Assembly (NCBI GenBank): GCA_031179495.1
Contig: JAPSHS010000005.1
Coordinates: 1 to 50,900 of the forward strand
Direction: 5' to 3'
From: Kocuria sp.
GTDB taxonomy: Bacteria; Actinomycetota; Actinomycetes; Actinomycetales; Micrococcaceae
DNA length: 50,900 nt
A program made the position numbers and the translations under genes. How positions within the stretch are numbered: the first letter of the stretch is position 1; the number at the start of each line of letters is the position of its first letter. Shown here in pieces: positions 1 to 50,900 of this stretch. The notes under the pieces were generated by a model. It was given only the letters and a program-made list of their open reading frames with translations. It was not told the origin of the DNA and searched no databases.

Positions 1-679
1 CCCGGCCGCGGGAGATCAGCAGGTCGTCCTCCTGCAGGTCGCCGTGGACCACCCGGGGCGGGAACTGCCACACGGCCCGGTCCTCCAGGACCTGCTCCCA
101 CCGCTGCAGCAGCGCGGCGGGCACCCGGTCCGTGGCGGCGGCCCGGCGCAGCTCCACGAGGCGCCGCTGCCGGCACTGCTCGGCGGTGTAGCCGGGCAGG
201 TCGGCGTCGAGCACCAGCGCCGGCGGCAGCGCGTGGATCGCTGCCAGCAGACGCCCGAGCTGCACGCTCAGCGTGGGCGGCGGCTCGGCACTGGGCACGT
301 GGCGGTGGTGCTCCGGGTCCGGCGCGGCGGCCATCCGGGCGAGCTCGTCGATGTCCAGCGGGGCGCCCTCGATGTGCGAGTGCACGAAGGCGTGCAGGTG
401 CCCGTCCTCCACGGAACCCGCGGCCGTGGGCACGAGGAACGGCAGGCGGGAACGGACCGCGGGGGTGAAGCAGCGCAGCACGAGGTGCTCCGTCTCCAGG
501 CGCACGCTGGCCTCGGGGCTCAGCGGCGAGCGGACCCGCCACCGGCGGCCGGCCGCGTCGAGGACCACGGCGGAGCGGAAGTCGGCGTCGTCGTCCGGGG
601 AGGGGCCGACGGCCACGGGCGCGAGCCCGGGGACGCCTGCGGCGGCGACGGCGGCCAGGTGCTCGAGGGAGGTGCTCAC
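1..679 (-). CDS. Phosphotransferase of the APH/choline-kinase fold (3' part beyond window)
   Basis: The reading frame runs leftwards off the window edge, so only the first 226 or so codons are seen. Near the visible end it reads VVHGDLQEDDLL, the catalytic loop (HGDxxxxN-type) of aminoglycoside/macrolide phosphotransferase-like kinases; the usual Asn of this motif appears as Asp here. The first residues read MSTSLEHLAAVAAAGVPGL from a GTG at 679, preceded by AGGG at a normal distance; another in-frame GTG at 688 is possible. It is divergent from nudC. A phosphotransferase beside nudC is common in Micrococcaceae. The substrate cannot be told from sequence, and antibiotic resistance should not be assumed. 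Confidence 0.75.
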   Translation of the reverse strand, partial: MSTSLEHLAAVAAAGVPGLAPVAVGPSPDDDADFRSAVVLDAAGRRWRVRSPLSPEASVRLETEHLVLRCFTPAVRSRLPFLVPTAAGSVEDGHLHAFVHSHIEGAPLDIDELARMAAAPDPEHHRHVPSAEPPPTLSVQLGRLLAAIHALPPALVLDADLPGYTAEQCRQRRLVELRRAAATDRVPAALLQRWEQVLEDRAVWQFPPRVVHGDLQEDDLLISRGR

Positions 680-767
680 GGCGTTCACCCTACAAGAGGC
701 CCGGTCGGGGACCGTCGCCGCCGTCCCCGGTGACCGTCCGGCCCGTTCCGGGCCCCGCCCGGGTCGC

Positions 768-773
768 TACAGT
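768..773 (+). promoter_or_regulatory. -10 box (TACAGT) for leaderless nudC
   Basis: TACAGT ends 7 nt before the GTG at 781. With the normal -10 to +1 distance, transcription would begin at or next to the start codon, giving a leaderless mRNA. A weak TTCCG-like -35 lies about 16-17 nt upstream. Confidence 0.6.
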
Positions 774-780
774 GGGAGGC

Positions 781-1872
781 GTGTCCGCATCCACCGTTCC
801 CCCGCCCGAGCCCGGTCCCGTCACGTCCTCCGTGCCGGCCTCCGAGCGCCTCTCGCCGTCCCGGCTGCCGTTCGTCGCGACCGCCTTCGACCGCGACGCC
901 GTCGACCGGGAGCTCGAGGACGCGCGCGTGCTCGCCGCCCGGGACCCCGCCTCGCTCGTGCTCGTGCTCGCGGGCGGGCTCGCCCCCGTGGCCGACGACG
1001 CCCTGGTCCTGGTGCCGGCCGCCGAGGTCCCGCGCGTCGACCACGACCCGCGCCGCCCGGAGGTCTACCTCGGCCGGCTGCCCGGCGTCGGCGGCGAGCG
1101 CGGCCCGCGCGTGCTGCTGCGTGCCGTCGCCGCGGCCGAGCCCGCGGACGGTGACGCGGCGGCCGAGCCGTTCGCGGTGCCCGAGCCTGTCGTGGCGGCG
1201 GTGACCGCGTCGGCGGCCGCCCGCGGCGTGGCGGAGCTGCGCTGGGCCGGTCTGCGGGAGCTGGGTTCCGTGCTGCCCGCCGCGGACACGGCGCTGCTGG
1301 TCACCGCCCAGTCCGTGGGGCTGTGGCACCGCGACCACCCCCGGTGCCCGCAGTGCGGGGAGCCCACCGAGGTGATCCGCTCCGGCTGGGCGCGGCAGTG
1401 CCCCGACGACCGTTCCCTGCACTTCCCCCGCACCGACCCCGCGATCATCGTGGCCGTCAGCGACGGCCACCCCGACCCGGAGCAGGAGCGGCTGCTGCTC
1501 GGTCGCTCGGCGCTGTGGAAGGGCAACCGCTTCTCGACCCTCGCCGGGTTCGTGGAGCCGGGGGAGTCCGTCGAGCAGGCCGTGGTCCGCGAGGTCGGCG
1601 AGGAGGCGGGGCTGGTCGTGGGGGACGTCCAGTACCTGGGCTCGCAGCCCTGGCCCTTCCCCCGCTCCCTGATGCTCGGCTGCCGGGCCGTCGTGCGCTC
1701 CGGCGCGGCCGTCCCGGACGGGCAGGAGATCCTCGAGCTGCGCTGGTTCACCCGGGCGGAGCTGCGGGAGTCCGCGCGGACCGGCGCCGTGACGCTGCCC
1801 GGGCGCGTCTCGATCGCCCACGCGCTCATCGAGCACTGGCTGGGCGAGGACCTGCCGGAGAGCACCTGGTGA
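781..1872 (+). CDS. nudC: NAD(+)/NADH diphosphatase, Nudix family
   Basis: A 363-residue Nudix hydrolase that cleaves NAD(H) to NMN(H) and AMP; family members also remove NAD caps from RNA. The Nudix box GFVEPGESVEQAVVREVGEE and the NudC-specific SQPWPFPRSLM motif are both present. An N-terminal NudC domain (about residues 25-180) precedes a zinc-ribbon region. Its first three Cys are present (189, 192, 207), but the residue at the fourth position (210) is Asp (CPDD). The start is set by the -10 box 7 nt upstream; an upstream in-frame start at 730 is rejected because it would lie before that promoter. The stop overlaps the helicase start (GTGA). The nudC-uvrD2 order matches M. tuberculosis Rv3199c-Rv3198c. 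Confidence 0.93.
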   Translation: MSASTVPPPEPGPVTSSVPASERLSPSRLPFVATAFDRDAVDRELEDARVLAARDPASLVLVLAGGLAPVADDALVLVPAAEVPRVDHDPRRPEVYLGRLPGVGGERGPRVLLRAVAAAEPADGDAAAEPFAVPEPVVAAVTASAAARGVAELRWAGLRELGSVLPAADTALLVTAQSVGLWHRDHPRCPQCGEPTEVIRSGWARQCPDDRSLHFPRTDPAIIVAVSDGHPDPEQERLLLGRSALWKGNRFSTLAGFVEPGESVEQAVVREVGEEAGLVVGDVQYLGSQPWPFPRSLMLGCRAVVRSGAAVPDGQEILELRWFTRAELRESARTGAVTLPGRVSIAHALIEHWLGEDLPESTW

Positions 1873-3698
1873 CGGGGGAGCACGCCGCGGAGCACGGGGA
1901 GACGGGCCTGGACGAGCAGATCCTCGCCGGGCTGGACCCCGAGCAGCGGGAGGTCGCGACGACGCTGCGGGGTCCTGTGTGCGTCCTGGCCGGAGCCGGC
2001 ACGGGCAAGACCCGGGCCATCACGCACCGGATCGCGTACGGCATCGCCACGGGCGTGTACACCCCCCAGAAGGTCCTGGCCCTGACGTTCACCGCGCGCG
2101 CCGCCAACGAGATGCGCAACCGCCTGCGCGCACTGGGCGCGGCCGGTGTGCAGACGCGCACCTTCCACGCCGCGGCCCTGCGGCAGCTGCAGTACTTCTG
2201 GCCGCAGGCCGTGGGCGGGCCCCTGCCCGGGCTGGTGGAGCACAAGGCCCGGCTCATCACCGAGGCCGCGCAGAACATGCGCCTGTCCACGGACCGGGCC
2301 GCCGTGCGGGACCTCGCCGCCGAGATCGAGTGGGCCAAGGTCTCGATGCTGACCCCCGACACCTACCCGACCCGGGCCGCCCGGCGGGACATGCCGCTGG
2401 GCTACGAGATCCGCACCGTGCAGAGGCTCTACCAGTCATACGAGGAGCTCAAGACGGACCGGCACCTCATCGACTTCGAGGACGTCCTGCTGCTCACGGT
2501 CGCGGTGCTCGAGGAGGACGAGCGCGTGGCGGCGACCGTCCGCGAGCAGTACCGGCACTTCGTGGTCGACGAGTACCAGGACGTGTCCCCGCTCCAGCAG
2601 CGCCTCCTGGACGCCTGGCTCGGCGGCCGGGACGACGTCTGCGTGGTGGGCGACGCCTCCCAGACGATCTACTCCTTCACCGGCGCGAGCTCCCGGCACC
2701 TGCTGGAGTTCCCGCGCCGGCACCCGGAGGCCCGGGTGGTCGAGCTCGTGCGGGACTACCGCTCGACCCCCCAGGTCGTCGAGACGGCCAACCGCCTGCT
2801 CGCCGCCCGCCGGCCCGCGTCCGGCTCGACCCCCGGCTCCTGGGCGACCCCCTTGCACCTCGTGGCCCAGCGTCCCGACGGGCCGCGGCCGTCCTGGAAC
2901 GAGTACGCGGACGACGAGGCCGAGGCCGCCGGGACCGCCGCGCGCATCCAGGACCTGATCGACGACGGCGTGCCCGCGTCCGAGATCGCTGTCCTGTTCC
3001 GCACGAACGGGCAGTCGCAGGCCTTCGAGACCGCTCTGGCCGAGGCGGGCATCGGGTTCCAGCTGCGCGGCACGGAGCGGTTCTTCAACCGCCCGGAGGT
3101 CAAGCAGGCCGTGGTCCAGCTGCGCACGGCCGCGCGGGCCGCCGAGGCCTCGGACGAGCCCACGCGCCTGGTGCGGGACATCCTCTCCTCCCTGGGCTAC
3201 TCGGACCGGGCGCCGCGCACCACCGGGGCGGTGCGGGAGCGGTGGGAGTCGCTGGCCGCGCTCGTCGCCCTCGCCGACCGGATGGCCGCGGAGGCCGCCG
3301 CCCGCGAGGAGGAGTTCGTGCTGCCGGCCTTCGCCGCCGAGCTCGAGCGGCGCATGGCCCAGCAGGACGCTCCCGTGATGAACGGGGTGACGCTGGCGTC
3401 CCTGCACTCGGCCAAGGGCCTGGAGTGGGACGCCGTGTTCCTGACCGGGCTCAGCGAGGGGCTCGTGCCCATCGGCTTCGCCGAGACCGCGGACGAGGTC
3501 GACGAGGAGCGCCGCCTGCTCTACGTGGGCATCACGCGCGCACGCCAGCACCTGGTGCTGTCCTGGACCCTGTCCCGCACCCCGGGCGGACGGCCCACGC
3601 GCAAGCCCTCACGGTTCCTCGACGGACTGCGCGGGACCGGGTCGTCCCGGCCGGCCGCGGAGCGGCCGCGCACGCGGGGCGCCCGCGCTCACGCCTGA
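1869..3698 (+). CDS. UvrD/PcrA-type superfamily 1 DNA helicase (UvrD2-like)
   Basis: A 609-residue SF1A 3'-5' helicase. Visible motifs in order: Walker A GAGTGKT (Lys47), motif Ia LALTFTARAANEM, Walker B DEYQD (from Asp234), QTIYSFTGA (motif III), LHSAKGLEWDAVFLTGL (motif V) and YVGITRARQHLVLSW (motif VI). The GTG start overlaps the nudC stop by 4 nt (translational coupling). Position next to nudC matches mycobacterial UvrD2. Unlike that protein (about 700 residues with a C-terminal HRDC domain), this one ends soon after motif VI with an Arg/Ala-rich tail and no recognisable HRDC. Its 3' end overlaps the convergent ThiF-like gene by 10 nt. Role in DNA repair is inferred from the family. Confidence 0.92.
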   Translation: MTGEHAAEHGETGLDEQILAGLDPEQREVATTLRGPVCVLAGAGTGKTRAITHRIAYGIATGVYTPQKVLALTFTARAANEMRNRLRALGAAGVQTRTFHAAALRQLQYFWPQAVGGPLPGLVEHKARLITEAAQNMRLSTDRAAVRDLAAEIEWAKVSMLTPDTYPTRAARRDMPLGYEIRTVQRLYQSYEELKTDRHLIDFEDVLLLTVAVLEEDERVAATVREQYRHFVVDEYQDVSPLQQRLLDAWLGGRDDVCVVGDASQTIYSFTGASSRHLLEFPRRHPEARVVELVRDYRSTPQVVETANRLLAARRPASGSTPGSWATPLHLVAQRPDGPRPSWNEYADDEAEAAGTAARIQDLIDDGVPASEIAVLFRTNGQSQAFETALAEAGIGFQLRGTERFFNRPEVKQAVVQLRTAARAAEASDEPTRLVRDILSSLGYSDRAPRTTGAVRERWESLAALVALADRMAAEAAAREEEFVLPAFAAELERRMAQQDAPVMNGVTLASLHSAKGLEWDAVFLTGLSEGLVPIGFAETADEVDEERRLLYVGITRARQHLVLSWTLSRTPGGRPTRKPSRFLDGLRGTGSSRPAAERPRTRGARAHA

Positions 3699-4519
3699 GC
3701 GAGGCCGCACAGGCAGAGGCTCCGGTCGAGCTCCAGCTGTGCCACCGCGCCGGGCCACGGCGGGACGAAGAGCCGGGCGCGGGGGCGGTCGCCGCCCGCC
3801 CGGGGAACATGTCCGTGCCCGACCGCGGGGACCGTCGCGGTCGGGCCGCTGAGCGAGTCCAGGGCCACGGCGAGCACCTCGACCGCCAGCTCCGCGGCGA
3901 CGGCCTCCGCGTGGGCGGCCGCGGCCCACGCGGCGAGCACGGCGCCCGGTCCCGTGCCCGGCTCCCCGGTGCCGGGCTCCCCGGGGCCGAGGGTGGCCCG
4001 CACGCAGTCCGGGCACGGCCGGTGCGCCCACGGGACCGTGGGCCAGCGCAGCAGGGCCGTCCCGGCACGGTGCAGCGACACCAGCGGGTGGCGCGGGTCG
4101 AGGCCGGTCCACGGCTCCGGGGCGTCCGGCCACCGGCCCTCCTCGGCGGGGGACGGGTGCGCGGCGCTGCGCACCACCACCGTGCCGGGCAGCAGGGCGC
4201 CGGGGAACAGCTCCGGCGCGCTGACGGGGGCGCAGCGGGGGTCGAGCGCCCGCAGCCTCCGTCGCAGGGCCGCGTCCCGGGGGCGGCCGAGGTCGCCCGG
4301 GTGGAACCCGCCCGTCCCGAGATCCGCGGCGGTCACGGGCGAGCCGTCGTTGACGTTGAGCCCGAGCACACCGCAGCGGAGCAGACGCACGGCCAGCGCC
4401 GCCGCGAGGCCGTCGAGGCCCAGCAGCAGGACGTGCACCTCCTCGGGGCGCGGCGGCTCGAGGCAGCTCGCGCGCAGCTCCGGGGCGGGCCGGGGGTCCG
4501 GGAACGGGGAGGAGGGCAC
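3689..4519 (-). CDS. ThiF/MoeB (E1-like) family protein, divergent
   Basis: 276 residues. The segment VHVLLLGLDGLAAALAVRLLRCGV followed by LNVNDGSPVTAADLGTGGF resembles the Rossmann nucleotide-binding region of E1-like adenylyltransferases (GxGGxG...D). The glycine motif is degenerate (GLDGLA), and the catalytic Arg/Lys pattern is not obvious. A CPDC pair (in HRPCPDCVRATLG) and a C-terminal CLCGLA could form the two-CXXC structural zinc site of this family. GTG start with GGAAGG 6 nt upstream. It is convergent with the helicase (10-nt overlap). It may be a non-catalytic or substrate-specialised E1-like protein; no partner ubiquitin-like or ThiS-like gene is nearby. Confidence 0.65.
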   Translation of the reverse strand: MPSSPFPDPRPAPELRASCLEPPRPEEVHVLLLGLDGLAAALAVRLLRCGVLGLNVNDGSPVTAADLGTGGFHPGDLGRPRDAALRRRLRALDPRCAPVSAPELFPGALLPGTVVVRSAAHPSPAEEGRWPDAPEPWTGLDPRHPLVSLHRAGTALLRWPTVPWAHRPCPDCVRATLGPGEPGTGEPGTGPGAVLAAWAAAAHAEAVAAELAVEVLAVALDSLSGPTATVPAVGHGHVPRAGGDRPRARLFVPPWPGAVAQLELDRSLCLCGLAQA

Positions 4520-4666
4520 GGGACACCTTCCGGGCGGGTGGACGGGGCGCCGTCAGTGTCGCCCGGACCGCGTCCGCCGCGCCGTCGCGCGGGGACCGTC
4601 CACTGTCCACGTCGGGGACCGTCCACACGCGCCGGCCACCGGTTCGCGGGGAGGCGCGCGGACGTG

Positions 4667-4672
4667 TTCAAT
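4667..4672 (+). promoter_or_regulatory. Possible -10 box (TTCAAT) for the YgjP-like gene
   Basis: TTCAAT lies 6 nt before the ATG at 4679, a spacing close to that of the leaderless genes in this window. No Shine-Dalgarno sequence is visible, which supports leaderless initiation. No -35 box is seen. Confidence 0.35.
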
Positions 4673-4678
4673 GACCCC

Positions 4679-5248
4679 ATGCCCGTACCGTCGCAGCCCG
4701 AGGTCGTCGTGCGCCGCTCCGCCCGCCGGCGCAGGACCGTGTCCGCGCACTGGAGCGAGGACGCGGTGGTGCTCTCCGTCCCGCAGTCCGCGACCCGGCG
4801 GGAGATCGAGCACTGGACCCGCGAGCTCGTGCCCCGGGTCGTGGAGCGCCGCCGCCGGGAGGCGGCCCGGGGCGCCGAACGGCGCTCCGACGACAACCTC
4901 CTGCAGCGTGCCCAGGAGCTGTCCCGGCGCCACCTCGACGGCCGGGCCCGGCCCAGCGACGTGCGCTGGTCGGCGCGGCAGACCACGCGGTGGGGCTCGG
5001 CGACCCCCGCCACCGGCGTCATCCGGGTCTCGGCGCAGCTCCAGGAGGCCCCGGAGTGGGTGCTCGACTTCGTGCTGGTGCACGAGCTCGCGCACCTGCT
5101 CGAGGCCGACCACAGCCCCCGTTTCCGGGAGCTGGAGGCCCGCTACCCGCTCGCCGGGAAGGCGCAGGCCTTCCTCGACGGCGTCGCCTGGGCGCACCGC
5201 ACCGCGGGGCGGGCCCCCGAGGCTCAGCGGGGCGCGTCCCCGTCCTGA
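4679..5248 (+). CDS. YgjP-like (DUF45/COG1451) zinc metallopeptidase
   Basis: 189 residues. The zinc-binding signature is clear: HELAH at 135-139 with a third ligand His145 in ADHSPRF, followed by FRELEARYPLA as in the SprT/YgjP (DUF45) family. WGSATPATGVIRVSAQL upstream is the family's conserved W-G-S core. Basic N-terminus ([10 protein letters not shown]). The substrate is unknown for the family. ATG start chosen by length and the upstream -10-like box; no ribosome binding site is visible. The 3' end overlaps the convergent DUF2342 gene by 25 nt. Confidence 0.88.
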   Translation: MPVPSQPEVVVRRSARRRRTVSAHWSEDAVVLSVPQSATRREIEHWTRELVPRVVERRRREAARGAERRSDDNLLQRAQELSRRHLDGRARPSDVRWSARQTTRWGSATPATGVIRVSAQLQEAPEWVLDFVLVHELAHLLEADHSPRFRELEARYPLAGKAQAFLDGVAWAHRTAGRAPEAQRGASPS

Positions 5249-6654
5249 GGACCGCCGCCGCCCGTCCCCTGCGGGCCGGTGCCGCCGTCCGCACCGGGGC
5301 CCTCGTAGCCGCCCGAGAGCAGCCGCTGCAGGGCCTCGTCCACCTCGTCCTCGGAGGCCGTGAGCAGCCCGCGCCGCTCGGAGAAGCCCGCGGGGTCGTC
5401 CAGGTCCTCGTCGGTGGGCAGCAGCTCCGGGGCGTCCCACAGCCCGTCCCGGTCCGGCACGCCGCGGCGCTCGCCGACGTACTGCCAGAACTGCGCGGCC
5501 TCGCGCAGCCGGCGCGGGCGCAGCTCGAGGCCCACGATGGCCCCGAAGGCGTGCTCTGCGGGGCCCCCGGAGGCGCGGCGGCGCCGGACGGTCTCCGAGA
5601 GCGCCCCGGCGGAGGGCAGATTGGCGGTCGAGTCGGCCGTCACCACGTGCACCCAGCCCTCCACGAGGGCCAGCACCGTCTCGAGCTGCTTCAGGGTGGC
5701 CTGCTGGTCGGGGGTCTGCTGCGGTGCGAAGATCCCCGAGGAGAGGGCGTCCTGCATGCTGGAGGGGTCCATCGGGTCGATGTCCCGCGCCGCCTCCTCG
5801 ATGCGGGCCATGTCGATGTGGATGCCCGCGGAGAAGCGCTTGATGAGCTCGAGGATGTGCTCCCGCAGCCAGGGGTTCGCCGCGAACAGCCGGACGTGGG
5901 CGGCCTCGCGCACGGCGATGTAGAGCATGATCTCCTGCGCCGGGATGTCGAGGCCCTCACCGAACTCCTTGATGCTGCCCGGGAGCAGCCCGGAGCGCCC
6001 TTCGGCCAGGGGCAACCCGATGTCCGTGGAGCACAGCACCTCGCGGGAGAGCCCGCCGATGGCCTGGCCCAGCTGGATCCCGAACAGCATCCCGCCGGCA
6101 CCGGCCAGCATGCCCGAGGCCCCGCCCAGCATGCCGGAGAGCTCGGCGGGGAGCTGCTGGGTGAGGGCGTCGGTCAGGGCCTGGGTCACGGACGCCGCGA
6201 CGGGACCTGTCATGTCCTTCCACGTCTCCTGCGTGGCCTCGATCCACTCCGCCCGGGACCACGCCTGGGGGCGGATGGAGGTCTGCCCGAACTCGGTGTG
6301 GTCCACCAGCCACAGCTCCGCGAGCCGCATGGCGTCGTCGACCGCGCCCCGCTGGGCGGGCGTGACCGACGGGTCCCCGTCCGCGGCGGCGATCCGCCGG
6401 GCGTGGTCGTGGGCGAGCTTCCAGTTCACCGGTCCCTCGCCGGCGCCCGCGCCCATCATGGACTGGATCTGCTGGAACATCATGGACATCGCCTGCGGGT
6501 CCATCGGCATCCCGGCGCGGGCGAGGTCCTCGGGGTTCATCCCGCCCTGTCCCATGAGGCGCCCGAGCATCTCCTGGAAGGGGTCCTTGCGGTCGTCGCC
6601 GGAGTCGTCCCCGGGGTTGTCCCCGGAGCGGTCGTTGGGGGGCTGCGGAGTCAT
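5224..6654 (-). CDS. Zinc-dependent metalloprotease-like protein, DUF2342 (Rv3195 family)
   Basis: 476 residues. N-terminal acidic low-complexity stretch, then Met/Gln-rich QAMSMMFQQIQSMMGAG. The core includes VNWKLAHDHARRIAA, a small-residue-rich stretch (SGMLGGASGMLAGAGGMLFG) and the zincin-like REAAHVRLFAANPWLREHI, followed by EGWVHVVTAD typical of DUF2342. The Gly/Pro-rich acidic C-terminus looks disordered. ATG start with GAGGAA upstream. Members occur across Actinobacteria beside ylbL and UPF0182 genes, as here (compare Rv3195-Rv3194c-Rv3193c). Biochemical function is not established. Confidence 0.88.
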   Translation of the reverse strand: MTPQPPNDRSGDNPGDDSGDDRKDPFQEMLGRLMGQGGMNPEDLARAGMPMDPQAMSMMFQQIQSMMGAGAGEGPVNWKLAHDHARRIAAADGDPSVTPAQRGAVDDAMRLAELWLVDHTEFGQTSIRPQAWSRAEWIEATQETWKDMTGPVAASVTQALTDALTQQLPAELSGMLGGASGMLAGAGGMLFGIQLGQAIGGLSREVLCSTDIGLPLAEGRSGLLPGSIKEFGEGLDIPAQEIMLYIAVREAAHVRLFAANPWLREHILELIKRFSAGIHIDMARIEEAARDIDPMDPSSMQDALSSGIFAPQQTPDQQATLKQLETVLALVEGWVHVVTADSTANLPSAGALSETVRRRRASGGPAEHAFGAIVGLELRPRRLREAAQFWQYVGERRGVPDRDGLWDAPELLPTDEDLDDPAGFSERRGLLTASEDEVDEALQRLLSGGYEGPGADGGTGPQGTGGGGPQDGDAPR

Positions 6655-6799
6655 GGGTCCACCGTTCCTCGGATCGATTGCGGGATCGGGGCGCGCGAGC
6701 GCCGCCGACGTCTCTGCTCCCAGCGTAGCGAGCCGCGGACGGGGCCGACCACGGGCCAACTCCCAGTTCGCTGGAAGCTCAGGGCCGGGTGCGTCACGG

Positions 6800-6805
6800 T
6801 AAACT
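6800..6805 (+). promoter_or_regulatory. -10 box (TAAACT) upstream of the PDZ/Lon-type protease gene
   Basis: TAAACT lies 62 nt before the GTG start in the 213-nt divergent gap with the DUF2342 gene. It fits the actinobacterial sigma-A -10 consensus; no good -35 is visible. Confidence 0.45.
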
Positions 6806-6867
6806 GGGACGTCCGGACCGGGCGGCCCCCGGCTCCCGGTCCCACCGACGACCGCCGAGGACTGCCT

Positions 6868-7947
6868 GTGACCGTTTCCCCCCGCCCGCGCCGCGGCCTG
6901 CGCCGCCGGAGCCTCGAGTCCTGGGCGCTGCTGGGGTCCGCCGGGCTGCTGCTCGCCGGGACGGTGCTGCCCGCGCCCTACGTGATCGAGGCCCCCGGGC
7001 CCACGTTCAACACGGTGGGGGAGCACGACGGCCGGCAGCTGCTGGGCGTCACCGGCGCGCCGACCTATCCGAGCGACTCCGTCCTGGACCTCACCACGGT
7101 CTACGTCACCGGGGGACCCAGCCAGAACGTCAACGTGCTCACGGTCCTCGGCTCCTGGCTGGACCCCTCCGCCTCGGTCGTGCCGGCCGACAGCCTCTAC
7201 CCCCGGGACGTGTCCGGGCAGGATCTGGAGAGCGCCAGTCTGCTCGCCATGACGGACTCGCAGGAGAACTCCGTGGCGGCCGCCCTGGACCACCTGGACA
7301 TCGCCTTCGACACCGAGCTGTCCGTGCACGGGACCGTGCCCGACGGGCCGGCCCACGGCGTCCTCGAGAACGGCGACGTGCTGCGCGGCGTCGACGGCTC
7401 GCCCGTCACGTCCGTGTCCGCCCTCAAGAGCGCGCTCGACGCGGCGGGCGAGCAGGGCGTGCGCCTGCAGGTCGAGCGCTCCGGGGAGGTGCGCGACGTC
7501 GCGGTGGACACCGTGCGCGACGAGGCGAGCGGCAACCGGCAGCTCGGCGTGCTCCTCGTGCCCGCCTTCGACTTCCCCATCGACGTGGACTTCGAGCTCG
7601 ACGAGGTCGGCGGGCCCAGTGCGGGCATGATGTTCGCCCTGGGGATCGTGGACGAGCTGACCCCGGGCTCGATCGCCGGGGACCGGCACATGGCCGGGAC
7701 GGGCACCATCACCCCCGAGGGGGACGTCGGCCCCATCGGCGGGATCCGCCAGAAGCTCGAGGGCGCGCGGGAGGCGGGCGCGGAGATCTTCCTGGCCCCC
7801 GAGGGCAACTGCGCCGAGGTCCGGGGGCACGTGCCCGAGGGCCTGACGGTCGTGTCCGTGCGCACCCTCGACGACGCCGTGGCCGCCGCGGAGGCCGCCG
7901 CCGGCGGCGGGGACCTCGCGGCGCTGCCCGGGTGCGCGCCCCGATGA
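6868..7947 (+). CDS. Membrane-anchored PDZ/Lon-type (S16) serine protease, YlbL family
   Basis: 359 residues. One N-terminal transmembrane helix (about residues 17-37, after RRGLRRRS), then APGPTFNTVG typical of YlbL. A PDZ domain follows (about 140-215, VLENGDVLRGVDGSPV), then a Lon-like proteolytic domain with the catalytic Ser251 in GGPSAGMMFALG and Lys296 in GGIRQKLEGAREAGA. There is no ATPase domain, as expected for this group, so it should act outside the membrane. GTG start just before the first positive residues. Between DUF2342 and UPF0182 as in M. tuberculosis (Rv3194c). Confidence 0.92.
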   Translation: MTVSPRPRRGLRRRSLESWALLGSAGLLLAGTVLPAPYVIEAPGPTFNTVGEHDGRQLLGVTGAPTYPSDSVLDLTTVYVTGGPSQNVNVLTVLGSWLDPSASVVPADSLYPRDVSGQDLESASLLAMTDSQENSVAAALDHLDIAFDTELSVHGTVPDGPAHGVLENGDVLRGVDGSPVTSVSALKSALDAAGEQGVRLQVERSGEVRDVAVDTVRDEASGNRQLGVLLVPAFDFPIDVDFELDEVGGPSAGMMFALGIVDELTPGSIAGDRHMAGTGTITPEGDVGPIGGIRQKLEGAREAGAEIFLAPEGNCAEVRGHVPEGLTVVSVRTLDDAVAAAEAAAGGGDLAALPGCAPR

Positions 7948-7986
7948 CCGGGGCGGGCCGTCCGGCGGCGGGCGCCGCGTGCACGA

Positions 7987-8016
7987 TTGCACCCCCGAGA
8001 ACCCCACGGGCAGAAT
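7987..8016 (+). promoter_or_regulatory. Candidate promoter TTGCAC-18-CAGAAT for the UPF0182 gene
   Basis: TTGCAC (7987-7992) and CAGAAT (8011-8016) are separated by 18 nt in the 181-nt gap after ylbL. The resulting leader would be about 105 nt, and its 8060-8100 part is CA-rich and probably unstructured. Confidence 0.5.
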
Positions 8017-8128
8017 GGTCGGGGCCCCCCGTCGATCCGTCGGCGGTCCCCGCACCGCCCGGGGCAGCACACCACCCACGACTTCACGCACCACACCTGA
8101 CGAACGACGCGGAATGCAGAGGTAACCA

Positions 8129-11104
8129 GTGACCGCCGGATCCACATCCCCCCGACCACCAGGGCAGCACCCAGCCGGACAGCGGCGGAAACGGGGTGCG
8201 CTCTGGCCGACCGTCGTCATCGTGCTGGTCCTCGTGGCCGCCTTCGTGGGCCTGACGCAGCTCTACACCGACGTCCTCTGGTACGACCAGCTGGGCTACC
8301 TCAGCGTGTTCATCACCGAGAACGCCACGAAGATCGCGATCTTCGTGGTCTCCGCCGTGCTCGTGGCGGCGCTGATGTTCGCCAGCCTCTTCCTCGCCTA
8401 CCGCAGCCGGCCGATCACGGCCGAGTCCATCGTGGACGACAACCTGCGCCGCTACCAGGAGGCCCTGGAGCCGGTCCGCAAGATCGTCCTGGTCGTCGTG
8501 CCCGTGCTCTTCGGCCTCTTCGCGGCGAGCACGGCGATGACCCAGTGGGAGACGGTCCTGCTGTTCTTCAACCAGGAGCCGTTCGGCCAGGAGGACCCGC
8601 AGTTCGGCCTCGACCTGGGCTTCTACGTCTTCACCCTCCCGTTCCTGCGCTTCCTCATCGGCTTCCTCGTCTCGGCGATCCTGCTCGCCGGCGTGGCCGG
8701 GATCCTGATGCACTACGTCTACGGCGGCATCCGGGTCACCGAGCGCGGGCTGGCCACGACCCGGGCCTCCCGCGTGCACCTGGGCGTGCTGGCGGCGCTG
8801 TTCCTGCTGCTGCAGGCCGCCAACTTCTGGCTGGACCGGTACTCGACGCTGCAGTCGAACTCCGGGGAGTGGACGGGCGCGCTGTACACCGACGTCAACG
8901 CCGTGATCCCCACCAAGGCGATCCTCGCCGCGGCGGCGCTGATCGTGGCGGTCCTCTTCATCGTCGCGTCCTTCATCGGCCGCTGGCGGCTGCCGGTCAT
9001 CGGCACGGCGATGCTGCTCGTGGTCGCCGTGGTGGCCGGCGGGATCTACCCGTGGGGCGTGCAGCGCTTCCAGGTGACCCCCACCGAGCAGGCCCTGGAG
9101 AGCCAGTACATCCAGCGCAACATCGACCTCACCCGCTCGGCCTACGGGCTCGACGCGGCCGAGGTCATGTCCTACGACGCCACGACCGAGACCGAGCAGG
9201 GCGCGCTGCGCCAGGACACCGAGACGACGTCGAACATCCGCCTGCTGGACCCCAACGTGGTCTCCTCCGCGTTCTCCCAGCTGCAGCAGTTCCGCCCGTA
9301 CTACCAGTTCCCGAGCACCCTCAACGTGGACCGCTACGAGATCGACGGCGAGGTCCAGGACACCGTCATCGCGACGCGTGAGCTCAACCCGGAGCAGAAC
9401 CAGGGCTGGTACAACCAGCACGTGGTCTACACCCACGGCTACGGCGTGGTCGCGGCCTACGGCAGCCGGGTCGAGGCGGACGGCAAGCCGCAGTTCATGC
9501 AGGCCGGCATCCCGTCCCGGGGTGTCATCTCGGACGACTACGAGCCGCGCATCTACTTCGGCGAGAACTCCCCGGTGTACTCGATCGTCGGCGGCGGCGA
9601 GGGGGACGAGCCGCTCGAGCTCGACCGGCCGCAGACGGCGGGCGACGAGGCCGGCGACGCCAAGACGACGTTCACCGGCAACGGCGGGCCCAGCATCGGC
9701 AACCTCTTCAACCGGCTCGCCTACGGCATCAAGTTCCAGTCCTCGGACCTGCTGCTCTCGGACGCCGTGCGCCCGGAGTCCCAGATCCTGTACGACCGGG
9801 ACCCGCGCGAGCGCGTCGAGAAGGTCGCCCCGTACCTGACGGTCGACGGCGCCCCGTACCCGGCGATCATCGACGGCCAGGTGCAGTGGATCGTCGACGC
9901 CTACACCACCTCCGACGCCTACCCGTACTCGACCCCGTCGGAGCTGCAGGACGCCACGCAGGACACGCAGACGGCGCAGGGCGCCGCCGCGGCGCTGCCG
10001 CAGGAGCGGGTGAACTACATCCGCAACTCGGTCAAGGCCACGGTCAACGCCTTCGACGGCGCCGTGACGCTGTACGCGTGGGACGACGAGGACCCGGTGC
10101 TGAAGACCTGGCAGAACGTCTTCCCCGAGACCCTGAAGCCCTACTCGGAGATGTCGGCGGAGCTCATGGCGCACGTGCGCTACCCGCAGGACATGTTCAA
10201 GGTCCAGCGCGAGCTGCTCAACCGCTACCACGTGACGGATTCCGCCAGCTTCTACCAGAACGACGACGTGTGGTCCGTGCCCAACGACCCGACCCAGGAC
10301 TCCGACGTCGCGCTGCCCCCGTACTACCTGTCGATGCGGATGCCCGGCGAGGAGGAGGCCAACTTCTCCCTCACCACGTCCTTCATCCCGCAGCAGTCCG
10401 AGACGGGCAACACCCGCAACGTGATGTACGGGTACCTGTCGGCCAACTCCGACGCCGGGACCGGTGAGGACGGCGTCAAGAGCGAGGAGTACGGGACGCT
10501 GCGCCTGCTCGAGCTCCCGCGCTCCTCCGTGGTGCCGGGCCCCGGCCAGGCGCAGAACCTCTTCAACTCGGACACGGACGTCTCGACGGAGCTGAACCTG
10601 CTCCGCCAGGGCGCGTCCGAGGTGATCAACGGCAACCTGCTCACGCTGCCCGCGGGCGGCGGCATGCTCTACGTGCAGCCGGTCTACGTGCAGTCCTCGG
10701 GCGACGCCGCGTACCCGACGCTGCGGCGCGTGCTCGTCGGCTTCGGCGAGGAGGTGGGCTTCGCGCCCACGCTCGAGGAGGCGCTCGACGAGGTCTTCGG
10801 CGGCGACTCCGGCGCCCAGACCTCCGCCGGCGCCGGCGTGGACGACGCCGAGGCCGAGAGCCCGGACGGGGAGGCCCCCGCCGGCGGCGGCGCGCCGACC
10901 GGCGGCGCCAGCCTCGAGGACGCCCTGCGGGACGCCAACCAGGCGGTCCAGGAGTCCAACCAGGCGCTGCAGGGCGGCGACTGGACCGCCTACGGCGAGG
11001 CCCAGGAACGGCTGCAGGACGCCATCGAGCGGGCGCTCGAGGCGGACGGCGTGACCGTCCCGGAGGCCGGGGGCGCGCCGGCCCCCGAGGAGGCGGCCGA
11101 GTAG
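8129..11104 (+). CDS. UPF0182 (COG1615) large integral membrane protein
   Basis: 991 residues. The N-terminal third contains about seven hydrophobic helices (first [19 protein letters not shown]; others near residues 60-85, 115-140, 165-195, 220-240, 265-290 and 290-310). A large soluble part with many aromatic and Asp/Asn residues follows, for example [16 protein letters not shown] and [17 protein letters not shown], typical of UPF0182 (M. tuberculosis Rv3193c). The C-terminal 120 residues are Ala/Gly/Glu-rich and likely disordered. GTG start with AGAGGT 5 nt upstream. Function is unknown in the family. Confidence 0.93.
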
Positions 11105-11109
11105 CCGAT

Positions 11110-11138
11110 TTGCGGCTCCACCCCGCGGCACGTATAGT
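11110..11138 (+). promoter_or_regulatory. Sigma70-type promoter of the initiator tRNA gene
   Basis: TTGCGG (11110-11115), a 17-nt spacer and TATAGT (11133-11138) form the best-matching promoter in the window. It sits 5 nt after the UPF0182 stop codon and 12 nt before the mature tRNA 5' end, so the tRNA is transcribed independently. Confidence 0.85.
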
Positions 11139-11150
11139 CGTGCATGTCGC

Positions 11151-11227
11151 CGCGGGGTGGAGCAGTTCGGTAGCTCGCTGGGCTCATAACCCAGAGGTCG
11201 CAAGTTCAAATCTTGCCCCCGCAACCA
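11151..11227 (+). tRNA. Initiator tRNA-fMet (CAT anticodon), CCA encoded
   Basis: The 77-nt sequence folds as a cloverleaf with CAT at 11185-11187. Initiator hallmarks are present: an unpaired C1:A72 at the acceptor end (CGCGGGG against CCCCGCA) and three consecutive G-C pairs in the anticodon stem (GGG CTCATAA CCC). The T-arm is GCAAG TTCAAAT CTTGC. Terminal CCA (11225-11227) is encoded. Confidence 0.97.
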
Positions 11228-11232
11228 GAGAA

Positions 11233-11261
11233 GGCCCCCGGACCGTCACGGTCCGGGGGCC
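11233..11261 (+). terminator. Hairpin terminator after the initiator tRNA
   Basis: GGCCCCCGGACC pairs with GGTCCGGGGGCC around the 5-nt loop GTCAC (12 bp), starting 6 nt after the CCA end. There is no T-run, only TTCGG, as is usual for actinobacterial terminators. Confidence 0.75.
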
Positions 11262-11289
11262 TTCGGCCTGTCCGGGCGGCGTCCCGGCG

Positions 11290-11342
11290 CGGGCACGGGA
11301 AGGGCCCCACGGCCGTGTGCCGTGGGGCCCTTCCCGTGCCCG
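11290..11342. terminator. Long perfect hairpin between tRNA and pspA
   Basis: A 23-bp perfect inverted repeat (arms 11290-11312 and 11320-11342) with a 7-nt loop CCGTGTG. It lies 8 nt past the pspA stop codon, so it is probably the pspA terminator. It would also stop read-through from the tRNA side. Confidence 0.75.
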
Positions 11343-11349
11343 GTGGCGC

Positions 11350-12093
11350 TCAGATCTCCTCGGAGGAGACGATCTTCTCGGCGTTGCGCGACTTCAGGGC
11401 CGCGAGCCGCGCCTCGATCTCGCTCTGCTGGCCGAGGGACTCGAGGGACTCGAACTGGGCGTCGAGGGAGGACGCCGCGAGCTCCTGCTGGCCCAGCAGC
11501 CGGGCCTCCTCGCGGCGGATCTTGTCCTCGAAGCGGGAGACCTCGCTGGTGGGGTCGAGCACGTCGAAGGCCTTCAGCGAGTCCTGGACCTGCGACTGGG
11601 CCTGGACGGACTTCTGCCGGGCGTTGAGCTCGTCGCGCTTGCTCGAGAGCTCCTGGAGCTTCCCGTGCATCTTGTTCAGCCCGTCCTTGAGCTTGTCCAC
11701 GACCTCCGTCTGGGACTGGATCTGCGGTTCGGCGCCCCGCGCCTCCGTCTCGTACTGGATCTGGCGCTGGAGGGCCACCTTGGCGAGGTTGTCGAACTTG
11801 TCGGCGTCCGAGGCCTTGCCCGCGGCGCGGAACTCCTCGGCCCGGTTGGAGGCGGCCAGGGCCTTGTTGCCCCACTCCTGGGCCTCGCGCACGTCCTCGG
11901 CGTGGTCCTGCTCGAGCAGGCGGAGGCTGCCGATGGTCTGGGCGACGGCGGCCTCCGCCTCCCGGATGTTCTCGGTGTAGTCCCGCACCATCTGGTCCAG
12001 CATGAGCTGCGGGTCCTCGGCGGCGTCGATCATGGCGTTGATGTTGGCCTTCGCGAGCTGCGCGATCCGGCCGAAGATGGACTGCTTGATCAT
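11350..12093 (-). CDS. pspA: PspA/IM30 (Vipp1) family membrane-stress protein
   Basis: 247 residues, almost entirely charged coiled coil after the conserved N-terminus MIKQSIFGRIAQLAKANINAM and IDAAEDPQLMLDQMVRDY, which are diagnostic of PspA/IM30. This ESCRT-III-like fold binds stressed inner membranes as oligomers. The C-terminus SEEI is short. ATG start with a purine-rich GGAGAGAAGGA just upstream. It lies 117 nt downstream of the TPM-domain gene on the same strand and may be cotranscribed with it. No PspBC or ClgR/Rv2743c-type partner is nearby. Confidence 0.93.
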   Translation of the reverse strand: MIKQSIFGRIAQLAKANINAMIDAAEDPQLMLDQMVRDYTENIREAEAAVAQTIGSLRLLEQDHAEDVREAQEWGNKALAASNRAEEFRAAGKASDADKFDNLAKVALQRQIQYETEARGAEPQIQSQTEVVDKLKDGLNKMHGKLQELSSKRDELNARQKSVQAQSQVQDSLKAFDVLDPTSEVSRFEDKIRREEARLLGQQELAASSLDAQFESLESLGQQSEIEARLAALKSRNAEKIVSSEEI

Positions 12094-12210
12094 GGTTCCT
12101 TCTCTCCTCTGTGCTGCCCCGGGACGAACTCCCGGGATCGTGGGACGGTCAGGGTCGTGGGACGGTCGTGATCGGACGCGGAGGGGCCCGGTCGGGGCGG
12201 GCGGGCGTGC

Positions 12211-14274
12211 TCAGAACCCGCCGCCGATGCCGCCGCCGAAGTCCCCGCCGCCGCCGAAGCCCCCGCCGAAGCTGTCACCGAAGCCGCCGCCGCCTCCGCC
12301 GAACCCTCCGCCGCCGAAGCCGCCTCCGCCGTTGAGGATGGAGCCGAGGAGGATCCCGCCCAGCATCGCCCCGCCGAGCCCGCTGTTGGAGCGGCCCCGG
12401 TAGCCGCCCATCCCCGTCGGCGGGCCGAAGCCGCCGTAGGAGAAGGACTCGACGTCGTGCTGGGCGATGTACTGGGCCTCGCCGGCGAGCCGGACGGCCT
12501 CGTTGGCGTAGCCGAGGGCCTCGGACGGCTGCGACTGCCGGGTCTGCTGCGCCGCCTCGAGGTAGCGCTCCGCCTCCGCGAGACGGGTGCGCGCCTCCGG
12601 GCCGACGCCGCCGCGGCGGGCCCAGATGTACTCGCTCGCGGAGCTGACCTGGGCCTGGGCGGAGACGAGGGTGTGGGCCAGGGTCTCCCGCGCGGAGCGG
12701 TCGCGGTCGTTCTGCGAGCGCACGGACGCGAGCCCCTTGTCGAGCTCGTGCTTGGCCACGGCCAGCCGGCGGGAGAGCCCGAGCGGGTCGATGCGGCCGG
12801 CGCGCATCTGGTCCTCGACGGTGCGCAGGACGGCGGCGACACCGGCCACGGCGCCGGCCAGCTCCGGGTTGGACCCGCGCCGGACGAGGGCCTCCGCCTC
12901 GGCGACGTCCCGCTGGGCGATCGTCACGCCGTCCTCGAGGGACTCCTCGGCCTGGGCGAGCTCGACGGCCGCGTGGTCCACGGCGTCGAGCAGGCCCCGG
13001 GCCTGGCCCACGCCCTCCTCGGCCGCGCGGATGTCCACGACGGCCTCGCTCGTGCGGCCCGCGGACAGCTCCTCGCGGGCCTCCTCCACGGCGATGTCCA
13101 CGAAGTCGAGGCGGTCCCGGGCCTGGTCGATGTTGTCCCGGACCGGGGCGAGGGCGGTGTCGTTGTAGCGGGCGGTGAGCTCCTGCAGCCGGTTGCCGGC
13201 CGTGCCGAAGCGGGGGCGCACGGCCTCGGCCTCGCGCCGGACGTCCTCGAGCGCCTGCGGCGCCCGGGACTCCAGCTGGCGCAGGGAGCTGAACGCCTCC
13301 TGGTGCTCCTTCAGGGGGCGCTGGGCGTCCTGCGAGCGGCCGATGATCTCGGCGAGCCAGGCCCGCTGCTGCTCCTCGGTGTCCGGGATGTGGTCCTCGA
13401 GCTGCTGCTGCAGGGCGAACGAGGCCTGCATGTGCTTCTTCGCGTCCTGGATGGCGCGCCGGAACGGCTCCACCTGCTCGTCCCCGTACTGGAGCTGGGC
13501 GAAGGCCAGCTCCTGCTCGGAGTGCTGGATGGCGTTGTCGGTGGACACCAGCAGCGCCCCGGCCCGTTTGCGCAGCTCGGCCACCGGGACGTCGGGATAG
13601 GGGCCGCGGGGCTGCTCCTGCGGAGCGCCGGGTCCCTCGTCCCGGGCGGCTCCGCTCCGCCGGCGCTTCTTGTTGCGGGCGGCCAGGCCGTAGACGGCGA
13701 GCCCGCCCAGGCCGAGCGCGCCGAGGCCGAGCAGCCCGGCGCCCGAGCCGCCGCCCGAGGAGTCCCCACCGCCGGCGGGCGCACCGCCGGCGCCCGCGAG
13801 CTCGGCGTCGATGCCCTCGACCGCTCCGCGGACCGCCCCGTCCCAGTCGTCCGCCGCGAGCGCGGGGGAGACGTGCTCCCGGTAGATGCGCTCCTGCTGC
13901 GCGGCGCTCAGCGGCCCGGCGGAGGACGCCGCGAAGCGCGCCTCCCGGTCCTCCGTGGCCACGACCAGCACGGCGTCGGAGCTGCTCAGGCCGTTGAGCG
14001 CGGCGAACTCCTCGAGCCAGGCGTCGGGCCCGGAGGGGCTGGTGAACGTCTCGACGGTCACGGCCGTGAGGTTGATGCCCTCCTCGGTGGCGAGGCGGCG
14101 CACGTCGGCCTCGAGCGCCGCGGGATCCTCCAGGACCCCGGAGTCGTCGACGATCCGCTCACCCGGGGGCACCTCCACGGGCGGTTCCGCGACGGCCGCC
14201 CCCGCGGGGACGAGCAGGGCGAGCGCCAGGCCGCAACCGGCGGCGGTCCGGCGGGAAACGGGGCACCAGTGCAT
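12211..14274 (-). CDS. TPM-domain membrane protein with long coiled-coil and Gly/Phe-rich tail
   Basis: 687 residues. The signal peptide (GCGLALALLVPAGAAVAEPP) is followed by a TPM (Psb32/YgcG) domain, residues about 30-165, with RIVDDSGVLEDPAALEADVRRLATEEG and VLVVATEDREARFA. A Gly/Ser linker leads to one transmembrane helix (GLLGLGALGLGGLAVYGLAA) and a basic KKRRR stop-transfer. A long helical, Glu/Ala/Arg-rich coiled-coil region runs from about 240 to 600, and the tail is repetitive GGGFGGGGFGG. ATG start at 14274 (GAGGG upstream); GTG 14286 is an in-frame alternative. It is upstream of pspA in the same direction and divergent from htrA, suggesting an envelope function. The exact role is unknown. 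Confidence 0.85.
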   Translation of the reverse strand: MHWCPVSRRTAAGCGLALALLVPAGAAVAEPPVEVPPGERIVDDSGVLEDPAALEADVRRLATEEGINLTAVTVETFTSPSGPDAWLEEFAALNGLSSSDAVLVVATEDREARFAASSAGPLSAAQQERIYREHVSPALAADDWDGAVRGAVEGIDAELAGAGGAPAGGGDSSGGGSGAGLLGLGALGLGGLAVYGLAARNKKRRRSGAARDEGPGAPQEQPRGPYPDVPVAELRKRAGALLVSTDNAIQHSEQELAFAQLQYGDEQVEPFRRAIQDAKKHMQASFALQQQLEDHIPDTEEQQRAWLAEIIGRSQDAQRPLKEHQEAFSSLRQLESRAPQALEDVRREAEAVRPRFGTAGNRLQELTARYNDTALAPVRDNIDQARDRLDFVDIAVEEAREELSAGRTSEAVVDIRAAEEGVGQARGLLDAVDHAAVELAQAEESLEDGVTIAQRDVAEAEALVRRGSNPELAGAVAGVAAVLRTVEDQMRAGRIDPLGLSRRLAVAKHELDKGLASVRSQNDRDRSARETLAHTLVSAQAQVSSASEYIWARRGGVGPEARTRLAEAERYLEAAQQTRQSQPSEALGYANEAVRLAGEAQYIAQHDVESFSYGGFGPPTGMGGYRGRSNSGLGGAMLGGILLGSILNGGGGFGGGGFGGGGGGFGDSFGGGFGGGGDFGGGIGGGF

Positions 14275-14302
14275 GATCTCCCTCACGTGGTCGGTGCTCC
14301 CG

Positions 14303-14308
14303 ATTCTA
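14303..14308 (-). promoter_or_regulatory. -10 box (TAGAAT, minus strand) for the TPM-domain gene
   Basis: Read on the minus strand, TAGAAT lies 28 nt before the ATG at 14274, within the 294-nt divergent gap shared with htrA. No clear -35. Confidence 0.5.
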
Positions 14309-14468
14309 GGGCGGGGCCGCGGCGCCGTGCCCGCCGACGGGGGGCCTACGCGCAGGGCGAAACCACAAGGAGGCTGAGCACCTCCGGGGCGGCGGCGTCC
14401 CGGATCCGTCCGCGGTCCGTCCAGGGTCCGTCCGGCCGGTACCCCGCGGACGGTGAGGGCTCTCAGCG

Positions 14469-14474
14469 TAGACT
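14469..14474 (+). promoter_or_regulatory. -10 box (TAGACT) upstream of htrA
   Basis: Same hexamer as the leaderless promoters elsewhere in the window. Here no start codon follows at 7 nt; the leader would be about 88 nt and contains a strong AGGAGG. Confidence 0.5.
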
Positions 14475-14568
14475 CAGTGCGTCCCGGGATACTGGGGAGC
14501 AGAGCCGCCCGCACCGACCCGTCCCCACGGGCCGGCCCGGGCCCGTCCGTTCCCAGGAGGAGAGCCCC

Positions 14569-15999
14569 ATGCCCGAGCCCCGCGACCCCCGCTTCGGCAC
14601 CGACCCGCAGCACACCCAGCCGATCCCGTCGGTCGGGCACCGTCCGGCCCAGGACCCGTGGGCGGCCGCCGGCGGGCAGGACGGCGCGCCGGGTGCCCGC
14701 CCGGTCTACGGATCGGGACAGGGCGCCGGGGAGCCCGCCCCGCAACCGGCGTGGGGCGGTGTCCCGGCCGGTGGGGACCGGCCCGCGCGGCGGAAGGGCT
14801 TCTCGGCCGGCTCGCTCGTCACGGGCATGGTCCTCGCCGCGCTCGTCGGGGCGGGGGCCGCCGTGGGGACCGACGCCCTGCTGGACGGCGGGCGCACGAG
14901 CACGGTCACGAGCGGGGCGGCGTCGCGGTCGATCATCGTCAACGACCAGGACGAGGTGAACGCGGTCACCGCGGCGGCGGTCAAGGCCTCCCCGTCGGTC
15001 GTGACGATCTCCGCGGCCGGACGCGGACAGTCCGGGTCCGGCTCCGGGGTGATCCTCGACGACGAGGGGCACATCCTGACCAACACGCACGTGGTGACCC
15101 TCGACGGCACGGCCAGTGACCCGGACCTCGAGGTGCAGCTCGAGGACGGCAGCGTCCACCGGGCCACCGTGGTCGGCACGGACCCGCTCTCCGACCTGGC
15201 AGTGCTCAGGATCGACGTGCAGGGCCTGACCCCGGCGACCCTGGGGTCCCTGGACGACGTCAACGTCGGCGACACGGCGATCGCGATCGGCGCCCCGCTC
15301 GGCCTCGCCGGCACGGTCACCGACGGCATCGTCTCGACCCTGAACCGCACCATCGCCGTGGCGTCCTCCGCCGCGCCGTCCACGCCCTCCGAGGGCAGCG
15401 CCGAGCAGGGCGACGGCAGCGACTTCTTCTTCAACCTCCCCGACGAGAACGGCCGGGGCGGGACCTCGCAGGGCGCCTCGCAGTCGGTCTTCCTCAACGT
15501 CATCCAGACCGACGCGGCGATCAACCCGGGCAACTCGGGCGGGCCGCTGATCGACACGGACGGCGAGGTGATCGGGATCAACGTGGCGATCGCCTCGGCC
15601 GGCTCCACCACCGAGGCCGGCAACATCGGGGTCGGCTTCGCGATCCCGGTCGACACCGCGCGGCGGGTGGCCGAGGAGATCATCGCCGACGGCAGCGCCA
15701 GCCACGGCTACCTCGGGACGAGCGTGAGCGCCGCGGCCGCCGCGGACGGGCAGAGCCAGGCGTTCTCCGACGGCGCCGTGGTCCGCGCGGTCGAGCCCGG
15801 CTCGCCCGCCGACGAGGCCGGCCTGGAGGTCGGCGACGTCATCACGCAGTTCAACGGGCACCGGATCGAGGACGCGAACTCCCTCACGGCGGCCGTGCGC
15901 GAGCTGCCCGCGGGCGGCAGCGGGAGCATGACGGTGCTGCGGGACGGCGACGAGCGCACCGTCGAGGTGACGGTCGGGGACGTGGCCGAGCAGTCCTGA
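14569..15999 (+). CDS. HtrA/DegP-type trypsin-like serine protease with PDZ domain
   Basis: 476 residues. A cytoplasmic Pro/Gly-rich N-terminus (about 80 residues) leads to one membrane helix (SLVTGMVLAALVGAGAAVGT). The extracytoplasmic trypsin-like domain has catalytic His174 (TNTHVV), Asp209 (DPLSDLAVL) and Ser323 (NPGNSGGPL). A PDZ domain follows (about 385-470; GAVVRAVEPGSPADEAGLEVGD). Architecture matches the anchored HtrA proteins of Actinobacteria (HtrA1/PepD type). ATG start with AGGAGG at 14555-14560, 8 nt away. Between Ser and Asp sites there is an acidic, Ser-rich insertion (SEGSAEQGDGSDFFFNLP). Likely degrades or refolds misfolded exported proteins. Confidence 0.93.
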   Translation: MPEPRDPRFGTDPQHTQPIPSVGHRPAQDPWAAAGGQDGAPGARPVYGSGQGAGEPAPQPAWGGVPAGGDRPARRKGFSAGSLVTGMVLAALVGAGAAVGTDALLDGGRTSTVTSGAASRSIIVNDQDEVNAVTAAAVKASPSVVTISAAGRGQSGSGSGVILDDEGHILTNTHVVTLDGTASDPDLEVQLEDGSVHRATVVGTDPLSDLAVLRIDVQGLTPATLGSLDDVNVGDTAIAIGAPLGLAGTVTDGIVSTLNRTIAVASSAAPSTPSEGSAEQGDGSDFFFNLPDENGRGGTSQGASQSVFLNVIQTDAAINPGNSGGPLIDTDGEVIGINVAIASAGSTTEAGNIGVGFAIPVDTARRVAEEIIADGSASHGYLGTSVSAAAAADGQSQAFSDGAVVRAVEPGSPADEAGLEVGDVITQFNGHRIEDANSLTAAVRELPAGGSGSMTVLRDGDERTVEVTVGDVAEQS

Positions 16000-16027
16000 G
16001 CCCGCCGGACGGCAGCCCCGGGCCGGG

Positions 16028-16495
16028 CTAGCGGCCGGCGCCCGCGAACCCCAGCTGGCGCCAGGCCTCGTAGACGGCGATCGAGGCCGAGTTCGCGAGG
16101 TTCAGCGACCGGCGGGCCGGCAGCATCGGGATGCGGACCCGCGCGGTGACGTGGGGGTCCGCCTTGACCTCGGGCGGCAGTCCGACGGACTCGCGGCCGA
16201 AGAGCAGGACGTCCCCGGGGCGGTAGGCGACGTCCGTGTGCGCGAGCTCCCCGTCCGTGGTGAAGGCGAAGACCCGTTCCGGGGCGAGAGCGGCCCACGC
16301 CGTCTCCAGGTCCGGGTGGACGGTCAGCACGGCGAGGTCGTGGTAGTCGAGCCCGGCCCGGCGCAGGTGCGCGGAGCCGAAGTCGAAGCCCAGGGGCTCC
16401 ACGAGGTGCAGCTCGGCCCCGGTGACCGCGGCGAGACGGATGGCGTTGCCGGTGTTGCCCGGGATCTCGGGGGTGTGGAAGAGGATGCGGAGCAT
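16028..16495 (-). CDS. trmL: tRNA (cytidine/uridine-34 2'-O)-methyltransferase, SPOUT family
   Basis: 155 residues, typical TrmL/YibK length. The start MLRILFHTPEIPGNTGNAIRL is the family's N-terminal signature. The trefoil-knot SAM site is visible as LLFGRESVGLP and IPMLPARRSLNLANSASIAVYEAWRQ. It methylates the wobble ribose of tRNA-Leu isoacceptors in characterised bacteria. The ATG directly follows a TAGACT box by 7 nt, so it is likely leaderless. Divergent from the cysteine desulfurase gene and convergent with htrA. Confidence 0.93.
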   Translation of the reverse strand: MLRILFHTPEIPGNTGNAIRLAAVTGAELHLVEPLGFDFGSAHLRRAGLDYHDLAVLTVHPDLETAWAALAPERVFAFTTDGELAHTDVAYRPGDVLLFGRESVGLPPEVKADPHVTARVRIPMLPARRSLNLANSASIAVYEAWRQLGFAGAGR

Positions 16496-16502
16496 GCCCG
16501 CC

Positions 16503-16508
16503 AGTCTA
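16503..16508 (-). promoter_or_regulatory. -10 box (TAGACT, minus strand) for leaderless trmL
   Basis: On the minus strand TAGACT, then 7 nt (GGCGGGC), then the trmL ATG. The 16-nt string TAGACTGGCGGGCATG is identical to the one at the chorismate mutase start. Confidence 0.65.
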
Positions 16509-16540
16509 CGGACCCCCGGCGGGCACCCCGAGCGGGGATC

Positions 16541-16546
16541 TAGACT
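16541..16546 (+). promoter_or_regulatory. -10 box (TAGACT) for leaderless cysteine desulfurase
   Basis: TAGACT, 7 nt (GTCGGGC), then GTG at 16554. No Shine-Dalgarno. It is 32 nt from the divergent trmL -10, so the two polymerase footprints overlap. Confidence 0.65.
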
Positions 16547-16553
16547 GTCGGGC

Positions 16554-17759
16554 GTGCCGCACCGTCCCGTCTACCTCGACCACGCCGCCACCGCGCCCCT
16601 CCGGCCCTCCGCGCTCGCCGCGGTCACCGAGCAGCTGGCCCGCGGCGGCAACCCCTCCTCCCTGCACCGTCCCGGGCGGGCGGCGCGCACGGTCGTCGAG
16701 CAGGCCCGCGACGACGTCGCCGCGGCGCTCGGGGCGGACCCCGTCGAGGTCGTCTTCACCTCCGGGGGCACCGAGGCCGACAACCTGGCCGTGCAGGGAC
16801 TGTACCGGCACCGCCGCGCGGCGGACCGGCGCCGCCGGCGGATCCTCGTGTCCTCGGTCGAGCACGCCGCGGTCGCCGAGACCGTCGAGTGGCTGGCCGC
16901 CCACGAGGGCGCCGAGCCCGTCTGGCTCCCCGTCGACGCCACCGGCCGCGTGGACCCGGACGGGGTCCGGGCGGAGCTGGCCCGGGACCCCGGGGCCGTC
17001 GCGCTGCTCACCGTGATGTGGGCCAACAACGAGGTCGGCACGGTCCAGCCCGTGGCGGAGCTGGCCGCGCTCGCCGAGGAGCACGGCGTCCCGTTCCACT
17101 GCGACGCGGTCCAGGCCTTCGGCTCCCTGCCCGTCGACGCGCACCTGCCCGGCCTGACCACCCTGGCCGTCTCGGCGCACAAGATCGGCGGCCCCGTGGG
17201 AGCGGGGGCCCTCGTGGCCGGGCGCACGGTCGGGCTCGCCCCCGTCCAGCACGGGGGCGGTCAGGAGCGCCGGGTCCGTTCCGGCACCCTCGACGCCGCC
17301 GCGCTGGCCGGTTTCGGCACGGCCGCCCGGGAGGCCGCCGCGGAACGGGCGCCCGAGGCCGAGCGGCTCGCCGCCCTCCGGGACCGCCTCGTCGACGGCG
17401 TGCGCCGGACCGTGCCCGGCGCCGTCCTGCGCGGTCCGGAGGACCGGGAGCGCACGGGCGCCCGCCTGCCCGGCAACGCCCACTTCACGTTCCCGGGCTG
17501 CGAGGGGGACTCCCTGCTGTTCCTGCTCGACGGCGCCGGGATCGCCTCCTCGACCGGCTCGGCCTGCCACGCCGGTGTGCCCCGCGCCTCCTCCGTGCTG
17601 CTGGCCATGGGCCTGGACGAGGCCACGGCCCGCGGCGCCCAGCGCTTCAGCCTGGGCCGCACCAGCACCGAGGCCGACGTCGACGCCCTGCTCGCCGCGC
17701 TGCCCGAAATCCACGAACGGGCCCTGCGCGCCGGGCTGTCCGGCGCCCCGGCGCACTGA
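16554..17759 (+). CDS. Cysteine desulfurase (NifS/IscS family)
   Basis: 401 residues, PLP-dependent class V aminotransferase fold. [16 protein letters not shown] opens the protein, [14 protein letters not shown] binds PLP phosphate, and HCDAVQAFG contains the ring-stacking Asp. Lys210 in [12 protein letters not shown] is the Schiff-base lysine, and Cys338 in [17 protein letters not shown] is the active-site persulfide cysteine. It releases sulfur from cysteine. The mnmA gene lies 100 nt downstream on the same strand (as Rv3025c-Rv3024c), so its sulfur is probably delivered to tRNA thiolation. GTG start defined by the leaderless promoter. Confidence 0.93.
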
Positions 17760-17859
17760 CGGGACGGGCCCCGGACCGGGAATAGCTCCCCGGCGCGCCC
17801 CGTTGAGCACACGGGCGAACCGGCCCGACCCACCCCCGACCCCTGGAGACGATCTCACC

Positions 17860-19065
17860 GTGCGAGTACTGGCAGCCATGAGCGGCGGCGTCGACTCGGC
17901 CGTGGCGGCGGCCCGCGCCGTCGACGCCGGCCACGACGTCACGGGCGTCCACCTCGCCCTCTCCCGGACCCCCGGCACCCTGCGCACCGGCTCCCGCGGC
18001 TGCTGCACGATCGAGGACTCCCGGGACGCGTGGCGCGCCGCGGACGTGCTCGGCATCCCCTACTACGTGTGGGACTTCTCCGAGCGCTTCCAGGCCGACG
18101 TCGTGGACGACTTCGTCGCCGAGTACGCCGCCGGACGCACCCCCAACCCCTGCCTGCGCTGCAACGAGAAGATCAAGTTCGCCGCCCTGCTCGAGAAGGC
18201 CCTCGCCCTGGGCTTCGACGCCGTGTGCACCGGCCACTACGCCAAGGTGGTCGTCGACGCCGGCGGGCGGCGGGAGCTGCACCGGGCCGCGGACTGGGCG
18301 AAGGACCAGTCCTACGTGCTGGGGGTGCTCACCGCCGAGCAGCTCGAGCACGTGCTGCTCCCCCTGGCGGAGACCCCCTCCAAGGCCGAGGTCCGGGCCG
18401 AGGCCGCCCGCCGGGGACTGTCCGTGGCGCAGAAGCCCGACTCCCACGACATCTGCTTCATCCCCGACGGCGACACCCGGGGCTGGCTCGCGGAGCGCAT
18501 CGAGATGGCCGAGGGCGAGATCCGTGACGTCGAGGGCAACGTCGTGGGCACCCACCCCGGGGCCAACGCGTTCACCGTCGGACAGCGCAAGGGCCTGCGG
18601 ATCGGCACCCCCGCCCCCGACGGCAAGCCGCGCTTCGTGCTCGAGATCCGGCCGCGGACCAACGAGGTCGTCGTCGGCCCGGAGGCGATGCTCGCCGTCG
18701 ACGAGCTGCGCGGGATCCGCCCCTCGTGGGCCGGGGCGCCCGTGCCCGAGGCGGCGCGGCTGCTGCGCCCCGGGGCCGCGGCCGGGGAGGCGTCGTCGCC
18801 GTTCCCGGTCCTGGCGCAGGTCCGCGCCCACGGGGACCCGGTCCCGGCCCGGGCGCATCTGGAGCTCGTCCGGGGGACCGGCGGCGCCCCGGAGCCCGAG
18901 CTCGTGGTCCGTCTCGAGGAGCCGATGCGCGGCGTCGCCCCCGGTCAGTCCGTCGTGCTCTACCAGGGCACCCGCGTCCTCGGGCAGGCCACCGTGGACC
19001 GCGCGCACTCGCTGTCCCGCCCCGACCTCGCGGACGGCGCGAGCGGGCACGGCACCGGCCGATAG
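17860..19065 (+). CDS. mnmA: tRNA-specific 2-thiouridylase MnmA
   Basis: 401 residues. The N-type ATP-pyrophosphatase P-loop is SGGVDSA (from residue 8). Catalytic cysteines are Cys98 in [12 protein letters not shown] (with Cys101) and Cys199 in [28 protein letters not shown] marks the central domain, and a C-terminal beta-barrel ends at about 385. It puts the s2 group on U34 of tRNA-Lys/Glu/Gln using sulfur from a desulfurase, here encoded just upstream. GTG start; GGAG lies 11 nt upstream. Its TAG stop codon is the first half of the next gene's -10 box. Confidence 0.96.
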
Positions 19066-19068
19066 ACT
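19063..19068 (+). promoter_or_regulatory. -10 box (TAGACT) for leaderless chorismate mutase, overlapping the mnmA stop
   Basis: The hexamer's TAG is also the mnmA stop codon. It is followed by 7 nt and the ATG at 19076. No -35 is apparent inside the mnmA coding region. Confidence 0.6.
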
Positions 19069-19075
19069 GGCGGGC

Positions 19076-19477
19076 ATGAGCGCACCGCACCCCCACGCCG
19101 CCGCCGACGTCCGGGCCCACCACGACTTCGACCCCACGGCGTCCTCGCTGCACAGCGGTGCGGAGCCCGCGGTGCTCGCCGAGCTGCAGGCCATCCGCGG
19201 CACCATCGACAACATCGACGCGGCCCTGGTGCACCTGCTCGCGGAGCGGTTCAAGGCCACCCAGCGCGTCGGCGTCCTCAAGGCCACCCACGGCCTGCCC
19301 GCCGGGGACCCGGACCGCGAGTCGGCCCAGATCGGCCGGCTGCGCGCGCTCGCCGCGTCCGCCCAGCTCGACCCCGAGTTCGCGGAGAAGTTCCTGAACT
19401 TCATCATCAGCGAGGTCATCCGCCACCACGTGGCCATCTCCGAGGGCCGCCGGCGCCAGGACCCCGACGAGTCGTGA
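19076..19477 (+). CDS. Chorismate mutase, AroQ class
   Basis: 133 residues. After a disordered His/Ala-rich 40-residue N-terminus, the helical AroQ domain reads IRGTIDNIDAALVHLLAERFK and TQRVGVLKATHGLPAGDPDRE, then FLNFIISEVIRHH. The pattern RxxIDxxDxxLVxLLxxR and the Lys in VGVLKA match the active-site layout. It converts chorismate to prephenate for Phe/Tyr synthesis. No DAHP synthase is nearby. The ATG is 7 nt after a -10 box. Its TGA overlaps the next gene's GTG (GTGA). Confidence 0.9.
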   Translation: MSAPHPHAAADVRAHHDFDPTASSLHSGAEPAVLAELQAIRGTIDNIDAALVHLLAERFKATQRVGVLKATHGLPAGDPDRESAQIGRLRALAASAQLDPEFAEKFLNFIISEVIRHHVAISEGRRRQDPDES

Positions 19478-20532
19478 CGCCCTCCAACGCCCCCGACCCC
19501 CGGCGCACCGACCCCGACGTCCCGCACGTCGTGGGCACGGCCCTCGGCGCGATGCCCGGCACGGACGTCGTCGAGACGGTCACCCTGCTGCGCGGCGAGC
19601 TCGGGGCCCCGCACATCTCCTTCCTGCCCGCCCTGCCCGCCCGCGGGGCGGCCGCCGACCCCGTGGCCCGCACCGCCGCGGTGCTCGACGAGCTCCACGC
19701 GGACCGCCAGCCCCACGGGCTGCGCGTCTCCGGGGTCCCCGGCAAGGACTCCCGGGCCGCCCGGGCCCTGCTGGCCGGTGACGTCAACGTGCTCGCCGAC
19801 GTGATCGGCGCCGAGAGCGGGCCCGACGACGCCCCGGTCAAGACGCAGCTGCTCGGCCCGCTCACCCTCGCCGCCCGGCTGCACCTGCACGCCGGGGAGC
19901 GCGCCCTCAGGGACCACGGCGCCCGCCGCGACCTCCGCGACTCCCTGGCCTCCGGCGTCACCGCGCACGTGCGGGCGGTGCGCGCCGCGGCCGCCGGTCG
20001 CGACGTCCTCGTCCAGCTGGACGAGACGGACCTGGAGCGCGTGCTCGCGGGCTCCCTGCCCACGATGAGCGGCTACCGGACCCTGCGGGCGGTGCCCGTG
20101 GCGGAGGCCCGGGCGTCCCTGCGCACCGTGGTGGAGGCCTGCCGGGAGGCGGGCGCCGCCGCCGTCGCCCTGCGGCTGCCGCCGGGGGTCGACCCCCGGC
20201 TGGCCGCGGAGGCCGGTGCCGACGCCGTGCAGCTGACGGCGCCCGAGGGCTCCGCGCGGGCCTGGGAGCCGCTCGCCGCGCTCGTGGAGGACGGCACCGA
20301 GCTCTGGCTCGGCCTCGTCCCCGTGCCTGCCGGCCGGACCGGTCCCCGTGCCCTCGCCGCGCGGACGTGGACGATCTGGCGGGACCTGGGGCTGCCCCCC
20401 ACGGCGCTCGACCGTGTGCGGATCACCCCCCGGGAGGACCTCGACGCGCTGGGTCCCGAGGGGGTGCGCGACGTCCTCGCCCGGGTCACCGGGACCGCCT
20501 CGGCGCTCGCCCGCACCGCGGCCGAGGCCTGA
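19474..20532 (+). CDS. MetE-like (UROD/MetE superfamily) protein, Rv3015c type
   Basis: 352 residues with TIM-barrel character: GTALGAMPGTDVVETV at the start, VKTQLLGPLTLA, DVLVQLDETDL and AVALRLPPGVD. It resembles the actinobacterial proteins annotated as vitamin B12-independent methionine synthase (compare Rv3015c, also near mnmA/iscS). It is only about half the length of MetE. The MetE zinc ligands (HxC...C) are absent, and the single Cys is in VEACREAG. True methionine synthase activity is therefore doubtful. Translationally coupled to chorismate mutase by a 4-nt overlap. Confidence 0.75.
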   Translation: MTPSNAPDPRRTDPDVPHVVGTALGAMPGTDVVETVTLLRGELGAPHISFLPALPARGAAADPVARTAAVLDELHADRQPHGLRVSGVPGKDSRAARALLAGDVNVLADVIGAESGPDDAPVKTQLLGPLTLAARLHLHAGERALRDHGARRDLRDSLASGVTAHVRAVRAAAAGRDVLVQLDETDLERVLAGSLPTMSGYRTLRAVPVAEARASLRTVVEACREAGAAAVALRLPPGVDPRLAAEAGADAVQLTAPEGSARAWEPLAALVEDGTELWLGLVPVPAGRTGPRALAARTWTIWRDLGLPPTALDRVRITPREDLDALGPEGVRDVLARVTGTASALARTAAEA

Positions 20533-20692
20533 GGCAGCCCGTGGGAACCGACACACTCCGCGCCGAGGTGCGCGGTCCGGCCGACATCGGCCACAATGCA
20601 GGTGGACCCCGGTCCAGCACGGTGCCCCGGATCCTCCGGGGCCACGGCGGGACCCGCCCTCGGCGGGACCGTCCTACCCCAGCGGAGAGGCG

Positions 20693-21376
20693 ATGAACGC
20701 GCGAATACTGGTCGTCGACGACGACGCCGCCCTGTCGGAGATGATCGGGATCGTCCTGACCGCGGAGGGCTTCGAACCCGTGTTCTGCTACGACGGCGGC
20801 ACGGCCGTGGACACGTTCCGCGCCGTGCGCCCGGACCTGCTGCTGCTCGACCTCATGCTCCCGGGCAAGGACGGCATCCAGGTCTGCCGCGAGATCCGCA
20901 CGATCTCCGACGTCCCGGTCGTGATGCTCACCGCGAAGTCGGACACCGTCGACGTCGTGCGCGGGCTGGAGGCCGGCGCCGACGACTACGTCCCCAAGCC
21001 GTTCAAGCCGGCCGAGCTCGTGGCCCGCGTCAGGGCCCGCCTGCGACCCGTCGAGCGCGCCCACTCGTCCGAGCTGCGGATCGGTGACCTGACCATCGAC
21101 GTCAGCGGGCACAGCGTGCACCGCGACGACCACGAGATCAACCTCACCCCGCTCGAGTTCGACCTGCTGACCGCCCTGGCCCGCGCCCCGCACCAGGTCT
21201 TCTCCCGCGAGATGCTGCTGCGCGACGTGTGGGGCTACCAGCACGCCGCCGACACCCGCCTGGTCAACGTCCACGTGCAGCGGCTGCGCTCCAAGATCGA
21301 GCGGGACCCCGAGAGCCCCGAGATCGTGGTCACCGTGCGCGGCGTCGGCTACAAGGCGGGCTCGTCCGCCCGATGA
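20693..21376 (+). CDS. mtrA: Response regulator MtrA (OmpR family)
   Basis: 227 residues. The receiver domain has the acidic pocket VVDDD (residues 7-11), phospho-acceptor Asp53 (LLLLDLMLPG), Lys in MLTAKSD and DDYVPKPF. The C-terminal winged helix (about 130-225) reads INLTPLEFDLLTALARAPHQVFSREMLL and ends RGVGYKAG. In Actinobacteria MtrA controls genes for cell-wall hydrolases, replication and osmotic adaptation. ATG with GGAGAGG upstream. First gene of mtrA-mtrB-lpqB, joined by ATGA overlaps. Confidence 0.97.
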   Translation: MNARILVVDDDAALSEMIGIVLTAEGFEPVFCYDGGTAVDTFRAVRPDLLLLDLMLPGKDGIQVCREIRTISDVPVVMLTAKSDTVDVVRGLEAGADDYVPKPFKPAELVARVRARLRPVERAHSSELRIGDLTIDVSGHSVHRDDHEINLTPLEFDLLTALARAPHQVFSREMLLRDVWGYQHAADTRLVNVHVQRLRSKIERDPESPEIVVTVRGVGYKAGSSAR

Positions 21377-23133
21377 CCCCGTCGGACGCCGTCGCCCCGC
21401 CCCGGCGTCGCGGGCCGGCCCGCACCCCGAGCCGCCGGCTGCGGCTGTTCCGGGTCCTGCTGGCCCGCCGCTGGCGGCAGTCCCTGCAGTTCCGCGCCAT
21501 CGCCGTCTCCCTGTCCCTGACGGCACTGGCCTTCTTCGTCACCGGCAGCTTCCTCTCGCACCAGATCGCGGACCGGCTCTTCAAGGAGCGCCTCGACCAG
21601 GTCCTCGCCTCGGCCACCGCGGACTTCGACCAGGTGCAGGCCAGTTTCGACGCCTCGGACGCCTCCGACCGCGACGAGCTGCAGGCCCTCGTCGCCTCGA
21701 CCCTGGGGGCGCTGTCGGTCGACGGCGCCGAGACCGAGCGCTGGATCCTGCTGCCGATGGACTACACCAGCGGCCAGACCCTGATCCCGGCGCAGAGCCA
21801 GAGCCCCTGGATGACCTCGAGCACGGTCCCGCAGGAGCTGCAGGAGCGGCTCGCGGAGCAGGAGGGCGTGTTCTGGCAGCCCGCCTCGGTCCCCATGAGC
21901 GAGAACGGGGACGAGGCCCCGGTCATCGTCGTGGGCACGGTGGTCGACCTCTACCAGAACTCCCGCTACGGGCTCTACCTCGTCTACGACTTCTCCGAGC
22001 CCCAGCGCACCCTGGACGCGATGCACGCGGTGCTGCTGCTGTCGGTGGTCGTGCTGCTCCTGCTCGTGGGCGCGATCGTCTGGTACGTCACCCGCGAGGT
22101 CGTGCGCCCCGTCTCCGGCACCGCACGGGTCGCCGAGCAGCTCGCCGACGGGGACCTGGGCGTGCGCCTGCCCGTCAGCGGCTCGCACGAGGTCGCCCGG
22201 CTCGCCCGCTCGTTCAACCGGATGGCCGACAGCCTGCAGGACCAGATCACCCAGCTCGAGCAGCTGTCCTCGATGCAGCAGACCTTCGTCTCCGACGTCT
22301 CCCACGAGCTGCGCACCCCGCTGACCACGGTCCGGATGGCGGCGGAGGTGCTCTTCAACGCCCGCGAGGACTTCGACCCCGTGAACCGGCGGTCCGCCGA
22401 GCTGCTCTACCACCAGGTGGACCGCTTCGACTCCCTGCTGGCCGACCTGCTCGAGATCTCCCGCTTCGACGCGGGGGCGGCCCGGCTGGAGGTGGCCAGC
22501 GTCGAGCTGTTCTCGGTCGTCCACGACGTCGTGGAGGGCGCGGCCCCGCTGGCCGTCTCCTCGGGCTCGACCGTGCGCGTGCGCTCCGAGCTGTCCCGGT
22601 GCACCGTCCAGGGGGACCAGCGCCGGATCGAGCGGATCCTGCGCAACCTCGTGGTCAACGCCCTGGAGCACGGGGAGGGCCGGCCCATCGACATCGTCGT
22701 GGGAGCCTCGGAGGTCGCCGCGGCCGTGGCCGTACGGGACCGGGGCATCGGGATGACCGAGGAGGAGGCGGACAAGGTGTTCAACCGCTTCTGGCGCGCG
22801 GATCCCGCCCGGGCCCGCACCACGGGCGGGACCGGGCTCGGGCTGGCCATCGCCACCGAGGACACCCGGCTGCACGGAGGCCGCCTCGACGTGTGGGGCG
22901 CGCCGGGGGAGGGGGCGTGCTTCCGGCTCACCCTGCCCCGGACCCGCGGCCGGCGCCTCGGCGCGGAGGACGTGAGCCCCCTCGGGCTGCCCCCGGACCC
23001 CCTCGCCTACCCGGAGACGGCGGAGGTGACGGCCACCGGGACCCTGGTCCTGACGTCGGCGCGGCAGCCCGAGCCGGCGCCCCCGGCCGCGTCGGCCGCG
23101 GCGCCGGCCGACGCGGAGGAGGACCGCGGATGA
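21373..23133 (+). CDS. mtrB: Sensor histidine kinase MtrB
   Basis: 586 residues. Two transmembrane helices (about 41-62 and 218-239) bracket an extracellular sensor of about 155 residues. A HAMP domain (YVTREVVRPVSGTARVAEQLADG) follows, then the HisKA domain with phospho-His311 in VSDVSHELRTPLTTVRM, and HATPase_c with N-box NLVVNALEHGEG, DRGIGM and GGTGLGLAI. The tail (about 85 residues) is Pro/Ala-rich. Start ATG overlaps the mtrA stop. It phosphorylates MtrA. The adjacent lipoprotein LpqB is known to modulate MtrB in mycobacteria. Confidence 0.97.
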   Translation: MTPSDAVAPPRRRGPARTPSRRLRLFRVLLARRWRQSLQFRAIAVSLSLTALAFFVTGSFLSHQIADRLFKERLDQVLASATADFDQVQASFDASDASDRDELQALVASTLGALSVDGAETERWILLPMDYTSGQTLIPAQSQSPWMTSSTVPQELQERLAEQEGVFWQPASVPMSENGDEAPVIVVGTVVDLYQNSRYGLYLVYDFSEPQRTLDAMHAVLLLSVVVLLLLVGAIVWYVTREVVRPVSGTARVAEQLADGDLGVRLPVSGSHEVARLARSFNRMADSLQDQITQLEQLSSMQQTFVSDVSHELRTPLTTVRMAAEVLFNAREDFDPVNRRSAELLYHQVDRFDSLLADLLEISRFDAGAARLEVASVELFSVVHDVVEGAAPLAVSSGSTVRVRSELSRCTVQGDQRRIERILRNLVVNALEHGEGRPIDIVVGASEVAAAVAVRDRGIGMTEEEADKVFNRFWRADPARARTTGGTGLGLAIATEDTRLHGGRLDVWGAPGEGACFRLTLPRTRGRRLGAEDVSPLGLPPDPLAYPETAEVTATGTLVLTSARQPEPAPPAASAAAPADAEEDRG

Positions 23134-24827
23134 GCAGGACCCCCCGCCGGCGGACGGCGGCCGCCGCGCTGTGCCTGGCCGCGGCCGTGGCGGTCGGCGG
23201 CTGCGGCGCGATCCCGCGCTCGGGCCCGGTGCACCGCCACGCGGAGCCCACGCGCACCGCGGCCGAGCCGACCTACGACGTCGATCCCGCAGGCCCCCAG
23301 GAGGGGGCGGAGCCCGAGCAGATCGTCCGCGGCTTCCTCGCCGCCGGGACGGGCGTGGGCGACGACTACTCGGTGGCCCGCGAGTACCTCACCCCGGAGC
23401 TCGCCGCGACCTGGCACCCGGACGCGCGCACCATCGTGCACCGGGGGGACCCCTCGCTCGTGCCCCGCCTCGAGCAGAACGAGTACCGGATGAGCCTCGA
23501 GGTGGAGTCCGTGGTGGACGGCACGGGCGTGATCGAGCGCAAGCCCGCGGGGGCCACCGAGGTCCTCGACTTCGACGTCGTCCAGGTGGACGGGCAGTGG
23601 CGGATCTCGGACGCCCCGGACGCCACCGTGCTCACCCGCACCGACTTCGAGGAGATCTTCGAGCCGCACCAGCTCTACTTCACCGACACGGACCTGACCA
23701 ACGTCGTCACGGATCCCCGCTGGTTCCCGGACCGGGCGCCCGTGTCGACGTCGATCGTCCGCGCCCTGCTCGGCGGTCCCGCCCCCTATCTGCGGGGAGC
23801 CGTGAGCACCGCCTTCCCCGCCGGCACCACCCTGTCGGGCTCGGCGGTGCCCGTGCAGAACGGCACGGCCACCGTGGAGCTGAGCGTGCCCGACTTCGAC
23901 CCGGCGAACATCGAGACCAACCGCCGGATGCACGACCAGCTCTCGCTGAGCCTGCGCTCCCTCACCGCCGTGAACGACGTGGAGCTGCTCGTCGGCGGCG
24001 CGCCCGTGGAGCTCGGGGCGGGATGGACGGACACGGCGCCCGTGCAGGACGTGACGGTCCCGTCCCGGCAGATCGGGCTGCGCAACGGCGAGCTCGTGTT
24101 CTACCAGGGCGGCCAGACCGACGACGTCGACGGACTGCCCCCGCTGGACGACCACCGCCCCTCCAACCCGGCGATGGACGCGGCCGCCGAGCACTTCGCG
24201 TTCGTGGACTCCGGCACCGGCTCCCTGGTGACCGTGTCCCGCGACGCCGAGCCGGTGGAGCGCTTCAGCGGGACCGGGCTGACGCGCCCGAGCTTCGACG
24301 AGCACGGGTGGGTGTGGACCGCGGACTCCGCCGGGGCGGTCCGCGCCGTGGGGCCGGGGGCCCGGGGCCGGGAGCCGGTGCGCGTCGAGGCACCGTGGCT
24401 CGCGGCGCGGTCCGCGACGTCCCTGCGGATCTCGCGTGGGGGCACGCGCGCGCTCGTGGTCACCCAGGACGACGGGGTCTCGCAGGTGTGGCTCTCCGGC
24501 GTGGTGCGCGGACCCGACGGGACGCCGCTGCGGCTCAACGAGCCCTACCGGGTGGCCGCCGACGTCGAGGCGGACGTGGCACTGTGGCTCAGCGACCGGG
24601 AGTTCGTGACCGCCCCCGTCGGCGGGCCCGAGTCGGTCCGCCCCCGGCTCTACGACGTGTCGGGACGCCACCGGGAGCTGCCCGGCATCGAGGGCCTCAC
24701 CGGTCTCAGCGGCGGCAACGGCACGTCCTCCGTATACGCCGTGGCCGGCGGGGCGCTGCACATGCTCACCGGCAACGCCTGGGCACCGCAGAGCGACGAG
24801 GTGCGGGACACCGCGTTCGCCGGCTGA
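23130..24827 (+). CDS. lpqB: Lipoprotein LpqB, accessory to MtrAB
   Basis: 565 residues. The lipoprotein signal peptide ends in VGGC (lipidated Cys25). A GerMN domain region covers about 200-310 (VRALLGGPAPYLRGAVSTAFPAG), and a beta-propeller-like LpqB domain follows (AAAEHFAFVDSGTGSLVTVSRD, LRISRGGTRALVVTQ). LpqB sits on the outer face of the membrane and interacts with the MtrB sensor in mycobacteria. Start overlaps the mtrB stop (ATGA). A 12-bp hairpin follows before comF; there is no Rv3243c homologue between. Confidence 0.95.
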   Translation: MSRTPRRRTAAAALCLAAAVAVGGCGAIPRSGPVHRHAEPTRTAAEPTYDVDPAGPQEGAEPEQIVRGFLAAGTGVGDDYSVAREYLTPELAATWHPDARTIVHRGDPSLVPRLEQNEYRMSLEVESVVDGTGVIERKPAGATEVLDFDVVQVDGQWRISDAPDATVLTRTDFEEIFEPHQLYFTDTDLTNVVTDPRWFPDRAPVSTSIVRALLGGPAPYLRGAVSTAFPAGTTLSGSAVPVQNGTATVELSVPDFDPANIETNRRMHDQLSLSLRSLTAVNDVELLVGGAPVELGAGWTDTAPVQDVTVPSRQIGLRNGELVFYQGGQTDDVDGLPPLDDHRPSNPAMDAAAEHFAFVDSGTGSLVTVSRDAEPVERFSGTGLTRPSFDEHGWVWTADSAGAVRAVGPGARGREPVRVEAPWLAARSATSLRISRGGTRALVVTQDDGVSQVWLSGVVRGPDGTPLRLNEPYRVAADVEADVALWLSDREFVTAPVGGPESVRPRLYDVSGRHRELPGIEGLTGLSGGNGTSSVYAVAGGALHMLTGNAWAPQSDEVRDTAFAG

Positions 24828-24872
24828 CGGGCGCGCCGCGCTCCACAGGCACGGGAGTCCGGACCCGGGAGG

Positions 24873-24901
24873 GGCCCGCCGCGGGCCGTCCGCGGCGGGC
24901 C
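24873..24901 (+). terminator. Hairpin after lpqB
   Basis: GGCCCGCCGCGG pairs with CCGCGGCGGGCC around GCCGT (12 bp). It ends at the edge of the comF ribosome binding site (GAGG 24902-24905), so besides ending the mtrAB-lpqB transcript it could occlude comF initiation on read-through RNA. Confidence 0.65.
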
Positions 24902-24913
24902 GAGGATGGGTCC

Positions 24914-25714
24914 ATGCCCAGCACACCGTCCTGCGCCCGCCGCCTGGACCGCGCGGCCACCCGGGTCCTCGACCGTCTGGCCGAGGCCGCCGAGGTCCTC
25001 GTGCCCGTGGAGTGCGCCGTCTGCCGGGCGCCGGGGACCGCGCTGTGCCGGCCCTGCCGCCTCCTGCTGCGCCGGTCCTGCGCGCGGCCGTTCGAGGCGT
25101 CCTCGGCCGCACCGCTGCTGGACCCGCCCCTGCCGGTCACCGCTGCGGGCCGCTACGCCCACGAGCTCGCGGCCTGCCTGCTCGCCCTCAAGAACGCCGG
25201 ACGCACCGACCTCGCCCCCGTCCTCGCGGCCGGCCTGGCCACGGCCCTGCGCTCGGCCGCGCCGTCCTGGCCCCCGGGGCCCGTGCTGCTGGTCCCGGTC
25301 CCCACGGCGCCGTCCGCCCTGCGCCGCCGCTGGTTCGACCCCGTGCGCGTCCTGCTGGAGGACTGCGCGCGCCGGGGGGTGCTCCCCGCGGGGACCGCGG
25401 TGGCCAGGCACCTGCGGCACCGCGGGGCGGCCGGCCCGGGCGGCGGGCCCGCGCAGAAGCGGCTCGGCCGAGCGGGCCGGCGCACCGGCCCGGCGGGGTC
25501 CTTGCGGGCCACGGCGCCGGCCGGGGCCCGCTGCGTCGTCGTCGACGACGTCCTGACCACGGGGGCGACGCTCGCGGAGGCCGCCCGGGCGCTGCGGGCC
25601 GGCGGCGCCGAGGTCGTGGGCGCCGTGGTGCTCGCGGCCGTGCGCCCGCCCGCGGTTCCGCTCACCGCTGATTCCCTCCCGGCACGTCCGGGGCCTGGTG
25701 AATATCCCCTGTGA
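24914..25714 (+). CDS. ComF family phosphoribosyltransferase-like protein
   Basis: 266 residues. N-terminal cysteine pairs CAVCRAPGTALCRPC resemble the ComF zinc finger. The PRTase domain has VLLVPVPTAPSALRRRWFDP and the PRPP loop CVVVDDVLTTGATLAEAARAL (about 207-225). In M. tuberculosis the homologue Rv3242c holds the same position between lpqB and the HPF gene. Linked to DNA uptake in competent species, but its reaction is unknown. ATG with GAGG 8 nt upstream; the C-terminal 25 residues are Pro-rich. Confidence 0.85.
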   Translation: MPSTPSCARRLDRAATRVLDRLAEAAEVLVPVECAVCRAPGTALCRPCRLLLRRSCARPFEASSAAPLLDPPLPVTAAGRYAHELAACLLALKNAGRTDLAPVLAAGLATALRSAAPSWPPGPVLLVPVPTAPSALRRRWFDPVRVLLEDCARRGVLPAGTAVARHLRHRGAAGPGGGPAQKRLGRAGRRTGPAGSLRATAPAGARCVVVDDVLTTGATLAEAARALRAGGAEVVGAVVLAAVRPPAVPLTADSLPARPGPGEYPL

Positions 25715-25755
25715 TTCCACTAACGTTGAGTCACGGGACGCAACAATCCTCCCGG

Positions 25756-25777
25756 GTGGGCGGCCCCATCCGCCCAC
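25756..25777 (+). other. Small hairpin in the hpf leader
   Basis: GTGGGCGG pairs with CCGCCCAC around CCCCAT, 26 nt before the hpf start and separate from its GGAGGG site. TAACGT at about 25719 is a possible -10 upstream, without a convincing -35. Regulatory role unproven. Confidence 0.4.
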
Positions 25778-25803
25778 GTCACCCCCGACAATTGGAGGGC
25801 ATC

Positions 25804-26490
25804 ATGGAACTGAACGTCATGGGGCGCAACGTCGCCGTACCGGAGCGGTTCAAGGAGTACGCCGCCGAGAAGGTCGTCAAGTTCGAGGAGCTGGGCGAGA
25901 AGGTCCAGCGCATTGATGTCAAGGTCACCAAGGACCACGCGCTGCCGGGCCACCAGGGCATGGGCGTGGAGATCACGGTGTCCGGACGCGGTCCCGTCCT
26001 GCGGGCCGAGGCGCGCGGCGACGACAAGTTCGCTGCCTTCGACGAGGCCTACAGCAAGCTGCTCGAGCGGCTGCGCCGGGCGCGCGACCGCCGCAAGGTG
26101 CACCGCGGCGCCCACCGTCCCACCGCCGTTCACGAGGCCACCGGCGCGCTGCCCGTGGTCCCGAGTTCCGGGCCCATCTACGCCACCGCCGAAGAGCTCG
26201 CGACCGCCGAGCAGGAGGCCTTCGACCAGAGCGTCAGCCTCACCGACGCGGTCACTCCCGTCGAGATCCGGCGCAAGCGGTTCCCCGCCGCCGAGCTGAG
26301 CGTCGACGAGGCCGTCGACCACATGGAACTGGTCGGCCACGACTTCTACCTCTTCCTCGACAAGGAGACGGGGGAGCCCTCCGCCGTCTACCGCCGCAAG
26401 GGCTGGAGCTACGGCGTGATCAGCCTCAGCGAGGACGGCGGGCAGCCCGAGGAGAGCGTCCGGGCGTACCAGGCCGAGGCCGCCCACTGA
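25804..26490 (+). CDS. hpf: Ribosome hibernation-promoting factor, long form
   Basis: 228 residues, the long HPF type. The N-terminal YfiA/RaiA-like domain (residues 1-105; [43 protein letters not shown]) binds the 30S decoding centre. After a linker, the C-terminal dimerisation domain (about 165-215; [43 protein letters not shown]) joins two ribosomes into 100S particles. Strong GGAGGG upstream of ATG. Same position as Rv3241c before secA. Expression probably rises in stationary phase, as in the family. Confidence 0.95.
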
Positions 26491-26550
26491 GCCAGCACTC
26501 CTGAGGAGCGGGGCGCGCACGGCTGGGAGCCGCCCGGATCCCGGCCCGGG

Positions 26551-26580
26551 GGAGCCCGGTGGCTGCGGCCACCGGGCTCC
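26551..26580 (+). terminator. Hairpin terminator between hpf and secA
   Basis: GGAGCCCGGTGGC pairs with GCCACCGGGCTCC (13 bp) around the tetraloop TGCG. No T-run. It is followed 30 nt later by the secA -10 box. Confidence 0.75.
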
Positions 26581-26610
26581 GTCGTGCCCGACGGGGCGGG
26601 CCCGCTCCCG

Positions 26611-26616
26611 TAGACT
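26611..26616 (+). promoter_or_regulatory. -10 box (TAGACT) for secA
   Basis: TAGACT followed by exactly 7 nt and a GTG at 26624 that is in frame with secA, the same geometry as the leaderless genes. A conventional start lies 57 nt further on. Confidence 0.6.
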
Positions 26617-26680
26617 GGAACAGGTGCCGGATCCCCCCATCAGCCCAACACGGCAGTCGAACACCGAGGAGCGTGTGCAC

Positions 26681-29401
<2,721 letters not shown>

Positions 29402-29435
29402 GCCGGCGGGAGCGGAGCCGACGGGGCGCGCCGGC

Positions 29436-29957
29436 TCAGCCGACCTCGAGCTCGGTGACGCTCCAGCCCTGTCCCAGGCGTTCCACCCGCATGGCCACGG
29501 CCCGGCCGCGGCGGGGCTCGACCACCACGAGGGCGACCTCGTAGACCCCGCGGTCCACCCGGCAGACCCGGCACCGGCGGACGTGCGGATTGCGGTGCAG
29601 CTCCTGCAGGGCGGGCTTGGCCTCGAACTGCTCCTGCAGCAGCCGCAGCATGTCCGCGCGCTGCTGGAAGCGCTGCACGATCTCCGGGGTGGTCCACCGG
29701 CCCAGCTGCGCCGCCGGCCGGCTGCCGCCGAGCACCTCCACGGCCGCCTGGCCGATGGACCGGGCGAGCGCGGTGACGCGGGCCAGCTCGTCCTCGGCGC
29801 TGTGGGCCATGACGCGTGTGGCGCCCCAGGTGTACCCGCCCGGAGCCGTGGGCGGGCCGGGCCGTGCCCGGCGGACCGGCGGCGGGGCCGGTGGACGCCC
29901 TGGGGCGGTGGCGAGCGGCCGGGTGAGGGGGTCGGAACCGGCGGCGGGTGCGTCCAT
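29436..29957 (-). CDS. Rv3235-family conserved protein
   Basis: 173 residues. The first 50 are Pro/Arg-rich and probably disordered; ATG internal starts such as MAHSAEDELARV (near residue 50) are possible. The core matches the actinobacterial Rv3235 family: QAAVEVLGGSRPAAQLGRWTTPEIVQRF, then VRRCRVCRVDRGVYEVALVVVEPRRGRAVAMRVERLGQGW. The fold resembles a small alpha+beta domain; function unknown. It is convergent with secA and 49 nt downstream of the LysM gene on the same strand, likely the same transcript. Confidence 0.8.
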   Translation of the reverse strand: MDAPAAGSDPLTRPLATAPGRPPAPPPVRRARPGPPTAPGGYTWGATRVMAHSAEDELARVTALARSIGQAAVEVLGGSRPAAQLGRWTTPEIVQRFQQRADMLRLLQEQFEAKPALQELHRNPHVRRCRVCRVDRGVYEVALVVVEPRRGRAVAMRVERLGQGWSVTELEVG

Positions 29958-30006
29958 GACGGGCCTCCTGGGATCGGTGCGCTGGTGGGTCGGGACGTGG
30001 GCGGTG

Positions 30007-30819
30007 TCAGCGGTCGCCGGGGCCGGGCACCACGAGTCGTTGCCCGGGTCGCAGCAGGTGGGGACCGCAGGGGAGCGCGTGCCGGTTCAGCTCGTACCAG
30101 GCAGGCCAGGCGCGGGCGATCTGCTCGTCCGTGGCCCCGGGGCCGAGCTGCGCCGCGGCGAGGGACCACAGGGTGTCGCCGCGCAGCACGGTGACGGCGC
30201 CGTCGACCGTGCGGCCCGCCGGTGACGGGGGCGGAACGGACGGGGCGTGCGCCAGCGGGGGCCTCGTGCCCGGGAGAACGGTCTCCGCGCGAGGAGCCGC
30301 CGGGGGAGCGGTCGCCGGGGAAGCCGTCGGCGCGGGCCCGGAGTCCGGCGCGGGCAGCGGTGCCGGCGCGCCGGGGGAGGACCCGGGGAGTCCGTGCACC
30401 GCCGCACTGCCGCCCCAGAAGGGTGAGGGGGCCTCGTCGGCGACCGCGCCCTGTGCAGCGACGAGCTGCAGCCCCAGGGCCGCGGCGGCGGCCCGGCGCA
30501 GCAGCGCCGGGGACCACCGCCCGCACAGCCTGCCCAGGCGCTCCCAGCGGTGCCGCCGGGCGAGCACCGCCAGGAGGGCGAGGGCGGCCGCCGCGCTCCA
30601 GACCACGACCACCGCACAGCCGAGGGCGGCGGCGCCCAGCCCGATCAGCAGCTCCGGACCAGGGTGGCCCCGGGACGGACCCGCGGGCATTGCGCCGCCG
30701 AGCACAGGGCGGCTGAGCACCGCGCCGCTGGCGGCGAGCGCGAGCCCGAGGGCCGGGACCAGCAGGACCGGCCACCACGGAGACGTGGTCCCGTGGTCGG
30801 ATCCAGTCGTGGTGTCCAT
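30007..30819 (-). CDS. Membrane protein with C-terminal LysM domain
   Basis: 270 residues from ATG 30819 (MDTTTGSDHG), which has GGGGGAG just upstream. An in-frame start at 30894 would make a repeat-encoded N-terminus and is rejected. Two or three hydrophobic helices (WWPVLLVPALGLALAASGAVL, ELLIGLGAAALGCAVVVVWSAAAALALLAVL) are followed by a Pro/Ala-rich linker of about 90 residues. One LysM domain (about 210-268; VTVLRGDTLWSLAAAQL and HLLRPGQRLVVPGP) should bind peptidoglycan. The LysM loop contains an insertion, WPAWYELNRHALPCG. No catalytic domain is present, so it may anchor or sense the wall. Its upstream region carries the decamer array. Confidence 0.82.
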   Translation of the reverse strand: MDTTTGSDHGTTSPWWPVLLVPALGLALAASGAVLSRPVLGGAMPAGPSRGHPGPELLIGLGAAALGCAVVVVWSAAAALALLAVLARRHRWERLGRLCGRWSPALLRRAAAAALGLQLVAAQGAVADEAPSPFWGGSAAVHGLPGSSPGAPAPLPAPDSGPAPTASPATAPPAAPRAETVLPGTRPPLAHAPSVPPPSPAGRTVDGAVTVLRGDTLWSLAAAQLGPGATDEQIARAWPAWYELNRHALPCGPHLLRPGQRLVVPGPGDR

Positions 30820-30842
30820 GCTCTCCCCCGTCGTCCGCACCG

Positions 30843-30912
30843 CTTCAATGCTGTTTGGAGCTTTTTGACGTCCTTTGATGCTCTTTGACGTCATGGACGT
30901 TGTTTAGCACCG
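30843..30912. repeat. Tandem 10-bp direct repeats (candidate cooperative operator)
   Basis: Read on the plus strand the region falls into consecutive decamers from 30843: CTTCAATGCT, GTTTGGAGCT, TTTTGACGTC, CTTTGATGCT, CTTTGACGTC, then two weaker units. TT at positions 2-3 and G at position 8 are invariant in the first five, and TTTGA is shared by units 3-5. The stretch is strikingly AT-rich for this genome. It overlaps the -10 of the LysM promoter and extends into its leader. A 10-bp period puts each unit on the same face of the helix. Confidence 0.75.
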
Positions 30913-30929
30913 TGGTGCGTCCGGTGTAA
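30901..30929 (-). promoter_or_regulatory. Candidate promoter of the LysM gene (TTACAC-17-TAAACA, minus strand)
   Basis: On the minus strand TTACAC (30929-30924), 17 nt, then TAAACA (30906-30901). Transcription would begin near 30894, inside the decamer array, leaving a leader of about 75 nt. Confidence 0.5.
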
Positions 30930-30963
30930 AGGGGTGCGTGCTCCGCGGTGGACGCGGTGCTCC

Positions 30964-30992
30964 TTGACCGCCGTACGGGGCGGTCCTACGTT
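30964..30992 (+). promoter_or_regulatory. Promoter TTGACC-17-TACGTT for the divergent hypothetical gene
   Basis: TTGACC (30964-30969) and TACGTT (30987-30992) with a 17-nt spacer, 46 nt before the GTG at 31039. It lies about 50 nt from the decamer array. Confidence 0.65.
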
Positions 30993-31038
30993 GAGGGTCT
31001 GCGCGGCCGGGCGTCCCGGGCGCCGGAGGGAGGCCCGG

Positions 31039-31602
31039 GTGCGCTGGGAGCAGCTGTTCGCGGACATGGAGGCCCAGCTGGCCGCCGCGGGCCAGCTGGC
31101 CCTCGAGGCCGAGGCGGCGGACCAGGCCCGGGCCGAGTACTCGCGCGTGCTCCTGGCGGACCGGCTGCGGGTGCGGCGCGGGGAGCCGGCGCGGGCGCTG
31201 CTGGTCGGATCCGTGCCGGTCGAGGGCCGGGTGCGCACGCTGGGCGCCGGCTGGGTCGCCCTGGAGGACCGGGGCACCGAGCACCTCGTGCCGCTGGACG
31301 CCGTCCTGTGGTGGGAGTCCCTGGGGCGTGGCTGGGACCCGGCCGAGGACGCCGTGGCGCTGCGCCTCGGGCTGGCGCACGCGCTGCGGGCGCTCGCCCG
31401 GGCCAGGGCCCGGGTGCGGATCCGGCTCACCGGCGGCGGACCGCTGGGGGAGCTCGACGGGACGATCGACGGCGTGGGAGCGGACTTCGCCGACCTGGCC
31501 CTGCACCCGGACGACGACTACCGCCGACGGGGCAGCGTGACCGCCTCGCGCGCCGTGCCCTTCTCCGCGCTGGTCTGCGTCTCCTCGCTCGCCGGCGCGT
31601 GA
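31039..31602 (+). CDS. Conserved actinobacterial hypothetical protein
   Basis: 187 residues from GTG 31039 (MRWEQLFADMEAQLAAAGQ), with GAGGGAGG just upstream; a longer frame from 30934 would precede the promoter. The N-terminal 50 residues form an Ala/Glu/Arg-rich helix. Two short beta-rich repeats follow: EGRVRTLGAGWVALEDRGTEHLVPLDAV and GELDGTIDGVGADFADLAL, reminiscent of Sm-like or small barrel folds. No catalytic motif and no membrane segment, so probably cytoplasmic. Function unknown; it is divergent from the LysM gene and convergent with the HTH gene. Confidence 0.7.
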   Translation: MRWEQLFADMEAQLAAAGQLALEAEAADQARAEYSRVLLADRLRVRRGEPARALLVGSVPVEGRVRTLGAGWVALEDRGTEHLVPLDAVLWWESLGRGWDPAEDAVALRLGLAHALRALARARARVRIRLTGGGPLGELDGTIDGVGADFADLALHPDDDYRRRGSVTASRAVPFSALVCVSSLAGA

Positions 31603-31630
31603 GCGCCGTCCGGTGGAGGCCGGGCGCCGG

Positions 31631-31846
31631 TCAGTCCAGCGAGCCGGAGCGCACCGCCTCGGCGGTGCGCTCGTAGCCGCGGGCGATGTACTCCTCCAGC
31701 TTGGCCGTCTCGACCCGCCACTGCCCGCGCCCGCCCACCTGGATGGCCGGCAGGTCCCCGCTGCGCACCAGAGCTCTCGCCTGCGTCGCCGAGACGTTGA
31801 GGATCTCGGCGACGTCCGCCAAGGTCAGGAAGCGCTGCTGCGCCAT
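31631..31846 (-). CDS. Small HTH protein, excisionase/BldC-like MerR-type DNA-binding
   Basis: 71 residues, a single winged helix-turn-helix: FLTLADVAEILNVSATQARALV (HTH), then GDLPAIQVGGRGQWRVETAKLEEYI (wing and helix). This is the MerR-like fold shared by phage excisionases and the developmental regulator BldC. There is no integrase or att-like sequence nearby, so a chromosomal regulator is more likely than a prophage relic. ATG with GAGGAGG 6 nt upstream. CAGACT (31888-31883, minus) is a possible -10. Plausible, untested ligand of the decamer array 700 nt away. Confidence 0.85.
   Translation of the reverse strand: MAQQRFLTLADVAEILNVSATQARALVRSGDLPAIQVGGRGQWRVETAKLEEYIARGYERTAEAVRSGSLD
31647..31672. 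repeat. Perfect 12-bp palindrome at the 3' end of the HTH gene
   Basis: GAGCGCACCGCC and its exact complement GGCGGTGCGCTC are separated by 2 nt. It falls in the last codons of the HTH gene (ERTAEAVRSG) and 45 nt past the convergent hypothetical gene. It may be a terminator for that gene or a binding site. Confidence 0.5.
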
Positions 31847-32084
31847 GCTCCGCCTCCTCGTTCGTCATTGCTCTCCTGCTCCAGTCTGCCACCGAAGGCC
31901 CCCGGGCGGCCTCCCGTCCACAGGAGCCGATGCGGTTCCGCGCACGGGGGCGACCGCCGGGGCACCGGCGCGGGCCTGTCCCCAGTTGTGCACCGGCCGG
32001 TTCCCGCGGTCCTGCCGCGCAGGCAGAATGTGGGCGACGAGCGCGGCCCCGGGCCGCGCCCACGAACGAGGGAGGCGGTCGCCG

Positions 32085-32738
32085 ATGAGCGGCACGGTCA
32101 GGGGCGCGGACGCCGCGTCGGCCCGGTTCAGGAGGCCGACCTGGAAGGACCCGCGGCTGCTCACCGGGCTGCTGCTCGTGCTGCTCTCCGTCGCCGGGGT
32201 GACCGCGGTGGTGGCCGCGGCCGACCGGACGGACCCCTACCTGGCCGCCGCCCGGGACATCGAGGTCGGGCAGGCCGTGACCGCGGGGGACGTCGTGGCC
32301 GTCGAGGTCCGCCTGCAGGACGCCGCCGCGCTGTACGTCCCCGCGGAGGCCGCTCCGGGTCCGGACGCGGTGGCGACGCAGCGGATCCCGCAGGGCCAGC
32401 TGCTGCCCGGGGCGGCCCTCGGCACGGCCGACCGACTGGACCGGAAGCCGGTCGCGGTGCCGATCGAGCACCCGCTGCCCGAGGACGCGGCGGCCGGCTC
32501 GCGCGTCGACGTCTGGGTCGCCGCCCAGAAGCCCTCCGGCCGCGGCCACGAGTCCGCGCGCCTGCTGCTGCCCGCCGCGGAGATCGCCGCGGTGGCCGAG
32601 GAGCAGACAGCCCTCGGCGCGGGCCGCGGCACGGTGGTGCACGTGCTCGTCGAGGACGGCCCGATGGAGGAGCTGGTGGACGCCCTCGGCAACGACGCCA
32701 GGGTCACCCTCGTGTGGAACCCCACGGGCGCCCCGTGA
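32085..32738 (+). CDS. SAF-domain membrane protein (CpaB/RcpC-like)
   Basis: 217 residues. One N-terminal transmembrane helix (LLTGLLLVLLSVAGVTAVVAA, about 26-46) is followed by an SAF domain (about 55-120; YLAAARDIEVGQAVTAGDVVAVEV, RIPQGQLLPGAAL) and a C-terminal beta domain (RKPVAVPIEHPL, GSRVDVWVA). This is the arrangement of CpaB/RcpC proteins from Flp pilus systems. No pilin, prepilin peptidase, CpaF or TadBC gene is nearby. ATG with GAGGGAGG 9 nt upstream. Its stop overlaps the next start (GTGA), so the two products are probably made together. Confidence 0.82.
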   Translation: MSGTVRGADAASARFRRPTWKDPRLLTGLLLVLLSVAGVTAVVAAADRTDPYLAAARDIEVGQAVTAGDVVAVEVRLQDAAALYVPAEAAPGPDAVATQRIPQGQLLPGAALGTADRLDRKPVAVPIEHPLPEDAAAGSRVDVWVAAQKPSGRGHESARLLLPAAEIAAVAEEQTALGAGRGTVVHVLVEDGPMEELVDALGNDARVTLVWNPTGAP

Positions 32739-34090
32739 CGAGCCTTCCGGTCATGGCCCTCGGGATCTCCACGTGGCCCCTCGTCGACGGCATCGAACGG
32801 CTGCACGGACCGGTCACGGTGGTCCGGCGCTGTCTGGACCTCACCGAGCTGCTGGCCGCGTCCCGCGCCGGGCTCGGCCGGGCCGCCCTGGTCGCGGAGG
32901 GCGCCGAGGACCTCACCGCGAGCCTGCTGGAGCAGCTCCGGCTCGGCGGAGCCGTGCCGCTGGTGCTCGAGGGCCACGACCACCACCGGCTCGCCGGGCT
33001 CGGTGCCGTGGTCGTCCCCGGGCGTGCGGACCCCGCCGACGCCGCGCGCCTCGTCGAGGAGGCGGTGGCCGCCGCGTCGGGGGCGCCGAGCGCCGTGGGC
33101 TATGCCGACGTCGTCGCGACGGCCCCGGAGCAGCGGACCCCCGGCGGGGCGCTGCACCCCGATGAGGAGGCCCTGCCCGGCACGGATCCGACGGGCCGAC
33201 CCCGGCCCGGGCGGATCGTGGCCGTGTGGGGTCCCACGGGGGCGCCGGGCCGGACCACGGTGGCCGTGAACCTCGCGGCGGAGCTCGCCCTGCTCGGCGA
33301 GGACACGGCACTGGTGGACGCCGACACCTACGGGCCCTCGGTGGCCGCCGCCCTCGGGATGCTGGACGAGGCGGCGGGGCTCGCCCAGGCGTGCCGCCTG
33401 GCCGACCAGGGGCGGCTCGACGGACCCGCGCTGCGCCGGACCGCCGCCGACGTGGCGGTGGCGGGGCGGACGGTGCGGGTGCTCACCGGCCTCACCCGCC
33501 AGGACCGGTGGCCCGAGCTGCGCTCGGGCGCCGTGGCCGCGGTGCTCGAGCGCTCCGCCCAGGAGTTCGGGACGACGGTCGTGGACTGCGGCTTCGCCCT
33601 CGAGGCCGACGAGGAGCTCACTCTCGACGCGATGGCGCCCCGCCGGCACGCCGCGGCGCTGACGGTCCTGGAGCGCGCGGACGTGGTCGTGGCCGTGGGC
33701 GCCGCGGACACCATCGGCGTGCCGAGACTGGTCAAGGGGCTCCCCGACGTCGCGGCGGCCGCGCCCGGTGCCCGGCTCGTGGTCGCGGTCAACAAGCTGC
33801 GCCGCTCCGCGGCGGGACGCTCCCCGGAACTGGGGATCCGGGAGGCGTGGGCCCGCTTCGGCTCCGGGCCCGCGGTGGAGCACTTCGTGCCCTGGGACCC
33901 CGAGGCCTTCGACGAGGCCCTGCTGGCGGGCGCCGTGCTGGCAGAGACCGCCGCAAGCTCGGCCGCGCGGGCCGCCCTCCGGCTGCTCGCGGACCGGGTG
34001 CTCGCCGACCCGGGGGATGCTGAGGCCGCCGGGCCGCCGGTGCGCGGCACTAGGCTGGGCAGCAGGATCGGGGCCTGGCTGCGCCGCTGA
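32735..34090 (+). CDS. ParA/MinD/CpaE-like ATPase
   Basis: 451 residues. A receiver-like N-terminal region (about 1-125) has no obvious phospho-Asp site. After a linker, a deviant Walker A reads GPTGAPGRTTVAVNLAAELA (about 166-185), with Arg where the P-loop Lys is expected. LVDADTYGPSVAAALG matches the Walker A' of MinD, and TTVVDCGFALEADEEL the Walker B. CpaE proteins pair such domains and localise secretion machinery. The partner SAF gene upstream supports this family. Whether it hydrolyses ATP is uncertain. Confidence 0.8.
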   Translation: MTSLPVMALGISTWPLVDGIERLHGPVTVVRRCLDLTELLAASRAGLGRAALVAEGAEDLTASLLEQLRLGGAVPLVLEGHDHHRLAGLGAVVVPGRADPADAARLVEEAVAAASGAPSAVGYADVVATAPEQRTPGGALHPDEEALPGTDPTGRPRPGRIVAVWGPTGAPGRTTVAVNLAAELALLGEDTALVDADTYGPSVAAALGMLDEAAGLAQACRLADQGRLDGPALRRTAADVAVAGRTVRVLTGLTRQDRWPELRSGAVAAVLERSAQEFGTTVVDCGFALEADEELTLDAMAPRRHAAALTVLERADVVVAVGAADTIGVPRLVKGLPDVAAAAPGARLVVAVNKLRRSAAGRSPELGIREAWARFGSGPAVEHFVPWDPEAFDEALLAGAVLAETAASSAARAALRLLADRVLADPGDAEAAGPPVRGTRLGSRIGAWLRR

Positions 34091-34138
34091 TCCCGGGGAG
34101 ACCGACCGGCTCCTCCGCCCGCGACGACCGGAGGCCAC

Positions 34139-35707
34139 GTGGCGTTCACGGAAGCTCTGAGGAACAGCCGGGACTTCGGGCCCGGCGACTACGAGTGGCT
34201 GCATCTGCTCGTGGGGGACTGGCAGCTCATCTCGGACCTCGCCTTCGGGGACCTCGTCCTGAGCTTCCCCATGGACTACATCCCCGCCGCGGGCAGCGGC
34301 AACGGCCGCGGCATGCCCGCCCCCCGCAGCACGTTCCAGGTGCTCGCCCACGTCCGCCCGGCGACCGGGCCCACGGTCTTCCACCGGGACATGGTCGGTG
34401 AGCAGATGCCCGAGGAGCTGGCCGGGCCACTGCGCGCCGCCTGGGTCGGGCGGCGGATCGAGCTCCTGCGCGCGGCCGGGGAGCAGCCCGCCACCGCCGC
34501 TCAGGTCAAGATCGTGCCGCTCGTGCGCAACGGCCGCACGATCGCCCTGCTGACCGTGCACACCGGGCGGAGGCCGGGACAGGTCTCCTCGCTGCAGGAG
34601 GTCGTCTACCGTGAGACCGCCGACGTGCTGCTGCGAATGGCCAACGAGGGGCTGTGGCCGGACTTCTCCGCGCCCACGGGCTCGCGCCGGGGCGCGCCGC
34701 GGGTCGGGGACGGGGCCATCCGGCTCGACACCGACGACCGTGTCTCCTACGTCTCGCCCAATGCCGAGTCCGCGCTGCGCCGGCTGGGGATCGACGGCGA
34801 GCTGGTCGGGAAGCGCCTCATGGACGTGGTCCCGCCAGCGCTGGGTGCCGGGACCGACCCGGACGAGACGCTCGCCCCGGTGCTCAGCGGACGCACGGCC
34901 TGGCGCACCGAGGTCGAGGGGGCCCGCGTGAGCGTGAACTTCCGCTCGGTGCCCCTGCGCGACCGGTCAGGCCGCCGGGGCGCGGTGCTGCTGTGCCGCG
35001 ACGTCACCGAGCTGCGCCGCCGGGACCTGGAACTCGTCTCGAAGGACGCGACCGTCCGGGAGATCCACCACCGGGTCAAGAACAACCTGCAGACCGTCTC
35101 CGCCCTGCTGCGCCTGCAGGCCCGGCGGATGACCACCGACGAGGCCCGGCACGGGCTCGAGCAGGCGATGCGCCGGGTGGCCACGATCGCGATGGTGCAC
35201 GAGACCCTCTCACAGGGGTTCTCGCAGAACGTGGACTTCGACGAGCTCATCGAGCGGCAGTTCCGGCTGGCCGCGGAGGTGGCCACTCCGGAGCAGTCGG
35301 TGCGCACCCGGATGATCGGCGAGTTCGGGGAGCTGCCGACCCGCCTGGCCACCCCGCTGGCGCTCGTGATCAACGAGCTGGTCACCAACGCGGTCGAGCA
35401 CGGACTGGCCGAGGGGACCGGGACGGTGACCCTGGAGGCCTCCCGGGTGCCCGACGAGGAGGGCACCGGCGAGCTGCTCGAGGTCGTCGTGAGCGACGAC
35501 GGCGCGGGGATGGGTCCCGTCGTGATCGAGGAGTCCGGCGCGGGCGCCTTCCGGCGGGCGGACACCGGTGAGGGTCTGGGGATGCAGATCGTCCGCACCC
35601 TGGTGGCCGGGGAGCTGGGCGGGTCGATCCGCTGGTCCCCGCGCCAGTACGGCGGCACCGAGGTGACGGTGCGGGCCCGCCTCGACGACCGGTCCGCCGG
35701 CCCCTGA
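34139..35707 (+). CDS. pdtaS: Sensor histidine kinase PdtaS (HisKA_2/HWE type)
   Basis: 522 residues, soluble. An N-terminal GAF-like domain (about 10-160; DYEWLHLLVGDWQLISDLAFGDLVLSF) and a PAS domain (about 190-300; IRLDTDDRVSYVSPNAESALRRLG) precede the HisKA_2 motif EIHHRVKNNLQTVSALLRLQ (His310/His311). HATPase_c has NELVTNAVEHGL, DDGAGM and GLGMQIVRTLV. In M. tuberculosis PdtaS signals to PdtaR, an antiterminator of the ANTAR type, in response to nitric oxide and metals. pdtaR is not in this window. GTG with GGAGG upstream. Adjacent and convergent to whiB1, as in Rv3220c-Rv3219. Confidence 0.92.
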   Translation: MAFTEALRNSRDFGPGDYEWLHLLVGDWQLISDLAFGDLVLSFPMDYIPAAGSGNGRGMPAPRSTFQVLAHVRPATGPTVFHRDMVGEQMPEELAGPLRAAWVGRRIELLRAAGEQPATAAQVKIVPLVRNGRTIALLTVHTGRRPGQVSSLQEVVYRETADVLLRMANEGLWPDFSAPTGSRRGAPRVGDGAIRLDTDDRVSYVSPNAESALRRLGIDGELVGKRLMDVVPPALGAGTDPDETLAPVLSGRTAWRTEVEGARVSVNFRSVPLRDRSGRRGAVLLCRDVTELRRRDLELVSKDATVREIHHRVKNNLQTVSALLRLQARRMTTDEARHGLEQAMRRVATIAMVHETLSQGFSQNVDFDELIERQFRLAAEVATPEQSVRTRMIGEFGELPTRLATPLALVINELVTNAVEHGLAEGTGTVTLEASRVPDEEGTGELLEVVVSDDGAGMGPVVIEESGAGAFRRADTGEGLGMQIVRTLVAGELGGSIRWSPRQYGGTEVTVRARLDDRSAGP

Positions 35708-35713
35708 CGCAGA

Positions 35714-35744
35714 AGGACCGGGACCCCACGGGGGTCCCGGTCCT
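35714..35744. terminator. Hairpin between pdtaS and whiB1
   Basis: AGGACCGGGACCCC pairs with GGGGTCCCGGTCCT (14 bp) around the 3-nt loop ACG. It is 6 nt after the pdtaS stop and 35 nt from the convergent whiB1 stop, so it can serve both. Confidence 0.8.
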
Positions 35745-35779
35745 CGAACACCGCGGACGTGAGCGTCCGGGCGGAAGCC

Positions 35780-36028
35780 TCAGGAGGCGCGGCGGGCGCG
35801 GGCTGCGCGGCGCTTGAGGGCGCGGCGCTCGTCCTCGCTCATCCCGCCCCAGACACCGGCGTCCTGGCCGGACTCGAGGGCCCACTGCAGGCAGGTGTCC
35901 ATCACGGGACAACTGCGGCACACGGCCTTGGCCTCCTCGATCTGGAGCAGAGCAGGTCCGGTGTTGCCCACGGGGAAGAACAGCTCGGGATCCTTCTCCA
36001 GGCATGCTGCGCGACTACGCCAATCCAT
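35780..36028 (-). CDS. whiB1: WhiB1-type iron-sulfur transcription factor
   Basis: 82 residues. The four [4Fe-4S] ligands are Cys9, Cys37, Cys40 and Cys46 (CRSCPVMDTC). The turn GVWGG and C-terminal basic RRALKRRAARARR (AT-hook-like DNA-binding helix) follow. MDWRSRAACLEKDPELFFPVG and SGQDAGVWGGMSEDERRALKRR are near-identical to the mycobacterial WhiB1 pattern. WhiB1 binds the sigma factor and reacts with nitric oxide; it is essential in M. tuberculosis. ATG with GGAG about 12 nt upstream. The leader contains a terminator-like hairpin, so attenuation is possible. Confidence 0.95.
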   Translation of the reverse strand: MDWRSRAACLEKDPELFFPVGNTGPALLQIEEAKAVCRSCPVMDTCLQWALESGQDAGVWGGMSEDERRALKRRAARARRAS

Positions 36029-36340
36029 GGTCAGCGATCGCTCCTTTCAAGGACGGGTCCCGGCGCACAGGGCAGAACGATCCTGCGGCAGGGGCGTCCG
36101 GGACAAGAGAAAAGGCCCATTCGCACGGGCCTTGTGAGGAACTGTCGTCAACCTTCCCATGTCGCAGGGGTGTGGACAAGGGGTTTGGGGCGCCGGTCAC
36201 ACCCGTGTCGGTGAGGCCTTGCTCACAGCGCGGCCGGTGCGGGAGCGCCCGGCAGGCCCCCGGCGGCGGGCGGCGCACTAGGGTGACGGGAGGCGCTGCC
36301 GCCGGCGCCCCCGCCACCCGGTCGGAAGGAGACCGCCACC
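36029..36340. other. 312-nt divergent intergenic region upstream of whiB1
   Basis: No CDS is supported here. It holds the whiB1 leader and promoter, and the RBS (GGAAGGAG) of the small membrane protein on the plus strand. On the whiB1 strand a hairpin with a T-rich tail sits at 36112-36133. An inverted repeat GTGAG-N6-CTCAC lies at 36211-36226. TTGACG at 36151-36146 (minus) is a possible -35 but no matching -10 was found. Confidence 0.6.
36112..36133 (-). terminator. Terminator-like hairpin in the whiB1 upstream region
   Basis: On the minus strand AAGGCCC pairs with GGGCCTT (7 bp, 8-nt loop), continuing into TTCTCTTGTC. This is the only intrinsic-type terminator with a T-rich tail noticed in the window, and it points into whiB1, 84 nt before its start. 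Confidence 0.6.
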
Positions 36341-36739
36341 ATGTCCACGTCCTCCCCGGGCGCACGTCCGCGCGAGATCGCCGTCCTGGCCGGCGCGGTG
36401 CTCCTCGAGGCCCTCGCCCTCGCGGCGGCCGGGCTGCGCCTGGTCTGGACCCTGCTCTTCGAGCACCCCCTCACGGTGGGCGGCACGGTCTTCCTCGTGC
36501 TGGTCCTCCTCGGCGGCGCCGTGTGGCTGCTGCACGTGGGCCGCGGCCTGTGGCGGGGGTTCCGGTGGCCGCGGGCCGCGGCGCTCGTGGTCCAGCTCTT
36601 CCTCCTGGTGCTCGCCCTCCCGCTGCTCCAGGCGGGGCAGTGGGGCCTCGGCCTGGTGCCGGCCGTGCCGGCCGTCGTCGTGCTCCTGCTGCTGTTCCGC
36701 CCGGCCGTGCTGGCCTGGACGAGCCGCACCGTCAAGTAG
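36341..36739 (+). CDS. Small integral membrane protein
   Basis: 132 residues with four predicted membrane helices: EIAVLAGAVLLEALALAAAG, GGTVFLVLVLLGGAVWLL, AAALVVQLFLLVLALPLL and LGLVPAVPAVVVLLLLF. Short charged ends. ATG with GGAAGGAG 9 nt upstream. No recognised domain; small membrane proteins of this kind lie near whiB1 in other Actinobacteria (compare Rv3217c). Function unknown. Confidence 0.8.
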   Translation: MSTSSPGARPREIAVLAGAVLLEALALAAAGLRLVWTLLFEHPLTVGGTVFLVLVLLGGAVWLLHVGRGLWRGFRWPRAAALVVQLFLLVLALPLLQAGQWGLGLVPAVPAVVVLLLLFRPAVLAWTSRTVK

Positions 36740-36756
36740 CGGCGGGCCCGGGCCAG

Positions 36757-36762
36757 TACAGT
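36757..36762 (+). promoter_or_regulatory. -10 box (TACAGT) upstream of the GT4 gene
   Basis: Identical to the nudC hexamer and followed by the same GGGAG, but with no start codon 7 nt downstream. The leader to GTG 36861 would be about 92 nt. Confidence 0.5.
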
Positions 36763-36860
36763 GGGAGCGCCTGCGCCCGGCGTCGTCGTGGCCCGGCCGC
36801 CCAGGGTCTCCTCCTCCCGTGTCCCTGCCCGTCGAGAAGCCAACGAACAGGTGGTCTCCC

Positions 36861-41329
<4,469 letters not shown>

Positions 41330-41330
<1 letters not shown>

Positions 41331-42190
41331 TGGCCGGACCCACGGTCGTCCGCCACCCGTCCCCCGGGACGGGACTGCCGGCGGTGTTCCGCCAGCGCTA
41401 CCTGCTGAAGCTGCTGGTCGACAAGGAGCTGCAGATCCGCTACCGGGGCACGGTCCTGGGCCTGCTGTGGTCCTACGTCAAGCCGGGCATCCAGTTCGTC
41501 GTCTTCTACGTGGCACTGGGGATCTTCCTCGGCCTGGAGCGGGGGATGGAGAACTACGCCGTCTACCTGTTCTCCGGGATCATCCTGATCAACTTCTTCT
41601 CGGAGTCCTTCGGCAACGCGGCCCGGTCGATCGTGGCCAACGCCAGCCTCATCAAGAAGATCTACCTGCCCCGCCAGATGTTCCCGGTGGCCTCCGTGTG
41701 GGTGGCCGGGGTGCACCTGCTCCCCCAGCTCGTGGTGATGCTCGTGGCGGCCCTGGTCGTGGGCTGGTCGCCCACCTGGATCTCCCTGCTGGCCATTCCG
41801 ACGGCCCTGCTGGTCGTCGGGCTGCTGGGCACGGGCCTGGGCCTGCTCTTCGGGGCCGCCAACGTGTTCTTCCGCGACGCCGAGAACTTCGTCGACCTGA
41901 TCGTCATGGTCAGCACCTGGTCCGCGCCCGTGCTCTACGCCTGGACCATGGTCCGTGACGTGCTGGGCCCGGTGTGGTTCGCGGGGTTCATGCTCAACCC
42001 CCTGACCGTGGCCGTGGAGCTCTCCCACGCGGCGTTCTGGCTGCCCACCACCACCCCCGGTGCCCACGAGGTGCCGCCCCACCTGTTCTCCCTGTGGACG
42101 CCGGTGGCGCTGCTCGTGGTCACGCTGATCATGCTCCTGGGCGACCTGACGTTCCGTCGCCTCGAGGGCCGTTTCGCGCAGGAGCTGTGA
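41330..42190 (+). CDS. ABC-2 type polysaccharide export permease (Wzm-like)
   Basis: 286 residues, six membrane helices (first QFVVFYVALGIFLGL; last LWTPVALLVVTLIMLLGDL). The N-terminal RQRYLLKLLVDKELQIRYRGTVLGLLWSYVKP is the conserved ABC-2 sugar-export amphipathic region, and ANVFFRDAENFVDLI is typical. With the next gene it should export the finished lipid-linked galactan across the membrane (compare Rv3783-Rv3781). TGATG joint: ATG shares one base with the preceding stop. Confidence 0.92.
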
Positions 42191-42192
42191 CG

Positions 42193-42957
42193 ATGAGTGC
42201 TGACCGGACCGCCGCACCGAACGAGCCCGCCGTGGTCGCCCACCACCTGGCCAAGGAGTTCTCCCTGCGCCACGCCCGCTCCCTCAAGGAGACGGCGATG
42301 TGGCTGGCCAAGGGCCGGCGCCAGGACATCTCCAACCGCTTCCGTGCCCTGGAGGACCTCAGCGTCACCATCCGGCCGGGGGAGAGCGTGGCGCTCGTGG
42401 GGCTCAACGGCTCCGGGAAGTCCACGTTCCTCAAGCTGGTCTCCGGCGTGATGAGCCCCGACGGCGGCTCGCTGCGGGTCAACGGGCGCGTGGCCGGGCT
42501 GATCGAGGTGGGCGCGGGCTTCCACCCGGACCTCACCGGCCGGGACAACGTGTACCTCAACGGCGCGATCCTCGGGATGACCAAGGAGGAGATCGACCGG
42601 AAGTTCGACCAGATCGTCGCTTTCTCCGAGATCGAGCAGTTCATCGACACCGAGGTGAAGTTCTACTCCTCGGGCATGTACCTGCGCCTGGCGTTCGCCG
42701 TCGCGGTCTTCACCGACCCGGACATCTTCATCATCGACGAGATCCTCTCGGTGGGCGACGAGCCCTTCCAGCGCAAGAGCCTGGGCCGGGTCAAGCAGCT
42801 CTCCGAGGAGGGCAAGACCCTGCTGGTGGTCAGCCACGACTTCGACGTGGTCCGCAAGGTCTGCGCCCGCGGGGTGTGGATCGAGCACGGCCGGGTCCGG
42901 GGCGACGGGCCCATCGACGAGGTGATCGCGCAGTTCCGGGCGGAGGAGCGCGACTGA
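42193..42957 (+). CDS. Polysaccharide ABC transporter ATP-binding protein (Wzt-like, short form)
   Basis: 254 residues. Walker A LVGLNGSGKSTFLKL, Q-loop region, GLIEVGAGFHPDLTGRDNVYLNGAILGM (typical of Wzt/TagH), signature YSSGMYLRLAFAV, Walker B DIFIIDEILSVGDE and switch VVSHDFD. There is no C-terminal carbohydrate-binding domain, so export should not depend on a chain-terminating cap, as in mycobacterial RfbE. Two nt after the permease stop. Confidence 0.93.
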   Translation: MSADRTAAPNEPAVVAHHLAKEFSLRHARSLKETAMWLAKGRRQDISNRFRALEDLSVTIRPGESVALVGLNGSGKSTFLKLVSGVMSPDGGSLRVNGRVAGLIEVGAGFHPDLTGRDNVYLNGAILGMTKEEIDRKFDQIVAFSEIEQFIDTEVKFYSSGMYLRLAFAVAVFTDPDIFIIDEILSVGDEPFQRKSLGRVKQLSEEGKTLLVVSHDFDVVRKVCARGVWIEHGRVRGDGPIDEVIAQFRAEERD

Positions 42958-42990
42958 CCCGCACGCTTCCCGTGCCGGGACCCCGCGCGG

Positions 42991-45060
42991 TCAGCAGGCC
43001 GTGACCTCCCACAGCTCCGCCTCGCCCTCCGAGGCCACCAGCTCGAGGTTGGTCTCCGGACGGTCGCCCAGGGTGTCGATGGGCAGGTAGGGCCGTGCCC
43101 GGGGAGTGTCGATCTCCAGGTACTGCCGGCCGAAGTTCAGGACGTAGTCGATGCTCTCGGACTGCGCGAGCTCACAGGCCCGGGCGGGCTCCTCGACGGG
43201 CAGGCCCGCGATGATCTCAGCCAGCTGAGCACCGCCCGGTCCGCCGATGTGGTACTGGGTCACGTCGATGCCGGCCACTGCGTAGGCCAGGGAGCCCCCG
43301 TTCCACGGGTTGACGAGGATCACGTCGTCCTCGTCCGTCAGCTGTGGCAGTTGCTCGAGCAGCTCCATCTCGTCCTCGCTCAGGATCCCGTCCTCGTTGT
43401 CCCAGCCGAACCGTGCCTGCGTGGCCAGGAGGGTGTCACGCATGGTGCGCATCTGGGTGAGGGGCACCGAGGCGGCCAGCACGAGCACCACGGCGCCTCC
43501 GGCGGCCAGCTGCCGGGCGCGGGGGGTGAGCCGCTCCGGAGGGACGGCGGCCTCGGCGCGGCGGCGGAGGAGATCCGTGAGAGTGGCCGCGCCGAGCGCG
43601 ATCAGCGGGACGGCTGCGACGGGAAGACTCGCGGCCAGCCGGAAGGAGTCCTGGTACCAGGACCCCACGGCCCACTCGCGCCAGGGGCCTCTGGGCGCGG
43701 AGGCGGCCACCACGTACAGGAACACCACCAGGAACTGTGCGATGCCCAGCCAGCGCAGCTCGCGCCGCACGATGGTGGCGGCGACCCCGAGGACGGTGAG
43801 GACCACCAGGAACCAGGGGATGTCCAGGCGGGCATTGGTGGCGTACAGCAGGGCCTCGCCGTAGGCCCCGGCGGGCGAGGTGTGCGCGAAGCGGATGAAG
43901 TCCGTCCCCAGGCTGTCCCACAGGTGGGCCCACGCGTACGCCGCCAGGGGCAGCAGGAGCCCGACCAGCACGGTCCTGCCCCGCCGCCGTGAGCCGAGCG
44001 TCCGCCGCACCGCGCCCCACCACGTGACCAGGACCATGGGGATGAGCAGCACGAGAAGCAACGTCCCGATGTTCGGGTGGGCAACCAGCGCCCCGCCCGT
44101 GACCACCATCCAGCAGAGACCGAGAAAGACCACTTGCGCAGGGGCGCGCCGGGCCCGCGTGACCCGTGAGTCCGCGTCCAGGCCGAGCAGGGTCGCCAGA
44201 TAGCCCAGGGCCACCGGTGCCACGCTCAGTCCCAGCAGGTTCGGCAGGAGGGGGCCGAACTCGAGGATGGAGAACGGGAAGAGGGCGAAACCTGCCGAGG
44301 CGACACCGGCCACGACCAGCCCCACCGGGGAGGGCCCCACGAGGGTGCGTGTCAGGAACAGGCACGACGCCGGCCACACCAGCGCGGCCACGACGAACAG
44401 CACCACGTTGCTGGCAACCATCGGACTCTGGTCCGCCAGGGGGTAGGCCAGACCGGCGAGTCCGTGCCAGCCGGCGGGGTAGACCGCCACGGCCTTGTCC
44501 GGATTGACCATCCGGCCGAGGGTCAGCGACGAGGCGGAGGCCGTCTCCACGACGTAGCGGATGGCGTTGAGGTGGAAGATGTTGTCGTAGCGCTGAGCGA
44601 ACCGGTCGGGTTCCGGGGCCACGAACAGCAGGCGCCGGGCCAGCAGGGCACCGCCCAGCAGGAGACCCAGTACGACGCTTCCCCGGTACACCGTGGGAGC
44701 GGGAAGCCCGAGAAGACCACGACCGTGGTCATCGGCGGTCCTGGAGGCCGGAGGGGACCCCGCCGTGGGGGCACGCCATCGCTGGAACAGCAGGCCCAGA
44801 ACTCCGGCGAGCAACCCGGTGACCAGGGTGTAGGCGCCCACGGTCAGCAGGGAGAAGCCGATGTCCGCGATCTCCAGCACCACCCCGGCGGTCCCGACGA
44901 CGGCCAGACTGTAGGCGGGTGCGGCGAGAAAGAACAGCGGTCTCAGATCGCGGACGAGGACTTGGAGGAGCAGTCCGGGGATCCAGAGAAGGGCGACGAC
45001 CAACAGCAACGCTGGAACATAGGGCAGCCAGTCAGTCAACAACAGGGGTTTCCTCTCCAC
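42991..45060 (-). CDS. DUF6541-type polytopic membrane protein (GT-C-like)
   Basis: 689 residues, about 13 membrane helices, with a soluble C-terminal part of about 170 residues (EDGILSEDEMELLEQLPQL, NPWNGGSLAYAVAG, DYVLNFGRQYLEID). This organisation fits DUF6541, a group related to GT-C lipid-phosphate-sugar glycosyltransferases. FAQRYDNIFHLNAIRYV carries an Asp that could be the GT-C catalytic residue. Start uncertain: GTG at 45060 has no RBS, while TTG codons a few positions later follow GAGAGG. Codon third positions near the 5' end are less G/C-rich than in neighbours. It is inverted relative to the galactan genes. An arabinosyl- or galactosyl-type transferase role is inference. Confidence 0.72.
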   Translation of the reverse strand: MERKPLLLTDWLPYVPALLLVVALLWIPGLLLQVLVRDLRPLFFLAAPAYSLAVVGTAGVVLEIADIGFSLLTVGAYTLVTGLLAGVLGLLFQRWRAPTAGSPPASRTADDHGRGLLGLPAPTVYRGSVVLGLLLGGALLARRLLFVAPEPDRFAQRYDNIFHLNAIRYVVETASASSLTLGRMVNPDKAVAVYPAGWHGLAGLAYPLADQSPMVASNVVLFVVAALVWPASCLFLTRTLVGPSPVGLVVAGVASAGFALFPFSILEFGPLLPNLLGLSVAPVALGYLATLLGLDADSRVTRARRAPAQVVFLGLCWMVVTGGALVAHPNIGTLLLVLLIPMVLVTWWGAVRRTLGSRRRGRTVLVGLLLPLAAYAWAHLWDSLGTDFIRFAHTSPAGAYGEALLYATNARLDIPWFLVVLTVLGVAATIVRRELRWLGIAQFLVVFLYVVAASAPRGPWREWAVGSWYQDSFRLAASLPVAAVPLIALGAATLTDLLRRRAEAAVPPERLTPRARQLAAGGAVVLVLAASVPLTQMRTMRDTLLATQARFGWDNEDGILSEDEMELLEQLPQLTDEDDVILVNPWNGGSLAYAVAGIDVTQYHIGGPGGAQLAEIIAGLPVEEPARACELAQSESIDYVLNFGRQYLEIDTPRARPYLPIDTLGDRPETNLELVASEGEAELWEVTAC

Positions 45061-45154
45061 GGATGTCCCACGCGCACGACGGGCTCGTCCTCCGAGGTCA
45101 TGCAGCAGGCGGCCCGATCGGCAGGGGGCGTGGGCGTGGGCGAAGTTCCGGAAC

Positions 45155-45160
45155 AGTATA
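45155..45160 (-). promoter_or_regulatory. Possible -10 box (TATACT, minus strand) for the DUF6541 gene
   Basis: A near-consensus TATACT on the minus strand, in the 153-nt divergent gap. The start codon is about 95 nt away, and no -35 is seen. On the plus strand AAGAAT (45202-45207) is 6 nt before the GT2 GTG and may be its weak -10. Confidence 0.4.
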
Positions 45161-45213
45161 TGGGGCCGTCAGCGCCGGACGGGTCCCGGATCCGGTTGTG
45201 CAAGAATGTCCGG

Positions 45214-45879
45214 GTGAGTCGTTCGTGGATCGTGATGCCCGTGTACAACGAGGCTGCCGTCGTGGGGGAGGTGCTGAGGGAGCTCCGCAAGACCTTCCCG
45301 CACGTCGTCTGCGTCGACGACGGATCCTCCGACGACTCCGCCCGGATCTGCGCCGAGGCCGGTGCCGTCGTCGTCCAGCACCCCATCAACCTGGGTCAGG
45401 GCGCGGCCCTGCAGACCGGTTTCGAGTACGCCCTGCAGGATCCCGGGATGGACTGCGTGGTGACCTTCGACTCCGACGGCCAGCACCGCGTGGTCGACGC
45501 GTGGGACATGGTCCAGCGGATCCGCACCGGCGAGGCCGAGGTCGTGCTCGGCTCCCGCTTCCTCGACCGTCGCACCCAGGTCTCCTCGCTCAAGCGCGTG
45601 GTGCTGCGCACCGCGGCGTTCTTCTCGAAGCTCTCCACGGGCATGGACCTCTCCGACGCCCACAACGGGCTGCGCGCCATCGACCGGGGGACGCTGTCCC
45701 GGATCAGGCTGAGCCAGAACCGGATGGCCCACGCCTCCGAGATCGTCAACCAGCTGGCCGACATCCGGCCCCGCTGGGTGGAGCACCCGGTGCAGATCAT
45801 CTACACGGACTACTCGAAGTCCAAGGGACAGTCGTTGCTCAACGGCGTGAACATTCTCGCCGAGCTGTTCGTCAAGTAG
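45214..45879 (+). CDS. Glycosyltransferase family 2, polyprenyl-phosphate sugar synthase type
   Basis: 221 residues. GT-A fold: SWIVMPVYNEAAVVGEVL, VVCVDDGSSDDSARI, INLGQGAALQTGFEYAL, TFDSDGQHRVVDAW (metal-binding DSD) and LGSRFLDRR. It belongs with DPM/GtrB-like enzymes that charge polyprenyl phosphate, but has no membrane helices. The next gene encodes DUF2304, a frequent membrane partner. GTG start judged from MSRSWIVMPVYNE; no clear Shine-Dalgarno. It may supply a lipid-linked sugar to the adjacent DUF6541 protein. Confidence 0.88.
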   Translation: MSRSWIVMPVYNEAAVVGEVLRELRKTFPHVVCVDDGSSDDSARICAEAGAVVVQHPINLGQGAALQTGFEYALQDPGMDCVVTFDSDGQHRVVDAWDMVQRIRTGEAEVVLGSRFLDRRTQVSSLKRVVLRTAAFFSKLSTGMDLSDAHNGLRAIDRGTLSRIRLSQNRMAHASEIVNQLADIRPRWVEHPVQIIYTDYSKSKGQSLLNGVNILAELFVK

Positions 45880-45941
45880 CCACCGCACCGTCCGCGCCCG
45901 CTCCGCACCACCTCTGCACCACCGAAGGGAAGAGCCGTCCG

Positions 45942-46358
45942 ATGATCTACGCCGTGCAGATCCTGCTGGTCCTGGCCGTGGGATACGGCGCGCTCGTGCT
46001 GATCCGCGGCGGGGCCAACGCCAAGCACCAGGCGATCCGCCGGGTCGTCGGCCTGGCCTTCTTCATCTTCGCGGCCCTGTCCATCTTCTTCCCCGACCTG
46101 CTCACGGGCTTCGCCCAGTTCTTCGGGATCGGCCGCGGCACGGACCTGGTGCTGTACGGCTTCGTGGTGCTCTTCATGATCGCCCAGGCCACCTCGGCCC
46201 TGCGCTACCGCCAGCAGGAGGTCAACGTGACCCGGCTGGCCCGGCACATCGCGGTGACGGAGGCGGAGCATCCGTGGGCGCCGGCCCCCTCCCACGCCGA
46301 GCGGGGCTCGGTGCGGAGCTTCGCGGAGTCCTCCCCCGGGGAGCGCCCCGCCGACTGA
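45942..46358 (+). CDS. DUF2304 membrane protein
   Basis: 138 residues. Three hydrophobic helices: IYAVQILLVLAVGYGALVLI, AIRRVVGLAFFIFAALSIFF and DLVLYGFVVLFMIAQATSAL, followed by a soluble tail (YRQQEVNVTRLARHIAVTEAEH). DUF2304 proteins are regularly encoded next to polyprenyl-phosphate GT2 enzymes, as here. ATG with GAAGGGAAG upstream. Probably a membrane tether for the GT2. Confidence 0.88.
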   Translation: MIYAVQILLVLAVGYGALVLIRGGANAKHQAIRRVVGLAFFIFAALSIFFPDLLTGFAQFFGIGRGTDLVLYGFVVLFMIAQATSALRYRQQEVNVTRLARHIAVTEAEHPWAPAPSHAERGSVRSFAESSPGERPAD

Positions 46359-46373
46359 CGGGCCCGGTGCCGG

Positions 46374-47318
46374 TCAGCCTCCCCGGACCACCCGGGAGAG
46401 CAGGTCGGGGCGGTCGGTCATGACGCCGTCCACGCCCCACTCCAGCAGCCGGCGCATGTCGGCCTCCCGGTCGATGGTCCACGCGTCCACCCGGAGACCG
46501 GCCTGCTGGGCGCTCCGCACGAGCGCGGGCGTGAGGATGCGCAGCCCCAGGAGGGTGTCGGGCACCTGCAGGCCCTGGAAGGGGAGGGCGTGCCGGTCGT
46601 GCAGGCCCAGGAGGCACAGCAGCCGGAAGGCGGCGAACTCCGTGATGGCGGCCGCTGTGGGGACCGCCCCGCCCGAGGCCCGGCGGAAGCGCCGGATCGA
46701 GGCCGTGCGGTTCGTCGCGACGAGCGTGCGCTCCTGGGCGCCCGCCGCCCGGATGGCCCGCCAGACGACCTCCTCGGCGCCCGGGCGGTTGCCCTTGAGC
46801 TCGATCGCCACGCAGCGGTCGGGATGCGCGTCGTAGACCTCCGCCAGCGTGGGGACGCGCACCCCGCGCCCCCGCCACGGGAACGTGCTGCCGTCGAGGG
46901 TGAACATGTGCCCGGCGTCCAGCCGCTGCAGCTCCGCGGTGGTCATCAGGGCCACGGCCCCGGTCCCGTCCGTCGTGCGGTCCACCGTGAGGTCGTGCAT
47001 CAGCACGGCCGTGCCGTCGGCCGAGGCCTGCACGTCGAGCTCCAGCACGACCTCGCCGAGGTCCGCGGCCGTCCGGAACGCCTCGAGGGTGTTCTCCGGG
47101 GCGATCTCGGCGCCGCCGCGGTGGGCGAAGTTGGCCGGCCAGCCCGTGGGCACGGGTGCCTTCGGACCCGGTGCCGGGTCCTGCACGTGCCGGCCGAGCA
47201 CCGCACCCGCCGCGCTCGTGAGCAGGTTCCCGGTGTACGGGACGGCCGCGCGCAGCAGCGCCCGGCCCCGGGCGACGTCGGGGCGCGTGCCGTTCTGCTG
47301 GATGGTGGCGTGGGTCAC
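46374..47318 (-). CDS. Glycerophosphodiester phosphodiesterase (intact copy)
   Basis: 314 residues from GTG 47318 (MTHATIQQNG), with GGAAGGA 6 nt upstream. GDPD signature: FAHRGGAEIAPENTLEAF (His66, Glu75, Asn76), metal residues Glu93 and Asp95 in LELDV, and catalytic His108 in VLMHDLTVDRTTDGTG. IELKG and WTIDREADMRRLLEWGVDGVMTDRPDLL complete the TIM barrel. No signal peptide, so cytoplasmic. It hydrolyses deacylated phospholipids to glycerol-3-phosphate. A related broken copy lies beyond the patatin gene. Confidence 0.93.
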   Translation of the reverse strand: MTHATIQQNGTRPDVARGRALLRAAVPYTGNLLTSAAGAVLGRHVQDPAPGPKAPVPTGWPANFAHRGGAEIAPENTLEAFRTAADLGEVVLELDVQASADGTAVLMHDLTVDRTTDGTGAVALMTTAELQRLDAGHMFTLDGSTFPWRGRGVRVPTLAEVYDAHPDRCVAIELKGNRPGAEEVVWRAIRAAGAQERTLVATNRTASIRRFRRASGGAVPTAAAITEFAAFRLLCLLGLHDRHALPFQGLQVPDTLLGLRILTPALVRSAQQAGLRVDAWTIDREADMRRLLEWGVDGVMTDRPDLLSRVVRGG

Positions 47319-47777
47319 GGGAGGTCCTTCCGGTCGGGGACGGCCGCCGCGGCACCGGCGGTGCCGCGGGGCGGAGCCCGGTGGGGGGCAAGTTCGCATG
47401 CCCACAGTACGGCCGTGGCGGCGCGGCGCGCACGCCGACGACGGCGGTTCCGTGAGGGTCGGGGCGGAGCGGTGCCGGAGGAGTGTGGGCCCGTCCCGGC
47501 CACGGTGCGGCGTGATCGCACGGAGGCACGGCCGTCCGGGGATCTCCTGGGCTCTCGGCCCGGCCGGGGTGGGCGGTCAGATCCGATGCGCCCCCCTCCG
47601 GACATGGTGCGGGCCGCACCGTCCTGCGGCCGGAAGGATCGGGCCGGGGAGGCGACCCTGTCCGCTGTCGTGCACCTGCCGGCGGTCGAGCCGCTGGTGC
47701 CCGGCGGCATCGCGATCACGGCCACCGGCCAGGCCCGTCGCCCGGCGAGGACGACAGGCCCCTCCGGAGGGCCGTCC
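47319..47777. other. 459-nt intergenic region between GDPD and patatin genes
   Basis: No CDS is supported. TACTGT at 47409-47404 (minus) is a candidate -10 for the GDPD gene with a leader of about 80 nt. The rest, 47410-47748, is GC-rich with no recognised motif, and its open frames look like random antisense frames. Confidence 0.6.
47749..47777 (-). terminator. Hairpin after the patatin-like gene
   Basis: GGAC...GGCCCCTCC pairs with GGAGGGCC GTCC, with a one-base bulge and short unpaired stretch. It starts immediately after the patatin stop codon. Confidence 0.5.
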
Positions 47778-50054
47778 TCAGAGGTCGAGCAGCCGCGCGA
47801 CGCGGCGACGGACCATGCCGCGAACCGGCCATCCGTAGATGCGAGCGCCGCGGGCCAGGGCCCGGGTCCTCAACGGTGCCCTCCGCTGGTCCTTCGCCCG
47901 CCAGGTCGGGTCGGCGAAGGCTCGGGCCACGTGCTGCGCCCGGGCCGCGCCGGGCGACGTGCCCGCCACGAGCGTGACGGCCTGCTGCCACAGCAGCTGC
48001 GCGGCACGGCGCCGCTCGGGCCGGCTCATGTGCCCCAGCAGGTCGGTTCCGGACGTACGGTCGGCCTTGGTCACCGCTCCGCGCAACCCACGCTCGCTGC
48101 TGTCCTCCGCGGCCAGGATCGTTCGGGCCAGCTCCTCCTCCAGGCGCTGCGCCTCGTCCGGGCCCACCGATTCCAGCAGGTCGTCGCACAGGGCGCTCGC
48201 CCCGTCGAGGCGGCCCCACAACCAGTCGGCGCTGCGTCCCTCCTCGCTGGCGAAGGCGCCGAAGTGAGCCCACCGCTGCCCGTACAGTTTGCGCTCCAGC
48301 CAGTCGCGCTGCTCGGCGACCGGTCCGACGGGGAGAACGGGACGTGCTGCCGGGGTGATCTGACGGTAGCGGAACGTGGGCTCGTCCCCCTCGGAGTTGG
48401 TGCTCCACGCGAGGACGCGGCTGACCACCTCGACGGCCAGGGTGAAGTCGATCAGGGCGGACGCGTCGACGTCCTTCAGCATGGGCAGACGGGAGATGGC
48501 CCGCGCCGCGGCAGCGACGGTCTCGCGGATCTCGGTGTCCATGGCCAGGGTGTAGAACTCGTTCAGCCGGTGCGCTGGGGCCGTCGAGGTCGATGGAAGT
48601 TCCGCGCGCAGGTGCGCCTCGAGCTGTTCCTCGAGCCGGGCGATGCGTCGCTGCGCCCGGTCGACCTCGGCGAAGGCGCGCCGCATCGCTGCGCCGGGCT
48701 CGGTGTGGGTCCGGGAGTAGGCGACCAGGGCCCGCCCCCACCAGCGCAGCACTCTCTCCGCAGTGGCCAGCCCCCATCGCCACCGGTCCTCCGAGTACGG
48801 GAGGCAGGTCGGCACCGGGTGCAGGTCGTCGGGATGGAGTCCGGTGGGCACGGGCAGCGCGAAGCGGATGCCGGCGTCGAGCGATGCGAGCCAGTGCTCC
48901 ACGGCTTCGGCGCGCGAGTATCGATAGGTCCGGAACCACTGGTCCGCGGCCAGCACGGCCTGGGACGTCTCGATGTACGCGGCGGGATCGGGGGAGCGCA
49001 GCAGCCGGACGACGGCATCGTGCGGTGCCGACACCGTGTAGCCCATCCGCCGGAACGCGTCTCGCAGGCCCTCGAGGTCCAGGTGCTGGTCGGGTTCACG
49101 GGCCGCGCTCACGACCCGGCCCAGGACCCGGGCGGCAGCGGGGTTGTCCCCCAACGCCTGGGTGGGGCCCGTGACCCCCGGTGAGGGCGTCACGTACAGC
49201 AGGACCCGGTCGAAGGGTGCTCCGACCGGCCGCCTCCTCAGGACATCCATGAGCGGGCCGAACGGAGCGTTGTCGAGGACCCCGCCGTCGATCAGCAGGG
49301 AGGTCCTCCCCGCTCCGGAGGGCGAGATCTGGCACCGGTGCAGCTCCTCCGACTCGCTCACGGGCTCGAACGCCACCGGGAACGAGGCCGAGGCCCGGGA
49401 GGCCAGGGCGAGGCAGCCGCGCCGGTCGACGAAGTCGTCCCGGACACGGTGCCGGTCGTCCGTGCGGCGTTCGAACCGGAAGACGCGGCGGCTGTCCACC
49501 ATGGAGCCGTGGGCCTCACCCTCGAGGTGGATCGGCACCGCCGGGGCGTCGAGGGCTGTCGCCGTCACGAGGAGCGTGCAGTCCTGGGGCTCGGTCACGG
49601 TGGGGTCCTCGGCCAGTCCGCCGATCAGCTTCTGGAGCTCGCGCTGGAACAACTCCCCGTCGAGCATGGAGTTCAGGGGCTCGGCGCGCTTGGCGGTGCG
49701 TTTCGACGGTCGGCGCAGGAGCTGCCCCGGTCGCAGGGCAGCGACATCGGACCAGGTGCGCTCCATGTCGGGGAGGTTCTTGCCCCCGGCGATGGCCGTG
49801 GCGATCAGCGTTCCGTTGATCCCGCCCGCGCTGGTGCCTGCGACGGAGTCGACGACCGCTGTCCGCGAGGCCTTCTCGAGGATCTTGCCCCACGTGCTGT
49901 GCACGGCTGCCTCGGCCCTGTCCCTCGGGGGTGTTGCGCCGGACGAGGCCAGCCGGAGCCGGTTGAGCTCGTGCGTCACCCCGCCCCTCCAGACGGCGAG
50001 GTTCACTCCTCCGTTGAGGACCAGCGCGAACCGCGTCTCTCGCTGTGCGTCCAT
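47778..50054 (-). CDS. Patatin-like phospholipase, DUF3376-type
   Basis: 758 residues. The patatin domain has an oxyanion motif LVLNGGVNLAVWRGGVTHEL, nucleophile Ser75 in GTSAGGING and Asp256 in LLIDGGVLDNAPF (DGG). A long C-terminal region (about 300-758), helical and Arg/Glu-rich (LEEQLEAHLRAELPS, EEELARTILAAEDSSE), corresponds to DUF3376. No signal peptide. The Ser-Asp dyad predicts lipid acyl hydrolysis. ATG with AGAGG 7 nt upstream. It sits between two GDPD copies on the same strand, suggesting deacylation followed by headgroup cleavage. Confidence 0.88.
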   Translation of the reverse strand: MDAQRETRFALVLNGGVNLAVWRGGVTHELNRLRLASSGATPPRDRAEAAVHSTWGKILEKASRTAVVDSVAGTSAGGINGTLIATAIAGGKNLPDMERTWSDVAALRPGQLLRRPSKRTAKRAEPLNSMLDGELFQRELQKLIGGLAEDPTVTEPQDCTLLVTATALDAPAVPIHLEGEAHGSMVDSRRVFRFERRTDDRHRVRDDFVDRRGCLALASRASASFPVAFEPVSESEELHRCQISPSGAGRTSLLIDGGVLDNAPFGPLMDVLRRRPVGAPFDRVLLYVTPSPGVTGPTQALGDNPAAARVLGRVVSAAREPDQHLDLEGLRDAFRRMGYTVSAPHDAVVRLLRSPDPAAYIETSQAVLAADQWFRTYRYSRAEAVEHWLASLDAGIRFALPVPTGLHPDDLHPVPTCLPYSEDRWRWGLATAERVLRWWGRALVAYSRTHTEPGAAMRRAFAEVDRAQRRIARLEEQLEAHLRAELPSTSTAPAHRLNEFYTLAMDTEIRETVAAAARAISRLPMLKDVDASALIDFTLAVEVVSRVLAWSTNSEGDEPTFRYRQITPAARPVLPVGPVAEQRDWLERKLYGQRWAHFGAFASEEGRSADWLWGRLDGASALCDDLLESVGPDEAQRLEEELARTILAAEDSSERGLRGAVTKADRTSGTDLLGHMSRPERRRAAQLLWQQAVTLVAGTSPGAARAQHVARAFADPTWRAKDQRRAPLRTRALARGARIYGWPVRGMVRRRVARLLDL

Positions 50055-50143
50055 CTGCGTGCCTCTTCTCTCGTGCGGCTCTTTCCCTGTGGCCCTGTGG
50101 CCCTAGTGGTCTGATGGCAGGTGCCGGGACCCGGGCGGCCCGG

Positions 50144-50900
50144 TCAGTCCTGGCCGAGCATCCCGGTCAGGACGTCCGGCCGGTCCGTCATGATGCCGTC
50201 GACGCCCCAGTCCAGCAGGCGGCGCATGTCGGCCTCGTCGTCGACCGTCCACACGTCGACCCGGAGCCCCGCCTCGTGGGCGCGGCGGACGAGACGGGGG
50301 GTGACCACCCGGATGCCCTTGTAGACCTCCGGCGGCTGGAGCGCCTGGAACGGCGGGTCGTAGGCGCGGTGCAGGTGCAGGAAGCTCAGCAGCTAGAACA
50401 CGGCGAACTCGCCTCCGGAGGCCGCCGTGGTGACGGCCCCTCCGGAGGCCCGGCGAAAACGCCGGATCGGGGCCGCGGCGTTGGTGGCGACCAGTGTGCG
50501 GTCCTGGGCGCCGGCGGCCTCGACGGCGCGCCACCGGGCCTCCGCCGAGCCGGGCCGCTCGTCCTTGAGCTCGATGACGACGGGACGGTCCGGGTGCTGC
50601 CGACAGACCGCCTCGAGCGTGGGGACCCGCACACCGCGTCCTCGCCGGGGATGGGCCGGCACGTCGTCGGAGGGGAAGCGGTACCCGGCGTCGCGTCGCT
50701 CCAGGTCGGCGCGGCCCTTGTGGGCCACCGCCCCGGTGCCGTCCGTCGTGCGGTCCACGGTGGGGTCGTGGAGCACGACGACCTCGCCGTCCGCACGTCG
50801 AGCTCGAGGGTGATCTCCCCGAGGCCGACGGCTTCCCGGGAGCCCTCGAGGGTGTTCTCGGGCACCAGCGCGGCCCCGCCCCGGTGGAACCGGCGCAGCA
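50144..50900 (-). pseudogene. Second GDPD copy, inactivated by a 10-nt deletion and an in-frame stop (5' end beyond window)
   Basis: Reading leftwards from the window edge: FHRGGAALVPENTLEGSREA and LGEITLELDV match the intact copy. Near 50796 about 10 nt are missing relative to it (DVQASADG region), shifting frame. The next frame gives VVVLHDPTVDRTTDGTGAVA and continues to a TAG at 50393-50395, where the intact copy encodes a sense residue (FAAF-RLLCLL). After the TAG the same frame continues with LLSFLHLHRAYDPPFQALQ and DEADMRRLLDWGVDGIMTDRPDVL to a TGA at 50144. Two independent lesions indicate a decayed gene rather than programmed recoding. Confidence 0.85.

Follow-up and report, generated by a model that had tools for sequence, protein, structure and literature searches.

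The window, the 50.9-kb stretch of DNA analysed here, contains a confirmed head-to-tail array of five tandem decamers at 30843-30892, between the gene for a LysM-domain protein and a divergent gene that we call DivG. The comparative evidence supports well a conserved, operator-like array. We consider it quite probable that this is the operator of HTH71, a 71-aa winged-helix (wHTH) protein encoded on the far side of DivG, whose monomers would bind head to tail and repress the LysM-DUF6459 operon.

A decamer array beside the predicted LysM promoter

The features of the locus are listed in Table 1. The first-pass annotation had read the five units as yTTTGAnGyy; the TT at positions 2-3 and the G at position 8 are indeed invariant, but the full motif fits units 3-5 only. 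Its view that the array is exceptional in this GC-rich DNA was borne out, with a GC content of 44% over the five units against 73.9% for the whole window, and with only 18 of 50,850 50-bp segments of the window as AT-rich as the array, every one of them overlapping it. A scan of the genome for adjacent decamers, which had likewise been proposed, returned this array and two weaker places elsewhere. In the 2.61 Mb of the window's own genome (76% complete), a two-decamer pattern, allowing at most 3 mismatches, gave five matches, comprising three overlapping registers of the array (0, 0 and 2 mismatches) and the two other places (2 and 3 mismatches), and the same pattern read backwards gave three. 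A terminator-like hairpin on the + strand at 30842-30861 (1 found, 0.2 expected) was taken as a by-product of the repeats, because its orientation is wrong for LysM.

Table 1. Coordinates of the array, its predicted promoters and the genes around it, numbered within the window.
Feature	Position	Strand	Sequence or basis
DUF6459 gene	29436..29957	-	Pfam DUF6459 E 1.4e-27; 49 bp downstream of LysM; convergent with secA
LysM-domain protein gene	30007..30819	-	ORF; Pfam LysM E 1.1e-4; predicted target, array in predicted leader
Five-decamer head-to-tail array	30843..30892	+	GTTTGATGYC orientation; sequence, with phase, strand and place conserved in relatives
Decamer unit 1	30843	+	CTTCAATGCT (letters of the window)
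Decamer unit 2	30853	+	GTTTGGAGCT (letters of the window)
Decamer unit 3	30863	+	TTTTGACGTC (letters of the window)
Decamer unit 4	30873	+	CTTTGATGCT (letters of the window)
Decamer unit 5	30883	+	CTTTGACGTC (letters of the window)
Degenerate units 6 and 7	30893, 30903 (30893..30912)	+	ATGGACGTTG, TTTAGCACCG; in 10-bp phase over LysM -10; weak, from sequence only
Predicted LysM -10, TAAACA	30906-30901	-	TANCAA at the same spacing in L007-L013
Predicted LysM -35, TTTACA, 18-bp spacer (or TTACAC, 17)	30930-30925	-	TTTACA in 8/8 species L006-L013
Possible DivG promoter, TTGACC-17-TACGTT	30964..30992	+	Read by eye; not scored by generic sigma-70 scan
DivG, divergent gene, 187 aa	31039..31602	+	Modelled C-terminal Sm/Hfq-like barrel
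HTH71, 71-aa BldC-like winged-HTH protein	31631..31846	-	Pfam HTH_17 E 8e-14; likely array binder

The 49-bp spacing of the LysM and DUF6459 genes makes it likely that they share one transcript. Pfam and NCBIfam searches with DivG gave no match. Beyond DivG the gene order is HTH71, then SAF, ParA-like, PdtaS-type kinase and WhiB genes (Pfam); the last two, at 34139-36028, are reminiscent of the Rv3220c-Rv3219 neighbourhood of mycobacteria. The open-access literature that we searched gave only a passing mention of Rv3235/DUF6459, and no description of the function of the LysM, DUF6459 and DivG genes beside secA.

At the predicted LysM promoter a generic sigma-70 scan called no promoter. In the window's clade of eight species, the other seven (L007-L013) carry TANCAA at the spacing of the window's -10. 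Taking the LysM start to lie 7 nt after the -10, near 30894, which is an assumed and not an experimentally mapped position, the good units fall at about +3 to +52 of the predicted transcript, that is, in its leader. The array had previously been described as overlapping the LysM promoter; this holds for the degenerate units, which touch the -10, but the five good units lie beside the hexamers, after the predicted start. In seven of the eight clade species, YCAAA (the minus-strand view of TTTGR) occurs exactly 12 bp after the LysM -10 and then every 10 bp, the deviations being an extra copy at 2 bp in L008 and a spacing one base short in L013. In this clade the array is therefore in phase with the predicted LysM -10 box.

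Repeats within a predicted leader might act in the RNA, as a leader element or in translation control, and not as DNA. The leader folds slightly better than shuffled sequences (z -1.16), but its fold was equalled or bettered by 27 of 200 shuffles, there was no Rfam match up to E 1, and a strict 10-bp spacing with drifting sequence fits the helical phase of DNA; we regard an RNA function as very improbable. A known Rfam element was rejected on the same absence of matches; the leader fold is unremarkable.

Conservation in the genus and order

We identified DivG in 54 of 59 genomes, 27 of them from the genus (including the window's) and 27 others. All 27 genus genomes have a tandem pair scoring at least 14/16 in the 330 bp before DivG, and the 88 units of the genus give the consensus GTTTGATGYY. 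We scored the order's 27 other genera with a matrix built from these units, judging significance against dinucleotide shuffles. The matrix found the array at p<0.01 before DivG in 21 of them (20 clear, and L083 weak with a score of 8.0), and 10 was the best period among 8-13 in 25. In three loci (L070, L073 and L084) no pair reached p<0.01 by this matrix, whether before DivG or before HTH71; L070 and L073 carry GTTTGC-type pairs. A lenient scan (14 of 16), which has a background of a few other in-locus matches (e.g. L067, L086, L089), placed the pair further upstream in L065 and L066 and found the array on the opposite strand in L072. The number of units is not conserved, at roughly 2 to 5, or 2 to 7 by a lenient count. 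Thus, where the first-pass annotation had staked its reading on the conservation of both decamer phase and number in relatives, the 10-bp phase is kept across orders and the number varies.

The pattern is largely confined to this locus. Within eight genus genomes, GTTTGATGTCGTTTGATG with up to 3 mismatches gave 15 matches, 12 at the locus and 3 elsewhere, all in G004, against 3 for its reversed control; G020 had no match at that strictness. One of the G004 sites is an array pair inside a gene read as an ABC ATPase (G004:C2:272006), with two weaker pairs elsewhere in that genome. Across 297 genomes of the order, an exact pair pattern matched in 19 and its control in 1; 15 of the 19 matches lie between DivG and LysM, 1 lies at the HTH71 promoter, and 3 lie elsewhere in one genus (g16). 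These g16 genomes (L048, L049 and L050, at L092-L094) have a perfect decamer pair away from the locus, which in L092 falls between lipB and an uncharacterised 258-aa ORF (gene names by reading). We additionally observed array pairs without the locus genes in L096 and L099/L100.

Period and strand are specific, and the test of period gave the clearest result of the comparison. The core RTTTR-N5-RTTTR, at period 10 on the DivG-sense strand, was present in 22/27 genus loci, 19/28 of the order and 19/23 of other orders (17/21 without L097 and L098, which had been found by pattern). Other periods from 7 to 14 gave one match in total, and the other strand none. These period and strand tests, together with the genome scans, led us to reject a chance repeat.

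A search of 84,980 species by exact 18-mer returned 50 stretches, of which 25 were from Actinomycetota, and all 25 were at this locus (24 beside DivG, and L107 beside LysM). They include Micrococcus, Pseudarthrobacter, Cellulomonas, Georgenia, Demequina, Oerskovia, Nocardioides and Kineosporia. The 25 non-actinobacterial stretches, 16 of them Bacteroidales-type, were set aside; the Bacteroidales MAGs (L102, L103, L109, L112 and others) carry tandem runs of GTTTGATGTY-like 10-mers that look like an unrelated repeat family.

Distribution beyond the order

Among 197 genomes sampled across the class, the HTH71 profile (E<=1e-12) had a match in 100, including 87 outside the order; of these 87, we examined 66 (the 26 loci that ranked best, and 40 more fetched so as to cover families). 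The exact GATG-type pair occurred in 4 of 296 genomes outside the order, at the locus in L097 and L098 and away from it in the other two. A variant decamer, GTTTGCYTRY, was instead found there with the place, strand and period of GTTTGATGYC. The 40 fetched loci yielded 24 matches with period 10 and the expected strand, against 3 for the fifteen other combinations together. Over L202-L229 and L243-L269, GTTTGATGYC is the form in most of the window's order and GTTTGCYTRY in most others, with the GTTTG core, period and strand fixed; families f17 and f5 of the window's order also carry the GC-type repeat.

Residue 36 of HTH71 follows the repeat type, being Q in 56/66 A-type (GATG) and K in 34/35 B-type (GCTT) loci. 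On the DivG tree, only 1 of 8 changes coincided (p=0.52; 101 loci, after seven mixed-type loci and one without residue 36 were dropped from 109 that included pattern-selected ones), so this residue gives no independent support.

Outside the order, the core was present within 450 bp upstream in 32 of 46 loci with DivG, leaving 14 of the 46 without an array by the strict core, and anywhere in the locus in 2 of 18 loci without DivG (Fisher p 4e-5, with related genomes treated as independent and two loci cut by contig ends left out). The remaining 16 of the 18 have HTH71 with neither DivG nor a nearby array, though two of these 16 loci, L220 and L227, are cut by a contig end. Of 14 DivG-less genomes with HTH71, 2 had a site by a wider pattern and 12 had none. 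As the array or site is mostly absent there, HTH71 presumably has other work in such genomes. Loci L230-L240 and L255-L257, which keep HTH71 without a DivG match or array, may point to another HTH71 target, and in L231 HTH71 adjoins a gene read as SAF-type.

HTH71 as the candidate binder

HTH71 is an HTH_17 protein, as are 44/44 relatives, and consists of one small wHTH domain with no coiled coil or effector domain. Its AF2 model (pLDDT 91.9) has helices at 9-16, 20-29 and 47-67 and a two-strand wing. Searched against the PDB, this model returned BldC entries at the top, tied in Z with 6hn7 (a phage packaging protein) and Pukovnik Xis, indicating that the modelled protein has the fold of BldC. 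Sequence searches of the PDB gave other neighbours: phmmer found designed repeat proteins only, and the HTH71 profile had Pukovnik Xis (E 3.5e-4) as its sole match below E 0.001, without BldC. HTH71 also passes the cut-off of the NCBIfam 'excise' domain.

Aligned by helix boundaries (offset 5), the BldC interface residues L11, F21, V23, W31 and I40 correspond to F6, L16, V18, L26 and I35 of HTH71, which are hydrophobic, and the E16-R22 pair of BldC to D11 and N17. Across 44 sequences L16 is invariant, and F6, D11 and I35 are nearly so. The base-reading Arg30 of BldC is not kept, with alanine at the place aligned by the same boundaries.

The bldC gene is reported to have been lost many times, with losses linked to Micrococcineae (PMC4255298). 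A bldC query matched strongly (at 64.9 bits or above) in 13 of 59 genomes, all from outside the window's family, in which the 27 genus genomes and ten others gave weak matches only (21.8 to 24.5 bits, in 3 of 37). Twelve of the 13 bldC genomes also have HTH71, at separate places. HTH71 is thus not an orthologue of bldC, and canonical BldC was rejected as the regulator of the array, since the 27 genomes of the genus have no strong match. The BldC-like regulator that the first-pass annotation placed nearby is therefore BldC-like in fold, as judged by the top of the fold search, and not by orthology.

A second array at the HTH71 promoter reached p<0.01 in 17 of 51 genomes (11/27 of the genus and 6/24 others; L018 and L020 only just). 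The other 34 promoters failed this threshold, the window's own among them (p=0.62), and by the strict core the feature was present in 2/27 genus, 4/25 order and 0/28 outside-order loci. In L014-L017, the two-decamer array at the HTH71 promoter begins just past a GACACT box, with the same polarity relative to transcription. Four of the five DivG-negative genomes (G039, G053, G055 and G057) also lack a good HTH71 match. The fifth, G041, has one; its DivG miss may be a matter of sensitivity, because a diverged DivG adjoins HTH71 in two members of the same genus, G176 and G242. The array is still present in G035 and G036, whose best HTH71 match is far from DivG.

Because its model matches BldC, its own promoter is arrayed in 17 of 51 genomes and the genus has no strong BldC match, HTH71 is the likely binder of the array. 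Alternatively, HTH71 may be a mere neighbour, and the array the site of a different regulator that multimerises (canonical BldC, a response regulator or a WhiB-type complex). Adjacency by itself proves nothing, many genomes have HTH71 without the array, WhiB and PdtaS-type kinase genes lie close by, and response regulators too are described as binding direct repeats (PMC5859096). However, the array is present in a genus without a strong match to canonical BldC, G053 possesses BldC but neither DivG nor a good HTH71 match, and the second array sits at the promoter of HTH71 itself, so that we judge a different binder unlikely. Among the matches listed in the open-access literature, we found no description of the array or of HTH71.

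A proposed roadblock on the LysM operon

We propose that HTH71 monomers would dock one per decamer along one face of the helix, each aided by its neighbour, in cooperative head-to-tail binding modelled on that of BldC. A short filament would then extend from about +3 into the LysM leader, and may keep RNA polymerase from binding to the LysM promoter or escaping from it, at or just after initiation. In those lineages with a second array, HTH71 would also repress its own promoter. The HTH71 level and the decamer number could be the tuning variables; no effector is known. The phased direct-repeat operator for a BldC-like protein acting on LysM/DUF6459, as first suggested, is thus favoured by the comparative evidence, except that the good units do not lie over the hexamers.

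Repression of LysM is our best guess at the direction of control. HTH71 might instead mainly activate or insulate the DivG promoter, or bend the DNA between the promoters, as could be read from the association of array and DivG outside the order (32/46 loci against 2/18) and from the capacity of BldC to activate as well as repress (PMC6428758). Against this, the array of the window's clade keeps a locked phase and distance relative to the LysM -10, while the genera that pass the matrix test have it anywhere from 73 to 287 bp from the DivG start, for which reason we prefer repression; the polarity and near-start placement also recur at the HTH71 promoter, a site with no DivG. A role centred on DivG accordingly seems a little less likely even than a different binder.

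More tentatively, and with rather less than even confidence, HTH71 and its array may constitute an undescribed actinobacterial regulator-operator pair, in which a filament-forming mini-MerR protein would act as a copy-number-tuned roadblock on GTTTG-cored decamers, laid from the LysM start (opposite the Sm/Hfq-like gene) and in some lineages from the start of its own gene. The second half of the decamer would switch between GATG and GCTT, with phase, polarity and place fixed.

To our knowledge, few BldC-family members besides BldC have known sites. Here a family member other than BldC has a candidate site that is clear, phased and conserved and that lies for the most part at a single locus, in non-sporulating bacteria that are easy to grow. 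The rules of head-to-tail recognition (number, spacing and base specificity) thus become directly testable on dozens of naturally varying operators, and the array provides a first handle on the LysM, DUF6459 and DivG genes beside secA.

Comparison with excisionases, MerR proteins and BldC

The Xis/RDF excisionases (Pukovnik Xis, 4j2n; RdfS, 8dgl) share the HTH_17 wHTH fold with HTH71, and are described as forming head-to-tail filaments (PMC11963761). Unlike them, HTH71 has a conserved chromosomal neighbourhood (secA, LysM, SAF, PdtaS kinase, WhiB), and its presumed site is a promoter and not an att site.

Classical MerR regulators also have the wHTH fold, and their sites lie between -35 and -10. 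They bind palindromes as symmetric dimers (PMC5859096), whereas the repeats here are direct and follow the predicted -10, and HTH71 has no dimerisation domain. A classical MerR regulator was rejected on this placement of direct repeats and on the lack of an extra domain in the HTH71 model.

BldC, which has been presented as the founding member of a widespread family, forms head-to-tail multimers on direct repeats (PMC5859096). As characterised in Streptomyces at whiI and smeA-sffA, it resembles HTH71 in being a small single-domain MerR-like wHTH protein that lacks an effector or coiled-coil domain, and its sites resemble the array in being AT-rich direct repeats whose number varies and whose units each take up about one helical turn (PMC5859096). 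The two proteins share about 25-27% identity in structure alignments. Their sites differ in sequence (GTTTGATGYC or GTTTGCYTRY, against AATTXXXX(C) for BldC), in period (10 bp, against 9 bp in the BldC whiI crystal) and in place (at the predicted start site, against -50 to -80 or -60 to -10 for BldC) (PMC5859096). The few pattern-matching sites per genome found here also contrast with the large regulon ascribed to BldC. Thus, on the comparison of sequences, HTH71 and its array appear to form a BldC-like direct-repeat system with a repeat sequence, spacing and place of its own.
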